A DNA stretch of 64,000 bases from NCBI RefSeq assembly GCF_001006005.1, contig NZ_CP011254.1, forward strand, positions 2,728,001 to 2,792,000, read 5' to 3'. Below the pieces are notes generated by a model. It searched no databases, had not been told where the DNA came from, and saw only the letters and a program-made list of their open reading frames with translations. Positions within the stretch are counted from its first letter, which is position 1. Every line of letters begins with the position of its first letter. The DNA is from Serratia fonticola. Lineage in GTDB: Bacteria > Pseudomonadota > Gammaproteobacteria > Enterobacterales > Enterobacteriaceae. Below, one piece after another: positions 1 to 64,000 of this stretch. Both the position numbers and the translations under genes were made by a program.

Positions 1-728
1 CTGAAGCCGACTTCGTCAAGATGAAGCAGATCCTGGCACTTTCCCCAGCGTTGAAGTTTATCTGCATCGACGTGGCCAACGGCTATTCCGAACACTTTGT
101 TGCCTTCCTGAAAAAAGCCCGTGAAGCTTGCCCTAGCCATGTGATCTGCGCGGGTAACGTGGTTACCGGTGAAATGGTGGAAGAGCTGGTGCTGTCCGGT
201 GCCGACATCGTCAAGGTCGGGATTGGTCCTGGTTCGGTCTGTACCACCCGTGTGAAAACTGGCGTGGGCTATCCGCAGCTTTCCGCGGTGATCGAATGTG
301 CCGATGCCGCACACGGTCTGGGCGGGCAGATTGTCAGTGATGGCGGTTGTTCTGTACCGGGTGATGTAGCAAAAGCCTTCGGCGGCGGCGCAGACTTTGT
401 CATGCTGGGTGGGATGTTGGCCGGGCACGACGAATGTGAAGGCACCGTGGTGGAAGAGAACGGTGAGAAATTCATGCTGTTCTACGGTATGAGCTCAGAG
501 TCTGCCATGAAACGCCATGTGGGCGGGGTAGCCGGCTACCGTGCTGCGGAAGGTAAAACCGTCAAGCTGCCGCTGCGTGGTGAAGTCGAGTTTACCGTGC
601 GCGATATCCTCGGTGGCCTGCGTTCTGCCTGTACTTATGTGGGCGCAGAGCGCCTGAAAGAGCTGACCAAACGCACCACCTTTATCCGCGTTGCGGAGCA
701 GGAAAACCGCGTTTTCGGCAGCAAATAA
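1..728 (+). CDS. guaC: GMP reductase, 3' part (5' end outside window)
   Basis: GMP reductase converts GMP to IMP with NADPH in purine salvage in the cytoplasm. The frame is open from base 3, so the gene begins upstream of the window; about 242 of roughly 347 residues are present. The catalytic-cysteine loop GPGSVCTTR and the phosphate-binding motifs SDGGC and MLGGMLAG of the IMPDH/GMPR TIM barrel are visible. The region [18 protein letters not shown] and the C-terminal end closely match E. coli GuaC as I remember it. It is convergent with hofC, as in E. coli. The first internal ATG, at 21, is not the real start. Confidence 0.96.
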
Positions 729-741
729 TTGCCTGACCTGG

Positions 742-768
742 TAGGGGCGCAGCAATGCTGTGCCCGTA
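742..768. repeat. REP-like GC-rich hairpin between guaC and hofC
   Basis: GGGCGCAGC (745-753) pairs with GCTGTGCCC (757-765) with one mismatch around a three-base loop. It lies between the convergent ends of guaC and hofC, so it may help end both transcripts. A related sequence of the form GGGGCGCTGCATGC is found on the reverse strand near 36178-36206, so this looks like a copy of a dispersed intergenic hairpin. Confidence 0.55.
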
Positions 769-793
769 TCAAACAGGGCGAAAATTGAAAGCA

Positions 794-1993
794 TTATCCC
801 AATACATTCCCCAATTGGAATATCGGCAAATACATCGCGATCACCAACGTACCTACAATCCCGCCAACCACTATCATCAACAACGGCTCCAGCGTTTGTG
901 CCAGCGTATCGGCGAGCTCATAGGTCTGTTGTTCGTGCCAAAGCGCCAGCTTGTCCAACAGGATATCGAGCGTGCCGGACTCTTCTCCCACCCGCACTAA
1001 TTGCTGGCATAGCGAAGGAAACAGCGGTTGTTGAGCTAGCGCGCTGTGGAAGGGATACCCTTGCGAGAGCTGCTGTTCGATCGCCGTCAGCGCCTGGCAA
1101 TAAAACACAATATTCACCGATAGCTTCGCGGCGCTTAGCCCTGCCACCAGCGTCAATCCTGCCTGCTGTGTCATGGCCAGAATACGGAACACCTGGCTCA
1201 GGCAATTGCCCTTGACCAACGAGGCAATCAACGGGATGCGTAGCAGCATCGCCTGCTCACGTTGCTGCCAATTTGTTAACGGATGCAACCTGCGCCAATA
1301 AAATCCTGCCAGCCCAGCCACTGTGAGCAATAGATAAGGCCCGGTAGCGATCAATGCGCCGGACAGTGCCAGCAGCCCTTGAGTAAACCAGGGCAACGGG
1401 GCGTCGAATGATTGATAAATCTTGGCAAACTCCGGCAGCACCATCACCAACATCAGAATGGTGACTGAAATGGCCACCAGGCAGATAAACAGCGGGTAGC
1501 GCAGCGCCTTCAGCACCTTTTTCTGTAGCCTTTGCTGGGCTTCCTGTTGCTGTGCCAACTGTAGGCAGCAGCGATCCAGATTGCCCGTCAATTCGCCGAT
1601 GGCGATCAGTTGGCGGTAGATTAGGGGGAATACGCGATGTTGATCTGCAATCACTTCGGAAAAGGGCTGCCCCATCGCCACGCTATTGCTGATTTCCAGC
1701 AACAGACAGCGCCAGGCTGCCGACTGATGCTCCTGAGCCAGCAACTGTAGGCTGTTGACCAGCGGTAACCCGGCTTGCAACAAGGTAGCCAACTGACGGG
1801 TGAATTGGATCATTGGCTCGCCACGCCATTGACGTGCAGAGATCCGTTTCCCCGCCCCCAGTTGGTAAGGCTGCAATCCTTGCTCCAGCAAATGCTGATA
1901 GACCTGGTTTTTCTCCTCCGCCAGCAGTTCGCCATGGCGAATTCCACCTTGGCTGTCGATGGCTTGCCAAGCAAACAGACGGCGAGTTTTCAT
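794..1993 (-). CDS. hofC: Type IV pilus/T2SS inner-membrane platform protein HofC
   Basis: A 399-residue protein of the GspF/PilC family, the inner-membrane platform of type IV pili and type II secretion. Two repeated T2SSF domains are visible, each beginning with the pattern FTRQLATLLQAGLPL and ending in hydrophobic segments. The second domain contains RVGEESGTLDILLDKLA and ends in LLMIVVGGIVGTLVIAMYLPIF. The start codon overlaps the 3' end of hofB by four bases (ATGA), so the two are translationally coupled. It is the last gene of ppdD-hofB-hofC. In E. coli this operon is largely silent; whether it is used here cannot be read from the sequence. Confidence 0.93.
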   Translation of the reverse strand: MKTRRLFAWQAIDSQGGIRHGELLAEEKNQVYQHLLEQGLQPYQLGAGKRISARQWRGEPMIQFTRQLATLLQAGLPLVNSLQLLAQEHQSAAWRCLLLEISNSVAMGQPFSEVIADQHRVFPLIYRQLIAIGELTGNLDRCCLQLAQQQEAQQRLQKKVLKALRYPLFICLVAISVTILMLVMVLPEFAKIYQSFDAPLPWFTQGLLALSGALIATGPYLLLTVAGLAGFYWRRLHPLTNWQQREQAMLLRIPLIASLVKGNCLSQVFRILAMTQQAGLTLVAGLSAAKLSVNIVFYCQALTAIEQQLSQGYPFHSALAQQPLFPSLCQQLVRVGEESGTLDILLDKLALWHEQQTYELADTLAQTLEPLLMIVVGGIVGTLVIAMYLPIFQLGNVLG

Positions 1994-3426
1994 GCTGTGC
2001 TCTCACCCTGTGTGGTCACCCCGACCACGCGGTACAGTTCCTCCAGCGAGGTTATCCCCTGGGCGACCAGCTCCAGGCCCGCTTGCAACAGCGTTGTTTG
2101 ACCCTGCTGCTGTGCGATATCGGCTAACTGGATCACCGAGGCATTTTGCATCAGGGCATTTTGGATTTCGGGCGTGATCTTCAGCAGTTCGTAAACGCCG
2201 ATCCGGCCGTAATAACCGCCAAAGCAATGCTCACAGCCGGCCGCGCGCCACGGGATCAGGGGTTCCGGCCAAATGGTGGCCGGGAAGTGCAGGATCTCAA
2301 CTTGTGGATAGCGGCAATGGGGGCACAAACGCCGCACCAGGCGTTGGGCGATCACCAGTTTCAGGCAGGCCGCCAGCAGGTAACCGGGAATGCCCATTTG
2401 GGTCAGGCGGGTCAGCGTTTCGCAGGTGGAGTTGGTGTGCAGGGTCGATAGCACCAAATGCCCGGTTTGTGCCGCCTTGACGGCAATTTCTGCCGTTTCT
2501 TTATCGCGGATCTCGCCGATCATGATGACATCCGGATCCTGGCGCAGCAGGGCCCGTAACACGCGAGCGAAGTCCAGATCGGTTTTGCTGTTGATCTGCG
2601 TCTGGTTAATGCCGAACACCGGGATCTCGATAGGATCTTCAACACTGCACAGGTTGCTCTGTGCATCGTTCAACTGGCGTAACCCGCTGTACAGCGTCAC
2701 GGTTTTACCGCTGCCGGTCGGGCCGGTCACCAGGATCATGCCTTGCGGGTTGCAGAGGGCATTGGCATACCACCCAAGTGCTTCCAGGCTCATACCAAGC
2801 TGCTCGAGCGGCAGCTCCTGGCGATCGGTTTGCAGGATCCTCAGTACCACCTTTTCGCCGTGCAGCGTGGGTAAGGTGGAGATCCGCATTGAGAAACTGG
2901 CATTATCCAGTTGCACGCTGAGTTGGCCGTCCTGTGGCAGGCGGCGCTCGGCGATATCCAGTTGCCCCATGATCTTTAGCCTGGCAGTGATCCTGGCCGC
3001 CAGAGAAAAGGGTGGAGAGGCGATTGCCTGCAGCACTCCGTCAATCCTGAGTCTGACGCGGAATCGCTGCTGATAGGGTTCAAAATGCACGTCAGAGGCA
3101 CGCCGTTGAATGGCGCTACGCAGCGTTTGATTAATAAATTGCACCACCGGCGTGTCGCTATCGTCGTTAAGCGAAGGGGGCCGCTCCTCGGTATTTTCCG
3201 GTGGTGGAACCAGAGCGTGGGATTGCCGCTGGTTCTGCGCCTGTTCCAGCCGGGCAACGGGCCATTGCTCAATCCCCACGCTTTTGCCGGTGGCAAAACG
3301 CAGAGCGCTCACCAGTGCCGCAGGGATTTCACCATGCAGGGCGATAGTCAGCCGCTGCTCGTCTTCGCTGAGTGCCAGTGCCTGATAGCGTTGGCACAGC
3401 GCGTGGATTTCATCGCTGATTTCCAT
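1990..3426 (-). CDS. hofB: Type IV pilus assembly ATPase HofB (GspE/PilB family)
   Basis: A 478-residue secretion ATPase that powers pilin polymerisation. Visible motifs are Walker A GPTGSGKT, the Asp box with EDPIE, Walker B IMIGEIRDKETAEIA, the His box TGHLVLSTLHTN, and the C-terminal tetracysteine metal site (CPHCR, then CEHC). The N-terminal domain is short compared with PilB, as in E. coli HofB (about 460 residues). It lies 12 bases downstream of ppdD and overlaps hofC by four bases, so it is the middle gene of a three-gene operon. Confidence 0.94.
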   Translation of the reverse strand: MEISDEIHALCQRYQALALSEDEQRLTIALHGEIPAALVSALRFATGKSVGIEQWPVARLEQAQNQRQSHALVPPPENTEERPPSLNDDSDTPVVQFINQTLRSAIQRRASDVHFEPYQQRFRVRLRIDGVLQAIASPPFSLAARITARLKIMGQLDIAERRLPQDGQLSVQLDNASFSMRISTLPTLHGEKVVLRILQTDRQELPLEQLGMSLEALGWYANALCNPQGMILVTGPTGSGKTVTLYSGLRQLNDAQSNLCSVEDPIEIPVFGINQTQINSKTDLDFARVLRALLRQDPDVIMIGEIRDKETAEIAVKAAQTGHLVLSTLHTNSTCETLTRLTQMGIPGYLLAACLKLVIAQRLVRRLCPHCRYPQVEILHFPATIWPEPLIPWRAAGCEHCFGGYYGRIGVYELLKITPEIQNALMQNASVIQLADIAQQQGQTTLLQAGLELVAQGITSLEELYRVVGVTTQGESTA

Positions 3427-3438
3427 GCCGCCCCTCCT

Positions 3439-3876
3439 TTACTGCGCTGCATCATCAAAACGGAAAACTTCCTGGCAGGTTTCCTGCAGGCTGGTGTTAC
3501 TACTGCTGCATTGGCGTGTCCAGCGCATCGGGCCGGTAGCGTCCATTGTGGGAGCCAGCGTCACCGTCAGGCCTTGCAGGCTTTGTGTGCCGACCAGGCT
3601 GATGGTTCCCCCTGTGACCTTGATACTGCTGACGTAACGTGTTGTCGCCCCGGCAGGGATCCCTTTGCTGCCAGCATCGCAGCCAGACGGGCCACCGCCT
3701 TCCAATGCGCACAATTCAACCGCCATTTTGTACGGCACCATGGCTTGCAACATATCGGTCATGGCGGCCTTCTGGATATAGCGCTGATAGGCGGGAATGC
3801 CAATGGCGCTGAGGATGGCGACGATGGCAATAACCACCATTAATTCGATCAGGGTAAAACCGCGTTGTGTTTCCAT
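3439..3876 (-). CDS. ppdD: Major type IVa prepilin PpdD
   Basis: A 145-residue type IVa pilin. The N-terminus METQRGFTLIELMVVIAI has the prepilin peptidase site (cleavage after G, Glu at +5) followed by the hydrophobic assembly helix. The first codon chosen is the ATG at 3876, which has GGAGGA about eight bases upstream; an ATG seven codons further out lacks such a site. The C-terminus CQEVFRFDDA resembles E. coli PpdD, and two Cys near the end can form the usual D-loop disulfide. First gene of ppdD-hofB-hofC. The prepilin peptidase and the rest of the pilus machinery are not in the window. Confidence 0.93.
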   Translation of the reverse strand: METQRGFTLIELMVVIAIVAILSAIGIPAYQRYIQKAAMTDMLQAMVPYKMAVELCALEGGGPSGCDAGSKGIPAGATTRYVSSIKVTGGTISLVGTQSLQGLTVTLAPTMDATGPMRWTRQCSSSNTSLQETCQEVFRFDDAAQ

Positions 3877-4126
3877 CTGTTGTTTCCTCCGTGTCATCAG
3901 GAGGCAACGTTAAAATGGCTAACAGCGGGTAGCGAGGGAGGAATGCGGATTATGCGTGGCTGTTCCACCACAATACGTCCGTGTTACGCGGCGTTGAAAA
4001 ATAATGCGTAGTGCATCACAACCGGGAGGAAATGATGCCTGTTTGCGTATTACCTCATCCGCTAGAGCCGTTGACTGAGCTGGGGAGTGTCCATTTTTTC
4101 TCTAAAATTTCCCACTCATGAGATAT

Positions 4127-4153
4127 GATTATTCTTATGAGGTAAGAATAATC
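4127..4153. promoter_or_regulatory. Perfect 11-bp inverted repeat upstream of the peptide gene
   Basis: GATTATTCTTA (4127-4137) and TAAGAATAATC (4143-4153) are exact reverse complements with a five-base centre. It sits about 330 bases before the peptide start. It could be an operator for a dimeric regulator or a weak RNA hairpin; the AT-rich arms and lack of a following T run favour an operator. Confidence 0.5.
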
Positions 4154-4380
4154 CTGTATTTGGCTTTTTTTAATTAATGCGATAAAGGTAGGGTTTAACC
4201 CTGATTTTTAGAGTGTGATCCCTGATCTTTCTAAGAATACTCCTTTATCAATAATTCCGTAATATAATTCTTATATAATATTTATCAATAAAAATACCAT
4301 TGATCTGTTTTAGAGATCACGGTATCTTTGCCCTCGCCGTAACAGAGAAGTTAATAAATATCATATATTCTGCGCTTTAA

Positions 4381-4406
4381 TAAAGGCATGGGTTATCGTG
4401 CCTTTA
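4381..4406 (+). promoter_or_regulatory. Leader hairpin before the peptide gene
   Basis: TAAAGGCA (4381-4388) pairs with TGCCTTTA (4399-4406) around a ten-base loop, 80 bases before the GTG start of the peptide gene. It is followed by TATT rather than a long T run. It may be a terminator of an upstream transcript or a leader structure in the peptide mRNA. Confidence 0.4.
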
Positions 4407-4486
4407 TATTGAGCGCAGATTTGTTCTATCGTTGATGATAGACATAACTAGGGCTATTTATTTCACTTTTATATAAGGATGATGTT

Positions 4487-4675
4487 GTGAAAAAATTAAA
4501 CGTTTCTGAAGCTAGCACAATCGTTGGCGGCACCTGCAAAACCTGTAGCGTTGAGTATGTAAACCTGACTCCATCTACTTGTAATGCCGTTACCACTTGT
4601 GTAGACAAAGATGGCAAGGTTGTTAGCGTTGACAGCGCGCCAGTTTCTTTGGCCAATTGTGCACTGAAGCCATAA
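4487..4675 (+). CDS. Double-glycine-leader, cysteine-rich peptide precursor
   Basis: A 62-residue peptide starting at GTG, with AAGGAT six bases upstream; the nearest ATG (4482) runs into a stop after two codons. Residues 1-15, MKKLNVSEASTIVGG, form a typical double-glycine leader of the kind cut by C39 peptidases, which predicts a 47-residue core. The core has five cysteines (C17, C20, C32, C38, C58), including CKTC at its very start, and is otherwise rich in Thr, Val and Ser. It resembles small enterobacterial proteins that I recall being annotated DUF4762; that link needs a search. A C39 exporter gene lies 1.9 kb downstream on the same strand. The product could be a class II-type microcin, a signal or a modified peptide. 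No immunity gene is recognisable nearby. Confidence 0.82.
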   Translation: MKKLNVSEASTIVGGTCKTCSVEYVNLTPSTCNAVTTCVDKDGKVVSVDSAPVSLANCALKP

Positions 4676-4688
4676 TGTAAACGTTGGT

Positions 4689-4705
4689 TTCCTGTTTAAC
4701 AGGAA
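4689..4705 (+). terminator. Dyad just after the peptide gene (possible attenuator)
   Basis: TTCCTGTT (4689-4696) and AACAGGAA (4698-4705) form a near-continuous dyad 14 bases after the peptide stop. There is no T run. It could protect the short peptide mRNA or lower read-through into the downstream biosynthetic genes, which would let the peptide be made in excess. Confidence 0.4.
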
Positions 4706-4940
4706 CTAATGCCAGTGCTGGTGCGGTAGGGTTTATCGCATCAGCCTGTTTGATTCTCGTGCATTTTTAATGGACAGGGATGTGACTGCTGCAAGGATTA
4801 TTGCAGCCTGCCTGACTAAAACAATCAATATCCCTCCGTTATTAAGTGCTAATCGATTTACCCTTATACATTAAGGTTTGTGATTATTCACATGCAACCT
4901 TGAAAGATTTTGGGTATATGTAATTTAGGACGTAGCGCTC

Positions 4941-5615
4941 ATGTTCAAGAAGCCATTTTATCTTTTCGCCTATACCCTTTTGGTTATTATTATATCTTCG
5001 CTGATCACCACGGCTTATTTTCACTATTTTGTGCTGAATCAGAACTCAGGTCCAGAACAACAGGCTCTGACTATGGTCAGCGAGAGCGACGTTAAAACCA
5101 GCCCGATAAACACGGATAATACGATTGTCGAGATCTTCTCTTACGGCTGCCACTATTGCGCCTTGAACGAAGAGAATGTAGCCAAGATGGAAGCGCGGAT
5201 GCCAGCCGGGACTCAACTGGTCCGTGTGCATATCGCCAACCTGAACAATGATGGCCTGGCGAGCTTTGCCCCGTTGTTTGCCACCCTGACGGTGATGGGT
5301 ATTGAACCACAGCACCGTGAGAGCGCTTATAACGCCATAATCAAAGATAAAATCGATCTGAGTAATCCAGTCAATCGCGATAAATGGTTAACGAAAAACG
5401 GTATCGATCTTGCTGCCTATAACAAAGCCAGCCAGACACCGCAGGTGGCAGAACTACTGGACTATATGACCAAAATATCCGGGCATTACCAACTCAAGGC
5501 GACCCCAACGTTTATCGTCAACAAAAAGTGGATGGCCGTGCAGGATCGCGATTTCCCTGAGTTTGCCGATCATCTGCTGTCACTGTTACAGCATGACAAA
5601 CCGCTGGAGCAATAA
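4941..5615 (+). CDS. Membrane-anchored DsbA-like thiol-disulfide oxidoreductase
   Basis: A 224-residue protein with an N-terminal membrane segment (about residues 7-33) followed by a thioredoxin-fold domain with a DsbA-type helical insertion. The active site is C70-H-Y-C73 and the cis-proline is P189 in ATPTFIV. CPHC is the DsbA motif, so CHYC suggests a different redox potential. The domain should face the periplasm, where it could oxidise or isomerise cysteines. It is the first gene of a tightly packed operon (its TAA overlaps the next ATG) and lies 265 bases after a five-cysteine peptide, so folding of that peptide is the most natural role. The role is inferred from context; the fold assignment is solid. 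Confidence 0.85.
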   Translation: MFKKPFYLFAYTLLVIIISSLITTAYFHYFVLNQNSGPEQQALTMVSESDVKTSPINTDNTIVEIFSYGCHYCALNEENVAKMEARMPAGTQLVRVHIANLNNDGLASFAPLFATLTVMGIEPQHRESAYNAIIKDKIDLSNPVNRDKWLTKNGIDLAAYNKASQTPQVAELLDYMTKISGHYQLKATPTFIVNKKWMAVQDRDFPEFADHLLSLLQHDKPLEQ

Positions 5616-6562
5616 TGCGTTTATTTGCCGTGTGGGTGTATCTGGCGTGGAGAGAGGCGCTCACAACCCTAGCACGCGGTTCATTGCCCTTGCGCAGAGC
5701 ATACGGCAAGACGGTTTGTTGGCTACTGCATCACGGCAACTACCGTTGGTTCCTTGGGCTGGGGGCGCTGGGGCGCTGGCTGCGATTAAATGACCGGGGC
5801 GATCGTCGGCGTGCCTTTGTGGCCGAGGCGAATAAGCAATCCCTGCTCGGGGCTGACTACCAAGGGAATTTTGCCCGCACCAGTCAGCGCCGCCGTTTAT
5901 TGGAGCTGGCCGCAACCTATGGTCAGAGCCCTCAGGTCGCAGCCCAACTGGCTCGCTGCCAGGCAGAGCTTAATGCGGTCGTCGAGCCTTTGCATCAGGC
6001 AGGGCACCCAGTGGTGCTGGCACCGCTGCATATGCTCTCTGACGTGCTGGCCGGTATGGTCGGTGCCGGGGTATTTCCGGGACAGGCAACGGCGATTGTC
6101 TCCGTGAGCGTGGAGGTGTATCACGCCAGGGCGCGGGAATTAGGGGGCGTTAACCTGTCCTATTGCTCGATCCATGATGATAACCGGGAAATTGCCGGCA
6201 ATCTGATGGGCGCGATTATGGAAGCGGCCGATCATCAACGCAATATCATTATTTTCCCGGATATTTCGCCGGATTACACCGTCAATACCAATACGGCGCA
6301 AACGGCAAAGCTCAGTTGCCGTCTGTTTGATCGCCCGGCCAATTTGCACAGCGGCGTGATCCGCATTGCCCGAGCGCTGTCGGCGCAGGTGGTGTTTTAT
6401 TACCTGTATTACGACAAAGAGATAAAAATCCACATTGATCCGCCGATGCCGGCGCGCAGTGTGAAAGCCAGACTGCCGGAAATTGTTGAGAGTTCGATCG
6501 TCCGGCACCCCGAGGACTGGCTGTTATGGCACGCACATTCGTTATTTTTTATCAATGAATAA
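5615..6562 (+). CDS. LpxL/HtrB-like acyltransferase
   Basis: A 315-residue protein resembling the late acyltransferases of lipid A synthesis (LpxL/LpxM family), which take acyl chains from acyl-ACP at the cytoplasmic face of the inner membrane. The C-terminus RHPEDWLLWHAHSLFF mirrors the family ending, and IIIFPDISPDY sits where the family has its acyl-acceptor strand. The presumed catalytic motif is H139-M-L-S-D143, which is HX3D rather than the usual HX4D/E, so the match is divergent. It overlaps the upstream oxidoreductase (TAATG). An ACP, ketosynthase, dehydratase and ketoreductase lie downstream in the same run of genes, so a dedicated acyl donor is likely. The acceptor could be the peptide or a lipid. 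Confidence 0.7.
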   Translation: MRLFAVWVYLAWREALTTLARGSLPLRRAYGKTVCWLLHHGNYRWFLGLGALGRWLRLNDRGDRRRAFVAEANKQSLLGADYQGNFARTSQRRRLLELAATYGQSPQVAAQLARCQAELNAVVEPLHQAGHPVVLAPLHMLSDVLAGMVGAGVFPGQATAIVSVSVEVYHARARELGGVNLSYCSIHDDNREIAGNLMGAIMEAADHQRNIIIFPDISPDYTVNTNTAQTAKLSCRLFDRPANLHSGVIRIARALSAQVVFYYLYYDKEIKIHIDPPMPARSVKARLPEIVESSIVRHPEDWLLWHAHSLFFINE

Positions 6563-6586
6563 ACCGGAAATTGAAGAAGTCAGATC

Positions 6587-8722
6587 ATGGAAAAGATAAT
6601 CCCGACGCTGGTCTTTCAAGGCGAAACTAACGAATGTGGGCTGGCCTGCATCGCCATGATGGCGGAAACCCAGGGGATTGATGTCTCGCTGGAAAGCCTG
6701 CGTGAACGCTATCCGGCCTCACAGCATGGCACTTCATTGGCCAGGCTGTGCGATATCATGGGTGAATTGGCGATGCCCGCTTATCCCGTGGCCTTTGAAC
6801 ATAATGAGCTGGCAGAATTACCGCTGCCCGCCATTTTGCATTATGGCGCCAGCCATTACGTGGTGCTGGCCTACCGTAAAGGCAACCATGTCTGCGTGAT
6901 GAATCCGGGCATTGGTCAGCAACTGTTGCCGATTGATGCGCTGAAACTGGATATCAGCGGTTATGCGCTGGTGCTGGACAATGAAACCCAGCCCGATCCG
7001 CAGGCGCTAGCCAACGTGCAGCGCAGTAAACGCTTTCGCATGTTCGACACCATGAGTCTGAAAGAAACGGCACGTATCCCCGGCATTTACCGGTTGATGA
7101 TACTGGCGTTTCTGATCTCGTTAACCCTGTTTATCATGCCGACGATGGTCAGTAGCGCCATCAACCAGGTCTTTTCCTCTGCGGGAAAAACAGATTTCCC
7201 CTATTTTTACTTCCTGCTGGCGTTTGTCGTTTCGACCACGCTGGCCTTCGGCGTGCGCTGGATCACCGAGCGATTTATTAAACGTTTCGTGGTGGTCAAC
7301 AGCGTGGCCGGTTTCTCGCGCTTGCTCAGTAATTCACTGAATTTCTTTGATAAACGTGCGCCGGGTGACGTCTTTAGCCGTTTTGCCAGTTGGCAGATGG
7401 CCTCGGGCATTAAAATCGAGCTGGATAACGGCCTGCGTACCGACTGGATCATCGGTGCCATCGCGCTAGCGGTGATGTGCTATATGAGCCCGCTGCTGGC
7501 GATGGTGTCTGGTATCAGTGTCACCCTGATGGGGCTGGTTAGCGTCTGGGCCATCTATCGTGACCGCTATTTTACCCAGCAAATGCAGGTCAAAACGGCC
7601 GAACAGAGCGACTTTATCCTGGAGAGCATTCAAGGGTTCGCCACCATCAAGTCCGCTGGGCTCGATAGCCAGCGTAAGGGCCTGTTTGCCAAATATGCCC
7701 TGGCGCTGTTTACCTGTCGCCAGCAGCAGAGAATGTACGAGCAGGTCAAAAGCAGCCTGTATCAGTTGATCGGCAGCCTGGAGATGGTGCTGTTTATGTT
7801 CCTGGCGCTGCCGTTGTTGAAAAACGAAACTATCACGCTCGGGGAGTTCTTTGCCTATAGCTTTGTGCGTGAAATCTTCACCTCTTACATCACCAAGATT
7901 TTCTATTCCATCCTGCAAAAGAATCAGCTGAACGTGATTGATACCCGCGCGCGGGATCTGTTTCCGTCACGTTCTGCACCGGCGTTAGGCAATGATGCGG
8001 TTCCTGCGCCCATCCCGTCGTTCACCTCGCAACTGCGTTATAACCATATCGCCTTTGCCTATGACGCCCAGCAACCGGTGCTGCACGATCTTTCGCTGTC
8101 GCTCAGGCCGGGGCAAAGCATTGCCATTGTCGGTGAGTCTGGCGCGGGTAAAAGCACCTTGCTGAAGGTGATGACCGGCCTGATGCCACCACAGCAAGGG
8201 GACGTCATGGTGGATGGTCAACCGCTCGATTATCAGCAGGTGCACGCGCTGTTTTTCCTGCAAAGCCAGGAGGATATCTTGTTCAATGCCACGGTGCTGG
8301 AAAACATCACGCTGTTTGATGAGAACTTTAATGAACAAAAGCATCGGCAGATTGAGCGTTCGCTGGAAGGGCTGAATCTTGCTCCGGTGATCGAGAAATT
8401 GCCGGGCGGCCTGAATGCCCTGATCCGTGAAAGCCATGCTGGGCTGTCTCTGGGGCAACGCCAACGCCTGCTGCTAGCACGTGCCATGTACAGCGATCGC
8501 CCGGTGCTGGTGCTTGATGAACCTACGGCCAATCTGGATGAAGAAACGGCGCATCAAGTGATGGCCACTCTGCTGACACATTGTCGTGAGCACCATAAAA
8601 CGTTGATCACCGTAACGCACAGCGAGAGCGTCTTGCCGATGTTTGATCGGGTGTTCCGCGTGAGCAATGGCCATGTGGCCAGCGTCGAAACATCACCGAC
8701 ACTGACTACGGCGGTGTGCTGA
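6587..8722 (+). CDS. Peptidase-containing ABC transporter (C39, bacteriocin exporter type)
   Basis: A 711-residue PCAT. The N-terminal C39 peptidase (about residues 1-130) has the oxyanion Gln and catalytic Cys in QGETNECGLAC (C17) and the catalytic His in ASHYVVL (H90). The third triad position is Asn (N106 in MNPGIG) instead of the usual Asp. A six-helix ABC membrane domain follows (about 160-440), then the ATPase domain with Walker A GESGAGKST, signature LSLGQRQR (usually LSGGQ) and Walker B VLVLDEPTANLD. Such proteins cut double-glycine leaders and move the core peptide across the inner membrane, so the 4487-4675 peptide is the obvious substrate. The ATG is preceded by AAGAAG. Its TGA overlaps the next ATG. 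Confidence 0.93.
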   Translation: MEKIIPTLVFQGETNECGLACIAMMAETQGIDVSLESLRERYPASQHGTSLARLCDIMGELAMPAYPVAFEHNELAELPLPAILHYGASHYVVLAYRKGNHVCVMNPGIGQQLLPIDALKLDISGYALVLDNETQPDPQALANVQRSKRFRMFDTMSLKETARIPGIYRLMILAFLISLTLFIMPTMVSSAINQVFSSAGKTDFPYFYFLLAFVVSTTLAFGVRWITERFIKRFVVVNSVAGFSRLLSNSLNFFDKRAPGDVFSRFASWQMASGIKIELDNGLRTDWIIGAIALAVMCYMSPLLAMVSGISVTLMGLVSVWAIYRDRYFTQQMQVKTAEQSDFILESIQGFATIKSAGLDSQRKGLFAKYALALFTCRQQQRMYEQVKSSLYQLIGSLEMVLFMFLALPLLKNETITLGEFFAYSFVREIFTSYITKIFYSILQKNQLNVIDTRARDLFPSRSAPALGNDAVPAPIPSFTSQLRYNHIAFAYDAQQPVLHDLSLSLRPGQSIAIVGESGAGKSTLLKVMTGLMPPQQGDVMVDGQPLDYQQVHALFFLQSQEDILFNATVLENITLFDENFNEQKHRQIERSLEGLNLAPVIEKLPGGLNALIRESHAGLSLGQRQRLLLARAMYSDRPVLVLDEPTANLDEETAHQVMATLLTHCREHHKTLITVTHSESVLPMFDRVFRVSNGHVASVETSPTLTTAVC

Positions 8723-9882
8723 TGAAGCTGAAGATGTTTGGCAAGGCTCGCCGTCTGGTAATGCTCGCCTTGCTGTGCCTGGTGGCCTTGATCGGCGCGA
8801 TCGTCTGGTACGTCTCTACACCAGCGCAGGATCATACCTATGACACCGAAGAGATCACCCGTGGCGATATCGAAAAAACCGTGCTGGCCACCGGCATTCT
8901 TAAACCGGCACTGCAGGTCAGCGTTGGTGCCCAGGTTAACGGGCAATTGCAAAAGCTGTATGTGAAGCAGGGCGATCGTGTCACCCGCGGGCAGTTGCTG
9001 GCGGAAATTGACCCGACCTTGCAACAGAACGCACTGCGTAAATCGCAAGCGGCCCTGCAAAGCGCCGAAGCGCAAAAGCAAGTCACCCAGGCAACGCTCA
9101 AGCAATATCAACAGGAATTGAAGCGTCAGTTGAGGCTGGATCGTGATGGTTCAGGCGTGAAAAGCGATCTGGAGAGGGCGCAGGCACAGCTCCAAACTCA
9201 GGTTGCCCAGTTGAAGGTCAACGACGCACAGATCGTCCAGGCGCAGATGGAGCTGGAAACGGCCAAGGCCAATCTGGGCTTTACCCGCATCGTTGCGCCG
9301 ATCGACGGTGAAGTGCTGGGTATTGTGACCAAGGAAGGGCAGACCATCGTGTCGTCACAAACCGTCCCGACCATTCTGGTGCTGGCGGATGTGGACACCA
9401 TGACGGTACACACCCGTATTTCGGAGACCGATATCCTGAAGGTGCGCGTAGGGCAACCGCTGTGGTTTTACGTGGTGGCCGATCCAAAACAGCGCTACGA
9501 AAGCGTGATGGGCTCTATCCAGGAAGCCCCCAATGAGGCTTTGCAGGAAGACAACGCATCAAGTTCCTCCAATCAGCAGGCTTCGGCGGTGTATTACAGC
9601 GGCGTATTTGCTATCGCCAACAGTAAGCGCCTGCTGCGAACTTCGATGACCGCCCAGGTATTTATCATTACCGAGCAGGCGAAGAACGCCCTGCGTGTCC
9701 CGGTGGCGGCCTTTGGTGAACAACAGGGTAAAGATCGTTATCAGGTACAGGTGATGAACGGTAAACAGCTTGAGTCACGCTGGGTGCGCATCGGCCTGAA
9801 CGACCGCCAGTTTGCCGAAGTAAAAGAAGGGCTGAAAGAGGGCGACCGCGTGGTATTGGCGGGGAGCGCTAGCAATGGTTAA
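8722..9882 (+). CDS. MacA/HlyD-type periplasmic adaptor
   Basis: A membrane-fusion protein of about 386 residues. The N-terminal anchor is about residues 10-30. The lipoyl half-motif GAQVNGQLQKLYVKQGDRV leads into a long alpha-helical hairpin rich in Gln, Ala and Lys (about 95-180), then the second lipoyl half and beta-barrel with IVAPIDGEVLGIVTKEGQ. This is the MacA arrangement. I chose ATG 8722, which overlaps the transporter stop (TGATG); an in-frame GTG at 8716 is possible. It overlaps the MacB-like gene by eight bases. It should join the inner-membrane pump to the outer-membrane channel encoded next. Confidence 0.9.
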   Translation: MKLKMFGKARRLVMLALLCLVALIGAIVWYVSTPAQDHTYDTEEITRGDIEKTVLATGILKPALQVSVGAQVNGQLQKLYVKQGDRVTRGQLLAEIDPTLQQNALRKSQAALQSAEAQKQVTQATLKQYQQELKRQLRLDRDGSGVKSDLERAQAQLQTQVAQLKVNDAQIVQAQMELETAKANLGFTRIVAPIDGEVLGIVTKEGQTIVSSQTVPTILVLADVDTMTVHTRISETDILKVRVGQPLWFYVVADPKQRYESVMGSIQEAPNEALQEDNASSSSNQQASAVYYSGVFAIANSKRLLRTSMTAQVFIITEQAKNALRVPVAAFGEQQGKDRYQVQVMNGKQLESRWVRIGLNDRQFAEVKEGLKEGDRVVLAGSASNG

Positions 9883-11830
9883 GCCATCTTCTGCGTTGAT
9901 CTCACTGAGCGGTATCTCCCGGCATTTTGTTTCTGGGTTGCAGACCGTAGCGGTACTGAAAAATGTCTCCCTCTCCATCCAACCGGGCGAGATGGTGGCG
10001 ATCGTTGGTGCGTCCGGCTCGGGGAAATCCACGTTGATGAACATCATCGGCTGCCTGGATAAACCCACCGAAGGTGAGATGCAGATCAAAGGTATCTCCA
10101 CCCAACTCGCCAGCAGTGAGCAGTTGGCCGAGTTACGCAGCCAGTACATCGGGTTTATTTTTCAGCGTTATCACCTGATGCCTTATCTGAGCGCCAGCGA
10201 AAACGTCGCCATTCCTGCCCTGTATACCGCGATGCCTGCGGCGGAACGCCAGACGCGTGCCGAATACCTGCTGACCCGGCTTGGGTTGCAACAGCGGATG
10301 AACTACAAACCGGCGCAGCTCTCCGGCGGGCAACAGCAGCGCGTCAGTATTGCCCGCGCGTTGATGAACGGGGCGGAAATTATTCTGGCCGATGAACCGA
10401 CCGGTGCGCTCGATCGCGCCAGTGGGCAGGAGTTGATGGAAATCCTGCACTCCCTGCACCGCTCGGGGCACACCATCATTATCGTCACCCACGATCGGGA
10501 TGTCGCCAACCAGGCGCAGCGTATTATTGAAATCAGCGACGGTGAAATTATTGCCGATAGGCGCAATGAAGCGGTCGCGCCACAGAAAACCCGGCCCGTA
10601 TTACCGGTGGTCGCTGCCACAGGACGCATGCCGTTTTGGCAGAGCGTACAAGAGGCGATCAAGATGGCCTGGCGTGCGCTGATGGGGCACCGTGCCAGAG
10701 CCTTCCTGTCGATGTTGGGCATCATTATCGGTGTCTCTTCCGTGGTGTCGTCAATGGCGGTGGGTGAGGGCGCACGGCAAAATATTCTTAGGGAGATCGG
10801 TCAACTGGGCAACAGCACGTTGGAGATCCGCCCTGGTGAGGGGAGAGGGAAAGTACGGCCTGACTTTGCCCGTGCACTGAAGGTCTCTGATGTAGAACTG
10901 TTGGCTCGCCAGCAGTATGTCGACAGCGTGTCGCCAGTCGTCAGCAAAACCGTGGCTGCGGTGCGCGGTGGCAAAGAGGTGATGGTGGCGATTTCCGGCA
11001 TCAGCAATGCCTATTTCCGCGTGCAGGGCCTGCATTTTATCTCTGGTAACGGTTTTACCCAGCGCGATCTGGACGAGCGGGAACCGGTGGTGATTATTGA
11101 CCCGGAATTACGCGATACGCTGTTTGAAACGGATGAAACACCAGAAGGGGAAATCATCCAGCTTGGCGGTACGCCTTACCGGGTGATCGGCATTGCCGAG
11201 CGTAAAGGCGGCAAATTCAGCGGCATGATGCTGGGCGCCTGGATGCCCTATACCGCGCTGCTGGAGCGCATGTCCGGCGATATGCCGATCGAGTCCATGA
11301 CCTTGCGTGTACGTGACGGGCTTTCACCGCATGAGGTACAGGGACGAGTGGAAAAACTAGTAGAACAGGCTCATGGCCAGCGTGACTTTTATACCCAGAC
11401 CAACGATCAGATGACGCAGGCCATCCGCAAGGCGTCGGATTCGATGAATCTGCTGATCACCGCTATTGCCGGGATTTCACTGCTGGTGGGGGGGGTTGGC
11501 GTGATGAACATCATGCTGGTTTCGGTCACCGAGCGTACCCACGAGATCGGCATCCGTCTTTCAGTCGGCGCACGGCCAGCGGACATAATGCGCCAGTTCC
11601 TGATTGAAGCGATGGTGATCTGCTCGCTGGGCGGGTTGATTGGCATTATTGGTTCCGGGTTGGCCGGGGTAATTTTCTCCCAGGTGACTCAAGAGTTCTC
11701 GATGATCTTTACCTGGCCACCGTTGGTACTTGCCTGCGGGTTCTCTGCACTGATCGGCCTGGGTTTTGGCTTTTTCCCGGCGCGCAATGCGGCACGTCTT
11801 CATCCAACGGAGGCGCTGGCGCGCGAATGA
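9875..11830 (+). CDS. MacB-type ABC transporter (ATPase and FtsX-like permease)
   Basis: A 651-residue MacB family protein. The N-terminal ATPase has Walker A GASGSGKST (45-53), signature LSGGQQQRVSIARAL and Walker B IILADEPTGALD. Four membrane helices follow in the MacB/FtsX layout: one near 280, a large periplasmic domain, then three at the C-terminus including ISLLVGGVGVMNIMLVSVTERT. MacB uses ATP to drive export of substrates already in the periplasm, rather than moving them across the inner membrane. Here this fits a second export step for a product released by the C39 transporter. The gene overlaps both neighbours. Confidence 0.93.
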   Translation: MVKPSSALISLSGISRHFVSGLQTVAVLKNVSLSIQPGEMVAIVGASGSGKSTLMNIIGCLDKPTEGEMQIKGISTQLASSEQLAELRSQYIGFIFQRYHLMPYLSASENVAIPALYTAMPAAERQTRAEYLLTRLGLQQRMNYKPAQLSGGQQQRVSIARALMNGAEIILADEPTGALDRASGQELMEILHSLHRSGHTIIIVTHDRDVANQAQRIIEISDGEIIADRRNEAVAPQKTRPVLPVVAATGRMPFWQSVQEAIKMAWRALMGHRARAFLSMLGIIIGVSSVVSSMAVGEGARQNILREIGQLGNSTLEIRPGEGRGKVRPDFARALKVSDVELLARQQYVDSVSPVVSKTVAAVRGGKEVMVAISGISNAYFRVQGLHFISGNGFTQRDLDEREPVVIIDPELRDTLFETDETPEGEIIQLGGTPYRVIGIAERKGGKFSGMMLGAWMPYTALLERMSGDMPIESMTLRVRDGLSPHEVQGRVEKLVEQAHGQRDFYTQTNDQMTQAIRKASDSMNLLITAIAGISLLVGGVGVMNIMLVSVTERTHEIGIRLSVGARPADIMRQFLIEAMVICSLGGLIGIIGSGLAGVIFSQVTQEFSMIFTWPPLVLACGFSALIGLGFGFFPARNAARLHPTEALARE

Positions 11831-13221
11831 TGATGAAAAAGCTTTCTCTGACCATCTTGTTGCCCCTGCTGCTGAGCGGCTGTGGTTCCTTGACGAAAAG
11901 CGATTATCAGCGGCCAATGCTGTCGGTGCCCGCCGAGTGGCGAGTGCAGGATACTGGTTCAGGCTATCTGCAACACACTGACCACTGGTGGGATAACTTC
12001 GAGGATCCACAGCTCTCGATGCTGATCGGACGCGCGCTAACCAGCAACAACGATCTGGCCATCGCGGGCATACAGCTGCAGCAGGCCCGATTGGCGGCTG
12101 GGTTAACCGATACCAATTTAACGCCTGATGTTTCAGTTACGGGTAGCGCTAACAACAACAAAAACCTGCGGAATAATACGACTCCGACGGAATCTTACAG
12201 CACAACGTTGTCGCTGAGCTATGAGCTGGATCTGTGGGGTAAATTGGCGCGAGCGAGGGAGCAGGCGCAGTGGCAGGTTGAAGCCACGGAGCAGGATCGG
12301 CAAAACACCGCGCTGACGCTGATCGGCAATACGGCGCAGTATTATTGGCAGATCGCCAGCCTTAACCAGAAGATAAAACAGCAGCAAGCGGGTCTGGAAA
12401 TCAGTCAGCAGACGCTGGCTCTGGTGCAGTCACGTTATGCTTCCGGTGCTGCCGGACAGCTCGATCTGTTACAGGCGAAACAGTCGTTGCTTAATCGTGA
12501 GAACACCTATCGCACGTTGCAACAGCAGCGGGAAGAGAACCGTAATGCGCTGGCGATCCTGTTTAACCGTTCGCCCACCGATCGTCAGGCAGAGCGCAGC
12601 TCGCTGGACATCAATCAGGATGTGCCAATTGCCAAAGTGCTGCCGGTTGAGGTCATTGCCCGCCGTCCAGACGTGAAGGCGGCGGAAGGGCGTCTGCGAG
12701 CAGCCCTGGCCGGTTCGGATGTGGAGCGTTTAAGCTTCTATCCATCGCTGTCACTGGCGGCCTCACTCGGCTCTGCCAGCAGCATTTTCTCTCAATGGTT
12801 CAGCAATCCGGTCAGGACGCTGGGAGCCAACGCTGCGTTGCCGTTTGTGCAATGGAACACGGTGCAATTGACCATTGAGAAGTCGGATTTGGACGTCAAA
12901 CAGGCGGCGATCGTCTTTCGCAGCCAGGTCTACAACGCGCTTGCCGACGTGGATAACGCCATGTCGCAACGGCTCAGCTATCAACAGCAAAAAATCAATC
13001 AGCAACAGAATCTGCAGCTTAGCCAGCAGCGTCTGGTATTGGCCAGAAGCCAGTACCAGGCGGGGGCCGTCTCTTTCCAGAGCCTACTGGATGCCGAGGA
13101 CGATCTGCTGACCATCGAAACCAATTTGTCAGATCTGCAGTACAACTACCTCAATGCCACCATGAAGCTGTGGTTGGCGTTGGGCGGCGGTGTGGAAAAA
13201 GACAGTGATATAACAGGATGA
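11827..13221 (+). CDS. TolC/NodT-family outer-membrane channel lipoprotein
   Basis: A 464-residue outer-membrane efflux protein. The signal peptide ends in the lipobox LLLSGC, so the mature protein should be lipidated, as in the NodT/OprM group. Two OEP repeats with long amphipathic helices follow; the second contains RRPDVKAAEGRLRAA, a hallmark of the family. It overlaps macB by four bases (ATGA), so adaptor, pump and channel are made together as a dedicated tripartite exporter independent of the housekeeping TolC. Confidence 0.92.
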   Translation: MMMKKLSLTILLPLLLSGCGSLTKSDYQRPMLSVPAEWRVQDTGSGYLQHTDHWWDNFEDPQLSMLIGRALTSNNDLAIAGIQLQQARLAAGLTDTNLTPDVSVTGSANNNKNLRNNTTPTESYSTTLSLSYELDLWGKLARAREQAQWQVEATEQDRQNTALTLIGNTAQYYWQIASLNQKIKQQQAGLEISQQTLALVQSRYASGAAGQLDLLQAKQSLLNRENTYRTLQQQREENRNALAILFNRSPTDRQAERSSLDINQDVPIAKVLPVEVIARRPDVKAAEGRLRAALAGSDVERLSFYPSLSLAASLGSASSIFSQWFSNPVRTLGANAALPFVQWNTVQLTIEKSDLDVKQAAIVFRSQVYNALADVDNAMSQRLSYQQQKINQQQNLQLSQQRLVLARSQYQAGAVSFQSLLDAEDDLLTIETNLSDLQYNYLNATMKLWLALGGGVEKDSDITG

Positions 13222-13225
13222 GATC

Positions 13226-14476
13226 ATGAATAAAGATGCTTTGTCACGTCGCGTGGTGGTTACAGGCTTTGGTGCGGTCACGCCATTGGGGATGAATGCC
13301 GAGCAAAGCTGGGCGGCGATTATGGATTATCAGTTGGGCTACCGCTATTTCGATCGGTCCGCCGTAGGGATCCAGTCACGTTTCTTCGGGGTGATCGACG
13401 ATGAACCCAGCCTGAAAGGCGTTCCTGCGGCGATCCGTCGCCGCCTGCCACGTTTTGCCCGCCTGGCGTTGGGGGCGGCCCGCGAAGCGATGGAGATGGC
13501 CTTCCACGGGGAGAGCCCGGCGGCCTATTACGATCTGCTTGAGTGCGGCACCATCATCGGCAGCGGCTGGGCGGGTCAGGATGAAACCCATATTAATTAC
13601 GAAGGCTATCTGCGCACGGGGTTAGGCTCACCGTTTGGCTGTTTCCTGTCTATGCCGAATGCGGCAACGGCGGCCTGTAGCCTGTACTGGGGCCTGCGCG
13701 GTTATCAAAATAGCCCGATTGCGGCCTGTGCCACCGGGACGATCGCCATCGGCGATGCGTTTGAGGTGATCCGCAGTGGCCGTGCCTCGATGATGCTGGC
13801 CGGGGCTGGCGAGTCGCTGTGTACCGATGCCGCCGTATGGAACATCGATATCCTGCGCGCCTTGGCGAGTGAGCAGGATGATGCCAGCAAGGCCTGCTGC
13901 CCATTCAGCCTCGATCGCAACGGCTTTGTCCTGTCCGAAGGTGCTGCCGTGTTGTGCCTGGAAGAGCGCGAAGCCGCACTGGCGCGTGGGGCAACCATCC
14001 TGGGGGAAATCAAGGGCTATGGCAATTACTCCGATGCCTTCGACTTTACCGCACCGGCGGAAGACAAGATTGCCCGGGTGAAAACCATCCAGCATGCCTT
14101 GCGCCAGGCCGGGGTAACGGCGGAGGAGATTGACTATATCAATGCGCATGGCACGTCTACGCCTCTCAACGATCTGAATGAAACCCAAGCGATCAAGCTG
14201 GCCTTCGGCGAGGCGGCCTATAGCACCCCGCTTTCCAGCACCAAGTCTTACTCCGGGCATCTGATTGCGGCGGCAGGCAGCTTTGAATCCATCATCTGTC
14301 TGCAAGCGTTGCAGCATCAGCTGATGCCAGCCACCTGTCACCTGAAAAATGCCGATCCGGAGTGCGATCTGGACTACATCAGCGAAGGGCATCGCCCGGC
14401 CCGGTTACAGAACATCTTGAATCTGAGCTTTGGTTTCGGTGGTGCTAACGCGGCGTTGGTTATCGGGCAGGCATGA
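13226..14476 (+). CDS. Beta-ketoacyl-ACP synthase (FabF-like)
   Basis: A 416-residue condensing enzyme of the KAS II/FabF type. The Cys-His-His triad is C168 in AACATG, H308 in NAHGTSTPLND and H345 in SGHLIAAAG, with the conserved Lys at 340, so it should be an active elongating enzyme and not a chain-length factor. It extends an acyl-ACP by two carbons from malonyl-ACP. It starts five bases after the channel gene and overlaps the dehydratase. It differs enough from housekeeping FabF (for example FDRSAVGIQSRFFG near the N-terminus) to be a specialised paralogue. Confidence 0.9.
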   Translation: MNKDALSRRVVVTGFGAVTPLGMNAEQSWAAIMDYQLGYRYFDRSAVGIQSRFFGVIDDEPSLKGVPAAIRRRLPRFARLALGAAREAMEMAFHGESPAAYYDLLECGTIIGSGWAGQDETHINYEGYLRTGLGSPFGCFLSMPNAATAACSLYWGLRGYQNSPIAACATGTIAIGDAFEVIRSGRASMMLAGAGESLCTDAAVWNIDILRALASEQDDASKACCPFSLDRNGFVLSEGAAVLCLEEREAALARGATILGEIKGYGNYSDAFDFTAPAEDKIARVKTIQHALRQAGVTAEEIDYINAHGTSTPLNDLNETQAIKLAFGEAAYSTPLSSTKSYSGHLIAAAGSFESIICLQALQHQLMPATCHLKNADPECDLDYISEGHRPARLQNILNLSFGFGGANAALVIGQA

Positions 14477-15282
14477 GCATGATCCTCAACTATACCCTGC
14501 GTGATGCTGAAGAGTGGGCCGCCTTTTCCGGCGACTACAACCCGATCCATTTTGATCTGCAGCACGTGCGCAAAATGGGGGCCGATCAGCTAAGTGTCCA
14601 CGGGATGCGTGCGATGCTGGACATGAAACGTCATCTGAGTGAGGTGTTGCTTGCGACTCCGCTGGAGCATGACTTTTATGTTTTCAGCGCTCGCATGCGC
14701 CGACCGGTGCTGTGCCAGACGCCGTATCACTTGCAGATAGCGGGCAGCGGCAAGCAGATCACCGGCAAGTTGCTGGACAGTGTCACGCAGGAAAGCTGTT
14801 TCAACAGCAAACTGGCTCCGGCTCAGTCGTTAGAGCCGGTAGCTTCTGAGTATGAGCATGCGCTGACCGTTAACGAGGTGATGGCTCTCAGCCAGCGGTT
14901 CCCGGGACAGGCGTCGGAGGCCACTCAGGCGTGGAGTTTCTTTGACGCCCTGCTGTTCCAATTGCTGGTGAAATCCCCGGAAACCTTGGCGGCGCTGACG
15001 ACGGCGCTGCCGGAACTGCAGGTCGCTACGTTGATTGAGGTGTTTGCCCAGCTCCCGGTGGTACAGACGCACCATGAGACCCACTTCAGCGCCCGATTAT
15101 TCAACCCCGAAACGCTATTTGCACCCGAAGATCGGCTGTACTACCGCATTCAGCCGATGCTGGTGATCGGGGACCGAAGCAGCGGATTTGTGTTACGCGC
15201 GGTGATCGAGGCCAGAACGCAGTGGCAAGCGTTGCTTGTCACCTCGGTGACCTTAAAAACATGGCCAATGGCCGACAACTAA
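14473..15282 (+). CDS. MaoC-like (hot-dog) 3-hydroxyacyl-ACP dehydratase
   Basis: A 269-residue protein. The N-terminal half has the hydratase-2 signature FSGDYNPIHFD, with the catalytic Asp and His, followed by VHGM. It should dehydrate 3-hydroxyacyl-ACP to the enoyl form. The C-terminal half (about 150-269) shows no clear catalytic motif and may be a second, inactive hot-dog fold. The gene overlaps the ketosynthase by four bases and precedes the ACP gene by 16 bases. A MaoC-type rather than FabA/FabZ-type dehydratase suggests recruitment from specialised metabolism. Confidence 0.8.
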   Translation: MSMILNYTLRDAEEWAAFSGDYNPIHFDLQHVRKMGADQLSVHGMRAMLDMKRHLSEVLLATPLEHDFYVFSARMRRPVLCQTPYHLQIAGSGKQITGKLLDSVTQESCFNSKLAPAQSLEPVASEYEHALTVNEVMALSQRFPGQASEATQAWSFFDALLFQLLVKSPETLAALTTALPELQVATLIEVFAQLPVVQTHHETHFSARLFNPETLFAPEDRLYYRIQPMLVIGDRSSGFVLRAVIEARTQWQALLVTSVTLKTWPMADN

Positions 15283-15298
15283 ACATAGGGATATTACC

Positions 15299-15547
15299 AT
15301 GGGAAATTACCAACAGGTTTACGACATCGTTACTGAAATGATTTGTGATGCCAAAGATCTTGAGATGGCCGATCTGGCCCCAGAGATGCCTCTGCAGCAG
15401 TTGAAGCTGGACAGCCTGGACTATGTGGAGCTGATGGTGCTGGCCAAGCGTGAGTTCGGAGTCACGCTCAACGCCGAAATGTTCATCAATCAGCCGAATA
15501 TGACGCTGGGTGAGCTCTGTCAAAGCCTGGCTGACACGCAAAAGTAA
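15299..15547 (+). CDS. Acyl carrier protein
   Basis: An 82-residue ACP. The phosphopantetheine serine is S39 in LKLDSLDYVEL, within the expected four-helix pattern; residues 1-20 form the first helix. An AGGGAT ribosome site lies upstream of the ATG. It would carry the growing acyl chain for the adjacent ketosynthase, dehydratase and ketoreductase and act as donor for the LpxL-like acyltransferase. Having its own ACP separates this pathway from primary fatty-acid synthesis. Confidence 0.92.
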   Translation: MGNYQQVYDIVTEMICDAKDLEMADLAPEMPLQQLKLDSLDYVELMVLAKREFGVTLNAEMFINQPNMTLGELCQSLADTQK

Positions 15548-15551
15548 TCCT

Positions 15552-16286
15552 ATGACTAAACAATGGGTATTAGTGACCGGGGGTAGCCGGGGGATTGGCC
15601 GCGCGTTAGTGGAAGAACTGGCCAAGCAGTGGAACGTGGTGTTCACTTGCCGTAGCGGCCAGTCGGCCAGCGCGGCGGTGATTGCAACCTGCGCGGGTTT
15701 GCCGGGTTGGGTGGAAAGCTGCGTCTGTGACGGCAGTGACGAGCAGGCGGTGAACCTAGTGGCTCCACAGTTGCTGACACGCCTCGGAGCGCCTTTTGCG
15801 GTGATCCACAACGCCGGGATCACGCTGGATGATTTGCATATCCAGCAAACAGGTGAGCGCTGGCGGCAGGTGATCGACACCAACCTCAACGCCATCTTCT
15901 ACTGGAACCGGCACCTGCTGCCCGCCATGATGGCACAGGGGGAGGGGGCGATGGTGCTGATGTCTTCAGTGACGGGCATCAAGGGCAATACCGGGCAAAC
16001 GGCCTATGGGGCCAGTAAGGCGGCGATGATCGGCATGGGGAAATCTCTGGCGCTGGAAGTGGCCCGTTTTGGTATCCGGGTGAACTGCCTGCTGCCCGGG
16101 ATTATCGAAAGCGAGATGACGCAGGCCATTCCGCCGGAGGCGCTGAAGGCGCTGCGCAAGCAAATTCCTCTGCGCCGCCTGGGCAAAGCCAGCGAAGTGG
16201 CGCGTACCACCGCGTTTCTCATCGGTGATGACAGCCGTTATATGACGGGCCAAAGCCTGATCCTTGACGGGGGTTTGACCGTCTAA
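15552..16286 (+). CDS. 3-oxoacyl-ACP reductase (FabG-like SDR)
   Basis: A 244-residue short-chain dehydrogenase. The nucleotide-binding motif is TGGSRGIGRA near the N-terminus, NAG follows, and the catalytic residues are Ser in MSSVTG and Tyr/Lys in YGASK. It reduces the 3-keto group on the ACP-bound chain. The ATG at 15552 begins five bases after the ACP stop; a longer frame back to 15510 overlaps the ACP and is not needed. Last gene of the cluster, followed by a hairpin at 16310-16333. No enoyl reductase follows. Confidence 0.9.
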   Translation: MTKQWVLVTGGSRGIGRALVEELAKQWNVVFTCRSGQSASAAVIATCAGLPGWVESCVCDGSDEQAVNLVAPQLLTRLGAPFAVIHNAGITLDDLHIQQTGERWRQVIDTNLNAIFYWNRHLLPAMMAQGEGAMVLMSSVTGIKGNTGQTAYGASKAAMIGMGKSLALEVARFGIRVNCLLPGIIESEMTQAIPPEALKALRKQIPLRRLGKASEVARTTAFLIGDDSRYMTGQSLILDGGLTV

Positions 16287-16309
16287 GGCAAGCCTGGTTT
16301 ACTCTTCTA

Positions 16310-16333
16310 TTGGGGTATCTCTGCATACCCCAA
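16310..16333 (+). terminator. Hairpin at the end of the acyl/peptide export cluster
   Basis: TTGGGGTAT (16310-16318) and ATACCCCAA (16325-16333) form a perfect nine-base stem with a six-base loop, 24 bases after the ketoreductase stop. The following bases are not T-rich, so it may be a weak or Rho-assisted terminator. Confidence 0.6.
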
Positions 16334-16638
16334 GTGCTTTCGATAACCCCCTATTGCCTCACCTCAGAGCATCCACGATCGCCCCTCCTTCTATCAAATG
16401 GTGAGTCTAGCTTACGATCTGCACGGTTAATAAAGCACCGTTGCTAAGATCTCCTGTTCAAAAAATAGACTTTCCCACACGTTATTACCACAGGGGGAAA
16501 TGAATAAATGGCACTAAAACCGCTGAAATTCGATTTATTCCACAAAGTTATGCTGAGCATCAGGTTGTAGCTTGACCAGAATTTTCTTATAGCGTTAAAT
16601 CCAATATCTGAAAAAAAACGTGTATAGGGAAATACCGC
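16334..16638. other. Non-coding stretch between the cluster and the fim recombinases
   Basis: About 300 bases with no plausible gene on either strand. AT content rises towards the recombinase gene. I see no repeat or confident promoter; it should hold the promoter of the first recombinase. Confidence 0.5.
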
Positions 16639-17199
16639 ATGTCGGCTAACACCAATCGTAAGTTTTTGAGCATGGATGAAGTACAGCGTTTACTTGATGC
16701 AATTCCTGATCATAAGAATACCGTCCGTGATAAATGTATGTTGCTGGTTTGCTTCATTCATGGATTGCGCGTCTCCGAGCTCTGTAATCTGCGCCTGCAG
16801 GATCTGGATTTACTCAGCAAAAAATTGTATGTCAATCGCCTGAAAAACGGCTTTTCCGTCCAACATCCGATTCAGCCGCGTGAGCACTCCGCACTGGTCA
16901 GTTGGCTGGCCCTGCGCCCACAATATCTTGAAGCAGACAGTGATTTTCTGTTTCTGTCACGCCAGGGGGGGCGACTTTCTCGCCAGCAGATGCATCGCCT
17001 GTTCCGTGAGTACGGTGAACTTGCTGGACTGAATGTCCCCGTGCATCCGCATATGTTACGCCACGCCTGTGGTTATGCGCTGGCTGATGACGGCATTGAT
17101 ACTCGTTTAATCCAAGATTATCTGGGTCATAAAAATATTCAGAATACGGTAATTTATACTGCCAGTAACGCGGGGCGCTTTCGCTCGATTAGAATATAA
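16639..17199 (+). CDS. FimB/FimE-type tyrosine recombinase (first)
   Basis: A 186-residue tyrosine recombinase made only of the catalytic domain, the length typical of FimB and FimE. The catalytic set is complete: R44 (HGLRVSEL), H138 and R141 (HMLRH), H164 (LGHKN) and the nucleophile Y173 (VIYTASN). In E. coli, FimB and FimE invert the fimS promoter element upstream of fimA. Here a second such gene, a candidate invertible element (18236-18556) and fimA follow in the same order. Whether this one is bidirectional like FimB cannot be told from sequence. Confidence 0.92.
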   Translation: MSANTNRKFLSMDEVQRLLDAIPDHKNTVRDKCMLLVCFIHGLRVSELCNLRLQDLDLLSKKLYVNRLKNGFSVQHPIQPREHSALVSWLALRPQYLEADSDFLFLSRQGGRLSRQQMHRLFREYGELAGLNVPVHPHMLRHACGYALADDGIDTRLIQDYLGHKNIQNTVIYTASNAGRFRSIRI

Positions 17200-17656
17200 T
17201 TAAAATCTGCTTAAAAACAGTTTATTTAATCTATGATTGTTAGACTCATCCAATCTTGGTTGAGTTTAACATTAGATATATAGCCACCTCTAATTTATCA
17301 TGCGTTCATGGATAAGAATGTCATGAAGAGTAATGTATAAATCCAGTATTGTTTACTGCACTCATTATTAATGGGGTGTTTCATTATATTGTGATTTAAT
17401 TTTTTAGGATTTATCTCTTACTTAAGAAAGGATAATCCTTTAAATCATAGATCACTGGCTTTTCTATGGCATTTCTTTTTTTTTGTCGGATATCCTTAGC
17501 AATTCCATGGCTGTTGTCTTTTTTCCTCTCCGCTATACTGATCTGGGATAGGTTGAAGCTGTCGCAACCCTTGCATCAGCGATCCTATGAATCTTGTAGG
17601 TATGTAAAAGGATGAATAGCCCTGCACATTTTTTAGTAAAGTCACAGTGAGGCACT
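17200..17656. other. AT-rich gap between the two recombinase genes
   Basis: About 457 bases, strongly AT-rich, without a credible coding frame or clear repeat. E. coli has a similar long spacer between fimB and fimE. It presumably carries the promoter of the second recombinase. Confidence 0.5.
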
Positions 17657-18205
17657 ATGAATAATCGCAAGCATCTGACTCCTTCCGAAGTTGCGCGTCT
17701 GCTAGGAGCTACTCAGCAGGGTAAACACGCTGAACGCGATTACTGTTTGATTTGGATGTGTTTTATCCACGGATGTCGTGTCAGTGAGATCAACCGCTGG
17801 CGCCTTTCCGATATCGATTTGGAGGGCAAAAGCATTTATATCCATCGCCTGAAAAACGGCTTTTCCACCATTCATCCTTTATATGCCAAAGAACATAAAG
17901 CGTTACGCGCCTGGTTAAAAGTCAGACGCACTTATCGAGGTGCCGAAAGCGACTGGTTATTCCTTTCCGAGAAGGGTAATCATCTATCCCGCCAGCGTAT
18001 CTACTGGTTAATGCGTCATTACAGCGAGTTGGCTGGTCTGGAGGTTAACGCCCATCCTCACATGCTGCGACATGGTTGTGGATTCGCGCTGGCAGACCGC
18101 GGGATAGATACTCGATTGATTCAGGATTTTCTTGGGCATAAGAATATTCAGCACACCGTACTTTATACGGCCAGCAATGCGCGGAGATTTAAAGAAGTCT
18201 GGTAA
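17657..18205 (+). CDS. FimB/FimE-type tyrosine recombinase (second)
   Basis: A 182-residue tyrosine recombinase with the full catalytic set: R41 (HGCRVSEI), H135 and R138 (HMLRH), H161 (LGHKN) and Y170 (VLYTASN). It shares long blocks with the first recombinase, so the two arose by duplication. A GAGG site lies upstream of the ATG. Its stop is only 30 bases before the left arm of the candidate invertible element, the position FimE holds in E. coli, where element orientation controls fimE mRNA stability. Confidence 0.92.
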   Translation: MNNRKHLTPSEVARLLGATQQGKHAERDYCLIWMCFIHGCRVSEINRWRLSDIDLEGKSIYIHRLKNGFSTIHPLYAKEHKALRAWLKVRRTYRGAESDWLFLSEKGNHLSRQRIYWLMRHYSELAGLEVNAHPHMLRHGCGFALADRGIDTRLIQDFLGHKNIQHTVLYTASNARRFKEVW

Positions 18206-18235
18206 ACAAAATGTAATAATTTAATTCACCCGGTA

Positions 18236-18253
18236 CACTTTGAACTAAACTGT
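18236..18253 (+). repeat. Left inverted arm of the fim switch
   Basis: CACTTTGAACTAAACTGT. Its reverse complement recurs at 18539-18556 with two mismatches. The word CGGTACACTTT occurs at both arms in direct orientation as well, so each site resembles a recombinase core with two binding half-sites around GAACT. Confidence 0.7.
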
Positions 18254-18538
18254 CACGCACTCTAAGGATTATCTTTTTGCGAGTCAACAAATTTGTTGTG
18301 GCAACATTCCTAATTTTTAAATAATGATTAACATCAGTAAGTTAAGTTGATTTCTGGACAGCTATTCATCATTGCGCTCTCCCCCATAAGTGGCTGTTCA
18401 AGCCCACTCCTGACTGGTCTAAAAAATCCCCCTTGGCATTGAAGATAGTCTTAACGCTTTATGGTTGTTCATTAATTGTTCGCCAGTTGAAGTTTAATGC
18501 TGGTGACTAAGAATTTTCAGCATAAATATTTGGACGGT

Positions 18539-18556
18539 ACACTTTAGTTCAAAATG
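18539..18556 (-). repeat. Right inverted arm of the fim switch
   Basis: Read on the reverse strand this is CATTTTGAACTAAAGTGT, matching the left arm at 16 of 18 positions. It lies 150 bases before the fimA start, leaving room for an untranslated leader outside the switch. Confidence 0.7.
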
Positions 18557-18705
18557 ACTCGTCGGTTAGACAAGGCTTAACGGCCTAGGCAGTTATTTAA
18601 CGGGCGAGGTTATCGCTAGGAACTAAATAAACAGGGAACGACATAAGGCTATGTCAAATAATTTTGCTATGCACATGGGTGCATTACATTAAAGGAAAGT
18701 GTTGT

Positions 18706-19239
18706 ATGAAAAAGAATCTGATTGCTGTTGCCGTATTGGCCTCTTCTGTGTTTGCCGTTACCGCTGCTGCTGCTGCTGATGGTCAAGTGGATTTCGTAGG
18801 TAAAATCACCGACGACGCTTGTGTTGTGACTAACAACCCAGGCAGCCCACTGCAAGTGAATCTGGGTGAAGTCGCTACCACTTCTTTCAACGTGGGTGGC
18901 GTTCCGACTGCGGGTGTTAAATCTTCTGCTACCAATTTCACCATCAAATTGACAGGTTGCCCGGCTGCGGCAACTCAAGCTGCAGTCAAATTTGACGGTA
19001 TCGCTGTGTCTGGTGACAACACCGTTCTGGCACTGGCTGCTGGTGGCGCAACAGGTGTTGGTATTCAGCTGAGCGATGACGCTAACACTGTAGTTCCATT
19101 GTTTACCGCATCTAAAGCATATCCACTGGCTGCGGGTAATAACGATCTGAACTTCGTTGCACGTTATATCTCTACCTCCGCCACCATCACTTCTGGTGTT
19201 GCGAACTCCACCGCTAGCTTCACCCTTAACTACAACTAA
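18706..19239 (+). CDS. fimA: Type 1-like major fimbrial subunit FimA
   Basis: A 177-residue pilin. The signal peptide ends in a run of alanines near residue 24. The mature domain begins DGQVDFVGKITDDACVV and has the usual Cys pair (ITDDAC and KLTGC) and the C-terminal beta-zipper pattern ASFTLNYN needed for chaperone binding. The ATG at 18706 has AAAGGAAAG upstream; an earlier in-frame start at 18664 lacks a site. First gene of the fimbrial operon, expected to be transcribed from the invertible element. Confidence 0.92.
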   Translation: MKKNLIAVAVLASSVFAVTAAAAADGQVDFVGKITDDACVVTNNPGSPLQVNLGEVATTSFNVGGVPTAGVKSSATNFTIKLTGCPAAATQAAVKFDGIAVSGDNTVLALAAGGATGVGIQLSDDANTVVPLFTASKAYPLAAGNNDLNFVARYISTSATITSGVANSTASFTLNYN

Positions 19240-19280
19240 GACTTTACCAATTCGACGTAGAGATTAGTTGTTCTGATTTC

Positions 19281-19305
19281 AGGCCAGCGGTAGTTGAGCT
19301 GGCCT
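19281..19305 (+). terminator. Hairpin after fimA
   Basis: AGGCCAGC (19281-19288) pairs with GCTGGCCT (19298-19305), followed by TTATG. Such hairpins after the major pilin gene usually attenuate read-through or protect fimA mRNA, so that FimA is made in excess over chaperone and usher. Confidence 0.65.
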
Positions 19306-19332
19306 TTATGTCTCATTTCACGGGGTGTTTGT

Positions 19333-20010
19333 ATGAAATTTATTCCTGCCACAGTGCTGACGAGCTTGCTGATGATGAGCTGTGCTGCTCAGGCCGGTGT
19401 GGTTGTGGGCGGTACGCGCCTGATTTATGAAGGCGGTAAAAAGGAGTCTTCACTGAGCGTCAGTAACCCGGACAAGGGGCCGTACCTCATCCAGACTTGG
19501 GTAGAGACCACCGCAGGTGGCGCTGAGAAAGCCCCCTTTGTGGTGACCCCGCCGCTGTTCCGCCTGGATGGCGACCAGAAAAACGTCCTGCGCGTGGTGC
19601 GTGCCGGGGGCAATCTGCCCTCAGATAAAGAATCGTTGTATTGGATGAACATCAAGTCCATCCCCGCAGCCAGCAAAGCTGAAGTCCGCAATACGCTGCA
19701 AATTGCAGTGAAGACGCGCATCAAGCTGATTTACCGCCCGGAGGGCATCAAAGGCACGCCGGAGCAAGTCACAGAGAAACTGACCTGGCAACGCAGTGGT
19801 AATAACCTGCAGGTGACCAACCCGACGCCGTTTTATATGAATTTCTATGAGGTGAAGGTTGCAGGCAAGAAATTGAGCGATGTGACCTATGTGGCTCCGA
19901 TGAGTACGGCAAGCTTTGCACTGCCAACCGGAGTGAGCGGCGGCCCGCTTAGTTGGAAGATTATCAATGACTACGGGGCGGTAAGCAAAGAGCAACTCGC
20001 AGCGTTGTAG
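19333..20010 (+). CDS. Periplasmic fimbrial chaperone (FimC-like)
   Basis: A 225-residue PapD-like chaperone with a signal peptide cut after AQAG or nearby. It has the domain 1 motif VGGTRLIYEGGKKESSLSV with the conserved Arg, the subunit-binding strand QKNVLRVVRAG, the family signature LYWMNIKSIPA and a C-terminal domain with NPTPFYMNF. Start at 19333; a longer frame from 19294 has no ribosome site. It holds fimbrial subunits by donor-strand complementation and delivers them to the usher encoded next. Confidence 0.93.
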   Translation: MKFIPATVLTSLLMMSCAAQAGVVVGGTRLIYEGGKKESSLSVSNPDKGPYLIQTWVETTAGGAEKAPFVVTPPLFRLDGDQKNVLRVVRAGGNLPSDKESLYWMNIKSIPAASKAEVRNTLQIAVKTRIKLIYRPEGIKGTPEQVTEKLTWQRSGNNLQVTNPTPFYMNFYEVKVAGKKLSDVTYVAPMSTASFALPTGVSGGPLSWKIINDYGAVSKEQLAAL

Positions 20011-20111
20011 CAGGTTGCAAGGTATAGCGTTGATTGAATAGGCATCCCCACAGGCCGTGGGGCACAGGACACAGGGGGGGATTTTACCCTGCAGGCAATG
20101 GAGTAAAACGG

Positions 20112-22679
20112 ATGAATAACAATAAAAGCCAGGCCGGGCATTCGCCACGCATCAGCAGGCTGGCTTATTTGATTGCTACCCAGCTAGCATTGATGGGAAC
20201 CCTATCCTTTAGCGTACAGGCGCGTGACTATTTTAACCCTGCACTGCTGCAAATGGATAACCCAAACCAGGGCGCGACAGATTTAACGGTTTTTGAGGAA
20301 GGCATAGGTCAGGCACCAGGCACCTATCGGGTCGATATCTATCTCAATAACGAACAGCAGGACACACGGGATGTGACGTTCAGTATGCAAAAAGGGGCTG
20401 ATGGCAAAGAGCATCTGCAACCTTGTCTGAGCGTAGAGCAACTTAATGCCTTGGGGGTGAAAACCGATTTATTCCCAGGGCTCGGTGATGCCAAGTCACA
20501 ATGCGCCAACATCAGTGCCATTCCCCAGGCCAGCGCCAAGTTCCGTTTCAGCGAACAGCAATTACTGATCAGTATTCCTCAGGCAGCCCTCTCACAGAAA
20601 GCACGTGGTTACGTTCCTGAAAGCCAGTGGGATCAAGGTATTCCGGCATTGCTGCTCAACTACAGCATGAGCGGAGCCAACACTTATGCACGTAATGGTA
20701 ATAACCAAGACAGCAACAGCCAGTTCGTCAACCTGCGGCCAGGTGTCAACCTCGGGGCGTGGCGGTTGCGTAACTACACGACCTGGAGCCGAAGCAGTGA
20801 CGGCCAGGATAAATGGGACACCATCTATACCTATGCCCAGCGTGACATTATCGCGCTGAAAAGTCAGATGACGCTGGGGGATAGCAGTTCACCTTCGGAC
20901 GTGTTCGACAGCGTACCGTTCCGTGGTGGGCAGTTGGCCTCGGACGACGAAATGATACCGGACAGCCTGAAGGGCTATGCGCCAATGGTACGGGGTATTG
21001 CACGAACCAATGCGCAGGTGACTATCCGCCAGAACGGTTATGTGATTTACCAGACCTACGTGGCGCCAGGTGCGTTTGAAATCAATGACATGTTCCCTAC
21101 CGGGGGCAGCGGTGACCTGCTGGTGACCATTAGGGAAGCCGACGGTAGCCAACAGCAGATGGTGGTGCCGTTTGCCTCGCTGCCCGTGCTGCAGCGTCAA
21201 GGTCGTTTGAAGTACTCAGTCACCAGCGGGCAGTACCGTTCTTATGACAACAGCATAGACAAGACCCTGTTTAGCCAGGGTACAGCGATTTATGGTCTGT
21301 CCAATGGCTTTACTGCCTACGGCGGTGGCCAGTTTGCCAGTAAGTACCAGTCTGTGGCCTTGGGGCTGGGCAAGAACATGGGTGACATCGGTGCCATATC
21401 GGCAGACGTGACCCAGGCATGGTCTACGATGCAAGACCAACCTAAAACCGATGGCCAATCATGGCGAGTTCGTTACAGCAAGAACCTGATACAGACGGGT
21501 ACCAACTTCTCGATTGCCGGATACCGTTACTCAACCGCGGGCTACTACAGTTTGCAGGAAGTATTGGACACCTACCGTGACGGTAGTAGTTACCGGCTCA
21601 CCGACCGCAAGCGCAACCGCAGCGAGTTGACCATCAGCCAGAACCTGGGAGATGCGGCGGGAACCCTGTCATTAAACTGGGTCAGCGAAGACTACTGGAA
21701 CAGCGATCGTACCTTACGCTCGATTGGTGTCGGCTATAACAACAGCTGGAACGGTATCAGCTACGGGTTGAGCTACAGCTATAACGAAAACTCGACGGCC
21801 AGTGGCAACAGCAGTGGCGCCATTTATGACCGCGATCAGATCTTTGCGCTTAACGTCAGCATGCCGCTGGATCGTTGGTTGAGCAGGACTTATGCCAGCT
21901 ACAACCTGAATACCAGCCAGAAGGGGTCCACTAACAACTCTGTCGGCCTGAACGGTACGGCGTTAGCGGACAACAACCTGAGTTGGGGCGTACAGCAAAG
22001 CTATGGCAACAAGGGCATCGGCAACGGCGGCAACCTGAATGCCGACTATCGCGGTACCTATGGGGAAGTGTTGGCGGGTTATGCCTACGATCGCAACAGT
22101 CAACGACTGAACTACGGCCTGCAGGGCGGCATTATAGCGCACCAGGACGGGGTGACCTTCGGTCAGCCGTTGGGGGAAACCATTGCGCTGGTGAAAGCAC
22201 CAGGAGCCGGTGGCACGGGGGTTAACAACCAGACCGGGGTTAAAACCGACTGGCGTGGTTATGCCATCGTGCCGTACGTCAGCCCTTATCGCAAGAATCA
22301 GGTGCAGTTGAACACCGAGACTATGGCGGATGACGTAGAGGTGGAGTTGACCTCTCAGAACGTGGTGCCAACCCGCGGTGCTGTAGTTCGAGCCAGCTTC
22401 CAGGCTAACGTGGGCCAGCGAATACTGATGACTCTGTTACGCCAGGGTGGCGCACCGGTACCGTTCGGTGCCACAGTGAGCGATCCGGCACAGAAAACTG
22501 CACAGGGATTTATCGTCGGGGACGGTGGCCAGGTTTATCTGACCGGTATGGCAGACAGCGGCAGCCTGAATGTGAAGTGGGGCAGCGGTTCAGACCAACA
22601 GTGTCAGGTGAGTTACTCACTGACAAAACAGACAACGGAAAGTGCTGGCATTCAGATGCTGAATGCGCAGTGCCGGTAA
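20112..22679 (+). CDS. Outer-membrane fimbrial usher (FimD-like)
   Basis: An 855-residue usher. The mature N-terminal domain begins RDYFNPALLQMDNPNQGATDL, followed by the 24-strand barrel with the plug insertion (region PMVRGIARTNAQVTIRQNG) and two C-terminal domains, the last with the conserved Cys near QQCQVSY. The start was placed at ATG 20112, preceded by GGAG; an upstream in-frame TTG is not needed. It secretes and polymerises subunits delivered by the chaperone. The gene order matches fimC-fimD. Confidence 0.94.
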   Translation: MNNNKSQAGHSPRISRLAYLIATQLALMGTLSFSVQARDYFNPALLQMDNPNQGATDLTVFEEGIGQAPGTYRVDIYLNNEQQDTRDVTFSMQKGADGKEHLQPCLSVEQLNALGVKTDLFPGLGDAKSQCANISAIPQASAKFRFSEQQLLISIPQAALSQKARGYVPESQWDQGIPALLLNYSMSGANTYARNGNNQDSNSQFVNLRPGVNLGAWRLRNYTTWSRSSDGQDKWDTIYTYAQRDIIALKSQMTLGDSSSPSDVFDSVPFRGGQLASDDEMIPDSLKGYAPMVRGIARTNAQVTIRQNGYVIYQTYVAPGAFEINDMFPTGGSGDLLVTIREADGSQQQMVVPFASLPVLQRQGRLKYSVTSGQYRSYDNSIDKTLFSQGTAIYGLSNGFTAYGGGQFASKYQSVALGLGKNMGDIGAISADVTQAWSTMQDQPKTDGQSWRVRYSKNLIQTGTNFSIAGYRYSTAGYYSLQEVLDTYRDGSSYRLTDRKRNRSELTISQNLGDAAGTLSLNWVSEDYWNSDRTLRSIGVGYNNSWNGISYGLSYSYNENSTASGNSSGAIYDRDQIFALNVSMPLDRWLSRTYASYNLNTSQKGSTNNSVGLNGTALADNNLSWGVQQSYGNKGIGNGGNLNADYRGTYGEVLAGYAYDRNSQRLNYGLQGGIIAHQDGVTFGQPLGETIALVKAPGAGGTGVNNQTGVKTDWRGYAIVPYVSPYRKNQVQLNTETMADDVEVELTSQNVVPTRGAVVRASFQANVGQRILMTLLRQGGAPVPFGATVSDPAQKTAQGFIVGDGGQVYLTGMADSGSLNVKWGSGSDQQCQVSYSLTKQTTESAGIQMLNAQCR

Positions 22680-22685
22680 GGAACG

Positions 22686-23717
22686 ATGATGAAGTTAATC
22701 AGGTTAGTTAAATTAACATTGGGCGGCCTGCTGTGCCTGTTTTCCGTATCAAGCTTTGCGGCAACCGGGTGGTGTACCACGGTAGGTGGCACGAAGATAT
22801 ATAACTTCCCCTTTGTCAAACAGTTCGAAAATCCAGGGGATAACTCGGCTGGCATGTATTATAAGCAGACCTATCAGTGGAATTTAGGTGGTGATTATGC
22901 TGCCAATTGTGATTGTACAGACTCGCCCATAACCTTCTATAAGGCAGAGGTGCCCAGCAATCTGACCTTTACAAGGGACTATGATGGCTTACATTTTTAT
23001 TCAATAAATAGATATTTGGAAGTTGCCACTGAATTGTGGGTCGGAGGGGGTAAGCAGGAAAATATTGCTACCCCATTCGCTAGCGTAAGCAACCTGTATC
23101 CCAGCGCTTGCAAGGGTATGACCAACTGGACGTCCGGTAGTAGTGGTTTTGTGTCTTTGTACTTTACCAGGCCATTTGTGGGGCAGGTCGTCATCCCAAA
23201 CACTAAGATCCTGGACCTTTATGGTTCAAAAGTCGATAAGTCATTTGGTGGGGTGCCGATGTCATCTATCTATATGAGCGGATCGGTAACGGTACCACAA
23301 TCTTGTGAAATTAATGCCGGGCAGGTCATTAATGTCAATTTCGATAATATCATGTCAAATGACATCAAAACCAAGGGTGACATTGCCAATGGGTTTACCC
23401 CCAAAGTCGTTAATATGACGCTGGCCTGTAACAATATTTCTAACGGTGTTGTCGTCAGCTTATCCTTTAGTGGAGAGCCCGCGAGTGGAGATCCAACCGC
23501 ATTGAAGTCCTACGATAATACTGATATCGGGGTCCGGGTACGCGACGCAAACAATAATATCGTGTCGCCGGTCAATGGAAATCTGCCCGTCACCTTCGAC
23601 TATTCTGCACAAACTGGTACCAGTTCTATGACGCTGGCACCAATGAACGTGACGGGTAATACCCCGGCGCTGGGACGGTTTAATGCCGTGGCCACCATTA
23701 ATGCCGAAATTAACTAG
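22686..23717 (+). CDS. Two-domain fimbrial tip adhesin (FimH-like position)
   Basis: A 343-residue exported protein with a signal peptide cut near SSFAA. The N-terminal half (about 25-190) has several Cys and aromatic residues, as lectin-type adhesin domains do, but no clear FimH mannose-pocket motif. The C-terminal half (about 195-343) is a pilin domain with Cys in SVTVPQSCEINAG and the end motif RFNAVATINAEIN. The length and order after the usher indicate the tip adhesin. The ligand is not predictable; mannose binding should not be assumed. Confidence 0.82.
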   Translation: MMKLIRLVKLTLGGLLCLFSVSSFAATGWCTTVGGTKIYNFPFVKQFENPGDNSAGMYYKQTYQWNLGGDYAANCDCTDSPITFYKAEVPSNLTFTRDYDGLHFYSINRYLEVATELWVGGGKQENIATPFASVSNLYPSACKGMTNWTSGSSGFVSLYFTRPFVGQVVIPNTKILDLYGSKVDKSFGGVPMSSIYMSGSVTVPQSCEINAGQVINVNFDNIMSNDIKTKGDIANGFTPKVVNMTLACNNISNGVVVSLSFSGEPASGDPTALKSYDNTDIGVRVRDANNNIVSPVNGNLPVTFDYSAQTGTSSMTLAPMNVTGNTPALGRFNAVATINAEIN

Positions 23718-23738
23718 GTTTTTTTAACTCAAGGAAAT

Positions 23739-23759
23739 CAGGCAGGAATTCCCTGCCTG
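23739..23759 (+). terminator. Hairpin after the adhesin gene
   Basis: CAGGCAGG (23739-23746) and CCTGCCTG (23752-23759) form a perfect eight-base stem around AATTC. It lies 30 bases before the last subunit gene, so it may set the level of read-through. Confidence 0.6.
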
Positions 23760-23789
23760 GAATATAGACGGGAACAGTAAGGAAACATC

Positions 23790-24317
23790 ATGAAAAAACA
23801 AACTCAACGTACGCTGCTGGCCTTATTGGTTTTGGGGGCCGGTGTTAATCAAGTAGTGGCAGCTCCAACTCAAGTTAATATTACCGGCGTTGTAGTGGCT
23901 TCGCCCTGCACGGTAGATACCACCAACTCAGACTTGAACGTCAATCTGGGGACCAGTATTCAGGCGAAGGACCTGGCGACGGCAGGAAACACCTCCACGG
24001 CGGTGCCATTCAAGCTGGTAGTGAAGGACTGTCCGACGACAACCAGCAAAGTTACCGCCTCGTTTAGCGGTACGGCGGATACCGCGGCTGGCGGGCGTTA
24101 CGCGACGACTAGCGGTACGGGGATGGCAGATAACGTGGCGGTAGAAGTGGCGCAAGATGTGTCCCCGTATACCTTGCAAAACCCGGGGTCTACCATGGAA
24201 ACGACAGTGGTAGGAACCACGGCCACATTCGCATTGAGAGCCAGTGCTTATGCCAAAGGGGTGGTTACGCCGGGTAATATTGCTTCGGTAATGTCAGTCG
24301 ACTTTACCTATAACTGA
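23790..24317 (+). CDS. Fimbrial subunit (FimA family, minor or second pilin)
   Basis: A 175-residue pilin with signal peptide and mature start APTQVNITGVVVASPC. It has the standard Cys pair (ASPC and VKDC) and a typical C-terminus (SVDFTYN). A strong site AAGGAA precedes the ATG. Its place after the adhesin is unusual for a major subunit and suggests a minor, adaptor or alternative pilin. Its sequence is closer to a full-length pilin than to a short adaptor such as FimG. Confidence 0.87.
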   Translation: MKKQTQRTLLALLVLGAGVNQVVAAPTQVNITGVVVASPCTVDTTNSDLNVNLGTSIQAKDLATAGNTSTAVPFKLVVKDCPTTTSKVTASFSGTADTAAGGRYATTSGTGMADNVAVEVAQDVSPYTLQNPGSTMETTVVGTTATFALRASAYAKGVVTPGNIASVMSVDFTYN

Positions 24318-24421
24318 TGAGCCAAGTCAGTTATCGCGGCGGGTAAAACACGGTCAAGTTTAGACGGCCGGCGTTGGTTTCCCTGGCCGCTGTGTGTATT
24401 GGCGTAGCAAGCTTTAACATC

Positions 24422-24446
24422 GGCACCCAAGTCTATTTTGGGTGCC
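24422..24446 (+). terminator. Hairpin at the end of the fim structural genes
   Basis: GGCACCCAA (24422-24430) and TTGGGTGCC (24438-24446) form a perfect nine-base stem with a seven-base loop, 105 bases after the last pilin gene and 47 before the first LuxR regulator. No T run follows. Confidence 0.6.
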
Positions 24447-24492
24447 AGCACCTATCAGGACAAGCTGAGTCATTAATAACGGAACTATTATC

Positions 24493-25185
24493 ATGATGAC
24501 ATCAACCGTATGGAACAACACACCCCTACCGAAAATGCAGACGGCATGCCGCATCGACCGGGTATTGCTCATGGATGCTTGCCCGATAACGCGTGCCGGG
24601 ATCTGCTCTGCATTCCAGCCACCACAGTTTCAGGTCATGGATTGTGTGCACGTAGAAAAGGTGTGCGATCTGCCAGTGGCGATGCAGCAAGGCAAGGTGG
24701 ATGTAGTGATCACCGAGCTGTGTGGCGAAGGTGAATCGGTATTGGAGGGGCTGCGAATGATTAGCCATTTACGTCAGTACTGGGCACGGGTGCCGCTTAT
24801 CGTTGCCACCTCTTTGCAGGAACCGCACCTGCTTGCACAGTTGAGAACGTTGAGGGTCAGCGGTATCTACCTTAAACAGGATCCCTTGTCATCACTGACA
24901 CAAGGCGTCCTCTGCGCGATGGCGGGTTTGTCCAGTCTTAGCCCGTCAGCGGTGAACCTGATTGGCAATGGCGCGCCGTCATTATCGCTAACCGGACGTG
25001 AGATGGACGTACTGGAGTGCCTGTTTGCTGGCAGAACCGTGACCGACACGGCGCGGGTGCTAGCTCGGGATGTGCGCACCATCAGCACCCATAAACGCCG
25101 TGCCATGATTAAGCTCGGCTTCCATAGTGATAGCGATCTCTATACTCGTGGAGATTATCTAGCGCGTAATGGATTACTGATCTAG
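24493..25185 (+). CDS. LuxR-family transcriptional regulator 1
   Basis: A 230-residue protein with an N-terminal receiver-like domain (residues 20-150, with LLMDACPITRAGI) and a C-terminal LuxR/FixJ helix-turn-helix (about 165-225; SLTGREMDVLECLFAGRT, then RDVRTISTHKRRAMIKLG). The receiver lacks the clear acidic pocket of a phosphorylated response regulator, so it may be a pseudo-receiver, as in FimZ/EcpR-type fimbrial regulators. First of three related regulators in tandem downstream of the fimbrial genes. Confidence 0.85.
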   Translation: MMTSTVWNNTPLPKMQTACRIDRVLLMDACPITRAGICSAFQPPQFQVMDCVHVEKVCDLPVAMQQGKVDVVITELCGEGESVLEGLRMISHLRQYWARVPLIVATSLQEPHLLAQLRTLRVSGIYLKQDPLSSLTQGVLCAMAGLSSLSPSAVNLIGNGAPSLSLTGREMDVLECLFAGRTVTDTARVLARDVRTISTHKRRAMIKLGFHSDSDLYTRGDYLARNGLLI

Positions 25186-25194
25186 GAGTCGCTC

Positions 25195-25896
25195 ATGAAT
25201 ACGCCTTTATCGGTTGTCAAATTAGCCGTTGTTGCCCCTATACCCTTGCTTCAGGCAGGGATGGCACATTTTATTCAGAACCTTGATCCCCCTATGCATC
25301 TGGTGGTGATGGTCTCTTCGCTTGAGCAATTGCTGGCGCAATGGGCGCCGCCACAAATTGACCTGTTGGCGGTGGTGCTCAGTGGCTCGCCGCAGGAGAT
25401 TGCTCGCGACACGCAACAGTTGCTGATGCTCTCTGAACGTGCGCCCGCGCTGCGCATTGTGGTGTGCACCTATTGCCGGGACATTGCGTTGTTGACGCGT
25501 TTGAATCTCCGGCCGCACATCAGCCTGCTTGCCCGCCAGGAGTCGCAGGAGCAGACTCGCCGTGATATGGCACAGGCGCTGACCGGTGCCAAGGTTTGTA
25601 GCCCCAGTATGGCAATGTACCTGCTGCACAGTGCCACTCCTGCGCAAGTGCAGGACAGTTTGGTGGTGTTGACGCAGGCGGAACATAAGGTACTGGAGTA
25701 CTTGCAGCAAGGAATGAGCGTTTCTGACGTGGCTGATTTACTGCATCGCAGTGTTAAAACCATCAGCGCACATAAGTGCAATAGCATGCGCAAGTTGGGG
25801 GTTCGCAATGACGCGGAACTATTCCAGCATTTACGCAGTCAGGTCACTGACACACCCTACAATACGCCGAATTCCCCCTGGTATGTCACGACATGA
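25195..25896 (+). CDS. LuxR-family transcriptional regulator 2
   Basis: A 233-residue paralogue of the preceding gene, nine bases downstream. The N-terminal receiver-like domain is degenerate; the C-terminal helix-turn-helix contains LTQAEHKVLEYLQQGMSV and RSVKTISAHKCNSMRKLG. Its stop overlaps the start of the third regulator by four bases, so the three are one translation-coupled unit. Likely involved in fimbrial gene control by position only. Confidence 0.85.
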   Translation: MNTPLSVVKLAVVAPIPLLQAGMAHFIQNLDPPMHLVVMVSSLEQLLAQWAPPQIDLLAVVLSGSPQEIARDTQQLLMLSERAPALRIVVCTYCRDIALLTRLNLRPHISLLARQESQEQTRRDMAQALTGAKVCSPSMAMYLLHSATPAQVQDSLVVLTQAEHKVLEYLQQGMSVSDVADLLHRSVKTISAHKCNSMRKLGVRNDAELFQHLRSQVTDTPYNTPNSPWYVTT

Positions 25897-26576
25897 TTAA
25901 CCAGAAGCGGTACCGCGTGGCAGTAGTTTCACCGTGCCGTTTCTTTCAGGCTGGGATTTGGGCGTTGCTCAACACCCATTCGCTATCGCGGGTCTGGCAC
26001 TGCCAGAAAGCCGCTGAAGCACAATGGTATCTGGATGAACAGCCGGTGGATGTGCTGGTGATGTCATTGCACGTTGGGCAACAGGCAGACTTATTGCTAG
26101 CCTTGCGCTTTATTCAGCAGGCGCGTATCTCTTTTCCCGGCGTCGCGCTGATGGTTATTCTGGATGACCCCATTCCTTATCTGGTGACTCGGTTGCGCCG
26201 TCTGGGGGTGAGACATATCGTGGATCTGGGGCAACCGTTAGTCTTATGGCATGCGCAATTGCGTCAGATTCTGTTGGGGGAGGATAGCCGGGCTGGCTGC
26301 ACTTTACCGGGGTGTGATGAGGAAACGTTGTCTATGGGTGAGCGGCAAGTGGTCGAGTACCTGATACAGGGGATGACTCCCGCCGAAATTGCCGCGCTGA
26401 CGAAGCGCAGTATCAAAACCATCTCCACACAGAAGGGCATAGCCATGCACAAGCTGGGGATCCGCCACTATGCCCAACTGATCGCGATACAAAGCGTCTT
26501 TACCGACAGTTGGCTGCCCCATGACGGAGTCCAGATGGTTGGGGAACTGACCCCAAGCCTTTGGTATTATTGCTGA
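25893..26576 (+). CDS. LuxR-family transcriptional regulator 3
   Basis: A 227-residue paralogue. The N-terminal region begins YRVAVVSPCRFFQAGI, like regulators 1 and 2; the C-terminal helix-turn-helix contains LSMGERQVVEYLIQGMTP and RSIKTISTQKGIAMHKLG. It is convergent with a LysR gene. The three regulators differ mainly in the N-terminal halves, suggesting different inputs. Confidence 0.85.
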   Translation: MINQKRYRVAVVSPCRFFQAGIWALLNTHSLSRVWHCQKAAEAQWYLDEQPVDVLVMSLHVGQQADLLLALRFIQQARISFPGVALMVILDDPIPYLVTRLRRLGVRHIVDLGQPLVLWHAQLRQILLGEDSRAGCTLPGCDEETLSMGERQVVEYLIQGMTPAEIAALTKRSIKTISTQKGIAMHKLGIRHYAQLIAIQSVFTDSWLPHDGVQMVGELTPSLWYYC

Positions 26577-26733
26577 ATTTATCAACCCGAAAGGTGGATG
26601 ACTGGTTTAGACCCTATTATCACCGTAGGCGATCCTCATATAGTATCAATGGTAGAGAAGGATAGGGTGTTTGATAATTACGGTATTGTCTCTGGTATAA
26701 GCAAGGATTTTGCGTAATAAACCTAGGGAACCG

Positions 26734-27660
26734 TTAGGGCATTATAGGCTCACTCCAATCATAATACTGACTCTCCAAACGGAATTCATGCATCAAATTT
26801 TTAGCGGCCAGAGTTAAAGGGCGTTCGGATGAGTAGATAAGACAAAACTTGGCAGTAGGCAGTATTTCTTTTACCGGAATAATACAAAAATCCTGCTTTA
26901 AATGGCTGTTGTGAATCATCTGGCTGGTGGCGATGGTCAAATAATCAGCATTCATCACCATTTGCAGCGCGGCACACCCCGTTCCGCGCATGATCGATTT
27001 ATGTTGACTATTACTGGACTTAAACAAAAATTGATCTAATTTATCGTAATATCCTATTTTTGTTACGGGCAAAAACCAGTCGGCATCCTGTAGTTCGACT
27101 AATGAGTTGCAATTCGCTAATGGATGCCCTTTACGAGCATAGATAAAGTATTGAGTACTCATTAAAGGTTCTTGGATCAATCCCCCCAGATATTCTAAAG
27201 GAGCATGAGCACAGATGATAAAATCCAGCTTGCCATTGCGCAGGCCGGGTAATAGTTCGGATATTTGTCCCTCTACATTGGTCACACATGACTTGGTATG
27301 TTTTACTTTAAAACGCTTTATTGCACCAGGAAGTATAGTTAAAATAGGTAACAGTGATAGCCCGATGGTCACGGGGCCGGATGTAGAGCTAGTGTGATGT
27401 TCGATTTCATCCAACGCACGATCTAACTCATTTAATACTAACTCAATACGTGAATTAAATAGCCTCCCTATATCGGTAAGGACTACACCAGTACTTCCTC
27501 TTGTTATCAGGGAGATACCTAATATTTGCTCCAACTCCTGCAGGCTGCGTGTCACTCCTGGTTGTGACTGACCCAGAGCTTTGGCGGCAGTGCGGATACT
27601 GCCATGCAGAAGGATGGCTTGAAACGTTTGAAGTTGTTGCAGTTTAGGTAGGTATCTCAT
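26734..27660 (-). CDS. LysR-family regulator (TdcA-like)
   Basis: A 308-residue LysR protein. The N-terminal winged helix is typical (KLQQLQTFQAILLHGSIRTAAKALGQSQPGVTRSLQELE, given here in two overlapping halves: the recognition helix lies in residues 25-45). The effector domain follows, with PVTKIGYYDKLDQF and ALQMVMNADYLTIAT, which resemble TdcA. GAGGTAAT precedes the ATG. It lies between the two fimbrial loci and is followed by no obvious metabolic target, so its regulon is unknown; the neighbouring fimbriae are candidates. Confidence 0.87.
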   Translation of the reverse strand: MRYLPKLQQLQTFQAILLHGSIRTAAKALGQSQPGVTRSLQELEQILGISLITRGSTGVVLTDIGRLFNSRIELVLNELDRALDEIEHHTSSTSGPVTIGLSLLPILTILPGAIKRFKVKHTKSCVTNVEGQISELLPGLRNGKLDFIICAHAPLEYLGGLIQEPLMSTQYFIYARKGHPLANCNSLVELQDADWFLPVTKIGYYDKLDQFLFKSSNSQHKSIMRGTGCAALQMVMNADYLTIATSQMIHNSHLKQDFCIIPVKEILPTAKFCLIYSSERPLTLAAKNLMHEFRLESQYYDWSEPIMP

Positions 27661-27868
27661 ATTACCTCTTTTTATTTATTGAAAACTTTATTAAAATGAA
27701 GAGAAATAAGTCATGTGAACACCATGCTCCATAAGATTTTTTAATGGGTTCATCCGCATTTCATTATGTTTAATATTCTAGGGTTTATAGCTGTAATTAT
27801 AGTCTTTCCGCTAATGGTTATATCATGTTTTTTATTTTAAAGTATAAGGCTACGTCATGAATTTAAAT

Positions 27869-28525
27869 TTATTTTTCTATGTAATTTGATAAAAATACGT
27901 TGATTATAGCCTTTCTACTGTAGCTTTGGATCATCAGTGGTTGTAATGAACGGATGCCTAACTTAAACAGCGCTGAGCGTTTATGACTGCTTACGGTCTT
28001 TGGGCTGATACGCAACTCATTAGCAATATCAACTATTTTTTTCTCATCTAGTAGCCTCTGTAATACCGCTATTTCACGTGGCGAGAGAGAAGATGTCGTG
28101 GCATGCCGTAGCGGGGAACGTCCTGTGAAAGGCTGGAAAGTATCGAGTAGTTGAAATTCCAGTGCTTCCACCGATCTTGAAGTATCCAATATGGCCCAGA
28201 CATTCTTGAATTCGCAAATATAGCGTCCCATAACACCGAAAGAGACCAGATCATTAATGAGAATGGTTTTTACCCTTGGGTTCACTTGGCAATATTCACC
28301 GAGTAGGCTTAGGGTGGATGATGGATTGTTCACCATGCTACTCAAGGTCATTATTAAGATATCTGGTACAGTCCCTGTATTTAACTGCTTGATACACTGG
28401 TTGAGCTTGGCTAAACTGGCAATGACGTCGAGTTCAACCATAAGCTGTATGTTTTGTAAAACGCTTTCAATCCCCTTGCGGGTAAAATGGCAGGGGCATT
28501 GAATGATTACTTTTTTATTCAGCAT
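27869..28525 (-). CDS. LuxR-family regulator 4, next to the alpha-fimbrial operon
   Basis: A 218-residue protein with a degenerate receiver-like N-terminus (KVIIQCPCHFTRKGIESVL) and a LuxR helix-turn-helix (LSPREIAVLQRLLDEKKI, then ISPKTVSSHKRSALFKLG). It is related to the three regulators at 24493-26576 but more AT-rich. GGAG precedes the ATG. It lies 46 bases after the last gene of the reverse-strand fimbrial operon and may be co-transcribed with it. Probable regulator of one or both fimbriae; the target is not shown by the sequence. Confidence 0.83.
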   Translation of the reverse strand: MLNKKVIIQCPCHFTRKGIESVLQNIQLMVELDVIASLAKLNQCIKQLNTGTVPDILIMTLSSMVNNPSSTLSLLGEYCQVNPRVKTILINDLVSFGVMGRYICEFKNVWAILDTSRSVEALEFQLLDTFQPFTGRSPLRHATTSSLSPREIAVLQRLLDEKKIVDIANELRISPKTVSSHKRSALFKLGIRSLQPLMIQSYSRKAIINVFLSNYIEK

Positions 28526-28571
28526 GGTATCTCCTGGGAATTACACCACCTACTCGTACGACTTATCTCAT

Positions 28572-29663
28572 TTATGCTTTTGGGGTAATAACAAAATTTA
28601 ATGTGTCAGAGTGAAGGCCTTGCTGGGTTGACGAATTTTTGAATAGGTTTATTTTGGGTGTCCAACACATTTCGCTGTGATCGGATGAGTAATTATTCGT
28701 TTGTCCTAAAGTGATATAATTTTGGGTGCCTGCTGTTGGGAAGTTAAAGTTGTTAACGGCATTGCCGTCATTACTCGCTAACTGCAAATTATAGAATAAT
28801 TGGCTGCTATCAGGGCCCGATAGCGCAAACAGATTACGCCCCCCTGGTGAACTAGCGCTATTGGTGACTGCCAACGCATATTGCTTGTTGGTGACTCCCG
28901 CCGTCACGTATCGCACGCATAAATTGTTGTTGTTAATATTGTTAATCGTTACTGGGTAACCAGTGCTTGCAGAGGTGACATCGGGTAAGTCAACCAAGTC
29001 GGTTGTTTGTAACATCCACTCAGCCGAATTCATTGTAAACTCGGGGTCTATCGGATTTAATTCCGATATTGGGGGAACTACCGCGGGTGGTGTATTGCCA
29101 GCAGATGGTGTACAGGCACTGGTTGTGATGGTAGGGATAAACCAGTAATAGCCACCCGATACGTTGCTGCCATTATCCGACAGGGAGGTTGTCGAGATTA
29201 AGGCCGCTGGGTAGGCATTATTCGCCTCTGTTGGTGAGACGATAAAGGTCACGGTGCCACCCGATGTAATTATTGCAGGAGTAGAGGCATTGCTTGAACC
29301 GATGGTAATAGAACTAGCGTTCGGGCTATTGCTAGTTATGGCCAGTCCGGCAGAGAGATTAAAATTTGATGCCGGCGGTGGTACTACAAACCGGTTACCG
29401 GTACGGCTTATTGTACCGTTTGCTGCTGTTGGCACAGAAATTGTAAAATTATTGACAGAGTTATTACCAATGCTTGCACCACTTGCGCCCATTGTACTCT
29501 GAATAGTAAAGCTGACTTTCCATTCATTGTTACTCCCCGTACTGGTAATAGAGCAATTGCTTGGGGTCAGTCGGTAAAAAGTGCCAGCAATTGTGGGTTG
29601 AGTAGCGCAACACAGCAGGAGTATCCCTGAAAAAGCGAACCCTGGGAAACGTCTGTTCATCAT
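28572..29663 (-). CDS. Alpha-type (CS1-like) fimbrial tip protein
   Basis: A 363-residue exported protein with a signal peptide cut near TIAG. The mature part begins FYRLTPSNCSI and is rich in Ser, Thr and Asn. Length, operon position and the C-terminal beta-rich half match CooD/CfaE/CblD-type minor tip adhesins, although no receptor-binding motif can be named. Last structural gene of the operon running leftward from 34670. AT and Asn content is higher than in the chaperones upstream. Confidence 0.75.
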   Translation of the reverse strand: MMNRRFPGFAFSGILLLCCATQPTIAGTFYRLTPSNCSITSTGSNNEWKVSFTIQSTMGASGASIGNNSVNNFTISVPTAANGTISRTGNRFVVPPPASNFNLSAGLAITSNSPNASSITIGSSNASTPAIITSGGTVTFIVSPTEANNAYPAALISTTSLSDNGSNVSGGYYWFIPTITTSACTPSAGNTPPAVVPPISELNPIDPEFTMNSAEWMLQTTDLVDLPDVTSASTGYPVTINNINNNNLCVRYVTAGVTNKQYALAVTNSASSPGGRNLFALSGPDSSQLFYNLQLASNDGNAVNNFNFPTAGTQNYITLGQTNNYSSDHSEMCWTPKINLFKNSSTQQGLHSDTLNFVITPKA

Positions 29664-29718
29664 AATTCCTTAATAAAATAAATCTGGTTCAAAACGCCGT
29701 CATCACAAGGGATAAACG

Positions 29719-30249
29719 CTATATATTGACTTCAAACAGCAACATCAGTTCACCCACATAGTCGCCAGTGATATCACCCCGAACACCAGGAGGTTGATGG
29801 GCTGACACCGACAGTAGATAATTCCCTACTGAGGTATCTCCCAGGGGGATCGAGTTGCTGAAATCTATCGGCGTAGCACTTAGTGCCTGCAGCGTAGTGG
29901 TACTACTGCCAAATTCGACCAGTGCGGTGCTGAACGTCAGCGAGGGGTTCGTACTGTGGGTCAGGATCAACGGGTTAACCAGCGTCACGCTGAAATCGCT
30001 TTCATTACGGATACTGACCTTTACCGGCACTTGAGCTTGATAAAGGGTGACGTCTCTACCACTGCTGTTGTCCAGCGCCAGTGTGTCATACCAACCACCC
30101 TCTGGTTTTTCTACCGTAATTTGTGGCAGGTTGGTCAGGTTGATGGTGATCGGCACCCCACCCAAGGGGGAGTCGGCTGCATTTGCCGCAATGCCTGGCA
30201 GCAACAACGCCGCCGCTATCATCTGTTGCCATAGCTTCATGGTGCTCAT
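29719..30249 (-). CDS. Minor pilin of CS1 type
   Basis: A 176-residue secreted protein with signal peptide (cut near ANAADS). It shares the CS1 pilin pattern with the 34167-34670 protein: an early ITINLTNLPQITVEKPEGGWYDT block and the C-terminal GDITGDYVGELMLLFEV. It has no Cys pair, as expected for alpha fimbriae. Six bases separate it from the upstream chaperone. Probably a minor or tip-adjacent pilin. Confidence 0.83.
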   Translation of the reverse strand: MSTMKLWQQMIAAALLLPGIAANAADSPLGGVPITINLTNLPQITVEKPEGGWYDTLALDNSSGRDVTLYQAQVPVKVSIRNESDFSVTLVNPLILTHSTNPSLTFSTALVEFGSSTTTLQALSATPIDFSNSIPLGDTSVGNYLLSVSAHQPPGVRGDITGDYVGELMLLFEVNI

Positions 30250-30255
30250 TCCTTT

Positions 30256-30930
30256 TTATGCGCCACACTGCAGGGTAAAAGTGTTGTCCTGCGCCTTGCC
30301 GCGTAATGTTTTGCCAGCTATATGACGCGGCGTGCCAGGGTAGACGTTAAAGCTGTCCACGGCCTTGCCATCCTGCTTCAGTTCACTGAACTCAACCCGT
30401 ACGTTGCCGGTCGCTGCCAACTCTATTCCTTCCGATCCGCAGCGGTGCTGCCAGGTGGCGGTAGGATTGGCGGGCAATTGGCGCACCAGGCCCATATACC
30501 CCAAATTGACCACCATCACATTTCCACGGGGGCCGCTGATGTTGAGCTTCTGCTGCGGAATAACTGAGAGCCGATACACCTTTTCTTGAGCCGGTTGTTT
30601 CAACGTTTTCAAATGCACCCGTTTTTCCTGGCGTGGGCCCAGCGTCAGCTTGAACGGTGCGGCATACAGGTAAGGCGTTTTGATGATACCCAAAGGTATC
30701 CGCTGTTCCTGTTCTGGCGGTACGCCGGGGTTAACCAGTTCGAACAGACCAACTTCGACAAACTCAGATTTATCGCCGGTATTGATCACGCTCACCACTG
30801 CCTCTTCGCCTTTCATTTCGACGATTTTCGGTCTGATATCAATCAGCGCCTGCGCCATTCCCCAGGGGAGCGTACAGAGCACCAGCGCTGAGGCGGCCTT
30901 ACGGGCAGCGCAGATCAAAGGGTTTACCAT
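30256..30930 (-). CDS. Alpha-fimbrial periplasmic chaperone (second)
   Basis: A 224-residue chaperone of the CooB/CblB type. After the signal peptide (MAQA) comes LIDIRPKIVEMKGEEAVVSVIN, then the subunit-binding strand LGPRQEKRVHLKTLKQPAQEKVYRLSV (the key motif is KVYRLSVIP). Its start lies inside the end of the upstream chaperone gene (32-base overlap), so translation is coupled. Two chaperones in one operon suggest separate clients, for instance pilin versus tip protein. Confidence 0.85.
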   Translation of the reverse strand: MVNPLICAARKAASALVLCTLPWGMAQALIDIRPKIVEMKGEEAVVSVINTGDKSEFVEVGLFELVNPGVPPEQEQRIPLGIIKTPYLYAAPFKLTLGPRQEKRVHLKTLKQPAQEKVYRLSVIPQQKLNISGPRGNVMVVNLGYMGLVRQLPANPTATWQHRCGSEGIELAATGNVRVEFSELKQDGKAVDSFNVYPGTPRHIAGKTLRGKAQDNTFTLQCGA

Positions 30931-31591
30931 CGGCTTGGCCTTTCAGGGCTTTCACTGGGAATACCCGCGGTAATCCCGGGAAGATTTTTTGTTCACCAGG
31001 CATGCTGTCTGCCGGGACCACCTGCAAACCGCTAAACAGTGTATGCATGTTGCCAGTGGAGGTCAGTTGCAGCCCGTTGGCTTGGCATTGGTGAGCCCAG
31101 CCGTGGGTTTGCGAGCCGGAGGAGGGTAAGTGGCTTACCAGTACCCCATAGGCTATGCCAAAGGTGATCGGTGCCTTGATTTTCTCTTGGCTATTCTCAC
31201 CCACTACCTTGATGCTGTTGATTGGCACGATGTATAAGCGATAGAGGGTCTCTTTCGCTGGTACCTTCAACACCACCAGATTGATATCACGCTTTTGGCC
31301 TGGGCCTAACGTCAATTTGGCCGGATTGGCCATCATTTCCGGCACGCTGAGCTCGCCAATCGGTGTTTTACGCTCCGGTTTCTCACCGGGGTTTTCAATG
31401 CGCACCATATCGATTTTCAGATAAAGGGGTTTATCTCCAAGATTGCTGACCTGAACGGTACGATTCTGAGTGCCTTCAACTGTGCTGCGTGCGGGCATCA
31501 CCATCAGTTGGCCATCGGCCAGAGTTAACCCACTCATAGCCAGCAGGGCACTTGCCAGAGTGATGTGCAGGGGGCTGATTATAGGTTTCAT
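30899..31591 (-). CDS. Alpha-fimbrial periplasmic chaperone (first)
   Basis: A 230-residue chaperone with signal peptide (LTLADG) and the motifs QNRTVQVSNLGDKPLYLKI and ETLYRLYIVPINSIKV. It is a distant paralogue of the overlapping second chaperone, not a close duplicate. It lies 35 bases downstream of the usher gene. It should bind pilins in the periplasm and pass them to that usher. Confidence 0.86.
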   Translation of the reverse strand: MKPIISPLHITLASALLAMSGLTLADGQLMVMPARSTVEGTQNRTVQVSNLGDKPLYLKIDMVRIENPGEKPERKTPIGELSVPEMMANPAKLTLGPGQKRDINLVVLKVPAKETLYRLYIVPINSIKVVGENSQEKIKAPITFGIAYGVLVSHLPSSGSQTHGWAHQCQANGLQLTSTGNMHTLFSGLQVVPADSMPGEQKIFPGLPRVFPVKALKGQADGKPFDLRCP

Positions 31592-31626
31592 TTTTCTACT
31601 CTATTCCATGCGTTAATCGCCAACCC

Positions 31627-33882
31627 TTACAGGTGCTGGCAGAGGTAACGGTTGTTATTCTGGCGTTGACTCAGATCGCACTGATAACGCCCCTGTTTGC
31701 CATTGACGGTGACCACCTGCAGCATCATCGATGTCGCGACTGAGAACAGGCCGTTCGGGTAGACGGTGTCGCCGGTTTCTTGCAACGTACCACTCACCGG
31801 TAACCCATGGTTGTCCTCTAGAAAACCGTTATACAGCAGGTTCATTTCGACCTCGGCCATCACCGGGTAGACTTGCCCTGGATGGGCACGAAGGACGTTG
31901 GCAGGCAGGCGAATGTTCATATCCGTATTGGCATCCACCGACTGCGCGCGGGCGAAGGCCACGTCCTGATAACTGGCCAGTGGCACCGCATAAGTGCTGC
32001 CACCAGCAACCGGAGAACCTTCGACCTTGAAACCGTACTTCACATCGCCTAACGCAGGCGTAGTCACCAGCATTGCGGCACCGCTCGGGCTGGTACGCCC
32101 CAGGGCAATACCGTCGCGGCTTGCTGCCAGCATGCCGTTGTAGTTAAAGCTGGTGTTGGTGATGCGATCGTCTACACCGATGCGGCCGGATACGTCACCA
32201 CGCGAGCCGCTGCGGCGGGCGTTGACGCCAATGGCGTTGGTACGGCCGATTTCACTGAAGTCCAATCCGGCGTAGGTTGTGCCGTTAACGTCTTCAAACT
32301 CACGGCTATAGCTACCGCCAGTGTGCAATTTGCCATTGTTATAAGCGGCATTAAACGTACCTGTGTTACGGTCCAACATGATGGTGGTATTCAGAAACAG
32401 CCCGTAGTTGTTGTTGCTGGTATCAAACCCCCCCTTCTGTAAACCGGTAGAAATCACCGCCCAGACTCCGTTACCGCGCCAGTTCCAGGTGCTTTGTAAC
32501 TGGTGACGTTCGCTGCGCGCGAAAGGGCTGTAGTGATAAGCCATACGCGTCGCCCCGAACTGCCGGCTGTATGACAGCGTGGTGCTGTCATTGCCCCGAT
32601 AGAACTCGGATACCGTTGTATTCTGGTACTGCGAGGCACTCAGGTAGCCTAATAGAGGGCTGCCAATGCTCAGGCTGGCATAGCCGCCGACGCTCTTCTC
32701 GCCCGCCATGACGCCTGCGGTAGGGGTAATATCCACATCACCAACCTGCATGGGGCGGGTGACATTGTGTTCCATTGCCCATTTTCTACCCGTCCCCTTG
32801 AGTAATGCACTACTCATGGCAAACCAGTTGGTGCTGAAGTTGGCTCCGGCGCTTGCCAGATTTTCCTGGGTATCCAGCTCCTTACCCAAGGTCACGAACC
32901 AGCCAGCATTCGCCCCATAGTTCAGGTTGGCAATCTGTTGGTTTTCGCGGCTAACCACTTGACCACTCCGGTTGATCAGACGGATTTCCACATTGTAGAA
33001 GCCGCCCGGCAACTGGTTGTAGTCAATCTCGTTGCGGCCAATTGTGGCAGGTAAGCGGCGGATCAGGCGTCCGTCGCGGTAGAACTCGTAGTCACCATCG
33101 CTGGTGGCGAACAACACCATCTTGCCAGCCGACTGGTTATCGCGTTTGAGGTTATCCTGGCTGCCGAGGGTGATAAACTGGTCAAAGCTCGGGCTGATAG
33201 TGGTGCTGACGCTGCCGGCCGCAAAATCCCGGCTGTCCTGGCGGCCACTGCGCAGGTAAGTACTGGAGAAGTTTTTCTGCAGATACCAGGTACTGACACC
33301 CTGATCGTTAGTCTGGGTATCGTAGCTTTTGCTCTCGTTGTAATACCAATTCAGGTAGCCATAGCTCTGGAATGGCATGCCAAGATAGGCCTGACCCGTT
33401 GCCGCAACCGAGTGGTAGTTGTTGGACGCGGTGCGCACATCTAGCGACTGGTTATGAATGAATCCCATCATGGTCTGTGGCTGCACGTAACGCTGCTTGC
33501 CATCGGCGATGCTGATCGACTGCTTGACCTTATCCAGAGAAACTGTCTGACCGCTGATGCTATAGTCGCAGCCACCAGGGCAGAGGGAGTAGGGTATTTT
33601 CATCAACACTTTATTCAACAAGTCTATCTGCTTCGTTGTGATACCGTTCTGGAGGAACAGTGCTTCATCAAAAGTCAGGCGGCTTTTTTGTGCGGACCAA
33701 CTGATCGCACCTGGTAAGGGCTTGCCATCCAGCGTGGCGAGAAACTGCATGGATTTATCCTGCTCAGCTTCAGAAAAACCCGCGGGAACCTGGTATTCAA
33801 TTTGGGCATTATCTGCATAGGTTGCTGCTGATGGGGCCAACAGCAATAATCCGGTTGCCCATCCTGGGATAGCTTTGGCCAT
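31627..33882 (-). CDS. Alpha-fimbrial outer-membrane usher (CooC/TcfC-like)
   Basis: A 751-residue usher, shorter than FimD-type ushers. After the signal peptide (ATYADN) comes the N-terminal domain IEYQVPAGFSEAEQDK with a Cys pair (SLCPGGC), then a barrel with many alternating aromatic strands and plug region RRLPATIGRNEIDYNQLPGGFYNVE. The C-terminus ends LCQHL, with Cys at YQCDLSQR. The features fit the CS1/alpha group. It follows the major pilin by about 284 bases that include a hairpin. Confidence 0.88.
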   Translation of the reverse strand: MAKAIPGWATGLLLLAPSAATYADNAQIEYQVPAGFSEAEQDKSMQFLATLDGKPLPGAISWSAQKSRLTFDEALFLQNGITTKQIDLLNKVLMKIPYSLCPGGCDYSISGQTVSLDKVKQSISIADGKQRYVQPQTMMGFIHNQSLDVRTASNNYHSVAATGQAYLGMPFQSYGYLNWYYNESKSYDTQTNDQGVSTWYLQKNFSSTYLRSGRQDSRDFAAGSVSTTISPSFDQFITLGSQDNLKRDNQSAGKMVLFATSDGDYEFYRDGRLIRRLPATIGRNEIDYNQLPGGFYNVEIRLINRSGQVVSRENQQIANLNYGANAGWFVTLGKELDTQENLASAGANFSTNWFAMSSALLKGTGRKWAMEHNVTRPMQVGDVDITPTAGVMAGEKSVGGYASLSIGSPLLGYLSASQYQNTTVSEFYRGNDSTTLSYSRQFGATRMAYHYSPFARSERHQLQSTWNWRGNGVWAVISTGLQKGGFDTSNNNYGLFLNTTIMLDRNTGTFNAAYNNGKLHTGGSYSREFEDVNGTTYAGLDFSEIGRTNAIGVNARRSGSRGDVSGRIGVDDRITNTSFNYNGMLAASRDGIALGRTSPSGAAMLVTTPALGDVKYGFKVEGSPVAGGSTYAVPLASYQDVAFARAQSVDANTDMNIRLPANVLRAHPGQVYPVMAEVEMNLLYNGFLEDNHGLPVSGTLQETGDTVYPNGLFSVATSMMLQVVTVNGKQGRYQCDLSQRQNNNRYLCQHL

Positions 33883-34055
33883 GGAGAGTCCGTTCCATAA
33901 GTAGATTAAAAAGTGCCGCGAATAATTGCTTAACCAAAATGTCCGGTTAAATTAAGCAACCCGTTATTGAATGGTTTTTTATGCTTTTATAACAGGGTAA
34001 CGGATGCCAAACCGTAATCACCATGGTGAAACAATAGGAGTGATAACGATTGAAT

Positions 34056-34081
34056 AATAGGGTTAGAGTTTTAACCCTATT
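34056..34081 (-). terminator. Hairpin between alpha pilin and usher genes
   Basis: AATAGGGTTA (34056-34065) and TAACCCTATT (34072-34081) form a perfect ten-base stem with a six-base loop. It lies 86 bases after the pilin stop on the reverse strand. As in other fimbrial operons it may partially stop transcription so that pilin exceeds usher and chaperone. Confidence 0.6.
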
Positions 34082-34166
34082 TTTACTTCTATATTATAGC
34101 CTGGTTCTCATCCATTTATTGGCTAACGATCAGGTCAAATATAATCAGCTTACCAAAGGTTGGATC

Positions 34167-34670
34167 TTATGGCATTGGTTCGAACAGCATCACCAAATCG
34201 CCCTGGTAGTCACCATTGGTAGTCGTGCCAGCAGCAACGTTGGTTGGCGCATCAGCAGTGATCTTCAGGGTATAGGTGTTATCAAAACCGCCTGTTACTG
34301 GAGTGGTCTGAGTGAGTTCTGCAGCAGTTGCAGTGCTCAACTCCATGCCGCCTAGAGTCACTTTTACGCCGTCTAACTGCGCGCTATCTGCACGGGTCAC
34401 GGTCAAAGGTTGAACCATGGTCACATCAACTTTGTCCGTGGTGCTATAAATACGCACCGGCAGATCGTTAGAAGCAAAAGTAGTCTGGTAGCGATCGCTG
34501 GCGAACAGTTCCTCTGTGTCGTACCAGGTGCTGCCATCCGGTTTAGAAACAAAAATCGCATCGTTAATGGTGGCAACGATAGAGATTTTTTTGTTGATGC
34601 CGGGGGCGGCGTTAGCCACGGTGGATGACAGAATGGCAGCAGCGACTACAGACAGAAGGATCTTTTTCAT
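34167..34670 (-). CDS. CS1-type (alpha) major fimbrial subunit
   Basis: A 167-residue pilin. The signal peptide is cut near VANA; the mature N-terminus APGINKKISIVATINDAIF serves as donor strand. The C-terminus NGDYQGDLVMLFEP matches the end of CS1/CFA-type pilins (EYQGVVSLVL in CooA, from memory). There is no Cys pair, unlike FimA. First gene of the six-gene reverse-strand operon: pilin, usher, chaperone, chaperone, minor pilin, tip protein. Confidence 0.88.
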   Translation of the reverse strand: MKKILLSVVAAAILSSTVANAAPGINKKISIVATINDAIFVSKPDGSTWYDTEELFASDRYQTTFASNDLPVRIYSTTDKVDVTMVQPLTVTRADSAQLDGVKVTLGGMELSTATAAELTQTTPVTGGFDNTYTLKITADAPTNVAAGTTTNGDYQGDLVMLFEPMP

Positions 34671-35098
34671 GTTTTTCCCTTATTAAATGTTTTTGACGTC
34701 CTTATCGTTAAGAAACGTCTCCTGCGTTTATTACTGAGCTTTATACAAATAACCCTCAAAAAAGGTTATTTGGAATGAGTTCAATCCATGATCAAAATAT
34801 TCAGCAAACATCAAAAAGATATAGGGTAGTGACTTGATTAATGACTAGGATATTTCTGCTTTATCAATGATTGGCACTATAGGATCATTCTTTGATTTTG
34901 GGGAGATAATATTAATTTATAGGCGATGCAAATTAGTTATACTTCCGTTTTGGTCAGGAGCGGTTCAGTAGATTGCGGCGGCAGGTGATAAGCTCGGAGG
35001 GCTGTATAATTTGGGCGTAGAATGCAACACGTTATGACGTGACTCTTGATTTTCCTGGTTCAACAACGCCCCAGGAAGAGGCGTTGCCAATACCAGGA
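34671..35098. other. Upstream region of the alpha-fimbrial operon
   Basis: About 428 bases without a gene. AT-rich next to the pilin and returning to core composition towards nadC, so it includes the right edge of the accessory block. It should contain the operon promoter (reverse strand) and the 3' end region of nadC. A dyad at 34746-34772 is listed separately. Confidence 0.5.
34746..34772. promoter_or_regulatory. Inverted repeat upstream of the alpha-pilin gene
   Basis: CAAATAACC (34746-34754) and GGTTATTTG (34764-34772) are exact reverse complements separated by nine bases, about 76 bases before the pilin start. Candidate operator for a LuxR- or LysR-type regulator, or a leader hairpin. 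Confidence 0.4.
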
Positions 35099-36031
<933 letters not shown>

Positions 36032-36101
36032 CTACTCTGTTTTATAGCCCCGTGCCAGCCGCTAGTTTTACATAATATCAATAGGTTAATGATGCTCTAA
36101 T

Positions 36102-36243
36102 CCCCCTCACCCTAACCTTGTGCTTTAGTGAGCGGGGACTGCATGTGCCACAATTTTACTCTCACATCTGACCTTAACACGGGCGCGGCATGCAGCGCCC
36201 CTACGCAGTGTGGTGCATTGCATGTGCAGGGAGAGTGAGGGGG
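36102..36243. repeat. MITE-like intergenic element upstream of nadC
   Basis: CCCCCTCAC (36102-36110) and GTGAGGGGG (36235-36243) are exact inverted termini of a 142-base segment. Inside is a strong hairpin, GGGCGC with GCGCCC near 36181-36200, related to the hairpin at 742-768. The end sequence CCCTCACCCTAACC also recurs, inverted, in the hairpin region near 49341-49378. It looks like a dispersed non-coding repeat. Confidence 0.55.
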
Positions 36244-36561
36244 TGTTAATAGGAAGGAACAACTGTAAGCGGGGTCTGAAACCCAACCGTAGCAGCGCCG
36301 CTCACGCCGCAGGCGTGATATGTTCAAAAATATACTCAACAATATGTTATTACTTAAATATTTCCTTTTAGATGACACCTTTTGAGAAAATGAACGCATA
36401 TCCCCACGTTGTTTCAACTCTAGTACAACAGTGTTGAATAGCTATACCTTTTGCTATTTGGGATACTGTTTATCCAGACAATTGTTTGGTGAGTTTAAAG
36501 CTCAGTAATAAATTTTTAATAATTAATAATCTACACTTCGTGTGTATCAAAAGGATGTAGT

Positions 36562-36921
36562 ATGAAACAAATTCAAGCAAACATTATTCATCAACTCTAT
36601 AAAGCTGAGGAAGGTGATGTGGTTGATAATAATTATGTTCGTCTGGCTAGCGGTTGGGTAGTCCAAAGTCAGCCTAATGACCAAGAGTATTTGGTATTAT
36701 CGCCTATCTATACGTTGTTGTTTAAAGATCTGTCTGATGGAAAATACTATTATACAAGTAGGACGGCACCTCGTTACCCTACCGACGCTAATGACTCATC
36801 TCGAACAGCCCGATACTACGAGCCATTCTATAACATTAAAGATCCTTTCGAGGTATATGATTGTGAACGTTCAATGATTCAAGTGGGCGCAACAACTTGG
36901 GAGGAAGGTCTGGCTCCTTGA
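36562..36921 (+). CDS. Orphan AT-rich protein of unknown function
   Basis: A 119-residue protein I do not recognise. It has no signal peptide or membrane segment, is rich in Tyr, Asp and Glu, and contains the patterns KYYYTSRTAPRYPTD and DPFEVYDCERSM. A good ribosome site (AAGGATG) lies upstream. Its AT-rich composition differs sharply from nadC and ampE on either side, a sign of transfer. A hairpin at 37048-37080 follows. It occupies the place where ampD is expected. Confidence 0.65.
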   Translation: MKQIQANIIHQLYKAEEGDVVDNNYVRLASGWVVQSQPNDQEYLVLSPIYTLLFKDLSDGKYYYTSRTAPRYPTDANDSSRTARYYEPFYNIKDPFEVYDCERSMIQVGATTWEEGLAP

Positions 36922-37047
36922 TGATTTTTTGGTATTATTGGAGTTTAATAATGGAAAGTGTATATTATAACACTTAGCCTGTTTAATTATTGAAATAACA
37001 TGCCTATATTTATCACCGTCAAGATATCTGGATATAGGTCATTTACC

Positions 37048-37080
37048 TGAAAGTAGCATGCCACAAGCACGCTACTTTCA
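37048..37080 (+). terminator. Hairpin downstream of the orphan gene
   Basis: TGAAAGTAGC (37048-37057) and GCTACTTTCA (37071-37080) form a perfect ten-base stem with a thirteen-base loop, followed by TTCTATT. Likely terminator for the 36562 gene. Confidence 0.6.
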
Positions 37081-37172
37081 TTCTATTAAAAGTCCTCGGC
37101 ATCATTGCGTAGATGCGGCTTTGTTAATGGGGGGGCTTCGCCGGAAACAAAATGGCTTAGCATAGGATATTT

Positions 37173-37412
37173 GGTAATGTTTCCAGTTAGTAGAATATGT
37201 ATTTTTCGATAAAAGCTCCGATAACCTTTTCATGAAGTTCTACAGAACGTGAAAAGCAAATGGTTCTGCGGGCCAACCTTTTGATTCTGGTTCTCAGCGT
37301 CAGATTATTGCGCTCAATGCGCTGGGTAAAGATTTTACCCGTCAAATGCTTATCCTTCGGCACTTCCCGGCAAGTTGCATCGGTTCGTGGACCAAGTACA
37401 CCGCCTAATAAG
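37173..37412 (-). mobile_element. IS1-family remnant (3' end of insB plus right inverted repeat)
   Basis: On the reverse strand the frame reads KHLTGKIFTQRIERNN, then LARRTICFSRSVELHEKV and the stop at 37187, which is the C-terminus of an IS1-type InsB transposase. Just upstream it reads GPRTDATCRE, normally separated from the above by about 25 residues, so there is an internal deletion. GGTAATGTTTCCAGTTA (37173-37189) corresponds to the IS1 end repeat. Most of the element, including insA, is gone. Confidence 0.8.
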
Positions 37413-37600
37413 ATACTGGATATAGGCCATTCACCGCGTTATTTTAGGACTACCTTTGAGAAACGAAAAAGAGTGTACGTTAAGATGATTTTTTGTACTG
37501 ACTGGCATCAACAGGCCGCGACTGCCGGGTACCGTGCTTGATGTGGTAGTGCAGGTAACAAATCCATTTATTATCAATGCATTAAATTCACTTCTCGTAA

Positions 37601-37678
37601 ACATGCTACTCTGCTGCTGGCACTCGTCCCACCGCAAGTATTATGCTGGGGAACAGACAGAAGGAGAGGATTAGCTAA
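37601..37678 (+). pseudogene. Possible 3' remnant of ampD
   Basis: AmpD is an N-acetyl-anhydromuramyl amidase normally encoded just before ampE, with overlapping stop and start. Here the frame ending at the TAA overlapping the ampE ATG (TAATG) is open for only about 25 codons, read as TCYSAAGTRPTASIMLGN and so on, with a stop just before it. No AmpD catalytic or zinc motif exists anywhere between nadC and ampE. Calling this the ampD tail rests on position and overlap only; the residues themselves are not diagnostic. Confidence 0.3.
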
Positions 37679-38532
37679 TGACGCTGTTTACGCTGTTACT
37701 GGTTTTGGCGTGGGAACGCCTGTTTAAACTGGGTGAGCATTGGCAGTTGGACCATCGTTTAGAAGTAGTGTTTCAGCGGCTGCATCGGTTTTCTTTGGCA
37801 CAAACGTTGGCAATGACCCTGGTCTGGATGTTTATCGTCTGGGGCATCCTGTGGTTGGCCCAGGGCCTGTTCTTCGGCGTTGTGGCGCTACTGTTGTGGA
37901 TTGTGATTGGTCTGCTGTGCGTTGGGGCCGGGATCACACGCAAACATTATCGAGCCTATTTGCAGGCCGCGCGGCAGGGCGATACCCACGCCAGCGATCA
38001 GATGGCGGAAGAGCTGGCGCTGATCCACGGTTTACCGGTGGATTGCAGCGAGGCAGAGCGCTTGCGTGAACTGCAAAACGCTTTGGTGTGGATTAACTAT
38101 CGTTACTATCTGGCACCGCTGTTCTGGTTTGCGGTGTGCGGGCCATACGGGCCACTCGCTCTGGCAGGCTATGCTTTTCTACGGGCCTACCAAACCTGGC
38201 TGGCACGGCATCATTCACCGCTGCAACGCTCACAAACGGGGATCGACTTCCTGCTGCATGTGTTGGACTGGATCCCGGTTCGTCTGGCTGGGGTGGCGTA
38301 TGCGTTGATTGGGCATGGTGAAAGGGCGCTGCCCGCGTGGTTTGCTTCGCTGGGGGATCGTCATACTCCGCAGTACCAGGTGTTGACGCGTTTGGCGCAG
38401 TTCTCTCTGGCCCGTGAACCGCATATGGACCCGGTTCAGACGCCGCGTGCAGCGGTAACGTTAGCGCGTAAAGTGACCCTGATTGTGGTGGTGGTCGTGG
38501 CGATATTGACGATTTACGGTACCTTGCTCTGA
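37678..38532 (+). CDS. ampE: Inner-membrane regulatory protein AmpE
   Basis: A 284-residue membrane protein, the same length as E. coli AmpE. The N-terminus [19 protein letters not shown] and the conserved block [23 protein letters not shown] with [23 protein letters not shown] are family hallmarks; three or four membrane helices are visible, the last at the C-terminus. AmpE is the partner gene of ampD in beta-lactamase induction, with a poorly known role. Here ampD itself is missing. A good site AAGGAGAGG precedes the ATG. Confidence 0.93.
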
Positions 38533-38539
38533 AGGTAAC

Positions 38540-38563
38540 GGCGGGCGCCGAGTGGCGCCCGCC
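38540..38563. terminator. Shared hairpin between convergent ampE and hemL
   Basis: GGCGGGCGCC (38540-38549) and GGCGCCCGCC (38554-38563) form a perfect ten-base, all-GC stem with a four-base loop, placed between the two convergent stop codons. Bidirectional terminator. Confidence 0.75.
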
Positions 38564-38569
38564 AGAAGA

Positions 38570-39859
38570 TTACAGCTTGGCGAAGCAGCGGCGTGCGGCA
38601 TCGACGGTGCGCTGAATATCTTCGTCGCTGTGTGCGACAGACATAAAGCCAGCCTCGAATGCCGACGGGGCCAGATAAACCCCCTCATCCAACATCAGAT
38701 GGAAGAAGCGCTTGAAGCGCTCGACATCGCAACCCATCACGTCCTGATAGCAGGTGACCGTTGGCGCATCGGTAAAGAACAGCCCGAACATGCCGCCTAC
38801 ATGGTTGACGACAAACGGTATGTTCTCTGCCTTGGCCGCCGCCAATAGGCCTTCTGCCAGCTTGTTGGTCAGTTCGGTCAAGGTCTGGTGAATGCCAACC
38901 TGGGAAACCTCGGTCAGGCAGGCGAAACCGGCGGCCATGGCAATCGGGTTGCCAGACAGCGTACCAGCCTGATACACCGGCCCGGTAGGTGCCAGAGCGG
39001 CCATCACTTCACGGCGGCCACCGAAGGCCCCCACTGGCATCCCTCCACCGATAATTTTGCCCAGGCAGGTCAGGTCTGGTACCACATCGTAATAAGACTG
39101 AGCACCGGCCAGCGCGACGCGGAAACCGGTCATCACTTCGTCAATGATCAACAGCGCGCCATACTTGTCACACAGGGCGCGCAGGCCCGGCAGGAAGTCT
39201 GGCAGCGGTGGAATGCAGTTCATGTTGCCCGCGACCGGCTCAACGATGATGCAGGCGATCTCTGAAGGGTACTGCTCGAATGCGGTACGCACGGAGTCGA
39301 GATCGTTATAGGTACAGGTCAGCGTGTGCTTGGCGAAGTCTGCCGGCACGCCCGGTGAGTTCGGCTGGCCCAGCGTCAGTGCGCCGGAACCGGCTTTTAC
39401 CAACAGGCAGTCGGCGTGGCCGTGGTAGCAGCCTTCAAACTTGATGATCTTGTCGCGGTTGGTATAGCCACGCGCCAGACGAATGGCGCTCATGGTGGCT
39501 TCGGTACCGGAGTTCACCATACGCACCATATCCATGGTTGGGACCAGATTGGTCACCAACTCGGCCATTTTCACTTCCATCTCGGTAGGTGCGCCGAAGC
39601 TCAGGCCGCGCTGCGCCGCCTCGATCACCGCATTGCGGATCGCCGGATGGTTATGGCCCAGCACCATCGGGCCCCAGGAACCGACATAATCGATATAGGC
39701 TTTACCATCGGCATCAAACAGATAGGCACCGTCGGCACGTTCGATAAACAGCGGGGTACCGCCTACACCGGTGAATGCACGCACTGGGGAGTTGACTCCG
39801 CCTGGGATCAGCTGTTGCGCCTGGGCGTACAGACTTTCGGACTTACTGTGTAAGCTCAT
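38570..39859 (-). CDS. hemL: Glutamate-1-semialdehyde 2,1-aminomutase
   Basis: A 429-residue PLP enzyme that makes 5-aminolevulinate from glutamate-1-semialdehyde in haem synthesis. The PLP lysine is K268 in [17 protein letters not shown]; the cofactor-ring Asp is in [12 protein letters not shown]. The N-terminus [18 protein letters not shown] block is present as [17 protein letters not shown]. It has three extra residues at the N-terminus relative to E. coli HemL. Divergent from clcA. Confidence 0.97.
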
Positions 39860-40036
39860 AAACCGGCTCCTGGGTTTGCTTTTGAATGATTTGACCGCGC
39901 TATTCTAGTGGAGAGTACGGAGTTATGAAACGATCATAGACCGATACCTATTTTGAGGGGGCGGTAAGACAACGACTGAGCTAGAATAGCTTACATCGCT
40001 ATTAGTCTGATTTTTCAATTCAATAATGAACTCACT

Positions 40037-41464
40037 ATGACTGAATTACAGCAACAGCCTCCTGCGGCTTCAGGCGTGCGCCTGACTCGCAACTATAGGG
40101 TCCGTCAGTTTATTCGCCAGGATAAAACGCCGGTTGTCATCCTGATCATGGCGGCGGTGGTAGGGACGTTGGCGGGATTGTTGGGCGTCGCTTTTGATAA
40201 AGCGGTGGAGTGGGTGCAACAGCAGCGGCTGTCGGGCCTGGCCTCTGTCGCCAACTCCTGGTTCCTGGTGTGGCCGCTGGCGTTTATTTTGTCTGCCGTG
40301 CTGGCCGCTTTTGGCTTTTATCTGGTCAAACGTTTTGCGCCAGAGGCGGGTGGTTCAGGGATCCCGGAGATCGAAGGGGCACTGGAAGAGTTACGCCCGG
40401 TGCGCTGGTGGCGGGTCATCCCGGTGAAATTTATCGGCGGTATGGGGACGCTCGGCGCTGGCATGGTGCTAGGGCGTGAAGGGCCGACGGTACAGATGGG
40501 GGCCAATGCCGGGCGAATGGTGCTGGATATTTTCCGTATGCGCAGCGCGGAAGCGCGCCACTCCATGCTGGCCACCGGTGCTGCAGCCGGTCTCTCCGCT
40601 GCGTTCAACGCCCCTCTGGCGGGGATCTTGTTCGTCATCGAAGAGATGCGGCCGCAGTTTCGTTACAACCTGATCTCCATCAAGGCGGTGTTTATCGGCG
40701 TGATTATGTCGAGCATTGTCTTTCGCATTTTTAATGGTGAAAGTCCGCTGATCGAGGTGGGTAAACTTGCTTCGGCACCGCTCAATACGCTGTGGTTGTA
40801 CCTGGTGTTGGGGACGGTGTTTGGCGCGGTAGGGGTGATGTTTAACGCACTGGTGTTTCGTACGCAGGATATGTTTGCCCGTTTCCATGGTGGCAAGATG
40901 AGCAAGATCCTGCTGATTGGTGCCCTGCTAGGGGGCGTTTGTGGCGTGCTTGGGCTGATCGAGCCAGCAGCAGCGGGAGGTGGTTCGGCCTTGATCCCGA
41001 TCGCGGCGGCGGGCAATTACAGCGTTGGCATGCTGCTGTTTATCTTTATCGCACGGGTGATCACCACGCTGTTATGCTTCGGCTCAGGCGCACCGGGTGG
41101 TATTTTTGCGCCGATGCTCGCCCTGGGGACGCTGCTAGGCACCGCTTTTGGTCTTTTTGGCGCTCACCTGTTCCCTGAATATGGGCTTGAGGCTGGCACC
41201 TTTGCTATTGCTGGCATGGGGGCGCTGTTTGCCGCTACCGTGCGTGCCCCGTTAACCGGTATTGTGCTGGTATTGGAAATGACCGATAACTATCAGCTGA
41301 TTTTACCGATGATCATCACCTGCCTCGGCGCGACCCTGGTGGCGCAGTTTATGGGCGGTAAGCCATTGTATTCCGCCATTTTAGCCCGCACCTTACAAAA
41401 GCAGCAGCAGGAATTGGCCGAGAAAACAGGTAAAGAAAATACAACAAATGCGGTGAATACTTGA
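40037..41464 (+). CDS. clcA: H+/Cl- exchange transporter ClcA
   Basis: A 475-residue ClC antiporter. The selectivity and gating motifs are all present: [19 protein letters not shown] with the gating glutamate E148, and [14 protein letters not shown]. It exchanges two chloride for one proton across the inner membrane and helps in extreme acid resistance. It has the expected set of about 18 helices. Divergent from hemL and followed by erpA as in E. coli. Confidence 0.96.
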
Positions 41465-41553
41465 ACGCAACACTCAGGTATTAGATAATCAGCACCATTA
41501 ATCAGGTTACCGTCGTCGTCGCCTGATGTGAAACACTGTTGGGAGTAACGAGT

Positions 41554-41898
41554 ATGAGTGATGAAACAGCACTGCCCCTGCAATTTACCGAGGCAGCAGC
41601 AAGCAAGGTGAAATTCCTGATTGCTGACGAAGAGAATCCAAACCTGAAGTTGCGGGTTTACATTACCGGTGGCGGCTGCAGTGGATTCCAGTACGGCTTC
41701 ACGTTTGATGACAAGATCAACGACGGCGATATGACCATCGAGAAACAGGGCGTTGCGCTGGTGGTTGATCCGATGAGCCTGCAATATCTGGTTGGCGGCG
41801 CGGTGGATTACACCGAAGGGTTGGAAGGTTCACGCTTTATCGTGACTAACCCGAATGCCAAAACCACCTGTGGCTGCGGTTCTTCATTCAGTATCTGA
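41554..41898 (+). CDS. erpA: Iron-sulfur cluster insertion protein ErpA
   Basis: A 114-residue A-type carrier that delivers [4Fe-4S] clusters, for example to IspG. The three cluster-binding cysteines are visible in [11 protein letters not shown] and in the C-terminal CGCGSSFSI. Start at ATG 41554, with GGAG upstream; a longer frame from 41539 has no separate site. Nearly identical to E. coli ErpA as I remember it. Confidence 0.97.
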
Positions 41899-41910
41899 TT
41901 TGCCGCCGTT

Positions 41911-41947
41911 AAAAAACCCGCCTGCCTGTACGGTGCGCGGGTTTTTT
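41911..41947. terminator. Bidirectional intrinsic terminator after erpA
   Basis: AAAAAACCCGC (41911-41921) pairs with GCGGGTTTTTT (41937-41947). A T run lies on both sides depending on strand, so it ends erpA and the convergent small gene at 41953-42189. Confidence 0.88.
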
Positions 41948-41952
41948 TGTGC

Positions 41953-42189
41953 CTACCATTCCACGGTGATCAGTTCGCTTTCCCGATCGTCTACTATCCG
42001 TTTGCTATGGCTCATCTTCGGCTGCAAGACTGTGCCATTGCCGCATTCTACCTGTGGCGTGTTGCCGGTCGTGGTTACGCTGCAGGTAGGCACAATCGTC
42101 AGACTGATACCAATCTTGCCGCTGGTGTTTTCGGCCAGCACACTGCTGCTCAACAACAGTGTGCTAGCGATCAAAAGATTTTTCTTCAT
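41953..42189 (-). CDS. Small secreted protein of unknown function
   Basis: A 78-residue protein with a clear signal peptide (KKNLLIASTLLLSSSVLA) and a short mature part with two cysteines (PTCSV and VECGNG), which could form one disulfide. The mature start ENTSGKIGISLTIVPTCSV recalls the first strand of spore-coat-U or fimbrial-type proteins, but it is too short for either. Start at 42189; an in-frame start four codons earlier is possible. Function unknown. Confidence 0.65.
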   Translation of the reverse strand: MKKNLLIASTLLLSSSVLAENTSGKIGISLTIVPTCSVTTTGNTPQVECGNGTVLQPKMSHSKRIVDDRESELITVEW

Positions 42190-42384
42190 GCTTAAACTCA
42201 AAACAATACCTATCCGCAGGCCACAGCAATAGGACCTATCGGCGAAAGTGAACGGAACTTAACGGCGCGGGATAATTTTTAACGAAGAGTTAACCAGATG
42301 ATTACATTATTCAAGCGCATTTTATTAGCGCAAAATAATAGCACATTGCTTAGATAATAGTCGAATATCCTGCTTGGCAGGAAA

Positions 42385-42408
42385 GCCTCCGCCGAAGCTG
42401 GCGGAGGC
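42385..42408 (-). terminator. Terminator after the yadS gene
   Basis: GCCTCCGCC (42385-42393) and GGCGGAGGC (42400-42408) form a perfect nine-base stem; on the reverse strand it is followed by TTTCC. It lies six bases after the yadS stop. Confidence 0.75.
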
Positions 42409-42413
42409 AAGAA

Positions 42414-43025
42414 TTACTGTTCGAGGATAAACGCCGGTAGTTTCAGATGCCAACGAATGGCGGCCAGGCGGATACCCAGCGTGATGATCATCCCCAGCAT
42501 CATGGCATGCTGTAACGGCATGCCAAAGGTGTAGAACGCCGTGACGTGCACCGTGCCACCGACGATGCAGGCGGTGGCGTAGACTTCAGTTCGCAGGATC
42601 ATCGGGATCTCGCGAGCCAGCACGTCGCGGATAATCCCGCCGCCGACGCCGGTGATCACTCCCATGCAGACGGCCACCAGCGGCCCACTGCCAGCGGCGA
42701 ACGCCTTATTGACGCCGATCCCCACGAACACCGCCAGCCCGATGGCATCCAGCACCGGCAGGATCCATTTCGGTAACCGACGCGGCTGGCGCACCAGCAG
42801 CAGCGTAAGCACACAGGTGATCATCGCCACCACCAGATCGGTGGGATCCTTTACCCAGAATACCGGGCCGTTGGCGAGCGCCATATCACGGATCGTCCCG
42901 CCGCCGACCGCGGTCACTACCCCCAGTACCAATACGCCAAAGGGATCCATCCGTAATTTGCCCGCCAGCAACACGCCGGAAATGGCAAACACCGCCGTAC
43001 CAAGAATATCCAGCCAAAATACCAT
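42414..43025 (-). CDS. yadS: TRIC-family membrane channel protein YadS (UPF0126)
   Basis: A 203-residue protein with seven membrane helices and the paired glycine-rich motifs VGGGTIRDMA and VGGGIIRDVL of the prokaryotic TRIC cation channel family. Start MVFWLDI at 43025, overlapping the btuF stop by one base, with GGAGAT upstream. In E. coli it likewise sits beside btuF. The physiological role is not established; reported links are with glycine or cation transport. Confidence 0.92.
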   Translation of the reverse strand: MVFWLDILGTAVFAISGVLLAGKLRMDPFGVLVLGVVTAVGGGTIRDMALANGPVFWVKDPTDLVVAMITCVLTLLLVRQPRRLPKWILPVLDAIGLAVFVGIGVNKAFAAGSGPLVAVCMGVITGVGGGIIRDVLAREIPMILRTEVYATACIVGGTVHVTAFYTFGMPLQHAMMLGMIITLGIRLAAIRWHLKLPAFILEQ

Positions 43026-43831
43026 CAATGGATCTCCGCCAATTGACCGCATAGTGATTGTGCCGCCAGCATGATGCGTGGCCCAGCACGGTTAAACCAA
43101 TCTTCCTCAACGGCAATCACCGGCACGTCCAGCTGTGGGCCCCAGAAGGCTTTCACATTGGCGATCTGCTGGGCATTCCCGCTGATAACGATGGCCTGTG
43201 GTTTACGCACCAGCACCTGTTCACGGCTTACTTGCGGCCAAGGCACGGGGCTATCGGCAAAGATATTCTCTGCGCCGCACAAGGACAGCACCTGGCTTTG
43301 CAACGTGGCCGCCGAACTGGTGAACAGCGGTTGGGTACCAAACTGCAGCAGCACAGGCCTTGGCGAATTGCTGGCATAGCGCGTTTTCAGCTCATCTACC
43401 TGTTGGCGGAGGCTGGCTGCGGCCTGATGTGCCTGTTCTGGGTGAGGGCTGTACTGCGCCAACGCATCCAGCGATTGGGCGATTTCGTCAATATTCTTGG
43501 CATCTGCATAAAAAATCGGGATGCCGAAGGAGGCGAGCTGATCCAATACCCGCTGGGGGTTACCGCCACGCCAGGCGAGAACCAGATCGGGTTTCAACGC
43601 CAGGATCCGTTCCAGGTTGATCCCTTGCCAGGAGGCGACCTGTTCCAGCTGCTTGGCGGCAGGGGGATAATCGGAGTAAGCGCTGACGGCCAGCAGGGTA
43701 TCCCCCATACCGGCCGCGTAGGCAAGCTCCGTGGTGCTCGGTGCCAGGCTGATCACCCGTTGGGCGGCGCTGGCAGGCAGCAGCATCCCCAGGATCAGCC
43801 AGCTCAGCAGGGCGCACAGACGCAGCTTCAC
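43025..43831 (-). CDS. btuF: Vitamin B12 periplasmic binding protein
   Basis: A 268-residue periplasmic protein with signal peptide (LLPASAAQ). It binds cobalamin and delivers it to BtuCD. Motifs are [17 protein letters not shown], the first-lobe glutamate SLDALAQ region and the aromatic/acidic [13 protein letters not shown]. Start is GTG 43831, just downstream of the mtn TAA; an ATG two bases earlier runs into a stop. Third-class helical-backbone binding protein fold. Coupled to mtn and yadS in one operon. Confidence 0.93.
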
Positions 43832-43832
43832 A

Positions 43833-44534
43833 TTAACCGCGCTTGGCCAGGGCTTGCAGCATGGCATTGACCATCAGCGAGGATTGCTTGGCGGCCACTG
43901 CCAGGAACTCGTCGAAGCTCATATGGGATTCACTATCGGCAACGTCGGAAATCGCGCGTACCACCACGAATGGCGTGCCGAACTGATGGCAAACGTGGCC
44001 AACGGCGGCGGCTTCCATCTCAACGGCGGCAACGGTTGGGAAGGTGTTGCGGATGCGGGCCAGAGGCTCGGCACCGTTAATGAAGGCGTCACCGCTGCAA
44101 ATCAGGCCGCGTACCGCGTTCAGGTTAAGCTGTTTGATGCAGTTTTCCGCTAACTCGATCAACGCAGGATCGGCAACGAACGCTGGCGGGCAACCGGCCA
44201 TCTGGCCAGGCTCATAGCCAAAGGCGGTCACGTCGGCGTCGTGGTAGCGCACTTCTTCAGACACGACGATATCGCCCACGTTCAGCGTAGCGGCCAGGCC
44301 ACCGGCGGAACCGGTATTGATCACCACATCGGGTTGGCACTGTTCCAGCAGCAGGGTGGTACCCAGAGCCGCCGCCACTTTACCGATGCCCGATTTGAGC
44401 AGGGCGACTTCCACGCCGTTGATTTGGCCGGTATAGATCTCACAACCCGCACGTTGCAGGGTTTGGCGGTTCGCAATTTGCTCGCGCAGCAGGGTAACTT
44501 CTTCTTCCATTGCGCCGATGATGCCTACTTTCAT
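43833..44534 (-). CDS. mtn: 5'-methylthioadenosine/S-adenosylhomocysteine nucleosidase
   Basis: A 233-residue enzyme that cleaves MTA and SAH in methionine salvage and autoinducer-2 synthesis. The active-site Glu lies in GAMEEEV, the substrate loop is [11 protein letters not shown] and the catalytic Asp is in RAISDVAD. The start is ATG 44534 ([12 protein letters not shown]); the frame stays open much further upstream only because it is antisense to dgt. Divergent from dgt, co-transcribed with btuF and yadS. Confidence 0.96.
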
Positions 44535-44672
44535 AAATAATACTCGCTGATAGGGTATGGAAATTGCGCCATAGTCTATCATGGCTCTGTGAGAGAGATA
44601 ATCCGCAATACCGTTGCATCCGCCGCCGGGAATTGTTATCACGGAGGGAATGCGCAACGGGAGGAGAAGCAG

Positions 44673-46190
44673 ATGTCCGGGATCGACTTTAAGCAGAAGA
44701 TCAGCTTTCAGCGGCCTTTTAGCAAGCCGATTGAAGCCGAAGAAGAGTACGACATCATTCGCCAGTTCGAGAGCGATCGCGGTCGCATCGTCAATTCTGC
44801 GGCGATACGTCGTTTGCAGCAGAAGACGCAGGTGTTTCCGCTGGAGCGTAACGCGGCGGTCCGCAGCCGTTTGACCCACTCGATGGAAGTGCAGCAGGTG
44901 GGGCGGCATATTGCCAAAGAGATCCTCAACCGTTTCAAACAGGAAAAGCGTATTGATGCGCTCGGCCTGAGCAAGCTGCTCGATCCTTTCGAGAGCATTG
45001 TCGAAATGGCCTGCCTGATGCACGATATCGGCAATCCGCCGTTTGGCCATTTCGGCGAATCTGCCATCAACGACTGGTTCCGCCAGCGGCTCGATCCCGC
45101 CAGCTGTGGCAGTGAGCCGGGTAGCCACGATCGTTGCCAGGTAGAGGTGTTACGCCTGCATGAAGGGGAGAGCGACCTTAACCGGCTGCGCAGCCGTATT
45201 CGCCACGATCTCAGCCACTTTGAGGGCAATGCTCAGGCGATCCGCCTGGTCTACACGTTGCTGAAATTGAACCTGACCTATGCGCAGGTTGGCTGCATCC
45301 TGAAATATACCCGTCCGGCCTATTGGGCGAGCGATATTCCCGCCAGCCACAGCTATCTGATGAAGAAGCCGGGGTTTTATCTGGCGGAAGAAGCCTTTGT
45401 CGATCGCTTGCGGCGCGAATTACATATGGGAGAGTTCGATCGTTTCCCTCTCACCTATATTATGGAAGCCGCCGATGATATTTCTTATTGCGTGGCCGAT
45501 CTGGAAGACGCGGTAGAAAAGAACATCTTTACCGTGGAGCAGCTGTATCAGCATTTAACCCAGGAATGGGGCGAGATTGCTCCAGGGGATCTGTTTGATA
45601 AGACCGTGGCCAGTGCGTTTCGCAAAATTGAGCGCAGCGCAGCGCGCCGCAGTTCAGAAGATCAGTTCTTTATGTACCTGCGGGTATTTACCGTTGCCAA
45701 ATTGGTTCCCCATGCGGCCCAGCGGTTTATCGATAACCTGGACGCGGTGTATCACGGCCATTTCAACGGAGCCTTGTTGGAGGATGCCAGCCCGGCTTGC
45801 CGCCTGCTCGCTATCTTCAAGAACGTTGCGTTCAAACACGTGTTCAACCACCCGGAAGTGGAGCAGTTGGAACTCCAGGGCTACCGGGTGATCAACGGCC
45901 TGCTGGACATTTATAGCCCGCTGCTGGCCATGTCGCTGGCCGATTTCAGCCAGTTGGTGCGGGAAGACAGCCATCGGGCGTTTCCGATAGAAACGCGGCT
46001 GTTTCACAAGCTTTCTACCAAACATCGCCTGGCCTATGTCGAGGCGGTGGAAGGTTTGCAGCATCTTTCGGCCGAACAGCAGGCTATTAGGGAGTATTAT
46101 TTCCGGGCACGGTTGTTACAGGATTATATCAGCGGCATGACCGACCTTTATGCCTATGATGAATATCGTCGTTTAATGGCAGCGGAATAA
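44673..46190 (+). CDS. dgt: Deoxyguanosinetriphosphate triphosphohydrolase
   Basis: A 505-residue HD-domain enzyme that hydrolyses dGTP to deoxyguanosine and tripolyphosphate. Metal-binding motifs are [12 protein letters not shown] and [32 protein letters not shown] supplies the last Asp. Start MSGIDFKQK at 44673, with GGGAGGAG upstream; an in-frame GTG at 44589 lies in the mtn/dgt promoter region. Same order as in E. coli (mtn, dgt, degP). Confidence 0.95.
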
Positions 46191-46302
46191 ATTCATGAGA
46201 TAATTCTCGCTTATTTTAGCGAGATGACTCTTAAGCTGGAACATTATTTCGAGTTTTGTAAAGACCGAGAATATTTGTTTACTATTAGCCAGCCGCACCA
46301 GG

Positions 46303-46330
46303 GGAACTTCAGCTAATCAGCAGGCTCTTA
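46303..46330 (+). promoter_or_regulatory. Probable sigma-E promoter of degP
   Basis: GGAACTT (46303-46309), a 16-base spacer, then TCTTA (46326-46330), close to the sigma-E consensus GGAACTT-N15/16-TCTGA. It lies about 50 bases before the degP start, as expected for this envelope-stress gene. Confidence 0.72.
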
Positions 46331-46382
46331 CTAAGCACCAAGACCCGTTATTCCTATTGAACGACTTTTAAGAGACACACAG

Positions 46383-47789
46383 ATGAAAAAAACAGCACTG
46401 GTTTTAAGCGCCCTGGCTTTGAGTATTGGTTTGGCAATGGGTCCGGTAACTACCGCCAATGCCGCAGAAACGGCTTCTGCCTCCACTAGCGCCCAACCGT
46501 TGCCAAGCCTGGCACCGATGTTGGAAAAAGTGATGCCTTCAGTGGTAAGCATTAACGTGGAAGGGAGTGCCGCGGTGAATGCGAAAACGGTACAGCAAAT
46601 GTCGCCGTTCTGCCAGGATGGTTCACCCTTCCAGGGTTCCCCAATGTGCCAAGGTGGCGCACCGGGTGGGCCAACTACCCAGGAAGCCTTTAAAGCCCTG
46701 GGTTCAGGCGTCATCATCAACGCGGAAAAAGGCTATGTGGTCACCAACAACCACGTGGTAGACAATGCCAGCAAGATCACGGTGCAATTGAGCGATGGTC
46801 GTCGCTTTGAAGCCAAGGTGATCGGCAAGGATCCGCGTTCTGATATCGCGTTGATCCAGCTGAAAGACGCCAAAAACCTGTCGGCGATCAAAATGGCCGA
46901 TTCCGAGCAGCTGCGCGTGGGTGACTACACCGTGGCGATCGGTAACCCGTATGGCCTGGGTGAAACAGTGACCTCCGGGATCGTTTCTGCCTTGGGGCGT
47001 AGCGGTTTGAACATTGAAAACTACGAAAACTTTATCCAGACCGATGCGGCGATCAACCGGGGTAACTCCGGCGGCGCGTTGGTTAACCTGAACGGTGAGC
47101 TGGTTGGCATTAACACCGCAATCCTGGCGCCGGACGGCGGCAACATCGGTATCGGTTTCGCTATTCCAAGCAACATGGTGAAAAACCTGACCTCGCAAAT
47201 GGTGGAATATGGCCAGGTGAAACGCGGTGAGCTGGGCATTATGGGTACCGAGCTGAACTCCGAGCTGGCGCAAGCGATGAAAGTGGATGCCCAGCGTGGC
47301 GCATTCGTCAGCCAGGTTGTGCCGAAATCCTCCGCTGCCAAGGCTGGTATCAAGGCCGGTGACGTGATTGTCACCCTGAACGGTAAAGCCATCTCCAGCT
47401 TTGCGTCGTTCCGTGCCGAGATCGGCAGCTTGCCGGTGGGCACCAAGATGGCGCTGGGCATTATCCGCGACGGCAAGCCAGTGTCCATTGACGTTACTCT
47501 TCAGCAAAGCAGCCAGGAGCAGGTTGATTCCAGCAATATTTACACCGGTATTGAAGGTGCAGAACTGAGCAACAGCACCGACAAAGTGAAAGGTGTGAAG
47601 ATTGAGAAGGTGAAACCTGGCAGTGCCGCTGCGCGCATCGGGCTGAAAAAAGGCGACGTGATCATGGGTGTGAACCAGCAGCCAATCAATAACCTGGGCG
47701 AACTGCGTAAGGTGCTCGACAGCAAGCCTGCGGTGTTGGCGTTGAACATCCAACGTGGCGACTCGACGCTGTATCTGCTGATGCAGTAA
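46383..47789 (+). CDS. degP: Periplasmic serine endoprotease/chaperone DegP
   Basis: A 468-residue HtrA protease with signal peptide (TANAAE). The catalytic triad is His in TNNHVVD, Asp in RSDIALIQL and Ser in GNSGGALVN; two PDZ domains follow (about 270-360 and 380-468). The LA loop is shorter than in E. coli but keeps the cysteine pair (SPFCQDG and SPMCQGG). It degrades misfolded envelope proteins, including fimbrial subunits. A sigma-E promoter lies upstream. Confidence 0.96.
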   Translation: MKKTALVLSALALSIGLAMGPVTTANAAETASASTSAQPLPSLAPMLEKVMPSVVSINVEGSAAVNAKTVQQMSPFCQDGSPFQGSPMCQGGAPGGPTTQEAFKALGSGVIINAEKGYVVTNNHVVDNASKITVQLSDGRRFEAKVIGKDPRSDIALIQLKDAKNLSAIKMADSEQLRVGDYTVAIGNPYGLGETVTSGIVSALGRSGLNIENYENFIQTDAAINRGNSGGALVNLNGELVGINTAILAPDGGNIGIGFAIPSNMVKNLTSQMVEYGQVKRGELGIMGTELNSELAQAMKVDAQRGAFVSQVVPKSSAAKAGIKAGDVIVTLNGKAISSFASFRAEIGSLPVGTKMALGIIRDGKPVSIDVTLQQSSQEQVDSSNIYTGIEGAELSNSTDKVKGVKIEKVKPGSAAARIGLKKGDVIMGVNQQPINNLGELRKVLDSKPAVLALNIQRGDSTLYLLMQ

Positions 47790-47810
47790 TGTTGTCCCGT
47801 TGTTCTACAG

Positions 47811-47837
47811 AGGCACGCTGCGGCGTGCCTTTTTTTA
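47811..47837 (+). terminator. Intrinsic terminator after degP
   Basis: AGGCACGC (47811-47818) pairs with GCGTGCCT (47823-47830), followed by seven T. Strong Rho-independent terminator. Confidence 0.92.
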
Positions 47838-47967
47838 TGGCTAAAAACTGTGAGTTTGAACACAACTTGTGCCCGGCCAAAACGCATTTGGGCATCTGCA
47901 CAATGTGCCCGTAGAGGCGCGTCGGTATGCTGAACGTTGGTTTATCATCCGACGGGGATAAGACGCA

Positions 47968-49122
47968 ATGGCGGAGTATCATCTTGATGCCAAGCTAGCC
48001 AGGGAAATTGTCGCTCGCACCATGAAAATTATTGATAGCAATATCAACGTGATGGACAACCGGGGCCGGATTATTGGCAGTGGCGATCCTGAGCGGTTGG
48101 GGGAACTGCATGAAGGGGCATTGCTGGTGCTATCTCAGGCCAGGGTGGTCGCTATCGACGATGCCGTTGCCCGTCATTTGCACGGCGTTCGGCCCGGTAT
48201 TAATCTGCCGTTGCACGTTGACGGGAATATCGTTGGGGTCATCGGCCTGACCGGCGATCCGGTGCAACTGCGGCAGTACGGTGAACTGGTCTGCATGACC
48301 GCTGAAATGATGCTGGAGCAGGCGCGATTGTTGAGTTTATTGGCGCAGGACAGCCGCTTTCGTGAAGAGTTTGTGTTGAACCTGATCCGTACGGAGGAGC
48401 TGTCACCAGCCTTGATGGAATGGGCGCACCGCCTGGGGATAGATCCCAACCAACCCCGCGTCGCGGCGGTAGTAGAGGTGGATAGCGGCCAGTTGGGGGT
48501 CGACAGCGCCATGGCCGAGTTGCAGCAGTTACAGGAGCTGCTGACGCTACCTGAACGTGACAACTTGATCGCCATTGTTTCTCTCAGCGAGATGGTGGTA
48601 CTTAAACCGGCGCTGAATCACCACGGGCGCTGGGATGCGGAGGCCCACCGGCGGCGAGTGGAGAATCTGCTGGTGCGGATCAATGAAAGCAGCCGTTTGC
48701 GAGTGCGTATTGCACTCGGCAACTATTTCATTGGCCCAGGCAGCCTGGTGCGTTCCTACCGCACTGCGCGTACCACCATGGCCGTTGGCAAGCAGCGCAT
48801 GCCTGGAAGCTGGGCCTATTATTATCAGGATCTGATGCTGCCGGTGTTGCTGGGCAGCCTGCGTAGCGGTTGGCAGGCGGATGAGCTGGCTCGGCCGTTG
48901 GAGCGTTTGAAGGCGATGGACGGAAATGGATTGTTATTGCGAACCTTAAATGCCTGGTTCCTGAATAATGTGCAGCCCACCGCGACCGCCAAGGCACTCT
49001 ATATTCACCGCAATACGCTGGAGTATCGTCTCAATCGCATATCCGAGCTGACCGGGTTGAACCTCGCCAATTTCGATGCTCGCCTGTTGCTGTATGTGGG
49101 GTTACAGCTTGATGAAGACTAG
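47968..49122 (+). CDS. cdaR: Sugar diacid regulator CdaR
   Basis: A 384-residue activator of galactarate, glucarate and glycerate genes. The N-terminal sugar-diacid recognition domain (about 5-135; NVMDNRGRIIGSGDPERLGELHEGA region) is followed by a GGDEF-like linker and a C-terminal PucR-type helix-turn-helix with TAKALYIHRNTLEYRLNRI. In E. coli it also follows degP. Here its likely targets, garD and gudP-gudD-garL-garR, begin only 250 bases downstream, which is not the case in E. coli. Confidence 0.94.
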   Translation: MAEYHLDAKLAREIVARTMKIIDSNINVMDNRGRIIGSGDPERLGELHEGALLVLSQARVVAIDDAVARHLHGVRPGINLPLHVDGNIVGVIGLTGDPVQLRQYGELVCMTAEMMLEQARLLSLLAQDSRFREEFVLNLIRTEELSPALMEWAHRLGIDPNQPRVAAVVEVDSGQLGVDSAMAELQQLQELLTLPERDNLIAIVSLSEMVVLKPALNHHGRWDAEAHRRRVENLLVRINESSRLRVRIALGNYFIGPGSLVRSYRTARTTMAVGKQRMPGSWAYYYQDLMLPVLLGSLRSGWQADELARPLERLKAMDGNGLLLRTLNAWFLNNVQPTATAKALYIHRNTLEYRLNRISELTGLNLANFDARLLLYVGLQLDED

Positions 49123-49144
49123 CCTGGCTGTACGCAATAGCGTT

Positions 49145-49254
49145 GCTGGCGGGAGTCATGCAGAACGCCGACACGCCGTGAACCCATCCATGGGGGCTCG
49201 CAATCGCGCATCCGTGCGCTCAACGGTCGGCTAACCTGCATGACTCCCGCCAGC
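49145..49254. repeat. Long-armed palindromic intergenic repeat
   Basis: The arms 49145-49163 and 49236-49254 are perfect 19-base reverse complements (GCTGGCGGGAGTCATGCAG and its complement) around 72 bases. The central part has further small dyads, such as CCATCCATGG. Probably a dispersed intergenic element of this genus or a strong RNA structure after cdaR. Confidence 0.6.
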
Positions 49255-49340
49255 CTCAACCTTCAGTGTCGCGGTATTTAAACCCCAGCTAATACGGAGT
49301 TGAGGTCTAGCTAGGAGGCTAAATAGTGGCACATTCGGTT

Positions 49341-49361
49341 CCCTCTCCCTGTGGGAGAGGG
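49341..49361 (-). terminator. Hairpin downstream of garD
   Basis: CCCTCTCCC (49341-49349) and GGGAGAGGG (49353-49361) form a perfect nine-base stem with a three-base loop, 14 bases beyond the garD stop. The adjoining CCCTCACCCTAACC (reverse strand) is shared with 36102-36115, so this is also part of a dispersed repeat. Confidence 0.6.
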
Positions 49362-49374
49362 TTAGGGTGAGGGG

Positions 49375-50946
49375 TCAGGTCACCGGTGCCGGGTTAAATA
49401 CCGCCAACGCGTTGAACAAACCCCATCGATCTGACCAGGTTTGCTTGCGGCCGCTGGCGATATCCAGGATCAGCTCAAACAGTTGCCAACCCACCTGCTC
49501 AATGGTCGCCTCCCCGGTGGCGATAGTGCCAGCGTTGATATCGATCAGATCGTGCCAGCGTTCAGCCAGCGCGCTGCGCGTTGCCATTTTGATCACCGGC
49601 ACGGCAGTCAGGCCGTAAGGGGTTCCCCGGCCGGTAGTGAACACTTGCACCGTAATGCCGGAAGCCAACTGCTGCGTGCCGCAAACAAAGTCGCTGGCGG
49701 GGGTGGCGGCATAAATAAGCCCACGTTTGCTGGGGCGTTGACCAGGGGAGAGCACTTCGACAATCGCGCTACTGCCAGATTTGGCAATTGAGCCTAATGC
49801 CTTTTCTACCACGTTGGCCAAACCGCCTTTCTTGTTGCCGGGTGAAGGGTTGGCGCTGCGATCGGTTTGCCCTTGGTTGAGGTAATCGTCATACCAGGCC
49901 ATCTCCTCCAGTAAGCGCTTGCCAACGTGTTGATCGGCGACCCGTGGGGTTAACAGGTGGATGGCATCACGCACTTCGGTGACTTCTGAGAACATCACGG
50001 TGGCCCCGCAGCGTACCAGCAGGTCGGAAGCAAAACCCACCGCCGGGTTGGCCGTCACCCCGGAAAAGGCATCGCTACCGCCACATTGCATCCCCACCAC
50101 CAGCTCTGAGGCCGGCACGGTTTCCCGCTGGCGACGGTTCAGGCGTTGCAGGTGCTGCTCTGCAACGGCCAGAATATCGGCCACCATGGCCTGAAACCCA
50201 ACGTGCTTCTCATCCTGCAGGCGCACAATCCGGTTTTCATCCACGGTAATGGGTTGGACATCTGGGGTTCCCTGCAGCAGGCGTTCCGGCTGCAACTTTT
50301 CGCAGCCGAGTCCCACCACCAACACTTCGCCGCCAAAGTTCGGGTTGAGCGCCAGATTATGTAGGGTGCGGATAGGGACCACCGCGGCGGGAGCATTGAT
50401 AGCGACGCCGCAGCCATAGAGATGATTCAGACCCACCACTCCGTCGACGTTGGGGTATTTCGCCAGCAGGTCGCGCTCAATGATTTTCACCACATAATCC
50501 ACCACACCGGCCACGCAGTGCACGCTGGTGGTGATGGCCAACAGGTTCTTGCTGCCAACGCTGCCGTCGGCATTACGGTAGCCTTCAAAGGTATAACCTT
50601 CCAGAGGCGGTAATGCCTGGGGCACATTGTTGGCTAGTGGCAAGCTGGCCAACTCGGGCGCCGGGGGAAGCAGCACCAGCGATTCATCAATCCAACTGCC
50701 ACGGCGAATATCCCGTGCGGCAAAGCCAATCACTTCGCCATAGCGCAAAATAGTGCCGTTTTGAGGAATATCTTGCAGCGCAACTTTATGCCCTTGGGGA
50801 ATATGTTCCAATAATGTCAGACCGCAAGGGAAGCTTGCCCCTTTAGGCAGCCCATGATCATTAACCACAATGGCGACGTTATCTTGCCTATGAACCTGAA
50901 TATAGCGCGGTAATGCTTTAATACTGCCAACTGCATATTCTGACAT
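49375..50946 (-). CDS. garD: Galactarate dehydratase
   Basis: A 523-residue UxaA-family dehydratase that converts galactarate (mucate) to 5-keto-4-deoxyglucarate. The N-terminal SAF domain contains [17 protein letters not shown]; the catalytic part has the conserved [17 protein letters not shown] and GCGVAINAP motifs. The length matches E. coli GarD. It is divergent from gudP across a 440-base regulatory region and next to cdaR. Confidence 0.95.
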
Positions 50947-51389
50947 AGTGAAACCTCACGTACTCTGATTTATGTACGCCGTGGGTAATAATCGAAAGAC
51001 TGGCTCAGCAAAAAGCATAACATTCGCTATTGTGTCGGGCATTATGCAAATGACCTAGATTTGGCGTTTTCCAGAGGTCAATCTTTGGCATTGTGCTAAT
51101 CCGCTGTGAGATAGCTCACGCAACCGCGGGAACCGTGAACCAGCCCGCGCCCGATTGGGCATACGCCATAAATAAGCCGCCATATTAGCCCTGTTATTGG
51201 GTTATTTGCCCGATGAGTCCCGGCAGTCGGTTCCCTATACTTTTCTCCACCAAGCGTTAATGCGTTTAAAAATTGCCGATGCCGTATTAATCGAACTGCT
51301 CAAAAAAGGCTGCAATTTAATTTAAACCTTTCGTTCTGAGATATTTTTAGCGGTTTTTCAGGATGAATATAGTAATGCAGGAGAGCACC
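50947..51389. promoter_or_regulatory. Divergent promoter region of garD and gudP
   Basis: A 443-base gene-free region between divergent garD and gudP. It has a CRP-like site (51105-51120, listed separately) and a GC-rich patch at about 51120-51160. CdaR sites are expected here from E. coli regulation, but I cannot name the motif with confidence. Confidence 0.65.
51105..51120. promoter_or_regulatory. CRP-like binding site
   Basis: TGTGA-GATAGC-TCACG, matching the TGTGA-N6-TCACA consensus except for the last base. It lies near the middle of the garD/gudP intergenic region, so it could serve one or both promoters and impose catabolite control. Confidence 0.65.
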
Positions 51390-52748
51390 ATGTCTACTAT
51401 CAGCGCTGCCAACAGTGCCATCAAGCGAACCAATAAGCGCTACTGGATCGTGGTAATGCTGTTTATCGTCACCTCATTTAACTATGGCGATCGTGCCACG
51501 CTTTCTATTGCCGGTACCGCAATGGCTCAGGATATTGGCCTCGATCCGGTTGGAATGGGTTATATCTTTTCGGCGTTTTCCTGGGCCTATGTAATTGGCC
51601 AGATCCCCGGTGGCTGGTTACTGGATCGCTTCGGCTCCAAACGGGTCTACTTCTGGAGCATCTTCATCTGGTCGCTGTTTACCTTGCTGCAAGGCTTCGT
51701 GGATATCTTCAGCGGTTTTGGCATCGTGATAGCGCTGTTTGCGCTGCGCTTCCTGGTCGGCCTGGCAGAAGCACCGTCATTCCCCGGTAACAGCCGGATT
51801 GTCGCCGCCTGGTTCCCTGCCCATGAACGTGGCACAGCGGTATCGATCTTCAACTCGGCCCAATACTTTGCCACGGTGATCTTCGCACCGATCATGGGCT
51901 GGCTGACGCATGCCGTTGGCTGGTCGCACGTGTTCTTCTTTATGGGTGGGCTGGGCATCATCCTGAGCTTTGTCTGGCTTAAGGTGCTGCACAATCCCAA
52001 AGACCACCCCAGCATCAATCAGGCCGAACTGGACTATATCGAAGCCGGCGGTGCCTTGATCAATATGGATCAGAAACAGGCCACACAGGTGAAGGTCAAA
52101 GGCGAGAAGTGGTTCCAGATCAAGCAGCTGCTGCAATCACGCATGATGATTGGCGTCTATATCGGCCAGTACTGCATCAATGCGCTGACCTATTTCTTTA
52201 TCACCTGGTTCCCGGTGTATCTGGTGCAGGCGCGGGGGATGTCGATCCTCAAGGCTGGCTTTGTCGCCTCGGTTCCGGCCATTTGTGGTTTTGTCGGTGG
52301 GGTGCTCGGCGGCGTGATTTCCGACTACCTGATGCGCCGTACCCAGTCGCTGACCTTCGCCCGTAAAACGCCGATCGTGCTGGGCATGCTGTTGTCGATG
52401 TCGATGATCTTCTGCAACTACGTTGAAACCGAGTGGATGGTGGTGGGCATCATGGCCGCCGCGTTCTTCGGCAAGGGGCTGGGCGCGCTGGGGTGGGCAG
52501 TGATGGCAGATACCGCCCCCAAAGAGATCAGCGGCCTGAGCGGTGGCCTGTTCAATATGTTCGGCAATATCTCCGGCATCGTCACGCCGATCGCCATCGG
52601 CTACATCATTGGTACCACCGGATCGTTTAACGGCGCGCTGGTCTACGTCGGGATCCATGCGCTGTTGGCGGTGGCCAGCTACCTGTTCATCGTGGGGGAT
52701 ATCAAGCGTATCGAACTGAAACCGATGGCCAAGGCCAGCAGGCAGTGA
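51390..52748 (+). CDS. gudP: Galactarate/glucarate:H+ symporter
   Basis: A 452-residue MFS transporter of the anion:cation symporter family, with 12 helices. Family signature YGDRATLSIAG in helix 1 and GGWLLDRFGSKRVYFWS in the first loop; it closely follows E. coli GudP throughout. ATG 51390 was chosen because GGAG lies eight bases upstream; in-frame starts at 51363 and 51375 are possible. First gene of gudP-gudD-garL-garR. Confidence 0.93.
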   Translation: MSTISAANSAIKRTNKRYWIVVMLFIVTSFNYGDRATLSIAGTAMAQDIGLDPVGMGYIFSAFSWAYVIGQIPGGWLLDRFGSKRVYFWSIFIWSLFTLLQGFVDIFSGFGIVIALFALRFLVGLAEAPSFPGNSRIVAAWFPAHERGTAVSIFNSAQYFATVIFAPIMGWLTHAVGWSHVFFFMGGLGIILSFVWLKVLHNPKDHPSINQAELDYIEAGGALINMDQKQATQVKVKGEKWFQIKQLLQSRMMIGVYIGQYCINALTYFFITWFPVYLVQARGMSILKAGFVASVPAICGFVGGVLGGVISDYLMRRTQSLTFARKTPIVLGMLLSMSMIFCNYVETEWMVVGIMAAAFFGKGLGALGWAVMADTAPKEISGLSGGLFNMFGNISGIVTPIAIGYIIGTTGSFNGALVYVGIHALLAVASYLFIVGDIKRIELKPMAKASRQ

Positions 52749-52796
52749 CACGGCGGCGAGTTTGGCAATTGAACCCAAAATTTTGAGGACATCTCT

Positions 52797-54128
52797 ATGA
52801 CTACAGCACCAAAAATTACTGCCATGCAGGTTGTACCGGTGGCCGGTTACGACAGCATGCTGCTCAATCTCAGCGGCGCTCACGCCCCATTCTTCACCCG
52901 TAATATCGTGATCTTGCAGGATAACGCCGGTAACACCGGGCTAGGGGAGATCCCAGGAGGCGAGAAAATCCGCCAGACCCTGGAAGAGGCTCAGTCCCTG
53001 GTGGTTGGCAAAACCCTGGGGGAATACAAGAACGTGATGAACCGGGTGCGCGAACGCTTTGCCGATCGGGATGCCAGCGGGCGCGGCCTACAAACCTTCG
53101 ATTTGCGTACCACCATCCACGTGGTGACCGGCATTGAAGCGGCGATGCTGGATCTGCTGGGGCAATTCCTTGATGTGCCGGTAGCTGCCCTGTTAGGGGA
53201 TGGGCAGCAGCGTGACTCGGTGGAAATGCTGGGTTATCTGTTTTATGTCGGCGATCGCAACAAAACGCCGCTGCCTTACCAGAGCCAGCCGGATGATGCC
53301 TGCGACTGGTATCGCCTGCGTCATGAACAAGCGCTGACGCCGCAAAGTATTGTGCGGTTGGCGGAAGCGGCTTTTGATAAGTACGGCTTCAACGATTTCA
53401 AGTTAAAGGGCGGCGTATTGGCGGGCAGTGAAGAGGCCGAAGCCGTCACGGCGTTGGCGCAGCGTTTTCCTCAGGCACGTATTACGCTCGATCCCAACGG
53501 CGCCTGGTCGCTGAAGGAGGCGATCGTGCTCGGCAAACAGCTGCGTAACGTGCTGGCCTATGCCGAAGATCCTTGCGGGGCAGAGCAGGGCTTCTCCGGG
53601 CGGGAAGTGATGGCGGAGTTCCGCCGTGCCACTGGCCTACCTACCGCGACCAATATGATCGCCACGGATTGGCGGCAGATGGGGCACACGCTGCAGTTGC
53701 AGTCGGTGGATATCCCATTGGCGGATCCTCATTTCTGGACCATGCAGGGATCGGTGCGCGTTGCGCAGATGTGCCATGAGTTCGGCCTGACCTGGGGCTC
53801 ACACTCCAATAACCACTTCGATATCTCGTTGGCGATGTTCACCCATGTGGCCGCGGCGGCACCGGGCAACATTGCGGCGATCGACACCCATTGGATCTGG
53901 CAGGAGGGCAACCAACGGCTGACGCGGGAACCGCTGCAGATTGTCGGTGGCCGCGTACAGGTTCCACAACGGCCAGGATTGGGGATCGAGCTGGATCGGG
54001 ATCGTTTGATGCAGGGCCATGAGCTTTACCAGAAACACGGGCTTGGAGCACGCGACGACGCGCAGGGTATGCAGTACCTCATCCCTGGCTGGATCTTTGA
54101 TAACAAACGCCCGTGCCTGGTGCGTTAA
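52797..54128 (+). CDS. gudD: Glucarate dehydratase
   Basis: A 443-residue enolase-superfamily enzyme that dehydrates D-glucarate (and L-idarate) to 5-keto-4-deoxyglucarate. The catalytic KxK is in FKLKGG, metal ligands are in LDPNG, AEDPCG and ATNMIA, and the catalytic His is in SHSNNHFD. The full set is present, so I favour active GudD over the GudX paralogue. It shares its product with GarD; garL and garR follow. Confidence 0.94.
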
Positions 54129-54149
54129 TCCGTCTACAGAGGAAATTTC

Positions 54150-54923
54150 ATGAAGAGCTGCCATAACCTTTTTCGCCAATCGTTGCTCGCGGGCGAAACC
54201 CTGATCGGCTGCTGGTCTGCGCTTGCCAACCCGATCTCCACCGAAGTCTTGGGGCTGGCCGGTTTTGACTGGCTGGTGCTGGATGGCGAGCATGCGCCGA
54301 ATGACATTGGCACTTTCGTGCCACAACTGATGGCGCTGAAGGGCAGCCCTAGCGCCGCAGTGGTACGCCCGCCCTGCAACGAACCGGTGATTATCAAACG
54401 CCTGCTGGATATCGGTTTCTATAACTTTCTGATCCCGTTTGTGGAAAGTGCCGAGCAGGCACAACAGGCGGTAGCGTCGACGCGTTATCCCCCTGCGGGG
54501 ATCCGTGGGGTCTCTGTGTCACACCGCAGCAACGGTTACGGCACCGTGCCGGACTATTTCGCCCAGATCAACCAGCAGATTGCGGTGCTGGTGCAGATCG
54601 AAAGCCAGCAGGGGGTCGATAACCTGGATGCGATAGCTGGCGTTGAGGGCGTTGACGGCATCTTTGTCGGGCCGGGGGATCTTTCCGCCGCTTTGGGATA
54701 TCTCGGCCAGCCTAATCACCCGGAGGTGCAGGCGGTGATCCGTCATATTTTCGAGCGTGCCAGCGCGCACGGTAAAGCCAGTGGCATTTTGGCACCGGCT
54801 GAGGCTGATGCTCGCCGTTATCTGGAATGGGGAGCCAGGTTCGTGGCCGTTGGCAGCGATCTTGGTGTATTCCGCACGGCCACGCAGGCCTTGTGCGATC
54901 GGTTTAAACAGGGTGTTGAATAA
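54150..54923 (+). CDS. garL: 5-keto-4-deoxy-D-glucarate aldolase
   Basis: A 257-residue HpcH/HpaI-family class II aldolase that splits 5-keto-4-deoxyglucarate into pyruvate and tartronate semialdehyde. Motifs are [13 protein letters not shown], the metal-binding IESQQGVDN and [16 protein letters not shown]. It is 21 bases after gudD and 10 bases before garR, one transcription unit. Confidence 0.95.
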
Positions 54924-54933
54924 GGAGTACAGG

Positions 54934-55818
54934 ATGAAAATTGGATTTATTGGCTTGGGGATTATGGGGAAACCCATGAGTAAAAACCTGCTGCAGGCGG
55001 GTTATTCGCTGGTGGTGATGGACCGCAATGCCGAAGCGGTGGCTGAACTGGCCGCACTGGGTGCCGATGTTGCCGCCACGCCAAAGGCGGTGGCCGCACT
55101 GAGTGATATCGTGATCACCATGTTGCCTAACTCACCGCAGGTGCGGGAAGTGGCATTGGGAGAAAATGGCCTGATTGAGGGAGCCAAAGCGGGGACCGTG
55201 CTGATAGACATGAGCTCTATTGCTCCATTGGCAAGCCGTGAAATCAGCGAAGCACTGGCTACCAAACAGATTGCCATGCTGGATGCACCGGTGAGCGGCG
55301 GTGAACCTAAGGCGATCGATGCCACATTGTCGGTGATGGTGGGCGGCGATAAAGAGGTGTTTGATCGCTGTTTTGAAGTGATGAAAACCATGGCCGGTTC
55401 GGTGGTGCATACCGGTGATATTGGCGCTGGCAACGTCACCAAGCTGGCGAATCAGGTGATCGTGGCACTCAATATAGCGGCCATGTCCGAGGCGCTGGTG
55501 TTGGCGACCAAGGCCGGGGTTAATCCAGATTTGGTTTTCCAGGCGATCCGCGGTGGGCTGGCGGGCAGCACGGTGTTGGAAGCCAAGGCACCGATGGTGA
55601 TGGATCGCAATTTCAAACCGGGTTTCCGCATTGACTTGCACATCAAGGATCTGGCCAACGCGCTGGATACCTCCCATGGCGTGGGGGCACAGCTACCACT
55701 GACCGCTGCGGTGATGGAAATGATGCAGGCTCTGCGCGCCGATGGTCTGGGCAATGCCGATCACAGCGCACTGGCGTGTTATTACGAAAAGTTGGCCAAG
55801 GCAGAAGTCACCCGATAG
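54934..55818 (+). CDS. garR: Tartronate semialdehyde reductase
   Basis: A 294-residue beta-hydroxyacid dehydrogenase that reduces tartronate semialdehyde to D-glycerate. N-terminal Rossmann motif GFIGLGIMGKPMSKN, substrate motif DAPVSGGEPKA and catalytic Lys in GNVTKLANQ. AAGGAG precedes the ATG at 54934; a frame reaching back to 54757 overlaps garL and is spurious. The glycerate kinase gene garK, next in E. coli, is absent here. Confidence 0.95.
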   Translation: MKIGFIGLGIMGKPMSKNLLQAGYSLVVMDRNAEAVAELAALGADVAATPKAVAALSDIVITMLPNSPQVREVALGENGLIEGAKAGTVLIDMSSIAPLASREISEALATKQIAMLDAPVSGGEPKAIDATLSVMVGGDKEVFDRCFEVMKTMAGSVVHTGDIGAGNVTKLANQVIVALNIAAMSEALVLATKAGVNPDLVFQAIRGGLAGSTVLEAKAPMVMDRNFKPGFRIDLHIKDLANALDTSHGVGAQLPLTAAVMEMMQALRADGLGNADHSALACYYEKLAKAEVTR

Positions 55819-55876
55819 CGGCATAAATCACTGGGGCTGCAGGTCGCGGCCCTTACTGCTCGGAAGCTGACAGTAA

Positions 55877-56021
55877 GAACCTATCCCAGCAGGCGTTATT
55901 GGAGCAGGCAGTTTGAACGCGAACAGCGCAGAGAAACCGGAGTGTACACGTAGTACGTGATGATTTCGAGCACTGCCCAGGTTCAAAATGGCCAGTAAAA
56001 CTGCCCTAATGGGATAGGCTC
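55877..56021. repeat. MITE-like repeat downstream of garR
   Basis: GAACCTATCCCA (55877-55888) and TGGGATAGGCTC (56010-56021) are inverted termini with one mismatch, bounding 145 bases. The interior includes GTACACGTAGTACGTGA and runs of short dyads, with no coding potential. I recall similar segments in many enterobacterial intergenic regions. It occupies the place of garK. Confidence 0.62.
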
Positions 56022-56094
56022 TAAATGAAAATAGTGATTCACCCCTACACATTCAGCAATATAGCCACTTCGTCATCAATCTTGAGCTCAGTTC

Positions 56095-56675
56095 GGCTTG
56101 GTTGAATAAATCGAATGTAGATTAACCATCCGCTTGTCAGTCTCTTGCCTGCCAATTCTTACACTTTCTGGCATGCCTGCACGCGTTATTTTGTTTAAGG
56201 CACGGAGCATGGCCATAGCCTCTTCGACTTGGGCATCGTAATCCCGCCGTGTCAGATGACTACCGAACAGTTGTTTTACATGATATATCGCCGTGTCGGC
56301 CACCGAACGCCGGTTGTAAGCCATGTTCCATTTCCCGTAGGCGTTGTTCCTCGTGAGTCGTTGTCTCGTTACTTAAACGGGATGCTGAAGGATTAAGCAC
56401 ACCTGATGACACAAAAATAATCCGGGCCGCGGAATGAAAGCTTCATTAAGATAAAAATGATGTCAGGATCCCTGAGCGGCCCGCAGCGTCAGACAAAACA
56501 TACGTTTGGGCATCAGTATAGTGGGAATAGCCAACTCAGAGTAGCGTTTAGGGCGTCCCCGTGAGGATGTTGTCAGGCCTGAATAACCGACTCATCAAGC
56601 CACAATGTCAGTGAACCCGATTGATAAGCGTCTTGTTGTAGACAGTCCAGTGGGTAATTTTGAATTTTTTGCCAC
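56095..56675 (-). mobile_element. Decayed IS903-type (IS5 family) insertion sequence
   Basis: The inverted end GGCTTGGTTGAATAAATC lies at 56095-56112. On the reverse strand the transposase starts at a GTG near 56675 (VAKKFKITHW), shows SLTLWLDES in another frame, then fragments of the middle, and resumes as MAYNRRSVADTAIYHVKQL to GMPESVRI at 56324-56140. Internal stops, frameshifts and about a third of the gene missing show it is dead. It lies between the garR and Tad regions. Confidence 0.8.
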
Positions 56676-56833
56676 GGGATACAGGATATCGTCAGGAATG
56701 TGGTGTTCTGCTCCAGATTTCGACCAAAAGTAAAATTTACTCAACAAAACCAGTTCGCTGTATAACATAGAAGAAAATGATTGGGTTGGTGAAGTATGTG
56801 TCAAGCGCTTAACAAAGGGATTGGGGATATTTC

Positions 56834-57430
56834 CTATTCAAGCAAAAATATTAGCAAAATAGAAATAATATTCACTGCATATAAAACGCGCTTGAAGTAG
56901 CTATAAATAGTCTTTTTTAAACCATCCCGCCCCTTGATAACCTGAATCTTGTCATCCATTACATCAGAGTACTTACTCATCAGAGATATGCCTGGATCTG
57001 TTGGGGGAACCGGGCCCATTCCTGATAAATGTGATTGAATCGAGCCAGTGAACTTAACCGCCTGATGTATACTATAACCAATGCGTGGTTGATTTTTGAT
57101 TATTCTGCTTGGCTTTTGAGTGTCCTTCATCAAGACTCTAAGCGATAAAATCAATTGTCGCAACTTATTGCTGGTAAGGCTTTTGCCATTAGAGCCATTA
57201 GATTGCAAAATAGAGTTTCTCACTACCTGTCCTGGTGCAGATAGAAGCGCAAGCAATAGATGTGACTCCATTGGTTTCAAGTGGTGTCTGGTATGTAGTT
57301 CGTAAGCAGCACTTTCTGAATTATATGAATAAAAAAGTAAATCCTCTGGGGTTGAAGCTAAATATACAGCGATGAATCCATTAAGTAAACTTATGGAAAA
57401 TTGACTGTTTTTATTATGGGCTATCATCAT
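56834..57430 (-). CDS. Membrane-anchored winged-helix regulator of the Tad locus (ToxR/CadC-like)
   Basis: A 198-residue protein. The N-terminal half (about 35-125) is an OmpR-type winged helix, with LKPMESHLLLALLSAPGQVV and the ending RIIKNQPRIGYSI. A linker follows, then a single C-terminal membrane helix (VLYAVNIISILLIFLLE) with almost nothing beyond it, so no periplasmic sensor. I chose the ATG at 57430, with AAGG upstream; a GTG at 57436 is also possible. It is divergent from the Flp pilin gene across a region with two palindromes, so it probably controls the Tad genes. Confidence 0.78.
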   Translation of the reverse strand: MMIAHNKNSQFSISLLNGFIAVYLASTPEDLLFYSYNSESAAYELHTRHHLKPMESHLLLALLSAPGQVVRNSILQSNGSNGKSLTSNKLRQLILSLRVLMKDTQKPSRIIKNQPRIGYSIHQAVKFTGSIQSHLSGMGPVPPTDPGISLMSKYSDVMDDKIQVIKGRDGLKKTIYSYFKRVLYAVNIISILLIFLLE

Positions 57431-57651
57431 TAACACCTTGCAAAAGAAAGTTACCTTGAAGCCTTATAGATAAGATAAATAGTTTCACATAAGGTTACAT
57501 TTATCAAACAAATAATTGAATTTGATTGTGATCGAATTATCATAAATTCAATTTAATTTTTTCTAAAAAACCATGTTCATCCAGATAGAGAACACGAGGA
57601 CGTAGTTGGCTCACTTTGGCATTACTTAATGTTTTAATATTATGTATGCAA

Positions 57652-57666
57652 CCAGATTAAATCTGG
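57652..57666. promoter_or_regulatory. Palindrome 1 upstream of flp
   Basis: CCAGATT-A-AATCTGG, a perfect 15-base dyad in the regulator/flp intergenic region, 222 bases from the regulator start. Candidate operator. Confidence 0.45.
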
Positions 57667-57709
57667 ATGAAATTTATTAAAAATGACCTATCGATGATTA
57701 ATGTATCAT

Positions 57710-57728
57710 ATCAAGATAATATCTTGAT
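57710..57728. promoter_or_regulatory. Palindrome 2 upstream of flp
   Basis: ATCAAGATA-A-TATCTTGAT, a perfect 19-base dyad 58 bases after palindrome 1. The region 57431-58059 is otherwise very AT-rich and, in my reading, non-coding; it should contain the flp promoter, and H-NS binding is likely from composition. Confidence 0.5.
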
Positions 57729-58059
57729 GTTATTTTTGTTTCTATCTTATTGTTTTTTCTGGGTTTTTATTTTTGTTTTAATTTAACAATAAATCCAACG
57801 GTTATCAATAGTTGGTAATGTTGATTATGCATAAAATTAATAGAGATAGACGCATTGCTCGCCAAAATCCGTGGCGCTATAGTCTTCTTGTCCAAGATGT
57901 GGTGATGAAGAAACAGCTATCATTTCTGGATTAGTAAATAGGGAAGGTACAGTTAAGTGCAAAGGAAGATAGATACAAGGAAAATCAGGTTGTATCGACT
58001 TGCTTTCCACAACTGATATAAAGGTCCATAACACTACATAAAAAATAAGGAATACGACT

Positions 58060-58329
58060 ATGACAATGTCATTAAACAACGTCTTTTTGATGGGATGTAT
58101 CAAACTTCAGCAAGCGAAAGAATCCTTCCGCGCTATCGTTACCAGTGAAAAAGGGGTGACTGCAATTGAATACGCAGTTGTTATCGCGGGTGTAGCCGCG
58201 GTTGTGATGGTTATTTTCGGAAGAGAGGGGCCTGTAAACGAGATGCTGACGAACACCTTCAACACCCTGGAAGAACGTATCAATGACACATTACAGGAAA
58301 CCGCCCCTGAGTCTGGTGGTGGTGAATAA
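58060..58329 (+). CDS. flp: Flp-type prepilin (Tad pilus major subunit)
   Basis: An 89-residue prepilin. The N-terminal leader is long (about 29 residues) and ends SEKG, followed by VTAIEYAVVIAGVAAVVMV: cleavage after Gly with Glu at +5 and Tyr at +6, the Flp signature. The hydrophobic helix and a short acidic tail rich in Glu follow. The ATG has AAGGAA upstream. First gene of the Tad operon. Its prepilin peptidase (TadV) is not in the window. Confidence 0.93.
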   Translation: MTMSLNNVFLMGCIKLQQAKESFRAIVTSEKGVTAIEYAVVIAGVAAVVMVIFGREGPVNEMLTNTFNTLEERINDTLQETAPESGGGE

Positions 58330-58534
58330 CCTAAGTCAGGTGTATCCAGGCACCATATTTAAATCTGTAAGTTAAACCGCAAAGCGTTGAATGCGGTGGT
58401 TCAACGCTTTTTAAAAATCCGGAAGTGAAATTCCGTGCGGTAGCCATGCCCAAAGAATACCCACCCATTAACGGCTTTTATGATAATGATACCAAGGTGG
58501 CTATGCACTTCTATTTGAGGTTAGGAACGTCAAG

Positions 58535-59404
58535 ATGAAGAGAAATGCGTTAATTATTTATATTATCATGACTATCGCTGGAGTCATTGGCCTTTTCCTT
58601 ATATTAAGTAAACCTGCACCTCAAGTTGTTAAACCCCCAATGGCAAACACTCCAGCGGCTCCAGTGCTAAAAGAAGAAAGCATCACTGTCGCTATGGCTT
58701 TAAAAAACGTTCCAGCCAATACCATACTGACCACGGATGATTATCGTCTGCAGACGCTTAAAATCGTTAAAGGGAGCGATGAAAAACAACAGTTTTCAAT
58801 AGGGAATAAATCGTTAGACACTTACGCCATAAACACATCAGTGGTTGAAGGTGCTCTGATCCCTACATCTGCGTTAGTTGAACCAGGTTCTCAGTCCTAT
58901 CTTTCAATGTTTTTGCGGCCGGGCAATGTGCTTTATACCTTCAAGATATCTCAAAATGATAACTATCTTTTCGACAATATTCAGGTTGGCCAAGGTATCG
59001 ATATTTACTTGGTATACAATAAAAAAATACTGAACGACGGCACTGAAGGGATCGTTTCACCTGGTACCTCAATTCAGAATACCCGGCTTAAACCCTTGAT
59101 AAAAGACAGGCGAGTACTTGCTCTTCGGCCTGCCACAACGGTTAAGAAAAATGGCGTTCCTGACCTGGATAATGGTAGCCAACTAATTGCTGAACTCAAA
59201 GATAAGGATGTCAAGCTGTTGAAGGGATTAGAAGAAAAGGCGAAACTTGTTATATTCCCTGCGTCAAAAAAAGAGTATGAATTTGGTGAAATATCTACCC
59301 TTCCTGATAGTGAAGCGATGTGGCCAGTTTCTGAAGATGTCATTTTTGATAATGAAAAAAAGGAATTAGAACTCGAGGCGTCTGTCAACCAGTTGCGTGG
59401 TTAA
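58535..59404 (+). CDS. rcpC: Tad pilus assembly protein RcpC/CpaB
   Basis: A 289-residue protein with an N-terminal membrane anchor (about 4-25), a proline-rich stretch, then the SAF-type domain typical of CpaB/RcpC (VAMALKNVPANTILTTDDYRLQT, given here by positions 50-75). It is thought to act in the periplasm with the secretin RcpA. It starts 205 bases after flp. AGGAAC precedes the ATG. Confidence 0.88.
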   Translation: MKRNALIIYIIMTIAGVIGLFLILSKPAPQVVKPPMANTPAAPVLKEESITVAMALKNVPANTILTTDDYRLQTLKIVKGSDEKQQFSIGNKSLDTYAINTSVVEGALIPTSALVEPGSQSYLSMFLRPGNVLYTFKISQNDNYLFDNIQVGQGIDIYLVYNKKILNDGTEGIVSPGTSIQNTRLKPLIKDRRVLALRPATTVKKNGVPDLDNGSQLIAELKDKDVKLLKGLEEKAKLVIFPASKKEYEFGEISTLPDSEAMWPVSEDVIFDNEKKELELEASVNQLRG

Positions 59405-59483
59405 TGTAACGTATCAACCAAAGCAATATTGATACCATAAATATTGTGGAATCGATTCAGACTGTTATTTAAGGATAAAAATC

Positions 59484-60941
59484 ATGGGTAAAATGCTTTT
59501 GCGCGCCTTCATCTTCAGCATAGGCGCTCTTCGTGCTCTCTTCTGCTCGTCGTCTATGGTAGCGTTATTGCTTTTTTCATTCAGCAATGCAGCCTTGGCT
59601 AATTCTATTTATCTGAAATATGGTCAGTCAAAAAATATTAGTGTTAATGGTGTGCTAGATACGGTATTTATCTCTAATCCTAGAGTGGCAGACTACAAGG
59701 TGATTAATGATAAAAATATCGTTTTATATGCTAAAAATACCGGAAATTCTGAGCTGGTAGTTTATGGTAAAAAACAAAAAATATTACTTAAACTAAATGT
59801 TAGCGTAGATCCATTCTTAGGTGATCTTAATCAAAAAGTTAGCAAGAAATTTCCAGGAAATAACATTGAGATAACTCGTTTTGTCGGTGATGCTAATGCC
59901 GAAAAAGTAACATACATCATTAGTGGGACAGTTACTGACGAAGAGAGTATGGATGCAATTTATCGTCTGGTTGGCAGTACGGTCAATAATAACTCAAAAG
60001 CTGAAGAGCGTGAGCTCAAAATAAATGATAATCTAAATAAAAAAGAAATCAGCTTTATGAATAGTATGAAGTATGAGAATGTCATAAACCGTATGCAACT
60101 AGCTAGTACTAATCAGGTGAATGTACAATTGACGGTTGTGGAAGTCAGTAAGAGTTTTACAGACGCGTTGGGCATTGACTGGAGCAGCCTTACGCTAGAC
60201 AGTATTGTAAATGGAGGAAGCAGTGCAAACGGTCCAGGCATTTTTAGCTTGATTGGCTTTAAAGGGGGATTTGATGCCAAAAATATCAGTACTACGATTA
60301 ATGCCATCCGTAATGATTCAGTTGCCAGAGTCATGGCTCAGCCAAATCTGACCGTATTGTCTGGTGAAACCGCAGACTTTTTGGTCGGCGGAGAAATCCC
60401 CATTCTCACTAAAAATGAAGAAAATAATGGTTCCACGGTGACCTATAAAGAGTATGGAATACGGCTGAGCATTGCTGCAAAAGTAGAGAAAAAAAAGAAA
60501 ATCAAACTTTTTTTGTCTAATGAGATCAGCAGTGTCTCCGGTTCTTATTCTTATAATGCCTACAATATACCTACCTTGGTGACTCGCCGCTCAAGTTCAA
60601 CAATTGAACTGGCCGATGGTGATAGTTTTGTTATTGGTGGATTGCTAAGTGAAAGTGATAAAGAGTCGTTGAGCAAAGTTCCCCTGGTCGGCGATATTCC
60701 TATCCTTGGCGCGCTGGCAAGTAATGCAGGCACGCAGCGTGAAAAAACTGAACTGGTAATATTTGCCACCGTGAATCTGGTTAAACCAGTGGCATCAAAT
60801 CGGGAAATAAATTTGCCGCAGTATCGGAAAACAAACAATTACAAACTGTTTTTTAATGTCGGAGTAGATAAGTCGATAAGAGAAGAACGGTTATCGAAAA
60901 ATACCGATAATTTTCTTGAGCGTGGCGGATTTTCGAAATAG
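59484..60941 (+). CDS. rcpA: Tad outer-membrane secretin RcpA/CpaC
   Basis: A 485-residue secretin. After a long signal region (mature start near NSIYLKYGQSKNI) comes the pilus-specific N-domain (VDTVFISNPRVADYKV-like, VLDTVFISNPRVADYK), then BON-like and secretin domains. The conserved secretin core is in ARVMAQPNLTVLSGE and VPLVGDIPILGALA. It forms the outer-membrane pore for the Flp pilus. AAGGAT precedes the ATG. Confidence 0.92.
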   Translation: MGKMLLRAFIFSIGALRALFCSSSMVALLLFSFSNAALANSIYLKYGQSKNISVNGVLDTVFISNPRVADYKVINDKNIVLYAKNTGNSELVVYGKKQKILLKLNVSVDPFLGDLNQKVSKKFPGNNIEITRFVGDANAEKVTYIISGTVTDEESMDAIYRLVGSTVNNNSKAEERELKINDNLNKKEISFMNSMKYENVINRMQLASTNQVNVQLTVVEVSKSFTDALGIDWSSLTLDSIVNGGSSANGPGIFSLIGFKGGFDAKNISTTINAIRNDSVARVMAQPNLTVLSGETADFLVGGEIPILTKNEENNGSTVTYKEYGIRLSIAAKVEKKKKIKLFLSNEISSVSGSYSYNAYNIPTLVTRRSSSTIELADGDSFVIGGLLSESDKESLSKVPLVGDIPILGALASNAGTQREKTELVIFATVNLVKPVASNREINLPQYRKTNNYKLFFNVGVDKSIREERLSKNTDNFLERGGFSK

Positions 60942-60967
60942 TACGATGATATATCAGGGAGGTTAAA

Positions 60968-62092
60968 ATGAAATTATTCAGCGATGATAACGTTGAGCAA
61001 AAAGAAAGTAGTATTGTCAGTGCTGAGACAAGAAACAAAACGGTTATTATATCTCCCAGAGTGAGAGTGCTAGACGATATACATAGCTCGCTGCTCATGT
61101 ATGATATTGATGATACAGAAACCATTAAGCAGAACTTTTTGAACATTGCAGATGTTTCGATTGCCCAAGGGGTGGATATCATTATTGCAGATATCGCGGA
61201 TTGCAGTGATTTAATAAACATTAAACAAGTGATTAGCGTCTTGGTTCCTGTTAACACGCGCTGTATATTATTGGGGGAAAATGACTCCATAGCATTTGGC
61301 AAGGAAATTAACAAGTTAGGTGTGGATTACCTTCACTTGACAAGCCAATTGCAAGAGTTACCTGAGTTGGTGCTGGAGAAATCCAGCAACACGCTAATGC
61401 GCGGAACCATTATCTTCAGCGTTTTAGGATGCAAAGGTGGTAGTGGAACCTCCTCATTTTGCTATGATTTACTGCAAACAGCAGGAAAGATGAGCACTAT
61501 TCCATTATTGATGGTTCAAGGGGCCTCCGGGAGCTTGGATCTGGATCTATTGCTGGGAAGAGCAATACCTAAAGATGGGTCTATTGTACCGTTTGACAAA
61601 AATATTAGTGTCAAAATGGAGAGCAAAGATAACCCATGGTCGTTTGAAGATCAGAACTTCAACCGTTTCAACATGGTGTTCATTGATAACCCAGTATATA
61701 ATTGCTCACAAGATAAACTGGATTATATGCTGAAGCGTTCTTACAATTTGTTGCTGATCATAACTCGTGATTTGTCCTCTTTGCGGGTTGCTAAAACTAT
61801 CATTGATGATGTTTCGCGTCGTTCGGTGCCTGGAAATATAAACCGTGCTACCAGAATCTTCATTTGCCTAAATGATTATAGGCCATCAATAAAAAAACAG
61901 CTCACTAATGATGACATCGAAGAATATTTAGGTCAAAAAATTGATGCTGTACGTTCTTATCAACAAGACTCTAAAATCAATAACAATGATGACAGCTTGT
62001 CAGTTTTTGCCTCGATGTTATTGGGAAAAAAAATAATCAAGAAAAAGTCAAGCCCGAAAGATTTTCTTGGAAAATTTCTCTCAAAAAAATAG
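60968..62092 (+). CDS. tadZ: Tad pilus localisation protein TadZ/CpaE
   Basis: A 374-residue protein with an N-terminal receiver-like domain (about 30-140) and a C-terminal ParA/MinD-type ATPase domain. The deviant Walker A reads GCKGGSGTSS, without the usual terminal Lys-Thr, as in atypical TadZ proteins. It is expected to place the Tad machine at a cell pole. It follows rcpA by 26 bases; the small lipoprotein gene rcpB found in some Tad loci between them is absent. Confidence 0.87.
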   Translation: MKLFSDDNVEQKESSIVSAETRNKTVIISPRVRVLDDIHSSLLMYDIDDTETIKQNFLNIADVSIAQGVDIIIADIADCSDLINIKQVISVLVPVNTRCILLGENDSIAFGKEINKLGVDYLHLTSQLQELPELVLEKSSNTLMRGTIIFSVLGCKGGSGTSSFCYDLLQTAGKMSTIPLLMVQGASGSLDLDLLLGRAIPKDGSIVPFDKNISVKMESKDNPWSFEDQNFNRFNMVFIDNPVYNCSQDKLDYMLKRSYNLLLIITRDLSSLRVAKTIIDDVSRRSVPGNINRATRIFICLNDYRPSIKKQLTNDDIEEYLGQKIDAVRSYQQDSKINNNDDSLSVFASMLLGKKIIKKKSSPKDFLGKFLSKK

Positions 62093-62165
62093 ACTGGAAT
62101 GTAAGTCTTTATGGCAATTTGGGATCGTTAACACTCTATTTTAGTCTAAATTTGAATTGGCAGCC

Positions 62166-63452
62166 ATGGACAATAAAAAGTCATCTACTCTGTTATTGAT
62201 TCGAGAGCAAGTACTTAAAAACATCGATCTAGAAAAAATAAATGATTTAAGAAATGATAGAGACTTACTCACTAAGGATATTGTTGAGAATATTCAACGT
62301 GCTGTCAACAGCTTAGGTCGCTATCTTGCAAACCATGAGTTAAATCAACTTGCTGAAGATATTGTCGACGAAATAACTGGTTACGGACCTCTGCGTGAAC
62401 TGATGGAGGATGATTCCATTAGTGATATTCTGGTCAATGGACCGAATCATATCTATGTAGAACGCGGTGGATGTCTTGAACGTGTAAATAAAAAATTTAT
62501 CAGCAACGAACAGCTCACCGATATCGCCCGTAGGCTGGTTTCTAAAGTGGGTAGGCGTGTCGATGACTCACAACCCCTTGTCGATGCGAGAATGCCAGAC
62601 GGGAGCCGTCTAAATATCGTTATTTCTCCAATAGCCCTGGATGGCACGTCAATATCTATCCGTAAATTTGGCAAAGGAAAGAAGACTCTAGCCAATTTGA
62701 TCGAATACGGCAGTATTAATGAGATGATGGCAAATTTCCTGGTCATTGCGGCCCGATGCCGAGTGAATATTATCGTGTCAGGAGGGACCGGTTCAGGAAA
62801 AACGACATTACTTAATGCTCTCTCCCAGTATATCGGCGACGATGAACGAGTTCTTACTTTAGAAGATGCCGCAGAATTGCGTCTTATTCAACCTCACGTA
62901 GTTCGCCTTGAAACACGTATGGCAGGTGCTGAAAATCGTGGAATGATCTCTATGCGAAATCTGGTGGTTAACTCATTACGTATGCGTCCAGATCGGATCA
63001 TTGTAGGGGAATGCCGTGGCGAAGAGGCGTTTGAAATGCTGCAGGCAATGAACACGGGCCATGATGGTTCTATGTCAACCCTACATGCTAACTCACCACG
63101 TGATGCGCTGGCTCGTCTTGAAAGTATGGTTATGATGTCAAGTGCTGCATTGCCTCTTGTCGCTATTCGTCGCAATATTTCATCAGCAGTAAATTTGATA
63201 TTACAAGTAACTCGTTTACCCGATGGTTCGCGAAAAGTAATAAATATCACTGAGGTGATGGGTATGGAAGGGGAGAATATTATCCTACAGGATATATTTA
63301 ATTTCACCGCCATACCGGAACGCGATGAAAATGGCCGAATAAAAGGCACCTTCAACTCATTTGGGCTATTGCAACGCTCTGCTGTTTATAAAAATGCGAT
63401 ATTTCATGAACTCATAGAACCACTCAAACAGTTATTTGGGAAAACGTCATGA
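62166..63452 (+). CDS. tadA: Tad pilus assembly ATPase TadA/CpaF
   Basis: A 428-residue secretion ATPase of the VirB11/GspE superfamily. It has Walker A GGTGSGKTTLLNAL, the Asp box LTLEDAAELRL, Walker B-region GECRGEEAFEML and the His box TGHDGSMSTLHANSPRDAL. It powers pilus extension and probably retraction. Start at ATG 62166; a TTG at 62157 is possible. The stop overlaps tadB by four bases. Confidence 0.94.
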   Translation: MDNKKSSTLLLIREQVLKNIDLEKINDLRNDRDLLTKDIVENIQRAVNSLGRYLANHELNQLAEDIVDEITGYGPLRELMEDDSISDILVNGPNHIYVERGGCLERVNKKFISNEQLTDIARRLVSKVGRRVDDSQPLVDARMPDGSRLNIVISPIALDGTSISIRKFGKGKKTLANLIEYGSINEMMANFLVIAARCRVNIIVSGGTGSGKTTLLNALSQYIGDDERVLTLEDAAELRLIQPHVVRLETRMAGAENRGMISMRNLVVNSLRMRPDRIIVGECRGEEAFEMLQAMNTGHDGSMSTLHANSPRDALARLESMVMMSSAALPLVAIRRNISSAVNLILQVTRLPDGSRKVINITEVMGMEGENIILQDIFNFTAIPERDENGRIKGTFNSFGLLQRSAVYKNAIFHELIEPLKQLFGKTS

Positions 63453-64000
63453 TTGCACTCCTATACAGTATATTAATTTTAGCTGGTTTTATTGGGGTAA
63501 TTACTTCTTATCGTAAAAGTAAAAGGCTTCAACGTCTAAGTCATATTGACTTAACCACAAACAATAACACGCTAAGCGAAAAATTAAATGGTTATACCTA
63601 TGGAATTGCATTAAATAATTTATGGAAGGATTTTTATCGCCATATAAAGGGTGAAACCAGAGCTGTAACTCTACAGCATATTTCTATTTTTTTTGCGGCG
63701 TTAGTTGCTGGTGTGGTTATTAATGAAAATTATATTAAGGCACCTGTAGAATTTTTATTACCTGTGCTTGCCGTTATTACACTTTATACTTTGTACTTAC
63801 GGAGCAAAAAGGCGGCTAGAGTAAATTTTGAAACAGGTTTTGCCGAAGCCCTAAATATTATCAATGGTGCTGTGGGTGCTGGTCATTCATTGTTACACGC
63901 CATTGCTCAGTGCGGAGATAAAGTTGATGGCACTGTTGGGACCGAGTTCAAAATTATTACTCAAAGGTTGGAAATAGGTGAAGATATAGAGAGAGTCTTC
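63449..64000 (+). CDS. tadB: Tad inner-membrane protein TadB, 5' part (continues past window)
   Basis: Open from ATG 63449 to the end of the window, 184 codons so far. The start overlaps the tadA stop (ATGA). Two N-terminal hydrophobic helices (about 3-18 and 79-115) and the start of a T2SSF domain (ALNIINGAVGAGHSLLHAI) fit TadB, the GspF-like platform protein. The gene is cut by the window edge. Confidence 0.9.
   Translation, partial: MIALLYSILILAGFIGVITSYRKSKRLQRLSHIDLTTNNNTLSEKLNGYTYGIALNNLWKDFYRHIKGETRAVTLQHISIFFAALVAGVVINENYIKAPVEFLLPVLAVITLYTLYLRSKKAARVNFETGFAEALNIINGAVGAGHSLLHAIAQCGDKVDGTVGTEFKIITQRLEIGEDIERVF

Follow-up and report, generated by a model that had tools for sequence, protein, structure and literature searches.

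A widespread Enterobacterales operon likely to make and export an acylated, disulfide-bonded DUF4762 peptide

Class II microcins of the MccV type carry a double-glycine (GG) leader, are exported by a C39 exporter and contain disulfides. In the case of HlyC, lysines of a toxin are acylated in the cytosol from acyl-ACP, before export. Among the known systems, Aat lipoprotein secretion and the ribosomal peptides (RiPPs) acylated by GNAT-family enzymes are the nearest to the operon described here. The Aat system (AatPABCD with CexE/dispersin) is a two-step route by which a small acylated protein leaves the periplasm; its acyltransferase AatD is Lnt-like and acts in the periplasm on an N-terminal glycine, once the protein has been exported by Sec and cut by signal peptidase I (PMC7943197). 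Selidamides/nostolysamides, microvionin, goadvionins and lipoavitides are ribosomal peptides with a long acyl chain on a Lys or Orn side chain or on the N-terminus, and the title of a lipoavitide paper in the reference list of the same source names non-modular fatty acid synthases (PMC13060382). Concerning export, MacAB-TolC secretes the heat-stable enterotoxin II of E. coli, and a MacB-family pump goes with the lipopeptide entolysin (PMC8277102). Enterotoxin II is picked up from the periplasm by MacAB (PMC7943197).

The window, i.e., the whole stretch of 64,000 nucleotides of Serratia fonticola DNA that was analysed, contains eleven genuine open reading frames at 4487..16286, all on the (+) strand, as judged from the ORF list and profile searches (Table 1). 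Ten of the cluster proteins were scanned with Pfam; the ketoreductase (KR) was scanned with NCBIfam and matches reductases. The original prediction listed a leader peptide, a DsbA-like protein, an acyltransferase, a C39 exporter, a MacA/MacB/TolC set and a ketosynthase (KS), dehydratase (DH), ACP and KR, and this gene set is confirmed by the ORFs, their families and synteny. The grouping goes beyond chance, since the cluster occurs in this genome three times, complete and in synteny, two of these copies lying outside the operon described here, and 60 syntenic loci are found elsewhere. For KR, ATG 15552, 5 bases past the ACP stop, is more likely to be the start than GTG 15510, as nine of 58 relatives have a stop within 15 codons of the aligned upstream start.

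Table 1. Features of the operon, in window coordinates
Feature	Position	Strand	Basis or remark
DUF4762 precursor	4487..4675	+	15-aa double-glycine leader (GTG start) and 47-aa core with 5 Cys and a DKDG turn (core K26, G28)
Stem-loop between peptide and dsbA-like genes; possible attenuator, weak	4717..4745	+	terminator-like site search
DsbA-like oxidoreductase, CHYC	4941..5615	+	N-terminal hydrophobic stretch (by eye), which would anchor the protein
LPLAT-fold (LpxL-like) acyltransferase, H139xxSD143	5615..6562	+	motif invariant in 27 aligned
C39 peptidase ABC exporter	6587..8722	+	profile match, catalytic residues
MacA-like periplasmic adaptor	8716..9882	+	profile match
MacB-like ABC pump	9875..11830	+	profile match
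NodT/TolC-like outer-membrane channel	11827..13221	+	profile match; lipobox-like N-terminus
FabF-like ketosynthase	13226..14476	+	profile match; own clade in tree
MaoC-like dehydratase, GDYNPIH	14473..15282	+	profile match and motif
Acyl carrier protein, DSL	15299..15547	+	profile match and motif
FabG-like ketoreductase	15552..16286	+	ORF list gives GTG 15510 as start

Compared with class II microcins, the operon adds a second tripartite pump, an acyltransferase and the KS/DH/ACP/KR genes, and no immunity gene is seen among its eleven genes. Compared with HlyC, which uses housekeeping acyl-ACP, its acyltransferase probably belongs to a different family. With Aat it shares a dedicated acyltransferase, a MacB-like pump, a MacA-like adaptor and a TolC-like channel, whereas the GG leader, the C39 exporter, the fatty-acid genes and the dedicated DsbA are not mentioned for Aat in the accessible portion of PMC7943197. 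A Lnt-like C-N hydrolase of the AatD type is absent from the ten proteins scanned with Pfam, and KR is a reductase. Neither a GNAT nor a lanthionine synthetase occurs among these ten proteins, while the lipidated RiPPs are presented, in the part of the source at hand, as lanthipeptides acylated by GNAT-family enzymes (PMC13060382). The pumps of enterotoxin II and entolysin resemble those of the operon in being MacB-family pumps with a peptide or lipopeptide cargo, but the sections of PMC8277102 available describe no dedicated peptide maturation genes for them. In literature searches, which covered literature outside subscription, no paper with the word DUF4762 was found, and none of the matches listed deals with this gene set in its title or abstract.

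Altogether, the operon probably directs the synthesis of a small ribosomal peptide, which is likely to receive a fatty acyl chain and disulfide bonds and to be exported in two steps. An acyl chain carried by a private ACP would be lengthened and processed by KS, KR and DH. In the cytosol, the LPLAT-fold enzyme would then transfer the chain from ACP to the precursor, the most probable acceptor being the conserved lysine at the hairpin tip formed by DKxG. With its GG leader removed by the C39 exporter, the peptide would pass into the periplasm, where the DsbA-like protein would form two disulfides. Finally, MacAB and its own TolC-like channel would either release the acylated peptide or place it on the cell. 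A more far-reaching reading, to which about an even chance is given, is that of a new secretion-coupled pathway for DUF4762 mini-proteins, with cytosolic acylation of the DKxG lysine by the LPLAT enzyme, a chain made for the purpose by a private type II fatty-acid set, a private DsbA and two ABC exporters. Lipopeptide secretion would then have evolved a second time, independently of Aat, in a system found across the Enterobacterales and moved by plasmids, which processes unlinked satellite peptides in trans and uses a different chain in Serratia clusters that have no DH and KR. If true, DUF4762, a Pfam family of unknown function, would gain one, as would a gene set widely carried in the Enterobacterales, and a new way of making and exporting lipopeptides in Gram-negative bacteria would be added. 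With the natural variants of the cluster, the lipid, disulfide and export steps could be tested one by one.

That the GG peptide, acyltransferase, C39 exporter, MacAB and KS/DH/ACP/KR form a functional unit is supported by conserved gene order, co-occurrence and co-inheritance despite separation on plasmids. A genome scan yielded 60 loci with the same gene order in more than 20 named Enterobacterales genera, the carriers including Serratia, Yersinia, Rahnella, Klebsiella, Enterobacter, Citrobacter, Providencia and Pantoea. The order acyltransferase-C39-MacA-MacB-TolC-KS-ACP is present in 60/60 loci, DH and KR in 55/60 and the dsbA-like gene in 55/60. The peptide gene lies upstream in 57 of the 60 loci. 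Of the other three, the GG peptide of L068 is found downstream of KR, contig L064 begins within the acyltransferase gene, and L089 shows only a shortened peptide ORF. In Chimaeribacter the operon is present with the peptide only as a truncated ORF, which is the sole clear case of a missing intact peptide among the acyltransferase loci whose surroundings were examined, a tally that excludes 149 database relatives. Among 198 genomes of the family, the acyltransferase occurs in 21 and DUF4762 in 21 (20 above the cut-off), with 20 in common. The acyltransferase genome without a PF15959 match, G035, corresponds by its coordinates to L067 (Rahnella inusitata), in which a divergent peptide is found. 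Within this genus group, a single acyltransferase match occurs in six out of seven genomes. A class-level search of 369 genomes matched only the own genome; since this search and the order-level one scored no more than the 5 or 6 leading candidates in each genome, misses are possible. The cluster is a widespread family that reaches beyond this window.

Plasmids illustrate the co-inheritance. In E. coli, acyltransferase and peptide are found in the same 9 of 5426 genomes, each time on plasmids, and searches with either one retrieve an identical set of 12 plasmid records from E. coli and Salmonella, with as much as 46 kb between peptide gene and acyltransferase; two pairs among these 12 resemble double deposits. 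In total, 14 plasmid records carry the gene set, nine of which are predicted to be conjugative. Plasmid pE41 retains the parts except DsbA, in a changed order. A distant nucleotide search with a Citrobacter gene gave no E. coli match, which was misleading; a protein search of plasmids did find the cluster.

The active-site residues of the fatty-acid enzymes are well kept: Cys, His and His of KS in 63/63 family members, DSLD of ACP in 63/63, GDxNPxH of DH in 58/58 and the Tyr-Lys pair of KR in all 48 of the 58 proteins that are long enough for alignment. The MaoC-like DH scores 24.9 bits against PF01575, below the cut-off of 27. Across the 198 family genomes, DH is present in all 21 genomes with the acyltransferase, with two distant matches in addition. 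Neither DH nor KR is seen at the locus of five Serratia clusters, which form one clade; a cluster of this kind, such as that of S. plymuthica, is predicted to yield a 3-oxo or 3-hydroxy chain, and a complete one a 2-enoyl or saturated chain, provided that housekeeping enzymes do not step in. In L131, a distant relative, a GG peptide without K-x-G, the acyltransferase, C39 and MacAB are present, and no KS/DH/ACP/KR, TolC or DsbA was found within 19 kb. These Serratia loci and L131 speak against a strict bond between the peptide and the fatty-acid genes. As counterevidence to an acylated, disulfide-bonded peptide exported in two steps, the original prediction had named KS-DH-ACP-KR-acyltransferase sets occurring widely without peptide or C39 transporter. 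This was partly found: three KS-DH-ACP cassettes, two of them with KR, have no peptide match, C39 peptidase or acyltransferase, and their KS is 51-52% identical to the KS in the window. As a whole, that interpretation is partly supported. An aryl-polyene-like pigment cluster, suggested by KS/ACP/DH/KR with an LpxL-like enzyme, was set aside, since there is a single KS and a peptide and C39 accompany it. No AMP ligase or glycosyltransferase is found among the operon's 11 genes.

The window peptide scores 38.8 bits against DUF4762 (PF15959), above the curated cut-off of 27; six divergent relatives that were scanned all stay below it, and three of the six have no PF15959 match at all. Its GTG start recurs in both paralogues. 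In the leader, L(-12), E(-8) and GG fit the published signature, with A at -7 where Leu is given there (PMC8277102). Conservation of the leader was not counted, since the search pattern itself fixed a hydrophobic residue at position 4. K-x-G is present in 76/78 cores against 21.3 expected from shuffles, and in 67/69 without nine satellites, i.e., peptides that sit far from any cluster; these nine were picked by the Pfam profile and are not free evidence for K-x-G, while the cluster peptides were chosen by leader and position, independently of K-x-G or Cys. C17, K26 and G28 are invariant in 57 aligned cores (of the 71 in the set at the time of alignment). In one Rahnella peptide, KxG is replaced by NKHN. 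The predicted structure has three strands, with DKxG in the turn joining strands 2 and 3 (pLDDT 85.4, pTM 0.58). Among solved folds, nothing matched this model significantly (best E 0.12), and a match to laterosporulin3 (E 0.36) was rejected as evidence.

The LPLAT family has the motif HX4D/E, and in the acyltransferase of the operon the spacing is H-x3-D. HxxSD is kept in 62/63 family members, with His and Asp invariant in 27 aligned. The model of the enzyme (pLDDT 81.8) has PatA (E 2e-10) and LpxM (E 2e-8) as top solved folds, with TM-scores of 0.48-0.68, and thus has an LPLAT fold with His-Asp at a helix start, for which a catalytic role is predicted. With 18.9 bits against PF03279 (lipid A acyltransferases; cut-off 22.3) it stays below the threshold of that family; the cluster enzymes score 18-20 bits, while three other proteins of the genome reach 330-360 bits.

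The presence of the DsbA-like gene, of which CxxC is kept in 56/58 family members (the frame being shortened in one draft locus), tracks the number of cysteines, which supports the earlier claim of a disulfide-bonded peptide. With the gene in the cluster, 64/64 peptides have at least 4 Cys; without it, 5/5 have 0-2. This comparison omits the satellites and L089 and L182 (shortened peptide ORF). From the peptide counts, L161-L164 are omitted as repeats of species already counted, as are further E. coli/Salmonella plasmid records, three plasmid peptides of that group being counted. Cys B and D were read from the alignment in L066 and L067, and by eye in L165. The five cases without the gene are not independent events, the three from Rahnella being one clade in the tree. 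The branching points of pE41 and of the E. coli plasmid clusters differ between trees, so no number of independent dsbA losses is given. In L076, DsbA is present, yet Cys D is lost. Two bonds, with a predicted pairing of Cys A-C and B-D, are likely.

The C39 protein appears to be a PCAT exporter, with catalytic Cys and His, ABC domains and a substrate with a GG leader at which cleavage is predicted. Cys and His are kept in all 60 of the 63 proteins that are long enough for alignment; at the site where the third catalytic residue is expected there is an N (MNP). A search of solved structures gave generic ABC exporters and one bacteriocin transporter. MacB scores 726 bits against a model cut-off of 966 and MacA 307 against 342, and the tripartite pump, whose MacA, MacB and outer-membrane factor are encoded side by side, is related to MacAB, not MacAB itself. 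Export in two steps, by C39 and then by MacAB-TolC, is a reasonable reading. Some draft loci have shortened frames (C39 6/63, MacB 3, TolC-like 1).

Alternatively, KS/DH/ACP/KR and the acyltransferase may synthesise a lipid separate from the peptide or modify one in the membrane, as LpxL does, e.g., to anchor or protect the producer, with the peptide leaving unlipidated. The acyltransferase fold, shared with lipid A enzymes and mycobacterial PatA, and the KS/DH/ACP cassettes without peptide fit this explanation, which is nevertheless improbable: L131 retains peptide, acyltransferase, C39 and MacAB without fatty-acid genes, peptide and operon are inherited together even where they are separated, and the genome already has three full lipid A acyltransferases. 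For the last reason, and given the score below the PF03279 cut-off, lipid A modification as the main reading was set aside.

Two other alternatives are compatible with an acylated, exported peptide. The chain may sit on the new N-terminus, a cysteine or a hydroxyl, with the DKxG lysine serving in folding or recognition, which is possible, if rather unlikely. Microvionin and goadvionins are RiPPs acylated at the N-terminus (PMC13060382), Aat acylates an N-terminal glycine (PMC7943197), and DKxG is modelled in a hairpin turn; the conservation of K-x-G could likewise reflect folding or pump recognition instead of acylation. On the other hand, the presumed donor is a cytosolic ACP and the new N-terminus would arise only at C39 cleavage, while the first core residue varies among the aligned relatives and K26 is constant. 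A microcin-like antibacterial peptide, with the lipid being incidental, is suggested by the GG leader, C39 exporter, TolC-like channel and plasmid carriage; it is doubtful, as 11/11 genes of the window's operon are otherwise assigned, leaving no immunity gene inside it.

At 3900-5000 of the window, two terminator-like sites were found, against 0.9 expected. Both paralogous clusters have a stem similar to the one at 4717..4745, as judged by eye.

The operon of the window contains the eleven genes of the original prediction, as confirmed by ORF and family searches; they lie on a single strand, with mostly overlapping gene ends. The peptide belongs to the Pfam family DUF4762 (38.8 bits, cut-off 27). 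Two assignments need care because their scores stay below the Pfam cut-offs: that of the LpxL-like acyltransferase (18.9 bits versus 22.3) and that of the MaoC-like dehydratase (24.9 bits versus 27). The best solved folds for the acyltransferase model (pLDDT 81.8) are PatA (E 2e-10) and LpxM (E 2e-8), and the GDxNPxH motif of the dehydratase is kept in 58 of 58 relatives. Across the clusters, the fatty-acid genes retain their catalytic residues. The ketoreductase (KR) more likely starts at 15552.

A single scan of GTDB contigs, using 27 aligned acyltransferases as the query, yielded 60 loci from over 20 named genera. The order acyltransferase, C39 exporter, MacA, MacB, TolC-like protein, ketosynthase (KS) and ACP is found on one strand in all 60, the dehydratase (DH) and KR in 55, a DsbA-like gene in 55 and an upstream peptide gene in 57. 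The three loci lacking the latter are L064, where the contig begins within the acyltransferase gene, L089, which has a truncated ORF only, and L068, where the longer stretch L165 reveals a double-glycine peptide downstream of KR. A second Rahnella, L160, also has its peptide downstream. Two clusters carry tandem peptide genes. The 63 cluster KS proteins (60 plus three) form one clade (support 0.97) that excludes four further KS-like proteins encoded by the window genome as well as the KS of three stand-alone cassettes. Pairwise identities correlate among ten operon genes (KR left out), e.g., 0.91 for acyltransferase and KS and 0.96 for acyltransferase and C39, the weakest being peptide and ACP (0.61), which indicates that the genes of the operon largely evolve together. 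The window genome (6.0 Mb, one contig), whose named relatives indicate Serratia fonticola, itself has two further complete operons in identical gene order, whose proteins share 65% (DH) to 93% (KS and KR) identity with those of the window; their peptides share 50% and 62%.

Coordinates of operon copies, clusters and neighboring genes
Feature	Stretch	Position
Additional operon copy 1	Window genome	about 500-512 kb
Additional operon copy 2	Window genome	3.495-3.507 Mb
Tandem peptide genes	L057	8799, 9059
Tandem peptide genes	L060	8822, 9046
Salmonella plasmid operon	L181	13159-27759
Chimaeribacter arupi plasmid cluster	L182	11227-14986
Cluster with Cys-less peptide	L131	3393-10269
Recombinase gene 1	Window	16639-17199
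Recombinase gene 2	Window	17657-18205

Peptide and acyltransferase also co-occur at the genome level. In a family sample of 198 genomes, the acyltransferase is present in 21, DUF4762 in 21 (20 over the cut-off) and both in 20. The DUF4762 match of G064 is weak and has an internal stop, and G035 (Rahnella inusitata, coordinates of L067) has the acyltransferase and a divergent peptide. The dehydratase is found in all 21 acyltransferase genomes of this sample, with distant matches in G111 and G138. The acyltransferase occurs in seven of seven genomes of the window's genus, in 9 of 14 of the genus of G035 and in at least 9 of 394 genomes of an order sample, one of them outside the family; among the candidates scored in a class sample of 369 genomes, only the window's own genome had a match.

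The acyltransferase is additionally present on 14 of 72,556 plasmid records (10 Escherichia coli, 2 Salmonella, 1 Chimaeribacter, 1 S. marcescens). A scan of the whole E. coli plasmid pPSS-15_1 identified a four-Cys DKHG peptide about 4 kb past KR, and a search with this peptide hit 12 plasmid records, identical to the E. coli and Salmonella ones that carry the acyltransferase; two pairs of equal length among them may be double deposits. In 5426 E. coli genomes, peptide and acyltransferase occur in the same nine, always on plasmids, and on pCFSAN083828_2 they lie 46 kb apart. Their joint retention at such distances argues for a shared function more strongly than operon order does, although the two genes do sit on one plasmid. 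The Salmonella operon has its C39, MacB and TolC genes in pieces, with a four-Cys DKYG peptide gene at another site of the same plasmid. S. marcescens pE41 has the same parts rearranged (peptide-MacA-MacB-TolC-KS-DH-ACP-KR-acyltransferase-C39), with no DsbA match. The Chimaeribacter arupi plasmid cluster has only a truncated peptide ORF, and its C39 gene is annotated as two pieces.

The peptide set comprised 71 sequences (62 at clusters, 9 satellites away from them) plus seven more, i.e., 78 cores, 77 of which are distinct. The scaffold consists of Cys A, B and C, then x-DKxG and Cys D, with a further Cys near the N-terminus in many. K-x-G is present in 76 of the 78 cores (21.3 expected after shuffling each core) and DKxG in 69; the cores lacking K-x-G are those of L165 (NKHN) and L131. 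In 57 aligned cores, C17, K26 and G28 are invariant. The peptide model (pLDDT 85.4, pTM 0.58) has strands at 4-13, 16-24 and 30-38, with DKxG in the second turn. Strand register and the cysteines that are lost together suggest disulfides A-C and B-D. The nine satellite genes, without adjoining cluster genes (L122, L124 and L125, and two each in L123, L126 and L127), all encode K-x-G and four Cys, with acyltransferase and dehydratase elsewhere in the same genomes; they are possibly substrates in trans.

Among 69 cluster-associated peptides (the 62 and the seven later ones), 4-6 Cys are present in all 64 whose locus includes a DsbA-like gene and 0-2 in all five whose locus does not (Fisher 9e-8, relatedness of loci ignored). 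Three of these five are Rahnella forming one clade, in which Cys B and D are kept; pE41 branches separately and L131 is far more distant. The L076 peptide, with DsbA present, has lost Cys D and retains five Cys. This association is our best evidence that the DsbA-like protein acts on the peptide, and its pattern predicts which disulfide depends on this protein.

Acylation would take place in the cytosol, given the ACP donor and the orientation of LpxL-type enzymes. Export would then proceed in two steps, since the DsbA-like protein would require a stay in the periplasm and MacB pumps take periplasmic cargo (PMC7943197, PMC8277102). The nearest known system in logic is Aat and the nearest in product are the GNAT-lipidated RiPPs, but the defining Lnt-like AatD of the former and the GNAT of the latter are both missing from the 10 cluster proteins scanned with Pfam. 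In a literature search of openly accessible papers, none contained the word DUF4762, and no title or abstract listed dealt with this gene set. PKS-like clusters are common in Yersinia according to a pangenome survey (PMC9125672), and these could be the DUF4762 operon.

Stand-alone cassettes and L131 argue against a strict bond between the fatty-acid genes and the peptide. Three ACP/KS/DH cassettes, two in G138 and one in G111 (L157, L158 and L159), two of them with KR, have a KS 51-52% identical to that of the window, and no acyltransferase, C39 peptidase or match to the DUF4762 peptide; possibly they belong to other natural-product pathways. By eye, L157 additionally encodes an AMP-ligase-like protein and an EmrAB-like exporter. 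The genome of L131 (2.5 Mb) belongs to another family; the L131 locus encodes a Cys-less double-glycine peptide, acyltransferase, C39, MacA and MacB, with KS, DH, ACP and KR all missing within its 19 kb. When the L131 acyltransferase was used as a protein query, it matched four sequences including itself. Judged from these gene contents, peptide, acyltransferase and exporters may thus be the core, to which the chain-making cassette was added or from which it was lost. Moreover, a single clade of five Serratia clusters (L050, L055, L061, L062 and L063, from Serratia inhibens, plymuthica, ureilytica, nevei and marcescens) keeps KS and ACP without DH or KR.

Two tyrosine recombinase genes, classed by eye as FimB/FimE-like, lie downstream of the window's cluster and are followed by a fimbrial operon. 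A similar recombinase is also found downstream of the second genomic copy (L006) and of the five Serratia clusters that lack DH and KR.
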